Shown here in pieces: positions 1-28,842 of a stretch of 28,842 nt of DNA. The DNA is taken from positions 22,192-51,033 of the forward strand of contig NWUY0300050545.1 in the NCBI GenBank assembly GCA_004151065.3. The letters run 5' to 3'. Made by a program: the position numbers and the translations under genes. The stretch's first letter is position 1, and every line of letters begins with the position of its first letter. Below the pieces are notes generated by a model that was not told the DNA's origin, ran no database searches, and saw only the letters and a list, made by a program, of their open reading frames with translations. The stretch is from Larix sibirica. Lineage: Eukaryota; Streptophyta; Pinopsida; Pinales; Pinaceae.

Positions 1-981
1 ATAGATGGTAGTCCACCCCAAATTCTAAGATAGGTGTTATGAGTGTAATTACTTGATATGAATATTGTGGAATTTTTCTATCTTTACAATTTACATGTTG
101 TTTATAATTGTGGTAGCATTCAATTTTTATGATTTCATAGAATATAGTTTTGTCCCAATCCACTTATGATAGATCCAAAGTTAAGATGAATGTATCCTCA
201 TTAAACTTAAACTAGACACATGTAAAGATTAATGATTAATAAAAGAAGACGCATGATCACAAATACTTTGGATATTGTCAAATTCATTAAGCATGCAATG
301 ATTCTGTTCAAATCCACAAAGTACATATGACTTTCTAACACAGCATTTTTACAGCGGTACATGCTAGTATAATTCAGATACACAACTGGATATTAAAGAT
401 TCATCCACCTCTATGAGTTCCAACGTCAAAGTCGATAAGCCCATGGAGATTTGACATTGGCATTTTGTACATTGTTGGTAAGATCTGACGCTGTCTGAAG
501 TAAGGGTTGAATAGTGATGCAGCTATCTCAAAGCTCAACTCATGAGATCTGCTCATGTGCTGGCATATCCCAGTTAATACAGGGGCGGCCTTATGAGTAA
601 ATCTCTATTAATCACAAACAAACAGAGTAATCATAGGCTGTGCAAACACAGTAACTCAAATGGGGAATCAAAAGAAGAACATAATCATAATGTTTTGCAG
701 ATCAGAAAAACAGCCTACAGTAGACAGTCAAACTAATAACAATAATTTTTCAAGGGAACAACGGCTGTTGTCTCACGGAGATGCAAAAAGTTGAGTTGTT
801 TGAACTGACAGCTGGGCCAATATATGCATGCTGAAGAGGAGCTACCTTCTCCTATCTTATTATCCATCCATACTACATACTTAAGAGGAGGAGGAGGCGT
901 CAAGTGATTGAGCAATTTCGGATTGGGCATCATGATTGTTATGTGTAGCATTTGGAGCTGCCACACAAGATGCAGATGATG
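1..981. other. Downstream flank of the NLR gene, no clear gene
   Basis: AT-rich sequence 3' of the TAG at 982. The part nearest the stop is probably 3' UTR. No canonical minus-strand AATAAA was seen close to the stop; a weak AATAAG-like element lies near 855-862. An open minus frame at 966-733, with a run of prolines, follows the stop but shows no family signature and no support as an exon. I see no other feature in this stretch. Confidence 0.4.
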
Positions 982-2077
982 CTACGTATTCTTCTCTGAT
1001 TGTAGCTGCTGGGGAAGCAATGCCATAGAAGAGGGGCCACTTTCATCTTCAGCGGATGGCCCACCTTTATTCTCATTTTCACTTGCAAGGTCTCCTGTGA
1101 CGAAGAGAAACCAGTCCTTGCACATTGTTTTTAAAAGGGAACCACTTTCACTACCAAGACCTTCAGTGATTGAGTTAGCCATCATGTCACACTTATTTTG
1201 TAACTCTCTTTGAAATGAACTCAGCAGATTGTTGTCGATGGACTTTCCTACAAACCTGCAAATAGTAAAATTTCATCAAGAAACGTACTTTTATCGGTCT
1301 ACAACAGCCACTGAGAAATTTATTTTCACTGGGCTCTACCTTCAACATAAATAAAAATGGAGTCTCGTCTCCAATACATTTGAGTAAATTTATAGAGCAA
1401 AGAAGCCTCCTCCACACAGTCATAATTCATAACCTTTAATCTAAACTAAACTGAAAGCGTTTGGCAAGGCACCGACGACATTGAGAATTTTCAACATCAT
1501 TAATGTTAACACTAAAGTGTGTAGTACCACTCACATGGCAAATTTGGAAGGATCAATCTGTGCACAGCAGATGATGGAGCCTATCATTATAGATCCTATT
1601 GATTCACGCTTCATCCCTGTCCACGACCCAGGCATTTTACTTAACTGCTTAAGATATATTGCCAATCTATTCATTTCGTCCAAGAGAAAGAGGCACTCAT
1701 TTCGGTTGGCAGAAACAGTTTCAAATCTCTCTAAAACATATGCAACCGCAAGAAGTCCAGCAGCAGCCCAATGTGTCTCTCCTATTCCCTTTAGGAGACT
1801 CTTAGTGACGGTCTTCCACTTATCTTCCTTAGGATGACGAGAAATGGTATCTTTCTGGAAACAATAACAACAGAAGAATTTAGATTAAGAACATGGATGT
1901 GATCCTAGAATTCATGTTCAATTACAAATAAATAAAATTTGTCAAATTATGTGTAGATTTAATACGCACAACCCAATTGGTGTTTATTCCGTCGGAGAGG
2001 AAATTCTTTAGCATGGAGAAGCCTATTGAAGTCGGCCAGTGGTGTCGATCCTTTGGCCGTGACAATCTTTCCCCCTC
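982..2077 (-). CDS. Exons 11-13: C-terminal copy of the helical-bundle module and tail
   Basis: Exons 2077-1973 (35 codons), 1854-1535 (106 codons plus 2 nt) and 1255-982 repeat the architecture of exons 2, 3 and 4. Lengths are near-identical (37/35 and 104/106 codons), phases are the same, and shared landmarks occur in order: WPTS then LK.FLS in exon 11; KD at the start of exon 12; GLL.V..VLERFE.VS.N..EC..LL.EM; GSI.CC.Q...SKFA at the end; and a matching first helix in exon 13. The end of exon 10 (DLDLDSLNEYTSELLEHEEL) matches the end of exon 1. The protein closes with an acidic, Ser-rich tail (GGPSAEDESGPSS) and TAG. Divergence is clear, so this is an old duplication, not an assembly artefact. 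Function is unknown; by analogy with the N-terminal copy it may form a helical bundle. Confidence 0.7.
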
Positions 2078-5000
2078 CTATAAGAAAAAGAAAAGAAAAA
2101 TCATTATGTTAATATAAAATTATATATGTTTCATAGAATTCAGAATAGATATGAAAGATAGTGATTAACCTTGTTGAATTCGAAAAGTTGATATAGTTCC
2201 TCATGCTCTAAAAGTTCAGATGTGTACTCGTTCAGGCTATCCAGATCTAGATCCACAGTTTTTTTATCAATTGTAGTAGCTGCAGTTTGCATGTTGTTAG
2301 TAAGGTGCATGTGTTTTCCTTCTTCCATAGAAACCTTGATCAACAGTTCCATCAATCGCTTTGCTCTATCTTCCCTATCCGAGTTGATTAGGAATAACCA
2401 CTTCATAATTGTAGTGCTGCAAGTTGCAACTATTTTCCCATCTTCATACATGAAGATCATGTATCCAGCATAGAGATCTTCATCCACGAGTGGAAAAGAA
2501 TGTAAAAGTCTTCTCATTTCACAGAATTGCTTGTCATTGTCATCCATTCCATTAATCTCTTGTTTCAAATGGAGGAGACGCATCCAAAATCTCACGGCTT
2601 CATCTCCCGATAGATTCAGCAACGACATCCCCTCCATCTCGGCGGTCTTTCCCCATGGATAATAGCAGTCCTTTTTAATAGTGTCCGTTAGACAGATTGT
2701 CTTCATGTTTCCGGGAATATAAATAATGTGAATGCTATCCCTCAGTTCTATCATCGCATTCTTTATAGAACTGGTAATCTTCTCATCAAACCCTTTCTTT
2801 TCATCAAATCCCCCACTATATAAACATATTATTTTACTTTGAAACATTACCTCTTTCACCTTTTCAAAAACAACAACAAAGCAAAAATAGAATTGACAGT
2901 CACAATTCATGTATTCATTATTTTCCTTCTATTTATATGATCCCTGCCAAAACATATAATAAACAAAAATAACTCCCCCCAAAATATATAATTACTAATA
3001 AAAAAAATCACTGACCTGATTTGATACACTATCCAAATGGTTGAAAAGGAACATTAATGTTGACATACTGTTTAGTTGTTTCCATTCTTCTTTTCTTAGT
3101 TCTTCAATTTGATCATGCATGAAAGGACAAGCCTCTGCCCCCCATCTAACCTGATACGATACACTTTCAAGATGGTTAAAAAGAATCTCCCACTTATTCA
3201 ACTTACAGAGTATAGAAGGCTTATAACTTGTAATTCTCCCGTTCTGTTCTATTATAAAAATTATACTCGGATAACATTTTTCACATTCATCACTCCTTTC
3301 CCATCCACACTGTTTAGCCAGAAAAAACAGGACTGTTCTTGTTACTACCATCCATGAATTTTGGAGAACCAACCAAGGAACTTCGGTTGAAAACTGTTTA
3401 TATACATCAAATACATCCAATTCTGTACCTGCCTCCACAATTGGAATTGATATAATTTCAACATCGAGTCTCTCTTTTTCCATGACATACATTTTCTTCA
3501 AAGACGAAAGGCGAATGTCATAGAATAACTGGGGAGGCCTCAATTCTAATAAAATATTTTTGCCCTTCAATTTATCAACTCCACAAGTAAAAGGTTCGGA
3601 GTTTCCAGTTTGTCCCTACAATTTTCACAACACAATCAACGAGGGCAGTGAATACAATCAAGTTAAAAATTGTTAAAACGAACAGATATAACCAGGAACA
3701 AAAGTGAAAACACGAATATACCTGCTGTGATGGATAATTCTTTTGAAAGAAGGGAGTGCTTTCCTTATCTTCGTGTGTAAACAATTCTTTTAATAACTCT
3801 ACATTACTGTCGTGAGGGGTTTCTACAAGTTGTTTTAACCGGAGGTATCTTCTACAATTACCAAACAGAGATTCCTCCATTTCACTGTCCGTCAGAAGTT
3901 TCCAGGAAAGGAGATATTTATCACTGTTGCCTTCTCCAACCATCTTGGTATGCAGCTGAAAATAGTGACGTAACTCATATGCACGTACACTTTCAGCCAG
4001 AGATGTACCTGCATCTGATGTTAAGTACACTTTTTCTACAACCTCACGAGCACGAGTTTCTGACATATGGCCCACAAATATTCTATCTTTGACTTTCGTA
4101 GGCAATTTACTAAAATGTGGACCCATATAAATTATCTGAAATTGTATTTGGATTTCATTGATAGTCTCCTCAATTAAACGCCACGGGAAATGAAAAATAT
4201 TGAAATATGGACAGACATCACAAACGACAAGGAATAGTGTGTCTGGAGGAAGATCACATAGATGGACTGGTTCTCCACGTCTGAGCAGGTGATCAAATTC
4301 TGATAACAGCTTCATTTCTATGTTCTCCTTTTGATCCTCCGACATTGACAAATCCTTCAATGGAAGAAACAAAGTTATGGTCTAGTGTATTTGTTATAAA
4401 AGTGAACACGATGAAGGCAATAACATTTTGGTATCATAAATATGGATGGGTGTTATGATCACCTGCCCTGCAGTAACTACAAAAGACCGTGCCCGATGGT
4501 CTTCTCTTTGAATTTCTGCCCATTTCTTCACCAACTGCTCGCTTCCCTCGATATGCACAATTTGTAATCTGTTCAACTTTACCACATGGTCCATCCATTT
4601 TCCTTCCAGCTTGTTGCAAGAGCATAAATATAAATGTTGCAATGATGCTAGGCAATGGAAATCTCCAGGGAGCTTCTCTAACTCACGACAACCGCTCAAA
4701 TCTAGATTTTGCAATGACGAGAGGCAATGAAAGTCATCGCATAACTCTCTAAGGTGCTGGCAATCTTTTAGAACCAACTCCTCCAAGCACTTGAGTTGAC
4801 CAAAACCTTCTGGAAGCTTCTCTAGTGTCGTGCAGTATTGGAGGTCTAGCGCTCTTAAACTTGTTAATTTCCCAAATCCATCTGGGAGCTTCTCTAAAAC
4901 AGAACAACGAGCTAATGAAAGATGTGTGATATAGGAGAGGTTGCAAAACCCATGGGGTAGATCTTTTAGCCTCCAACAATCTGACATATCCAAGATTGGT

Positions 5001-8000
5001 TGCAATAGCTTCAACTCTCTAATGCTTTCTGGAATACTTTCTAGTTTTAAACATTGATTGAAATTTAGCTTAACAAGGCAAGCTAAGTTTCCTAAACCAG
5101 GGGGAAGATTCAATAGGTTATGGCAAAAGGATAAATTCAATAATTTTAATGATGAAAGTTTTTCAACACTATTAGGCAGTGCTTTTAGGTTGAAGCAGAG
5201 TTGCAGATGGAGTTCTTGCAGACAATTCAGTGATCCAAAATCTGCCGGCAACTCTGTCAAACTTACACACATATCCATTCTCAGTATTTGTAAAGATCGA
5301 AGCTTTGAAATTGATTCAGGTAGTTGCTCTATAGATGTGCAACCTGAAAGAGATAGTTCCCGCAAAACATTTACTTGATAACCCATCTCTTTAGGCAGAA
5401 TTTTGAATTTTTCAAAGTTGATCAATCTTAATTTTCTCAAATTTCCAAATTGCTGAAGATCTGTGGAAGTGACTTGTAAGGCATCGGAATGTAAGCTTCC
5501 ATCAAGTTCCATGTGTCTCAGACTGGAAGGCATCTGTAAATCATGTAATTGATATGTGACAACCATATGAAATCTTTAAAACCAATAAAACAATTTCTTA
5601 CATCGATTCAATGTTTTAGGAGAAATGAGTGAAGAAATAGGAGACCAAATCTTTGAAGGAGACTTACCTCAGATAACTTCAAGTCTCTGGGTTTAAAATT
5701 CAAGTATTTCAATCCCTTCAACTTTGACACATCAAACGGAAGATGAGTAATTTCTGCTTGGAAAAAAACCAACTTTTCAAATATTTTACTGCATTCGCCC
5801 TTCACTTGGGTTAAACTTCCGAGTGCAAGAACTCTCAATGAATTACACATTAAGTTGAGTTTTGAGGCAGATATATCCAATGGATTCTTATTTTTACTCA
5901 ACCAGATGCCTTTGATTGCTTGGATGTCCTGCATGCCATTATTAAATAGTCAAAATCAAAATTGTCATGGTATATATAGATAAATGAATATCACTTTTTT
6001 TCAAAGTTCATAGATCCGTTACCTTCTCCTCCTTGTGATCCAGCAACTCTTGAACTTGACCAGCATTAGTGAATCTAAATCTCAATTCTTGTGACTTTCG
6101 GCAACCAAGTGCTAAGATTATATCGTGTACACTGACAACTCCATTTGTGTCTTGCGTGACGAGTGCTCTGCTTTCTAACATTTTCAGTTCAGACTCTCCC
6201 ATAATATCTGCCACTGTGCCCCTATCCCATCCATGGAAAAATGAGCAGATGTCGAGGAAGGGATCTTTGCAATCCTCAGGTAGCTTGTCGTAAGCGAAGA
6301 AGTAGGACTCAATTTTACCTGGGCGAAAGTCTTCACCCTTCAAATTTTCCAGTTCTTCCATCACTTCACCAACTTCTTGCGGTTTGTCCTTCGCAACACG
6401 TACCGCTCCTGCTACTAACTTTAACATTAATGGAATACCACCACATTTTTTTATTGTGTGGTCAACTTGCTTAGAATCTAAAATTCTTTCCGGGTCATCA
6501 AACATTTCCTTTTGTAATAGACTCATAGCATCGGTAGAAGACATGCCTTTCATAGGGTATAAGTTGGCAGCTGTTTTCATTGGGCATGCTTTACGCACAT
6601 TTAAGTCCCGTGCGGTAATAAGCAGCCTCATCTTTTTTGCTTTATTCATATCATGTGGCAAAAGCTGTCGAAGCTCTTCTACACCCAAAACATTGTCTAT
6701 GTAAATGAAAGCCTGCACTTTCTCTAATGTGCGGTCCAGCTCTAGCTGTCCATCCATATGGTTGCTGATTTCTGAAACCTTTTCAGTTCCCATCAAATCC
6801 TTTAATATCTTGTTCTGCAACTCTACTATCTTTGGAGATGAATTTATATTCTCGAAGAGTTCAACCTTGGAATATTTACAATCTTTAATCTCAAGTTTTG
6901 AAAAAACAGCCTGTGCAAGGGTAGACTTACCCATTCCTCCAAACCCATGCAATATAACTGCAAGAGCATTCTCTTCACTTCCCCACTCCAAAATATCTAT
7001 GACTTCTCTAATTGCCTCATCGATTCCAACTGTTGCAATCATATTAATCATCACATTCCTATTTAAAATTAGTAATTATAAAATTATAATAATAACAGCT
7101 TCATACAAAACTTAAATTATTTAATTTCACAACATATTTTGACTTAATTAATTTCACAACATATTCACCTGCATGTTTAGGATAAAGTCTGGATACACTC
7201 GCCGTCTTACACTGATTGACATTGTATATTTCTATACCCATTTGGACATAAATATGTTTGTACATATCGTCTAGCTGTTGTGTCAGTTTAACCAGTGCTT
7301 CCTTACTTACCGACGTGGAAAAGAACCTGCAGTCAAACAAAATGAAATTTCATTAAGTACTTATTGATAGGTATTAAATAGGGGAGTAATCGTATTTGTA
7401 TCTTTTTCTGTTATCATTATGAATCCGACTTATAATCTTTTTCTACATTTGTAATTTTTTATTATTTAAATTGCATTATTGAATGTATAAAATATTTTTA
7501 TTGTGTTTGGATTATACAATTTGATATATACAATTTTCATAACTTTTTGAATTTTTAACAAGATTTTGAAAAAAAATATTACTTAATTTTTTTAAAATAA
7601 TACCATGTTTAGACTAAGGTTTTGATGCGGAGCATCCATCAATTAATGGGTCAAACCAACGTTTCAGTAACCGAATGACTACATGTCTCTCAGTTCCAGC
7701 CTTTTTGTTCAAAAATTTTAGGATTATGTTGTCCCTAAATTTAGTTATCTATTCCTTATGTTTGGTTTTGCCAGAGTGAATAGGAACATTTAGCGACCTT
7801 TTGGGGGGATTAGATGAACTGTCCTGATCTACAAAAGATCGATATGGACTAAGGAAAGGGGAACTTTTTTTAGGTTTTCATTTTTGAGTTGATTAGGTGG
7901 TTTAGAGGAGGAGAGGGGTTGTGTCCCCTGTAGAATGATGAATTGTTTTGAGGCCTGCGAGCCCATCTTCCAGCCTGTGAAAGAGGATGTATCCGAATCT

Positions 8001-11000
8001 GGTTATACAACAATAAAATAATCCTGAGTATCGAGGTGTGTGTTTTTTCCAGATTTATTGATTTTCCTGTTAATTCTGCAATTATGTGTTTTTCCGGTTT
8101 GCAAAGGCACTGCAGCTTGAGGATTTGCATCATTTTGGTATCTAAGCAACTTGATCCTTAGAGAAGAGAATGGCCCAGAGAGGATGGCCATTGTTGCAGG
8201 TTTACAACTAGAGACATAGCTGCTGAAAATGAAGAATTAATTTGAGAGGAGAACTAAATGTACTCAGAGGAGCACTAGATTGTACGAAAGTGCATTATTG
8301 TTACTAGTGACTAACATGTTGGCTATGGGAAGCCGTAATGTGAACAACTTTAAGAGAGTGAGTTGTTGAGAAGCCAAAGAGAGATTGGCAAGCTAAAGTT
8401 AAATTGCAGTGCAAGAGTTCATTTGCTTTAGTAGTCCTTGGTGTGTCTTGAGGAGCATTAGAAAGCCCTAGGGTGTATGTGAGTGTCTGTGGACATCGAG
8501 TTGGATAGAGGAAGCCATACCGACAGTGAGGATTGTTATAGTAAGTGTTGTACAGAAAATAAATGTCAAAGAGGGATAAGAAGTTGATCCAAGAAGAAAA
8601 ATAATGGATAAGGACTTGGAAATTGAAATGCACATGATTAACACATAATAATAGATTGTATTATGCATCATAAACAGAGATACATATGGTATATATAGTT
8701 GGAGTGAGATCCAACTTATTTCACTTTTGGAGGGAGAGGTTGAGAGAATATCTCAACNATAACTGCACTAATACTGATTCACCCCCCCTCTCAGTATTAA
8801 ATCGATTCCAACAATTGGTATCAGAGAGGGTGTCTTTAGTAACATATTACCATATGGAAGATATATTAATGTGTATAAATGGGCAAGTAGGAAGGCCTTT
8901 CTACAAACATAGCACCAAGGTTCGACGATACCAATTACATTTTCTGGAAGGTACGTATGGAATTTTATTTGCAATAATTGGGAGCAGATGTTTGGAAATA
9001 TATAGTCCATAGTTATGATGTCCGAACAATGGTACCAATCAATCCAACGCAAAGGAGACTCTATGAAATAAATGCTAGATCCATAAATGCTCTACTGTGT
9101 GGTCTGACAGGTGACGAATTTGTGAAGGTTATGCACTGTGCATCAACCAAAGAAGTTTGGGACAAACTCAAAGGTATATACGAAGGAGATGGCAAGGTAA
9201 AGAAAGCAAAGCTTTAGAACTATTTTGGGCAGTTTGAATCTTTGAGAATGAAATATGAAGAAAACATTACATATTACTTCTTAAGAGTTGATGATATAGT
9301 TAATGCTATAAAAGTCTTGGGGTCACTCCGGATGAAGAATTGGTTGTATAGAAGATATTAAGAACTCTGCCCCAAAGATTAAATTCGAAGGTATCTGTGT
9401 TAGAAGACCAAACTAACCTTGAGGAACTAACAAAGGATGAACTTCAGGGGATCCTCACTGCATATGGGATGAGAATAGAGAAAAAGACTCCCATCAGAAA
9501 GGAAGTTGCCTTCAATGCCACATGAAAGGACAAGCATGATCACGACAAAGACTGTTGTGATGAATCAGACGATGAAGAATCAAAATTTGTCAAGAAGCTA
9601 AAAAGAGGACATGGTAAGTATAAGAATAAGCCACCCTTTAAATGTTTCAGATGTAGAGGAATAGGTCATTATGCCTCAAAATGTCCTTACAAGAAAGAAG
9701 ACAGCGATGGTGATGAGGAATCTAGTGCACATAATCGGAAGATTGCACGTTCTCAACACAGACCTTAAGAATAGGAGGAGAATTCCAAAATAGAGAAAGA
9801 GTATGTACACTGAGGATGGAAGCAATGCATCTAAAGAAAGTGACAACGACTAAAAACCCGAAGAAGTACTTTTCATGGTTCATGTAGTGGAAGAAAGCAA
9901 GAAGAACAATTCAAAGAACACTCCAGTGGTGCAGAGCAAGCCAGGGACACTAGACAAATATTTTTTCCGTGGATCATTCAAAATGCCTCTGAAGCAAGTC
10001 ACACCTCCAAAACCTGTTGAAGAGGTTAAGGATAATAGTCAATCCGAACATGAAGAAGCTGTGGACATTGATTGGGAAGGTGAACTTATAAGTGGTTTGG
10101 ACAAATTAAAGATGTCTAAGAAGAAGAATAAGCTATTGCAGGAACAATTGTCAAAGTATGAATAATAGGACAAGCCATGTAATGAATCTGTTGACACAGA
10201 CATTCATGAAAGGATAAGCATCTTTGAGTACCAACTGAATTGCACACAAGAAAAGGTTCTAATAATTGAAAAAGAAAAATCTGTAATAAAAACTTCACTT
10301 GATGAATTGGCACAGGAAATCAGAAGCTAAGGATAAAGTGCAAAAAAAATTAAAAGATAGTACATCAATATTGAACAGGATTCNNCAACAAACCCAAACC
10401 AATCCCTAAACTCTAGTATGCATCATTAATGAGGCATTATCTCTAACATAAGGAAGGAGATGCAAGCAATCATAGCAATAATCAAAGAGCGGAGAGAAGA
10501 ATAACAAAGAACAAAGATCTGAGCCATAAGAAGAAGGATAAGAGCCTTGGAGGAAGAAGAAATTCAAAGAAGTGAAAAGAAGAAGATTGGAGAGGCAGCC
10601 TCAGTGGTGGAAATGTTTTATTACCCAGAGGAGGGTGATGACAATAAAATGGAGGACGAACATGCAGCAGAGTGTGTGCGTGAAGAAGAAATTACAAATG
10701 AGGATGCAACGGGTTCCATGACCTATGAAGTCGAGACAAAGCGGCAAGATGCAACATAGCTTATTCCCATGAAGCATGAAGATGAACATGAGCAGAAGAA
10801 AGAAGCTTTAAACGACTGCAGACTTCTAGTAGAGGTTGATTTAGGATTTGGAGCAAAGACTTCCCCTTCGATGTATCTTGAAGAAGTGAAGGAAGAGAGA
10901 TTGGCAAGCTAAAGTTAAATTGCAGAGCAAGAGTTCATTTGCTTTAGTAGTCCTTAGCGTGCCTTGAGGAGCATTAGAAAGCCCTGGGGTGTATGCAAGT

Positions 11001-13266
11001 GTTTGAGGACATCCAGTTGGATAGAGGAAGCCATATCGACAGTGAGGATTGAGGATTGTTATAGTAAGAGTTGTTGTTTGGTTGTACAGAAAATAAATGT
11101 CGAAGAGAGATAAGAAGTTGAGCCAAGAAGAAAAATAATGGATAAGGAATGAGATACAAGCAATCAGAACAATAATCAAAGAGTGGAGAGAAGAACAACA
11201 AAGGACAAAGATCCGAGCCCTAAGAAGGAGGATAAGAGCCTTGAAGGAAGAAGAAATTCAGAGAAGTGCAAAAAGGAAGATTGCAGAGGCAGCCTCAGTG
11301 GTGGAAGTGTTTTATTACCCAGAGGAGGGTGATGACAACAAAATGATGGAGGACGAACAAGCAGCCGAGTGTGTGCATGAAGAAGAAATTGCAAAGGAGG
11401 ATGCAACGGGGACAAAGAGGCAAGCTGCAACATAGATTATTCCCATGAAGCATGAAGATGAATGTGAGCAGAAGAAAGAAGCTCCAAACGACTGCAGACT
11501 TCTAGTAGAGGTTGATTTAGGAGTTGGAGCAAAGACATCCCTTTGAAGTATCTTGAAGAAGAAGTGAAGAAAGAAAAGGGAATGAATGGATAAATTATTC
11601 TGCGGGAACGAACAAGTTTGCCACTTGAAATGGTATTGTGTGCCAAATGGTATTAGTGCTGACAGCAGAAATGGGAAGTAGAACTCTTCTCATGTACATG
11701 AGAGAGAGAATGCCATGTGTACATGGCTTGGTTTGTCATGTTGAGATGGTTATGGTCACTCTAGAGTCATGCATGGCTATAGAGGAACAATACCCTATTC
11801 ACAGCATGGTTGGACAATTGACAGATTCAACAGAAGATAGAGTGAAGAACATGGCAAGGTGTTCCTTCTTGCAAAAGGATTGATGAAATAGTTGTTCAAA
11901 ACCAAGCAAACAGTTAGGATCATGTTATCCCTAAATTTAGTTATCTATTGCTTACTTTTGGTTTTGTGTGGATGAATAGGAACTTTTAGCGACCTTTTAG
12001 GAGGTGATTAGATGAGCAGTCCTCATTTACAAAAGACCGATATGGACTGAGGGAGGGGGTCTTTTTTTAAGTTTTAGGTTTTTAGTTGATTTAGGTGGTT
12101 TAGAGGAGGAGGACAGGGCCCTGTAGAATGATAAACTGTTTTGAGGCCGTGTGCCCATCTTCCAGCCTGTGAAATAGGATGTATCTGAATCTGGTTATTT
12201 AATAGTAAAATAATCCTAAAGGCCCTGCATCTTGAGGATCTGCGTCAGGCTTCCATTCCTCACGGTTTAATTAGGAAAGGAGGCCTCTACTATATTCACA
12301 TGAAAAAACAAATAAAATTAGAGCGTGGATCATTCACCTGGCAAATTTGGAAGAACGCATCTGAGAACAGCACATGATAGACCCTTCCAATATCAACTCT
12401 GTTGCGGTTTTTACTTCATCGTGCATTCCTTCCTTCAACTGAGGGCGCTCTTTGATCTGCTTAACAACTTTGGCCAAAAAAATCATTTCTTTCAGAAGAC
12501 GGAAGCACTCATCCCAGTTATTGGAAACATCTTCGAATCTCTCGAGGACATTTGAGACCACCAGAAGCCCTGTAGTAGCTAAGTGTGCAGTCCCCATATT
12601 CTGTAGGAGACCGCGAACTATTGTCTTGGCATCGCCAGGAATAATATCTTTCTGAATAAAAGAAGAATTTAGATTTAACAGGAGAATCGAATTTCACATA
12701 TCAATAAATTTAAAATTAAATATAATTAAAGAACGTGGAGGAGCTATATACTCACCAAGACATTTGTTGCCTCGGAGAGGAATTCCTTCACTTTGTTGAT
12801 GCTTTTTGAAGTGGTTGGCCAAAATCGGTAGTCCGGCTTTGACTGTGAGGAGTTTTTCTTATTCTCCTAAACAAAAACGAAATTTGAAAAATCATTCTAT
12901 TATTTTTCTGTATCATATGACAATATGATATTACCACTCTATAATATAACATATTATTCACATTAGGATGCCATATGAAAATAGCAAAGCAATCCACCTC
13001 ACCTTGATGAGTTCCAAAAGATCGGATATATGGTTGATAAGGCGATTCAAATCAACATCCACATTTTCTCCTTCAAATGCATTTAGATCTGTACTTATGA
13101 CGTCCAGAGCTTGAACAATGGAAGAGGAGGCGGTATCACCTGGGGATGGATCATCCTGCTTTACAACAGCAGAGGAGGCGCCTTCTGAAGAACTTGATGG
13201 GGTATTGTTTCTCGCTGAAAAGCAAGGAAAACATGAGGTGGAGCAACAGCAGCGTTTCTTTGCCAT
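982..13266 (-). CDS. NLR immune receptor with SEO-like domain and two helical-bundle modules (13 exons)
   Basis: Exons on the minus strand: 13266-13003, 12866-12756, 12651-12338, 7326-7169, 7029-6023, 5928-5668, 5533-4463, 4381-3722, 3615-3016, 2859-2170, 2077-1973, 1854-1535, 1255-982. They total 5,835 nt, giving 1,944 residues. All introns are GT-AG and all phases agree (0,0,2,1, then 0 seven times, then 2). Start is the first ATG (MAKKRCCC); stop is TAG at 984-982. Order: Cys-rich tip, helical module (about 60-282), NB-ARC (283-618), LRR (619-1062), SEO-like region (about 1063-1650), second helical module (about 1680-1900), acidic tail. Known: NB-ARC-LRR proteins are intracellular immune switches; SEO proteins are phloem P-proteins. 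Inferred: one transcript. The alternative is an NLR ending at 4394 followed by a separate SEO-like gene, but the gap is only about 40 nt and splicing joins them in frame. Exons were hand-built without transcripts, so ends may shift by a few codons. Confidence 0.75.
2170..4381 (-). CDS. Exons 8-10: sieve element occlusion (SEO)-like region of the NLR
   Basis: Exons 4381-3722, 3615-3016 and 2859-2170 encode residues 1063-1712. From about 1240 the sequence follows, in order, the SEO pattern as I know it: an H.N/D.N..LL..L helix (PHDSNVELLKELF); KGKNILLEL for K.VLLLISDL; VEIISIPIVE (to 1343) for the VVWIPIVD strand; PW (1362-1363); a W..........I..I..NG strand; WGAEACPF (1440-1447) for WG..AFPFT; EEW (1458-1460); CLYSGG (1494-1499) for LYGG; FWMRL (1573-1577) for FWTRL; and DGKIVA...TTIMKWL (to 1637). 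The exon 9/10 splice rebuilds the linker before CLYSGG, which supports the model. Known: SEO proteins are P-proteins of phloem sieve elements with thioredoxin-like folds. Inferred: an integrated domain in the NLR. Residues 1063-1200 are unrecognised. Confidence 0.7.
4463..5928 (-). CDS. NLR exons 6-7: leucine-rich repeats
   Basis: Exon 6 (5928-5668, 87 codons) starts after GCATGCAG and holds irregular LRR-like sequence (SLRVLALGSL, LKGLKYLNF). Exon 7 (5533-4463, 357 codons) carries about 12 regular repeats of roughly 24 residues built on L..LP..F..L..L..L.L..C. Examples are EQLPESISKLRSLQILRM, EKLPDGFGKLTSLRALDL and EKLPGDFHCLASLQHLYL. Known: such repeats form the ligand-sensing and autoinhibitory horseshoe of NLRs. 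The exon 7 donor is GGGCAG|GTGATC. If it is not used, translation reads on for about 22 residues to a stop ending at 4394, giving a conventional NLR that ends after the LRR. Long plus-strand ORFs over this region are antisense shadows of the repeats. Confidence 0.85.
6023..7029 (-). CDS. NLR exon 5: NB-ARC nucleotide-binding domain
   Basis: One exon of 1,007 nt carries the whole NB-ARC (residues 283-618). Motifs visible: P-loop GFGGMGKST (311-319); kinase-2-like FIYIDNV (390-396); RNBS-B-like MRLLITARD (416-424); GLPL-type CGGIPLMLKLVAGAV (478-492); RNBS-D-like CKDPFLDICSFF (536-547); MHD motif as VHD (583-585). Known: the P-loop Lys and Thr bind nucleotide phosphate and the MHD His senses ADP, so the switch looks functional. 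The FLDICSFF form of RNBS-D resembles TIR-type NLRs although no TIR domain precedes it. Acceptor GCAACAG|TTGGAATC was chosen because it keeps phase with exon 4; an upstream AG at about 7056 would place a stop in frame. Donor GAGAAG|GTAACG. Confidence 0.85.
7169..7326 (-). CDS. NLR exon 4: end of helical module
   Basis: Acceptor CTGCAG|GTTC and donor CATGCAG|GTGAAT bound this exon. It enters in phase 2, completing the Arg codon of exon 3, and leaves in phase 1, joining exon 5 at Val283. It encodes a helical stretch (KEALVKLTQQLDDMYKHIYV) and then a short linker ending YPKHA before the NB-ARC start VGIDEAIREV. It aligns with exon 13 at the far end of the gene (FVGKSIDNNLLSSFQRELQN), which has the same entry phase. 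That correspondence is the main support for connecting it across the 5,011-nt intron to exon 3. Confidence 0.7.
7706..8132 (+). repeat. Left (5') LTR of the intron element
   Basis: It aligns with 11893-12247 over nearly its whole length; shared blocks include CCCTAAATTTAGTTATCTAT, CCCATCTTCCAGCCTGTGAA and GGTGGTTTAGAGGAGGA. It carries about 75 bases (roughly 8027-8102) that the right copy lacks. Many point differences suggest an old insertion. Confidence 0.7.
8136..8147 (+). other. Primer-binding site of the intron LTR element
   Basis: TGGTATCTAAGC differs at two positions from TGGTATCAGAGC, the usual initiator-tRNA-Met primer site of plant LTR elements. It begins 4 nt after the LTR end, as expected. 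Confidence 0.6.
8615..10447 (+). mobile_element. Nested Ty1/copia relic (LTR, primer site, gag)
   Basis: This segment interrupts the B-A repeat and is flanked by ATAAGGA on both sides (8608-8614 and 10448-10454). An LTR-like stretch with TATATATAG (about 8690) ends CCAACA at 8813. After AT comes TGGTATCAGAG (8816-8826), a near-perfect initiator tRNA-Met primer site. A copia-type gag follows. No protease, integrase or reverse transcriptase remains, and a 3' LTR is not recognisable. Undetermined bases at 8758 and 10384-10385 suggest assembly trouble at both ends, so the missing centre may be an unsequenced or collapsed region. Confidence 0.65.
8853..10166 (+). pseudogene. Degenerate copia gag with CCHC zinc knuckle
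   Basis: Frames at 8978-9217 and beyond give text typical of copia gag (UBN2 family): GADVWKYIV, LLCGLTGDEFVKVMHC, VWDKLKGIYEGDGKVKKAKL, then LEELTKDELQGILTAYGMR. A zinc knuckle CFRCRGIGHYASKC (9643-9684) has the correct C-x2-C-x4-H-x4-C spacing and would bind nucleic acid in the virus-like particle. In-frame stops (after KKAKL at about 9217 and in KEVAFNAT*KD at about 9522) and frame changes disable it. A Lys/Glu-rich tail reads to about 10166. Confidence 0.7.
11893..12247 (+). repeat. Right (3') LTR of the intron element
   Basis: Partner of the left LTR. It ends in CA at 12247, only 90 bp from the exon 3 splice donor of the host gene at 12337. It lacks the 75-base segment found in the left copy. 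Confidence 0.7.
12338..13266 (-). CDS. NLR exons 1-3: Cys-rich N-terminus and helical-bundle domain
   Basis: Exon 1 (88 codons) starts MAKKRCCCSTSCFPCF, a cluster of six cysteines next to lysines that would suit S-acylation at a membrane. A Ser/Pro-rich linker follows, ending in an amphipathic stretch (DLNRLINHISDLLELIK). Exon 2 (37 codons) and exon 3 (104 codons plus 2 nt) continue with predicted helices, including LLVVSNVLERFEDVSNNWDE and EGSIMCCSQMRSSKFA. The pattern of Asn, Cys and Leu spacing resembles four-helix HeLo/MLKL-type or RPW8-like N-terminal domains; that is an inference from pattern, not a match I could compute. No TIR motifs are present, so this is not a classic TNL. Donors are AAG|GTGAGG, TTG|GTGAGT and CCAG|GTGAAT. 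Exon 3 is cut off from exon 4 by the 5-kb repeat-filled intron. Confidence 0.7.
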
Positions 13267-13380
13267 TCCTATAAACAAGGCTAAAGGCCTGAAACTTCAC
13301 GGGAAATTGGAAATAGGCAAACTATAAACAACGACGGATCGAATACTCATCGCTTGCTCAATGGAAATCATCACTGTCAA

Positions 13381-13395
13381 TATATGACATATATA
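13381..13395 (-). promoter_or_regulatory. Candidate TATA element of the NLR gene
   Basis: On the minus strand this reads TATATATGTCATATA, about 115-130 nt upstream of the ATG at 13266. That spacing would leave a 5' UTR of roughly 80-100 nt. AT-rich DNA makes such matches common, so this is only a positional candidate. Confidence 0.3.
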
Positions 13396-13443
13396 CAGAT
13401 TCTATATGTAATAATAACACGAGAAATAAATTGGAAATTAGGT

Positions 13444-13711
13444 AAAGATAAAAGATAAAGTTATTTTCTATGTGTGATGATAATCAAAGTGAATGTCAAA
13501 TGTCAAATCGCATAGAATTAAAGTGTCAAATCGCATAGAATTAAAGATAAAAGATAAAGTTATATTCTATGTGTGAAGAAAAAATCAAAGTGAATGTATA
13601 CTTTTCTTTTCACGAAGAAAAAATCAAAGTGAATGTATACTTTTCTTTTCACGATGGTAACGAGTGGACCAATGGCAGACAAAGAACGCCGGTAACGAGT
13701 GGACCAATGGC
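13444..13711. repeat. Stacked short tandem duplications upstream of the NLR gene
   Basis: Several independent duplications overlap here. AAAGATAAAAGATAAAGTTAT occurs at 13444 and 13543 (period 99). A 23-bp unit starting TGTCAAATCGCATAG is perfectly tandem at 13501-13523 and 13524-13546. A 39-bp unit starting GAAGAAAAAATCAAAG is tandem at 13575-13613 and 13614-13652. GGTAACGAGTGGACCAATGG recurs at 13656 and 13691 (period 35). They lie 180-450 nt upstream of the start codon, so they could multiply promoter motifs. Confidence 0.85.
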
Positions 13712-13798
13712 GACGGGGAACCGAGGACACCGTGGAAATCTTTTTCCGGTGAAGTCATCGAATTCATAGACCACTCTGTTTGCAAACGGCGTGAGGAT

Positions 13799-13842
13799 CT
13801 CTCGACGGCACCCAGTGGGCCCCGGGTGCAAATCGTCGAGAG
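13799..13842. repeat. GC-rich inverted repeat (hairpin)
   Basis: CTCTCGACG (13799-13807) pairs perfectly with CGTCGAGAG (13834-13842). Inside it, GCACCC (13808-13813) pairs with GGGTGC (13824-13829). This gives 15 bp of stem with a 4-nt asymmetry and a 10-nt GC-rich loop. It lies about 530-575 nt upstream of the NLR ATG, in a locally GC-rich patch (13,660-13,860). It could be a terminator-like or siRNA-forming structure, or the edge of an inserted element. Confidence 0.7.
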
Positions 13843-14589
13843 AATAGCCCACTCCTCTTAATTATGTTGATTTTCCGACATCATAAAAAAAGACTTCATA
13901 CATGCTTGATAAACATAATTGATTTAAGTGAATATTCATAAAATACTTTATCTTAAAAAATATTTTCATAAAGCTATATTTCAAATAAATATACATGTGA
14001 TCCATGTTTATGGAAACACTTTTGTTGTGGTTTTGAATGTAGGCATGATTTGACACGATGTAGAGTCAATCTCTAAATGAAAAGGCTTCTTTAAATAATA
14101 TCGATTTATGCAAACCCTCGATACATTCTTTTCATAAAATCTAAACAATTGCTAACAAATGAGGCTAGTCAACCAAGGCCCATTTAGCATCTCTTTGATT
14201 TGATTAAAGGAAATGTAAGTGGCCACCAAGGAAATTTCAGAGACATATCGCCAATGATGGACAAGCTATAACCCTTTTAGAAGAACTAATTGAGTTAAAA
14301 CTTGAAGGAAAATCCAACCTACTAAACAGGAGGATACCTATGAGAGGAGATTTCAATCACCAAATTCAAGACATGATTAATATTTTCATTTCAAGGTCAT
14401 ATCCTTAATCATGCCTATGAAATTCACATTGAGAAAATACTTATCAGTTTTTTTTAATCTAGTTTCCATTATGATAAGAGGTGATCTTATCAATTACAAA
14501 ATTTGTAAACGTGTTAGTTGGTTTGTTCCTGGAATGCATATGAGATCCCATCATAGGCCTTTGACTAAGGATTATTCTTTCAACACTAC
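13843..14589. other. No clear feature
   Basis: AT-rich sequence with short broken frames in all directions. The last 200 bases may belong to the integrase relic that becomes recognisable from about 14,600, but I cannot align them. No promoter, RNA gene or repeat is evident. Confidence 0.3.
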
Positions 14590-15290
14590 AACCATTTTTT
14601 TTGGAAACATCATTGATAGGTTTGGCTTCCCACATAATTTGACTAGTTGAGTAGTGGTTATGGTAAACATTTTCTTTATAAGACAATCACAATTCTCATG
14701 AGAGACAAAATTAGCCAACATCATAAAAGTAAGTGCCTATCACTCATAGACAAACGATACAATGAAAGCCTTCCAAAAAATTTGAGAACATGGACTTGCA
14801 AATGTTTTCTTTATCAATTGAGATGATTGGGATGAGCAAGTCCTAACCGTACTTCAAGAATATCAAATATCAAACCACCACCAAGAAACTAACCAAACAT
14901 GCACTTATCCGGTAGTCTCTTGCAAATAAGTGATGGGCCCAATTGAATTTGACTTTCAAAGTCTTCTCATTTCCTAGGCCACTCATATGTTAGAAGAAGA
15001 ATCATTGCAAGAGAAATTAAAATCCATAATGGCACTAGACAAATTCCATTAGAATGTGGAGAAGGCTAGACATAATGCCTAGCATGAGTGTCATATAAAG
15101 AACATAACCTTAAATAAAGGAAATAGGCAATGTTGTATGACATTAAATACTTGAAACGTCGAGGCAAGTTGCAGATGCATTGGCTTGGTCCATATTTTTT
15201 AGAGATCAAATATTCTTGAGTCATTCAACTAGTTCCACTAGATGGTGTACTTTGAAAGGATGGGATAATGAGCCTTGCCTAAATCCCTTT
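14590..15290 (+). pseudogene. Ty3/gypsy integrase C-terminal relic
   Basis: Fragments in shifting frames match the C-terminal half of plant gypsy integrases, in order: IIDRFGFPHNLTS (about 14,610), MKAFQKI*EHGL, DDWDEQVLTVLQEY (about 14,820), ATHMLEEESLQEKLKSIMAL (about 14,980), VEKARHNA, HIKNITLNKGN, and KLQMHWLGPYF (about 15,170). The expected catalytic Asp just after the FGFP block is replaced by a stop. Multiple stops and frameshifts make it non-functional. Its GPY-type end differs from the element that follows, so it comes from a different gypsy lineage. Confidence 0.6.
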
Positions 15291-15469
15291 ACCCCTACCC
15301 CTTAATAAGCAATGTTTCACTTCTTTTATAGGAGTGTGTTAGGTTAGGATGATATTTCTCCTCTTCATGATTTATTAAGAAGGTGAATGGAAGATCAATA
15401 TAACTGTGATATCCTATGCACAAGGTCTCTTTAGACAACAAAAGCAAGTGTAAAATATAGTGGAAGAAT

Positions 15470-16300
15470 ACAAAGATATATCTGCTTCACCTACAAGGAT
15501 GCCCTTGCAATGATAAGCAAGCATTCACTTGATTTGGTACCTCATGTTTTTTTACCTAATGGACCAATATATAGATTCTATACTCTAGAGAATGAAGAAA
15601 TCAAACCTTAGAGTCAAGATATTATCCAAAAGGGACACATTTAACTGAGCTCGTCATCTTCTGGGAGCCCAATTATATTGTTATAAAAGAATGATAGGAT
15701 ATTCTGACTCTGTATTGATTATAGATCTCCAAGAAAAATCACATTCAATAACTATTATCCAATCCGTTGAATTGACAATATTCTTGATCAACTCAATGGT
15801 GCCAAGTTTTCAAGTAATATTGATTTGAAGTCAAACTACCACCAAGTTCCAATTGACCAAATTGATATATGGAAGACAACCTTCAAGTCTAAAGAATGCC
15901 TAATTGAGTGTTTGGTTATGCCTTTTAGCTTGACTAGTGCATCGATAATTTTCATGAGGATCATGGATGATATATTGTGTCCATTCACAAATTGATTTGC
16001 GGTTGCATATTTGGATGACATCCTCATCTTTGAAAAAACTTGGGCAAGACATTTGCAAGACATTTTTGCAAATACAAAGCACCATGTGGTGGCACAAATT
16101 ATATGTTAATATGGAGAAATGCTAATTTGGCATACACAGAATTTAATATCTAGGATACATCATGGATGAACGTGGTGTGCATGTGGATCTATCCAAGATA
16201 TAGTTCATTTGCAGTTGGCTGGCTTTGACGACTTTAATAGAGCTCTACAACATTTTGGGAGTCACTAACTTCTATACTAGGTTTGTTTTGGGATTCTCTC
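15470..16300 (+). pseudogene. Ty3/gypsy reverse transcriptase relic
   Basis: The reverse transcriptase can be read across frames with stops: LPNGPIYRFYTLENEEIKP, IQKGH, CIDYRSPRKIT, DLKSNYHQVPID (15822-15857), LVMPFSLTSASIIFMR, and the catalytic YLDDILIF (16008-16031), then LISRIHHG for LGYI. Both catalytic Asp codons of the YLDD box survive. Stops such as TN*FAVAYLDD (about 15,993) inactivate it. Upstream protease and gag of this element are missing; sequence before about 15,450 is unlike it. Confidence 0.7.
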
Positions 16301-16369
16301 ATATCGCTTAGCTCCTAATCCAAGTGACGAAGGATGAGGCCAATGTAATTTCATTAGGATCAATTTAAA

Positions 16370-16830
16370 AAATAAATCATTCAAGGACCTGAAGCATCGC
16401 CTTTGTTTAGTGTCAATGCTCACTTTGCTAGCCCTGCAAAAACTATTTGAAATTAAGACAAATGCTTTATATATGCTATAGGTGTAGTCCTCACTCATCA
16501 TGGACATTTGACAACCTATCACAGAGAGACATTCTTTGATGTGGTTCACATGTACCCTACCTATGATAAGGATATGTACTCCATTGCATAGGTATATCTA
16601 TACTGGAAGCATTACATTATGGGGAAGGAGATTATCATCCACATTGATCACAATCCGTTGCAGTTGATTCATATGCAAGGAACATTATAGAATGACTAGC
16701 ATAAAAAATGGTCCATGTACATTAAACAATTCCAACTAAATATCAAGTATAGGATAGGCAACACAAATCACATTGTGGACTGCCTCAGCTGAACTCTAGT
16801 TGCGGTGTTGAACACAATACTCAACTCTTG
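16370..16830 (+). pseudogene. Ty3/gypsy RNase H relic
   Basis: It continues the polyprotein of the preceding relic. Recognisable text: YPTYDKDMYSIA (about 16,555), VYLYWKHYIMGKEIIIHIDH (about 16,590-16,650), NPLQLIHMQG, and KYRIGNTNHIVDCLS (about 16,745-16,790). These correspond to the YPTYDKEMYAIV...WRHYLLGKE...TDHK...RHQKW region of plant gypsy RNase H. Several stops are present. Confidence 0.6.
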
Positions 16831-16939
16831 TGGATGCATGTCCTTCTAGTGGTCCCAGTTGTATGATAGTGAAGGATTAACTGTTCATTTACCTATTAGA
16901 CACTAGGTATGGATAAACTAGTCTTAAAATTCCATCTAT

Positions 16940-18110
16940 AGGGTGAAATTTTATGCCACCCGGATCATATTTGTGTTCCTTCAACTAAGCATAAGAAACT
17001 TATTTGGGAGGTATAATATAGTTAGGTGGTTGGGCACTTTGACATGGATAAGATAGTGGGAGTGCTGCAAAAGTACTTCTACTACCCAAAGGTCCGACAT
17101 GATGTCAACAACTATATTAGGTCATGCATTTCCTATGCCATCGCCAAGCTTTCCATCAAGAAACATTGGTCGTACACCCTTTTTCCTAACCTAGACAGAC
17201 TCTAGGAACCTATCTCCATGGACTACATGTTCATTTTGCCTTCAACCAAGCATGGGAATGACTGTGTATTTATGGTCATTAATTGGTTCTCTAAGATGGC
17301 CATTTTGACACCCTATAAGAAGAGCATTACAATAAAGGCTAATGCTAATTTTTTCTTCAACGAGCATGTTTGGATTCATTTTGGGCTCCAAGGAACCATT
17401 GTTTCAGATAGGGATAGTAGGTTCTTGATTAATTTATGGTCCATCCTATGATTGAGAAGGAACATTAAGTTGACTAAATCGACTGCTTTCCACCACAAAA
17501 TTGATGGATAGATAAAGTTATTCAATAGGATGATTGTGCATATCCTGAGAATGTATGACCTAAGAATGCACAACTCGAAACATCCTTACACATCGGATGA
17601 GAACCTTCCATATGTTCAACATGGCTACAATAGAGCCCTTCATAGCTCTATTGGCCACTATCCCTTTCATTTGTGCTTGGGGTTCCAACCATTGGCCCCA
17701 ATTGATGTAGCTCTTCCCATTTCATATACACAGGAAGAATTCTCCCATACTAAAATTGAGGTTGATAAAAAAACCAATTTTTTGGAATGAATCATACACA
17801 TCCAACAATAGGTTCATGATATTTTGTAGAAATTCATTGCCAAGTATAAGTAGTGACACAATCAACATTGAGTTCCACACAAGTTTCAAGTGGGAGATAT
17901 GGTATGGTTGCATTTATAAAAAGAGCACTTGATAGGACCCCATTGGAAGCTCTGTCAATTTCGATATGCACCTTAGACCATAGCCAAGGATATGGGCATG
18001 AATGTTTTTAAATTAAGTATCCCCCCTTTCCACCTCTCTTGGACACCTCAAAGACGACTGAACATTTGGACCCTACATAACTCAATTCTCACTACATTGA
18101 GTAGGAAATG
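16940..18110 (+). pseudogene. Ty3/gypsy integrase relic with possible chromodomain-like end
   Basis: An HHCC-type zinc region (GHFDMDKIVGVLQKYFYYP, then a decayed C..C) precedes the catalytic core: MDYMFILPSTKHGND (17218 onward) with the first Asp, VINWFSKMAILTPYKK, and VSDRDSRF (17401-17424) with the second Asp. Next come NLPYVQHGYNRALHSSIGHYP (about 17,607-17,670) and a C-terminal block FQVGDMVWLHL, then LSIPPFHLSW. The largest open pieces are 17218-17451 and 17530-17790. Stops at about 17,451 and 17,509 among others show decay. The region is in order with the upstream RT and RNase H, so all three belong to one element. Confidence 0.65.
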
Positions 18111-18287
18111 GTTGATTAGATCATGGACACCAAAATGAAGGCACCTGGCAATAGAACATCCAACTCTATCATGCTGTCAAAGGAGGGTATCTACTTCACC
18201 AAGGAAAATGGTTCAACATGAGTTAGATTCAAAAGAAGTTTCCCCATTTGATGGAGGAAATTGATGCAATGGGGGCCATTGGTTCCT

Positions 18288-18800
18288 AAGAGGGGATGAT
18301 TGATCCAGGTGGATACCAGGATATTATTCGTTTTATTACAATTTTTGAGGTCTTGAACCTCTAGTGTGATTTTTTGGCATTTTATCGTGTTTATAGCAAT
18401 TTACCTAGTCCATGCAATCTTTGGTTGCATGGATGTCCAAATTCATAGAGTGTTTCTTAAGATTTGTAAAGGTCTATGAAACACCCTAGATAGAGTTTGC
18501 ACGTAGAATTTGTGCCCCCAAGAAGTTGATGTATCAACTAGATTCTTTAGGGTCTACATTCGTTTTTCCACATCGTTTCCTAGGGTTTAGGTTTAGGTTA
18601 TTTAGGGGTTTTCCATCCTAGGGCATTAAAATTTATGTTTAAAAGTAGTATTGGTCTCTTTACTTTCTTCTTGCGAATGTAGATAGCTAACACATCTATC
18701 TTCAGAGATAAGCTACCACCATTCTAGCTAGTTTGTGCTGCTTTGCATCTTACAATCTTTTACCATTTCATTTAGTAATAAAAATTGGAATATTACTATA
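18288..18800 (+). other. Possible polypurine tract and start of 3' LTR of the gypsy element
   Basis: AAGAGGGGA (18288-18296) followed by TGATTGATCC (18297) has the form of a polypurine tract and LTR start, at the expected distance past the integrase end. The following 500 bases are non-coding and AT-rich. The right end of the LTR cannot be placed without the matching 5' copy, which is not in the window. Confidence 0.35.
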
Positions 18801-19339
18801 TTGCTATTCTCTCTGCAACATGTTTGTGTGTGTATCCATTTATACTTCTGCTTTCACTTATTTCTCTAGGATATTGGGCCAAATCTTGAACATTACTATA
18901 GTTATGGAGATTTCTAGCATGAGGATTAGGCATTGTTCTCCTCTAAGTGAATTTAAGTACCTACAAAAGAAGGTTTAGCATTGTCCCCATTGATGTGATG
19001 TTTCAAACATGGTCCATACTTACAATTACACTTGGAAATATTCACCTCACCCAATTTCATGTACATGTGTTGATAGGAGGGGTTAAATCCCTGAGAAGAG
19101 TTTGAAATGGAAGATTTGTGCTCTCCTTAGACATAGATTTTTTTCAGGGGAAGGGATTTTGTAACATAAGAGGTGGGAATTTAGGAGCCTAATTCAGTTG
19201 GTTTTGAAGATTAGACAACATGTTAGCCTTGAGAATCCTAATTCAACTAGTTTTGAAAATTACACAAAGTTGTAAGATTAGGAAATCATGGTATATTGAC
19301 GTGTTATCTTGCATATGGCCTGTTGAAATATTTTCTAGG
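18801..19339. other. No clear feature
   Basis: Non-coding sequence between the plus-strand gypsy relic and the minus-strand gag relic. A minus-strand stretch near 18,980-18,860 could belong to the latter but has no diagnostic motif. Confidence 0.3.
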
Positions 19340-20470
19340 CTGTTCCATCAATGTCTATGCAGTTGTGTTGGGTTACCTTGATTTTGATTAACATTGGGGT
19401 TACCCCCAATATTATTCATATTATTTTCGACATTCCCCACTTTCCCTTAGTTCTCGTTATTATTATTTTTCTTTTTATTCTTCTTCTTCCCTTTGTTTTG
19501 TTGTTGATTATCGTTCTAAGTTTTATTTTGTTGTTGGAACATTTTTTTTACCAAATAGTGATGGAAAATGTTGGACCAATATAACATTCGATGGAGGAAG
19601 AGGGTTAGGTTTAAGTTATTTCCCTTGATGGGGATGATATGCTAGTGGATCATGTTGGGCATAAGGAATAGGTGGAGCAGAAGTTGGAGATTCTCAATAT
19701 GGATGTTTTTTACCTCCTAATTAGCTAGGGCTATTAGACAAAGCAAGATGACAAAATTAGTTGTTAGTATAGGCCATAAGTGTCTAACTAAATTCCACTG
19801 ACTAGTGATATTGACCTAAAATAGGTAGAGGAATGAACCTACTTGATGAAGAGACATTCAATATGACAATACATAAGTAACTGCACTGATAGTACACTAA
19901 GTCTAGCTCTGAAAATCACAAAATGGTTTCGTCCTTGGTAAAAGGCCATTGAATGACAACATATTTAGCAATTGAAGCAAGAAGAGACCTCACAAGCTAA
20001 TATCATATGAGATTGGGATCTAACAAAATCTTATAGAAACTAAGTCAATGCTTCCATTCTGAAATATTATCTATTATGTGAGTAAAGGTAGATTTATTGA
20101 AATTAGTCAATAGGTCAACACCATTTTTATTGTGAACCAATAGTTGAAAGTGCTTTAAGAACTTAGTAGTTATCCATAAAGGTAGAATATGTACTAGATT
20201 GAGGTAAATATAACATAAGGTTTCCACACCATCCAAAGTACATTGGAAAAGAATAAGTCAATCACTATCATTAATTGGAAGAGCACCATATATGAAAGGT
20301 TCTAATATGATTTCTTGGGTCTTCTCCAACTTTACCTTCGAACTTGGGATTATCTAAAGGAGTCTTGATGGGAATAGGTGTCCAAGTGGAATTATAAAAA
20401 ATGATGCCCTAGTAAACTTGGATAAGTTTGGCAAGTTCAATGTCACCACAATCGGTAATGTTGGTTTTTA
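19340..20470 (-). pseudogene. Ty3/gypsy gag relic
   Basis: On the minus strand, from 20,470 downward: IELAKL, FYNSTWTPIP, NPKFEGKVGEDPRNHIRTFH (about 20,356-20,297), WCSSN, LFQCTLDGVETLCYIYL, HFQLLVHNKNGVDLLTNF, THIIDNISEWKH (ends about 20,048), then LVRSLLASIAKYV and ELDLVYYQ. This is the order of plant gypsy gag domains (PKFEGKPGEDP...WCSSN...LFQRTL...HFQ...THI.D.I.EW). Below about 19,540 it becomes a low-complexity Gln/Asn/Lys tail. Stops and frameshifts disable it. Protease and polymerase of this element are not seen at lower coordinates. Confidence 0.6.
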
Positions 20471-23400
20471 ATCACCCCAACAATGGAAGGGGAGGTGGAG
20501 GGTTGTTTTAATGGATGTTTTGATTTCCGGTAAAATTATTCTATCTCAAAGCATCCCATTTGGAAGGCATCACACTAGAAAGTTTTCTTGACATGGTGGA
20601 TGAGTTTTATGTTTAGGAGATAATTATCCAAATAAAGGTGGTTTCCCTAAAAGCATTTGGGAACTTATAAGATTTGAATTATCCAATGTGTTAGTGAATT
20701 TATTAAATTAGAAAAATTCAATTTATCTAGTGATTAATCACAATTTTCCTTTCAATATTCCAAAAGAACAACTTTTTAAATAGAAAAATCAAAGAAACAC
20801 TAGTATCAAATTCCATGCAAACCAATGGGAAAAAAGGCTTTCCAATGTGCATCCTCCACATCATGATTAAACTCAATGGAGGAAGTTTACACAAATGAAG
20901 GTCAAAAGACATCTACATTGGCATCTATAATGCTACAAAATCTAATGATATCTAGTGGAGGTTGATCGAGGATCCCTATTTTGTGCCAAAGTATATTTTG
21001 CAACTAGCCCGCAAGTGAGTACCCTAGGGTGGGAAAAACCTAGGAGGATAGTCACTAAGGTTCTTGTTCACATTGTGTAGTTAGGTAGGGTGAAGTTACT
21101 TTTACCCTACTAGTTGTTTGACATTGATTAGCTTGAAAATTTTGGTGTGGAGTAAGCCGTCGACATTGTGTGAGCATTTCTTAGTTCAATCATATAAAAA
21201 TGGGAGAGTATTGTAAAGTCCCCACTCCACAAGGTTTCCCTTCAATTGTACATCCCCTTTCAAGAAATAGATAGACATATTCTCAATTCCAGACAATATT
21301 AAAAGGACTTGAACCCGATTAATTAATTCTATGTTACAATGTTTGATAGCCTTTGAAAGTGAGAACCACTTTCCTAACCAAAAGTCAAGGTCCTCCTAAA
21401 TGTTGGTATAACATAAAGAATACATCTTAGGTTATTTTAACATGTTAAATGTTTGATTTTAGAGCCAAGAGCAATGAAATGGCATGGTCTTGTGTTCTCC
21501 ACGCTCTCTCATGAACTTGATGGCATACAAAGGTCATATAACGACAATAATGAAGAATTTTTTGATGAGTGTAGGCATGTTTTGTGTGTTGATGGATTTG
21601 CAAGAAAATAATTCTTAGAAAAAAAGTACTTGGAAATAAAAAATTCTCTCTCTTTCTTTTGAATCACTATTGCAGGAATAAACTCAACTAGCAAGCATAA
21701 ACAAGAAAAATGGCATTACAAGCCTAAAAGTGAAAAGAGGAGTACTTGAATTTTTTGAAGTAAAAAAACCCATAAAGATTGTAGAAAATATCTACAAGTA
21801 GTCTCTTAGAAAAAAATCAGCATCTTTTTAACAAATTTTTAGACCTGAATGAAGGACTGCATGCGTTTACACTAGAAGAGTGAAATCACACCTAATTCTA
21901 AAAAAGAAGCATGAAAGGGAGAATTTGGTAGAAAAAATTAAAATACAAAAAGCATAAATTCCAATAGGTAAGTGGCCTATCAAAAATGTTTTGAAATAGA
22001 CATATTGCAAGAAAACAACAAGAATAACCCTAAAATACCCAACCAATCAACTTAGGATGATATTTTGAAGAGAATCGAATATTCGTTTTTATTTTATCCC
22101 AAACTTGCTCCTTTACGATGTCAAGTCGTAACAATGTTTGGAGAAAACCTAAGTAAAATCTAGAGGTAATGCTCACTGTTACCTTAGTATTGATCTCTCA
22201 TCTCACAATTGGAGAAAACAATGTGCTTAGTGGATGGAAAATCAACACAATACACAAAGTAGTGAGAAAATGAATGATTTGGCCATTGAGCAAAGGGGGA
22301 AATCTAGAAGGAAAAAATGTAAAACTATTAAGGGTTTTAGAAGCAATCAATTACTTGACACCTTATTTGAGAAAGTTAAAGATCCTTGTGCTCAGTAGGA
22401 GAGAAATGAATGCCAATGATCAAGTATTGAGAAAAATAGTTCACACTTTGCTAGCAAGGGGATGCGACAACAAATAAGAAGCTATGTGCTTGGAAGCTTT
22501 TCTTGACTAAAAATTGAAGGATGGTGTTTTATGGTAAGAGACATAATGTGGATTACTAAACACCGAGTAAATATATTCTTTTTCTATTGAGTATAAAGAA
22601 CACTCAATCTTCAAGAACACACAATTCTACTAAGAACATTCACTTATCAACAAATGGAGGAATATGATCGAAGATATGAAGAAGAATGCAGATCACAAAG
22701 CACTAAGCAAATGGATTTTAATCTTTCAAGCAAATGTTAATTGAGACGTTGATAAATAATACAATTCCACACAACCAATCCACTTGTTCCATGTGGGAGA
22801 AATGGGCACGCTCAATGGAGAAATGGTGTTAGAGAAGGTTGGGATGTAGCAACCATCCGATCATATTAGATCAATGTTGCTTATGGAAGTAGGTTAAAAG
22901 GGTGAGAAATGAGAATAAATGGTTTTACCATTGCAAGCATAAAACCTCCTCTAGTGAAGATTAGAGAGATGGAGCCCACAAGAGAATGGTGAGGCAATAT
23001 CATGATTGTGTGATATTTGAGACCGTGTTGCTCATATCAAACAACCTGATTCACAAATTAAGCAGGATGGAATAACCCAAAATCCTAGAAAGATAGTCAT
23101 AGGATTGTATCATGGCCATAACTAGTTATTTCAAAAAATGCGTAGCATGAGCCATTAAGATAAAGGGATAATCATCTTTGACTTTGTCAATATGGTAATG
23201 ATGGAAAGCAAATATTTTAGCAAAAACATAAAGACTATAGAGCCACTTTTTTTCCTGGGAAATATATTCACTCAAATTATTATTGTTTCTTGGGAGGTAT
23301 TGAGTTTATTGAGAGATGATAATCATTGACCAGGTCATGATGATGTTTTTATTCTCATAATCTATTAATTTTTGTGCAATGATCAATTCTGACTATGTGT

Positions 23401-24367
23401 GAGACAAAAATAAGAATAATTGTTCTCTAGGATGATTATAGATATTGGTGATCATCATTGGCCATATCAACAAATCTAAAATCCCTTAATATATTTTAGT
23501 AGGAAATGAAGCTTTTGAAAGGGTTGGATTGAAGGGATCTTTTCCCTAAGAAGGTGCATTGTGTAATATAATTTTAGAGTTATTATGTACTTACAATTAT
23601 GTATTCACATCTTCTCTTCTTTCCTGGAAATTGGATCTGTGATATTGATGTTGAAACCAAACATCTATGGATTAATTTGCTCTATTTTTCATGTGGATCA
23701 TTATCAATCCTATGGGTTTTTGAAAAATATGGGTATAAGTAGTGACTGACTTGTTAGTCCCTTGTTTCTCTTTATATATTTGAAAGACCAGAGTTTATTG
23801 TCATAAAACCTTACTGCCTTGTGTAGCTTTGAGTAATAATAACCTTACATAATTCACATATGGATTATGGTTGTATGAGACATATTCCTTGAACAAAAAC
23901 AATTCTAATTTGGCAATGGTTCATGTAGTGGTTGACTATATTTAATGTGATTCTTTCATATCTAAAATTAGCATGCTGAAATTGTTTTCATTCACTTTCA
24001 ACACCTTGTACATTTACTTGAAACTCCACATCCCAATGGAAAAGCATCAACCTTGTTGATCCCTCCATTTTCTTAAAAGTTGTATCTTTAATTTCTTTAT
24101 TGTAGCTATCTAACCATGTGTAGTAAAATCATAAACTTAATTGGTATTATAAATATCAAATAGGAATATGCCTTGTACAACCAGAAGAACACCAACTATA
24201 AAGTGCGAGAAGTGAGTGAAGTGACATTTGGTAATAGCTATACAGTTTCGCTAGGTTTGATCCAAACACTGTTAGGACTTAACATCATAAAGAAAAAGTT
24301 TTGGCTGACGACAATCACTAGTGGAGTTTCCATTCTATGTACAATCAAAACTAACATAGGGATGAAC
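20471..24367. other. Decayed repeat DNA without identifiable genes
   Basis: Short open frames only (for example minus 20,912-20,727, plus 22,274-22,477 and plus 24,173-24,373), none with a family signature. The minus-strand piece at 20.9-20.7 kb lies upstream of the gag relic and might be its leader region. AT-rich composition and lack of codon periodicity suggest old retroelement remains. Confidence 0.35.
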
Positions 24368-24419
24368 AATTAGATATTCAATAGTGGATTGGTAATTAGA
24401 TATTCAATAGTGGATTGGT
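24368..24419. repeat. Perfect 26-bp tandem duplication
   Basis: The unit starting AATTAGATATTCAATAGTGG occurs twice head to tail with no mismatch (24368-24393 and 24394-24419). Identity in otherwise decayed DNA implies a recent slippage-type duplication. Confidence 0.9.
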
Positions 24420-27160
24420 ACATTGGTGTATATACTCAACCTAGTATACCCTTATCAAATGTAAAAGTCTTTCAAAGCACTTGATTTTAAATAAAACTAG
24501 CATTTTAGGGAGGAAAGAGAAGAGAACCCGTGATATTACTTCAAGGTTAAAGAAGTGGTTTCCCTTTTGAGATGGAGGAGAAGGACCTTTAGCCATGATG
24601 GTTTCCAAAAAGAATCTACATAAAATAACTAATGAAAAACCTTTATATTTCCCTATGATAGTGTTGTCCCCTAATTAGTCCCCCCAACCGCTCTCATAGA
24701 GGAGGGAAAATGTTGGGGAATGATGTGTAGGTGCATCTCCCTATGCTACTATATGCCTTTGAGTTGGCTATGGAACCAAAAGGGGGTTACCCTCTACAAT
24801 CCTTAATATTTATTCTATTAACCTTGGGCATATTTTATTGAGGAGGTTGGGTGATGTGTCGTTGTAGTCCCTACAATTTGGGGAAACAAAATATAGATAG
24901 TGGTGCATATAGAATTGAGGGTGGCCGTGGAAAATGATCAACGATTGTTAGTCACATCATAAGTTGGCACACATTAGAGGGGCATCTTAATCATATTTTC
25001 AAAAGTAGAACATAAATGACAAAGGAATAAATATAAGCTTAGGAAGAAGCCAAACACTAATTTCCTAACATCATTAGAAAGAAAACCAAATGCATAAGGG
25101 TATCATAAACCCATTTATTCATTCAATATCATGTGAGATAGAAAATGGAAAGGAAAACAATATGCTCAAGTTTTATGCATCAATCGATGGAATAATTTCC
25201 TTGGTCCTAATTTTCAATAAGAAACTCAACATATTTGTTTGATTACAATAGTGTGTCTAAGGGTGCGGACTAGAAAATATTTGCCTTGAGCTAGGAATTC
25301 CTTTATTACCACCATTACACTAGAAGGGACTGTAAAATATCGGTGTTGGTACTGATTGAATCCCTTTGCACAATATACTACTCAGATAATGCTTATCAAG
25401 AGAAGGAGAATGGTAGAAGAGATAAGGATGGAACCAATGTTGCAGATTTGTCTAAGAAATCAACTGCTCAAAATTTCAACAACATAACAATGCAAAACTC
25501 ATGATGACCGCCCCCTTACTATTCTATTATATCCCCTTCTTCTTATAGAATTCGTTTACAGAGTGAATGATGGCTAAATCCTAGAGTTTTAGAGATGCAT
25601 ATTGGCTAAATCCCCCCATTTTTTAGAGGTTGTTGGGATATCAGGTTGATAATTTAATTCACAACATTGGAGTTAGAGAGGTGATACAAGGAGGCAACCA
25701 TAAATTATTACTCACTTAATTCTATCTCATTATGGATTTAATATTGGTCCTCTTGAGTAATGAGTTGGTGGTCTCAACCATCCTAATGGTTGTTGAGAGT
25801 GGTAGCTGGTTAAACACAATGGAATCAATTACTTGGGATTCCCTTCTACCAAAGGTTTCAAATCCTTGATTGGTTTTTATGGTAGAATCATTGGATGATT
25901 AGCATTATAAGTGGTAATTTGGACATTGGTAGTGTGGCTTGAGCATATTTATATTTCTCAAAACCATTTTGTCTTTGCAAAATAATCGTGACCTTTTGAA
26001 ATTAACAATGGATGTCTCTCCATCGACATATTGTCTCTAACCACTTTATCATTGATATTGAGATATGTGGAGCTTTTATTTGTCGATGAAAGGTCTTGGA
26101 AATTTTTTCATTGAATCCCTTTATCAATCTTTGGACATGGACACTTGGTATATTTGTATTGGTTATAAAGATTCAATGATGCAATCGTTTCAGTGAATGT
26201 GTTATTAGCCATATAGGATTCCCTAGGGGTGGACATTCCATTGATTTAATACTAGCTGTTCATCGGGATTGGAGGGAGAAACCTACACCATTTATCTTTT
26301 TTCCAAGGAAACGTACACCATTGATCTTGCTTGGTAGTCCCATGATTTTACACTAGATGGGTAACCCCTCTCAATCAACTATGGGCCATTGAGGATGATT
26401 GATGGGTGAGATATTGTCCATTCATGGGTTTGGTGGGATTTTTTTTTCTCTTTAATTTCCCAATACCCTCTCAAGAATTCATGGATTGTTGATCACTTAT
26501 GGTGAGGAAGGTATCCACTATTTTTTGCAATGTTATCTTTTTAGGCTCTTGACTAACACAATCACTTAAAATTACCATGAACAATTGATCTATTTATATG
26601 GGTAGAATCGAGCATGTTTATGATGTTTAACACATTTGATCCCCCAATGAAACCAATCATCGTGAGTACACATGAGCCATGGATATACATTGTAGGGGGA
26701 ATCAAGACCATTAGTAGTGCCTTCGTATTTTAGGCCTCCTCTTAACTTGGACCCCTATGAATCAATCACAACCATAAATATACATTGATGGGAGAAACCT
26801 TATCCCTTCATGATTCCATAACACTCTTAAGATTCTAATGGCCCATATGTACATGGATTCATATGGACCATTAATCTTTCCCCCATGGTGGTGAGCTGAG
26901 CCATTGATATATGCGTGCACAAAATTCTTACTTTCCACATATAGTTCGTGGAAGTTAGTGTTCATTGGGGGACTTTTTGAGGGGATTTCACCTTTACTCA
27001 AAGGAATTCCATCAAAGATAGGAATCATAAATGTTGGCGGGCTTGATAAAGCTTGGTGGATCCTTCTTAGAAAATTTTTGGATTAAGGGAGTCAAGAGTT
27101 TTGATGGTAAAGGTAATGCACATGGCCTGTCATGAAAATGAAAATTGAGGGTTGACCTTA
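24420..27160. other. No identifiable genes
   Basis: AT-rich non-coding sequence. A minus frame at 27,028-26,762 is open for 88 codons but has no recognisable motif and low-complexity context. Nothing else can be supported. Confidence 0.35.
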
Positions 27161-27169
27161 GAGATATAA

Positions 27170-27320
27170 GCTGGGGCTTGAAATTCATAACTTTTGGTAG
27201 GGGTGTCCTAGATGGACACCATCAACTCCTATTGTGGGATGGCTCCTACCTGCGAGGTGCAAAGAACTAGACTCTATGGTTAGAAACCAGTGCCTCAATC
27301 CACTAGGATATGGACTCAAA
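27170..27320 (-). mobile_element. Probable tRNA-derived SINE
   Basis: On the minus strand the head reads GAGTCCATATCCTAGTGG; TATCCTAGTGG (27310-27300) fits a pol III A box. A decayed B box GGTAGGAGCC (27250-27241), against GGTTCGANTCC, follows. Between them CTGGTTTCTAACCA can form an anticodon-arm-like hairpin. The A-to-B spacing of about 70 nt is longer than in a standard tRNA. Downstream text (GTGTCCATCTAGGACACC, itself an imperfect palindrome) looks like a SINE body. A functional tRNA is excluded by the broken B box and lack of closed arms. Confidence 0.4.
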
Positions 27321-28201
27321 ATAACATTGGTCTATGTAGTAAACAAATAAGCGATGGAGTTAAGCCTATATTCTTTTCAAGTTTTAACTTTTAGGAAAAC
27401 ACAAGATCTTACTGAAACATGATAGAAAACAAAAGTATATGCTACAAGGGCTAAAAGAAAAGTCTTGGAAATTGATTGATAAAGTGGGAAAACCAACCTA
27501 ACTAGCCAATGACAGTGACAATGTAACCATGCATGCACCTTGATAAGACTATGAGACCCATGCATGAATACCTTTGGTTGGGTTGTGGGTGGCATTGGGG
27601 TTTGGCATGCAGGAAGACAAGACATGACCTCCATGTTGATTGTAGCATGTTCTCAAGAGGGGTAGACACTGCTTGGGAAAAAACTAGACCTAGAAAAAGA
27701 TTGGGAAAAATTAACAACATATGGACAAGGGTGTAAATAGAGGCAAGAAGTGAATAAATTAGCCATTTACAAGCATTTATTTGCTGCTATGTTTTGTAGA
27801 AAGTCTCCTTTTTCTAGGTTCCAATTGCATCCTCATAAAAAAATACTTCCTCCTGGATTTTGGACTTGGAAGTAAGTGTATAAAATAATTCATATTTACT
27901 CTTGAATACCAAATATGCACTTTTAATTGGCTATTAAGATATGAAATACACATTTTATTATCACTGTCACAAGCATTTTCAATGCTACCATCAAATTCCA
28001 ACCTAAGATATTATGGTTCTTGTGGAGTTTGTGCCTCAATTTGTACCTCATCCTTAGCTTTAGATTCATTGTAACATTATTCTTTACTATCATACATGCC
28101 TTCTTATTCTTTACTATTATAGCTACCTAGGAAATACCCATGCTCAAGAGTCAAGTTAAATGTCTACCTTATTCACCGTTACGCCAGATATTCATAAGAA
28201 A
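27321..28201. other. No identifiable genes
   Basis: Non-coding sequence with CATGCATG-type short palindromes near 27,527 and 27,559. Open frames on both strands at 27.4-27.7 kb overlap one another and lack any family signature. Confidence 0.3.
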
Positions 28202-28402
28202 TCATCCATCATCACACTCAATATCAAATACATACAAATTCTCTTCTTGGATGGTACATATGCCACTTTCTTCATTTGTTTCAAAACCCAATTCCAATGA
28301 ATGCGAAATACACCCTTCAATGATAACATCATTGATCAAAAGAGGAATATGTTTATCCAGTGATTCACCATGTTCATATTTGTGTTGGGACTCGCTATCT
28401 TC
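28202..28402 (-). pseudogene. Unidentified coding relic
   Basis: A minus-strand frame is open for 66 codons between stops and has coding-like, acidic composition: SQHKYEHGESLDKHIPLL, then EGCISHSLELGFETNEESG and YVFDIECDDG. Upstream minus-strand text to about 28,740 (SYASIIEK, RNFIEIRVFLNFGG) may be the same relic with frameshifts. It could be a retroelement spacer or gag piece; I cannot name the family. Confidence 0.25.
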
Positions 28403-28842
28403 TTAAGTTGTATCCTCTAGGTTAAAATCAATATGTAATGAACATTCATTGGTAATATTATCACTTGGAAGGGCATGATGTCTATTAGATAACCCATAAA
28501 ATTCTCTTGGTTTGCATACCCTTTATGCTAACTACTTACATAAGTAAAGAAAGTTGACTAGTCATCATTGATATTGACATGTTCTTCCTCATGGTGATAT
28601 GTTGTCCTACGAATATATTCATCTTGAATGTTCCCTCCAAAATTCAAGAAAACTCTTATTTCAATAAAATTTCTTGTCCCATTATAATGATATTATTTCT
28701 CTATAATGGATGCATAAGATTCCTCTAGAAACTGATTTTGCAATTTTAAGGGAAAATATTATTCTTACTTCTCATCTTCTTGTTGATGCCTCGGGGGTGC
28801 AGGGTAAGTGCAAGGTGCTGGAATGGGTCCAAGGCTCCCAAC

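Follow-up and report, generated by a model that had tools for sequence, protein, structure and literature searches.

An NB-ARC-LRR receptor of Larix sibirica that appears to be set between two halves of an SEO-like protein

Introduction

The SEO/SEOR phloem P-proteins combine SEO_N (Pfam PF14576), a thioredoxin-like fold and SEO_C (PF14577). A stretch of 28,842 nucleotides of the Larix sibirica genome (assembly GCA_004151065.3, contig NWUY0300050545.1, positions 22,192 to 51,033 of the forward strand), here called the window, carries an NLR gene that runs on into a region resembling these proteins. This raises the question of whether the SEO-like region is a C-terminal addition to a canonical receptor, such as a decoy, or one part of an architecture that involves the whole chain. 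No report of an NLR-SEO fusion was found in the literature searched, among the matches listed; the available text of PMC10161555 holds nothing on such a fusion, and that of PMC5853782 no link between an SEO protein and an NLR guardee.

Results

Gene structure

The gene lies on the minus strand and, as read from the genomic sequence alone, has 13 exons (13266 to 982), GT-AG introns throughout and a stop-free reading frame of 1,936 residues. The protein has a Cys-rich N-terminus, followed by a helical domain, NB-ARC, LRR, about 220 residues that we call u1, a thioredoxin-like domain, an SEO_C-like region and a second helical copy. The features are as follows (P0002, P0006, P0007, P0008 and P0009 are related proteins).

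13003..13266, minus: exon 1, Cys-rich N-terminus (MAKKRCCCSTSCFPCF), then the opening helices of the N-terminal helical domain; reading frame, stop-preceded ATG and GT donor, collinear with P0006
12756..12866, minus: exon 2, N-terminal helical domain; reading frame, intron phases equal to those of exon 11
12338..12651, minus: exon 3, N-terminal helical core, SEO_N-related and with a weak MLKL_N match; homologue of the P0009 N-terminus
7327..12337, minus: intron 3, 5 kb, holding a retrotransposon-like insertion; 84% between the direct repeats 7718-8025 and 11914-12217
7169..7326, minus: exon 4, final helix of the N-terminal domain, then the linker to NB-ARC; LYPKHA/VGIDEAIREV matches P0006 LYPPDAVGIEEPVREV
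6023..7029, minus: exon 5, NB-ARC and winged-helix region; Pfam NB-ARC 1.8e-21, with GFGGMGKST, GIPL, FLDIC and VHD
5668..5928, minus: exon 6, first part of the LRR; Pfam LRR, reading frame
4463..5533, minus: exon 7, main part of the LRR; LRR_14 4e-32
3722..4354, minus: exon 8, region u1 following the LRR, without known match; start moved from 4381
3145..3579, minus: SEO-type thioredoxin-like domain, inside exon 9 (3615-3016); SEO thioredoxin profile against the family P=2.5e-12
2170..3144, minus: SEO_C-like region, made up of the end of exon 9 (3144-3016) and of exon 10 from 2859 to about 2299; the second helical copy starts at about 2259; profile alignment of thioredoxin-like part plus SEO_C
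1970..2077, minus: exon 11, second helical copy; reading frame, phases as exon 2
1535..1854, minus: exon 12, core of the second helical copy; E=8.3e-28 against the window N-terminal domain
982..1255, minus: exon 13, remainder of the second helical copy, followed by a divergent tail and the stop; reading frame

The sequence-only reading had given the gene the interval 2170..7029, which proved too short: helical N-terminal exons (13266-12338; 7326-7169) also belong to it, as do three exons at the C-terminal end, the last of which reaches 982. Its central observation, that NLR exons continue in frame into an SEO-like stretch, is borne out by the GT-AG introns, by exons 8 to 10 (no stops in the coding frame, 6-23 stops per exon in each of the other five frames) and by Pfam, which recognises the NB-ARC (E=1.8e-21) and the LRR (LRR_14, E=4e-32). 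The intron between LRR and SEO-like region, drawn there as 4463/4381, is better placed at 4463/4354, where the acceptor after ...TTTGTTTCTTCCATTGAAG (4354) yields TAGQ/DLSMSEDQKEN, a join close to TGQ/DLSKEEKEN of P0006 (two residues longer). The acceptor at 4381 was discarded because it adds nine residues without counterpart in P0006, P0007 and P0008; profile and identity calculations predating this correction are based on the 4381 model and include these 9 extra residues in exon 8. A bacterial promoter and terminator scan over the intron was uninformative, this being a plant gene. Four further open reading frames of the window and one short piece gave no Pfam match.

Relatives across the LRR-SEO junction

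A search that asked for long proteins yielded four long relatives (1,596-2,031 residues), all collinear with the window protein, with the order helical, NB-ARC, LRR, SEO-like in 4/4. Three of them lie on contigs that extend just 380-545 bases beyond the coding sequence, as spliced transcripts would be expected to look, and the fourth, the sole named relative, is an annotated protein of the conifer Cryptomeria japonica (P0009). These collinear proteins indicate that the NLR-SEO fusion is not a one-off. NCBIfam matches of P0006 and P0009 were rejected; they were mainly to bacterial LRR effectors, through the LRR only and below cut-off.

Relatives also bear on another explanation, in which the NLR stops with its LRR, and the SEO-like part either belongs to a second, adjacent gene or has been joined to it by assembly or annotation. 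The intron at this place is indeed short, 108 nt; however, P0006, P0007, P0008 and P0002 cross the junction on contigs reaching 224-545 bases beyond the coding sequence, Cryptomeria shows the same domain order in an annotated genome, and the exon join resembles the P0006 sequence. An SEO-only isoform made by skipping exons 5-7 was also rejected, because the 2339 nt skipped are not divisible by three and the frame breaks. Since relatives cross the junction, we rejected two genes or a false join and consider this explanation very unlikely.

The region after the LRR is related to SEO proteins

A profile of ten sequences of the post-LRR region was aligned with 23 angiosperm SEO proteins over 301 columns (hhalign Prob 99.1, P=9.5e-19), whereas the reversed and NB-LRR controls gave P=0.62 and 0.42. 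This shows homology between SEO proteins and the thioredoxin-like/SEO_C stretch of the window. The SEO relationship had been proposed from ordered motifs, and these are present. As for Pfam, it finds no SEO match in the window stretch, and the relationship emerges instead from the relatives and from the comparison of profiles. The post-LRR pieces of P0006 and P0009 likewise have no Pfam SEO match, that of P0009 showing a weak Thioredoxin_8 match only (0.055); P0002 matches SEO_C at E=0.0011, under the Pfam cut-off.

For the thioredoxin-like part, 3000 shuffles scored against an SEO profile reach 9.0 bits at most, a value exceeded by 9/10 family members, of which the ninth, P0006, lies just 0.4 above it; the window part alone reaches 16.5 bits. 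In the reverse search, the best-scoring SEO protein reaches 72.2 bits, whereas none of 483 decoys exceeds 6.1; across the 23 SEO proteins, the match midpoints fall at residues 330-486. Among SEO columns that are conserved in 80% or more of 53 SEO proteins and align to the window, 22/68 are identical in the window. When the window residues are permuted among the aligned positions, the number of identities averages 4.0 and never exceeds 14 in 20,000 permutations; the observed count is somewhat flattered, because the permutations were made without realignment. With the first strand placed by eye, the window domain has no CxxC after it, and one CEKC occurs elsewhere (residue 1384).

The joint alignment extends into SEO_C. 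Taken alone, SEO_C gives P=0.0013 in the profile comparison against 0.26 reversed, and in a single-profile search 0/10 members exceed the best shuffle. The C-terminal four-cysteine motif M1 is absent from the end of the window protein. By eye, the C-terminal end of P0009 carries CxxC...CxxC, like the SEO C-terminal Cys motif. Region u1, the first ~220 post-LRR residues, was tried as an extra SEO_C copy and rejected (P=0.11, equal to reversed). In the PDB, the SEO-like part met only WD-40/beta-propeller chains (E 0.0027-0.86, ~40 residues), taken as chance; a genuine SEO protein found no PDB relative at E up to 10.

The NB-ARC-LRR core

The NB-ARC has MLA13, Sr35 and NRC1 as relatives in the PDB, and the P-loop is intact in 5/5 members (GFGGMGKST in the window). 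The kinase-2 (Walker B) motif of plant NLRs is usually DD; here it is IDN or VDN in 5/5 members, with N in place of the second acid. Nucleotide switching may differ, the remainder of the NB-ARC being typical-looking. Pfam gave no match to TIR, Rx-type CC or RPW8 in the window (E up to 5), in the N-termini of four relatives (E up to 10) or in seven helical domains (E up to 1), within the reach of the HMMER filters, which discard most matches above about 0.1. A Pfam scan of the window protein found no kinase-like domain.

The N-terminal helical domain and its second copy

What, then, precedes the NB-ARC? Pfam detects no SEO_N directly in the window's own N-terminal domain. The link is provided by Cryptomeria: the P0009 N-terminus submitted alone matches SEO_N at E=2.7e-8 (33.8 bits, cut-off 27), in register with the start of SEO_N, and the full-length protein reaches 25.7 bits, just below the cut-off. 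The window domain in turn matches the P0009 N-terminus at E=1.4e-25 (database size set to 1,000,000). Kinship of the window domain with SEO_N, the new element here as a domain preceding the NB-ARC, is thus supported, if indirectly, through P0009.

Across the family, the signal is weaker. With a purpose-built SEO_N profile, one of five N-terminal domains (P0009) beats the shuffles, and the second stretch of P0009 (138-219) has no score of its own (-0.3 bits). Two profile comparisons at family level give Prob 7% (P=0.005, reversed 0.13) and 15% (P=0.0018, reversed 0.12), and the N-terminal profile places 2/23 SEO proteins above the best of 483 decoys. The best PDB match of the helical domains has E=0.4.

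These figures leave room for a plain HeLo/CC-type executioner, whose SEO_N match would stem from a helical-bundle fold common to both, without specific kinship. Among the weak Pfam matches, MLKL_N is the most frequent, found in 3/7 helical domains and best in the window domain (E=0.0044, 17.0 bits against a cut-off of 27), and SEO_N matches just 2/7. The P0009 match, however, is far stronger, passes its cut-off when submitted alone and is in register, and the remainder of an SEO-like protein follows downstream on the same chain. The resemblance to MLKL/HeLo proteins lies in the helical bundle with its weak MLKL_N match; the receptor differs in that this match is under the Pfam cut-off and that a kinase-like domain was not found. 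We consider a plain executioner unlikely and favor SEO_N kinship.

The N-terminal domain also recurs in the chain. It matches the window's own second helical copy at E=8.3e-28 (profile P=2.1e-37), and in the tree all five second copies group together as a clade, apart from the five N-terminal ones (support 100/99). The duplicate bundle on the C-terminal side is, from these comparisons, a character of the window's subgroup.

Discussion

Because the Cryptomeria N-terminus matches SEO_N and the window domain is its homologue, the NB-ARC-LRR appears to have one half of an SEO-like protein on each side and not to carry a simple C-terminal decoy. The earlier picture of an NLR with a C-terminal SEO domain survives in part: profiles and collinear relatives uphold the joined SEO-like region, and the canonical NLR with a mere C-terminal addition gives way to the SEO_N-related N-terminus, seen via P0009, and the second helical copy. 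In all likelihood, this framed architecture defines a class of large plant NLRs occurring in at least one conifer. Very probably, an SEO_N-like bundle stands where a CC/TIR executioner would usually be, and beyond the LRR come an SEO-type thioredoxin-like domain and an SEO_C-like region.

The receptor resembles SEO/SEOR proteins in its thioredoxin-like domain without canonical active-site cysteines at the first strand (by eye), in the SEO_C-like motifs WG..A.PF, LY.GG and FW, in the SEO_N-related helical domain upstream in the chain and, in P0009, in the C-terminal Cys cluster. It differs in the ~780 residues of NB-ARC-LRR that, together with u1, separate the SEO_N-like and thioredoxin-like parts; the window protein also lacks the C-terminal Cys motif and has a second helical copy. 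With NLRs carrying integrated domains it shares NB-ARC, LRR and an extra domain beyond the LRR, but its N-terminal domain is kin to the same extra protein and the layout is kept across the distant members found. Like the hydrolase-, kinase- and Cbl-N-type NLRs of non-flowering plants (Chia et al. 2024, PMC11218826), it has NB-ARC-LRR and an N-terminus not recognised as TIR, Rx-type CC or RPW8; SEO, sieve and HeLo have no occurrences in the available main text of that paper.

We propose the following mode of action, tentatively. The Cys-rich N-terminus may become S-acylated and so anchor the receptor at a membrane. In the resting state, the C-terminal SEO half, together with the second bundle, would pack on the N-terminal SEO_N-like bundle and restrain it, much as the two halves might pack inside one SEO protein. 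Perception, via the LRR or the SEO half, would lead to NB-ARC oligomerisation and free the helical heads for action at the membrane or for SEO-style assembly. Our best guess is that the SEO_N-like part is the membrane-acting head and the C-terminal SEO half a restraint or sensor. Such restraint and release is possible, if on balance somewhat doubtful; taken as a whole, the SEO-framed class with its proposed action is the explanation we prefer and hold to be reasonably probable.

Two other roles for the SEO-like part need to be weighed. First, it may be an integrated decoy that lures an effector, from a pathogen or an insect, whose targets are SEO or other thioredoxin-like proteins; the SEO_N-like head would then be merely the executioner of the class. 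A position after the LRR is a usual one for integrated domains, and u1 belongs to the less conserved stretches (identity 29-40%, NB-ARC 37-53%), as a bait may. Thioredoxins are among the integrated domains of non-flowering plants in the available text of Chia et al. (PMC11218826). Against this, the SEO part is kept in deeply diverged members, the thioredoxin-like domain being about as conserved as the NB-ARC in 3/4 relatives (48, 48 and 51% against 51, 48 and 53%; P0009 26 against 37%), and a captured bait domain would have no need of both SEO halves. We thus think a decoy improbable, though worth bearing in mind.

Second, the SEO half may be the output of an effector fusion, whereby the activated receptor would polymerise or nucleate SEO-type filaments, plugging conducting cells or walling off the attacked cell. 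Receptors are usually scarce proteins, hence poor plugs. On the other hand, SEO_N-like, thioredoxin-like and SEO_C-like parts stand on one chain, and SEO proteins form P-protein filaments and forisomes according to the available text of Rueping et al. (PMC3017817); against this, the C-terminal Cys motif found there in all their SEO proteins is lacking in the window protein. We regard such an output as distinctly unlikely and return to the SEO-framed receptor, in which the SEO half restrains or senses.

To our knowledge, the origin of SEO P-proteins and the roles of the SEO domains are open questions. One conceivable answer, on balance doubtful, is that angiosperm SEO phloem proteins and this NLR class come from one ancestor gene. 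SEO_N, NB-ARC-LRR and thioredoxin-SEO_C would have stood in a single immune receptor, and SEO proteins would descend from NLRs in which the NB-ARC-LRR was lost while head and tail persisted as a self-assembling plug; alternatively, an NLR core may have been inserted into an SEO gene on a single occasion, early in the history of seed plants. In the available text of Rueping et al. (2010; PMC3017817), no SEO genes were found in the moss or in any of the four monocot genomes searched, and non-SEO legume proteins with single SEO domains are mentioned.

A receptor that keeps both SEO-like halves round its switch would link the phloem-plugging family to NLR immunity and make SEO_N testable as an immune-type executioner domain. 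Non-flowering plants would gain a class of receptors with head and tail of common origin.

Gene model

The minus strand of the window carries a single complete gene model of 13 exons, running from 13266 to 982 (12.3 kb, 12 introns) and encoding 1,936 residues; all introns are GT-AG with consistent phases, and the sole stop lies at the end. The sequence-only reading had placed an NLR fused to a sieve-element-occlusion (SEO)-like domain at 2170-7029. This interval holds up as exons 5-10, all in frame, but the gene proved longer in both directions.

Exons outside 2170-7029, all in the same reading frame
13266-13003, 12866-12756, 12651-12338, 7326-7169, minus strand: four upstream exons
2077-1970, 1854-1535, 1255-982, minus strand: three downstream exons

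The start of exon 8, formerly set at 4381, was moved to 4354, because the pyrimidine tract is better there and the junction TAGQ/DLSMSEDQKEN is close to TGQ/DLSKEEKEN of the relative P0006. Inside intron 3, direct repeats of 84% identity (7718-8025 and 11914-12217) bracket what appears to be a decayed LTR-retrotransposon-like insertion, and the flanking exons remain in frame. At 14100-17700 on the plus strand lie remnants with many stops, presumably Gypsy-type pol judging by their motifs. Exon 9 holds a 16-codon insertion (3192-3145, minus strand, aa 1415-1430) without counterpart in the four long relatives; it resembles a stretch 47 codons onward (FLFNHLDSVSNQ), as though duplicated inside exon 9.

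Domain order and relatives

Pfam recognizes NB-ARC (E=1.8e-21) and LRRs (E=4e-32) in the window protein, and nothing above cut-off before the NB-ARC or after the LRR. The boundaries below were set by alignment and exon ends, and "helical" was judged from the sequence.

Domains of the window protein
1-44: Cys-rich N-terminus
45-282: helical domain
283-618: NB-ARC and winged helix
619-1062: LRR
1063-1285: u1, a region without known relatives
about 1286-1430: thioredoxin-like
about 1431-1660: SEO_C-like
about 1674-1895: second helical copy, followed by a tail

As a query, the post-LRR part recovered five proteins and the whole protein four, the latter all long NLRs; the whole-protein search was scored on the post-LRR part and is thus restricted to long candidates.

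Long relatives, with identity to the window protein
P0006: 2,031 aa, 47%
P0007: 1,688 aa, 40%
P0008: 1,596 aa, 40%, eight member sequences
P0009: 1,710 aa, 30%, Cryptomeria japonica, annotated hypothetical protein

All four are collinear with the window protein over most of their length, and a further relative, P0002, has an LRR followed by an SEO-like part. Since the contigs of P0006, P0007, P0008 and P0002 exceed the coding sequence by just 224-545 bases, as against 12.3 kb and 12 introns in the window gene, these sequences are probably spliced transcripts. In all five members (window and P0006-P0009) the P-loop is intact, the kinase-2 motif ends in DN rather than the usual DD, and FLDIC is present, a motif reminiscent of TIR-type NLRs. 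The Cys-rich N-termini of P0006 (residues 1-26, MRKK...C.SC..CF) and of the window protein (1-16, MAKKRCCCSTSCFPCF) are candidates for S-acylation. P0001, another relative, ends in CSIC.

Relationship to SEO proteins

In Pfam, the window protein alone gave no SEO match, nor did the portions of P0006 and P0009 that follow the LRR, and P0002 matched SEO_C below cut-off (E=0.0011); the SEO relationship of the post-LRR part appears from the family. Angiosperm SEO proteins were gathered by using one SEO sequence as query; 119 of the 120 listed, out of 135 matches, have both SEO_N and SEO_C (P0058, SEO_N only). From 107 proteins of 600-760 residues, 23 with <65% identity made the SEO profile. Compared with it, ten post-LRR sequences gave a profile-profile probability of 99.1 (P=9.5e-19, 301 columns), bearing out the SEO-like domain read after the LRR; controls gave P=0.62 (reversed sequences) and P=0.42 (NB-LRR region). 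The thioredoxin-like part alone reached P=2.5e-12 and the SEO_C part P=0.0013 (reversed, 0.26), and u1 did not match SEO in this comparison. In single-profile searches, nine of ten thioredoxin parts exceeded the best of 3000 shuffles (P0006 barely, P0008 not), and none of the ten SEO_C parts did. Conversely, the receptor profile scored up to 72.2 bits against the 23 SEO proteins (best of 483 decoys, 6.1). Of the aligned columns, 68 are shared by 80% or more of 53 SEO proteins, and the window protein is identical at 22 of these, versus a mean of 4.0 and a maximum of 14 in 20,000 permutations.

Pfam SEO_N matches the relatives' domain ahead of the NB-ARC. The N-terminal 241 residues of P0009 alone scored 33.8 bits (E=2.7e-8; cut-off 27), the full-length protein 25.7 bits, below cut-off (E=8e-6), and P0006 matched weakly in the same domain (0.031 and 0.23). 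With our own SEO_N profile, P0009 gave 16.8 bits, whereas the best of 3000 shuffles reached 7.4. Its match at 10-119 is in register (15.6 bits); a further stretch, 138-219, contributes no score (-0.3 bits). None of the remaining four N-terminal domains rose above the shuffles. The window domain is clearly homologous to that of P0009 (E=1.4e-25). In reverse, the N-terminal family profile found the SEO proteins P0125 (15.1 bits, SEO_N region) and P0126 (6.6), and the remaining SEO proteins did not exceed the best of 483 decoys (5.5); at the family level the profiles compared weakly, with P=0.005 and 0.0018 against 0.13 and 0.12 for reversed sequences. Support for kinship with SEO_N thus comes by way of P0009, and not uniformly across members. 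As SEO_N ends near residue 300 in SEO proteins, and the receptor alignment resumes at SEO column 291, after LRR and u1, the NB-ARC-LRR and u1 would sit roughly at the junction between SEO_N and the thioredoxin-like part.

Duplication and phylogeny

Exons 11-13 encode another copy of the N-terminal domain (E=8.3e-28; profile P=2.1e-37), with the intron phases of exons 2-4. In a tree of five second copies and five N-terminal copies, the former make up a single clade (100/99). Those carriers of a second copy that were included in the thioredoxin/SEO_C tree (window, P0001, P0006, P0007) group there (98/96), with P0008, P0002 and P0009 outside; a single duplication accounts for the distribution. 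The available sequences of P0008, P0009 and P0002 (a fragment at its start, its end possibly cut) contain no second copy; P0003 carries one and was left out of the thioredoxin/SEO_C tree. Seven receptors separate from 23 SEO proteins (100/100), and the split is unrooted, so the direction of evolution is not readable from it.

Discussion

No NLR-SEO protein was found among the listed matches in the open PMC literature. Neither "SEO" nor "sieve" occurs in the available portions of PMC11218826, PMC7642918 and PMC6691002, and "seo" appears only in author names in those of PMC12787737 and PMC11126693. The architecture is already in public databases, as a Cryptomeria protein with a non-committal name, without description as far as we have seen. 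P0123, in which SEO_N and SEO_C are both present, is assigned to a 2,003-base contig of Enterobacter hormaechei and looks like plant contamination in a bacterial record.

SEO proteins combine an N-terminal domain, a thioredoxin-like fold lacking the two central cysteines, a C-terminal domain and a four-Cys motif, and a 2010 survey of four monocot genomes and a moss did not find them, according to the portion of PMC3017817 available. The receptor architecture and its conservation are plain from the sequences; on how it works, we propose the following. The helical domain would occupy the executioner position of an NLR, and weak MLKL_N matches in three of seven helical domains (best 0.0044, below cut-off) hint at the same. 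The Cys-rich N-terminus may anchor the receptor to the membrane. The SEO half could alternatively be bait for an effector. In the working we propose, the C-terminal SEO half, as the natural partner of SEO_N, would hold the head inactive until release.
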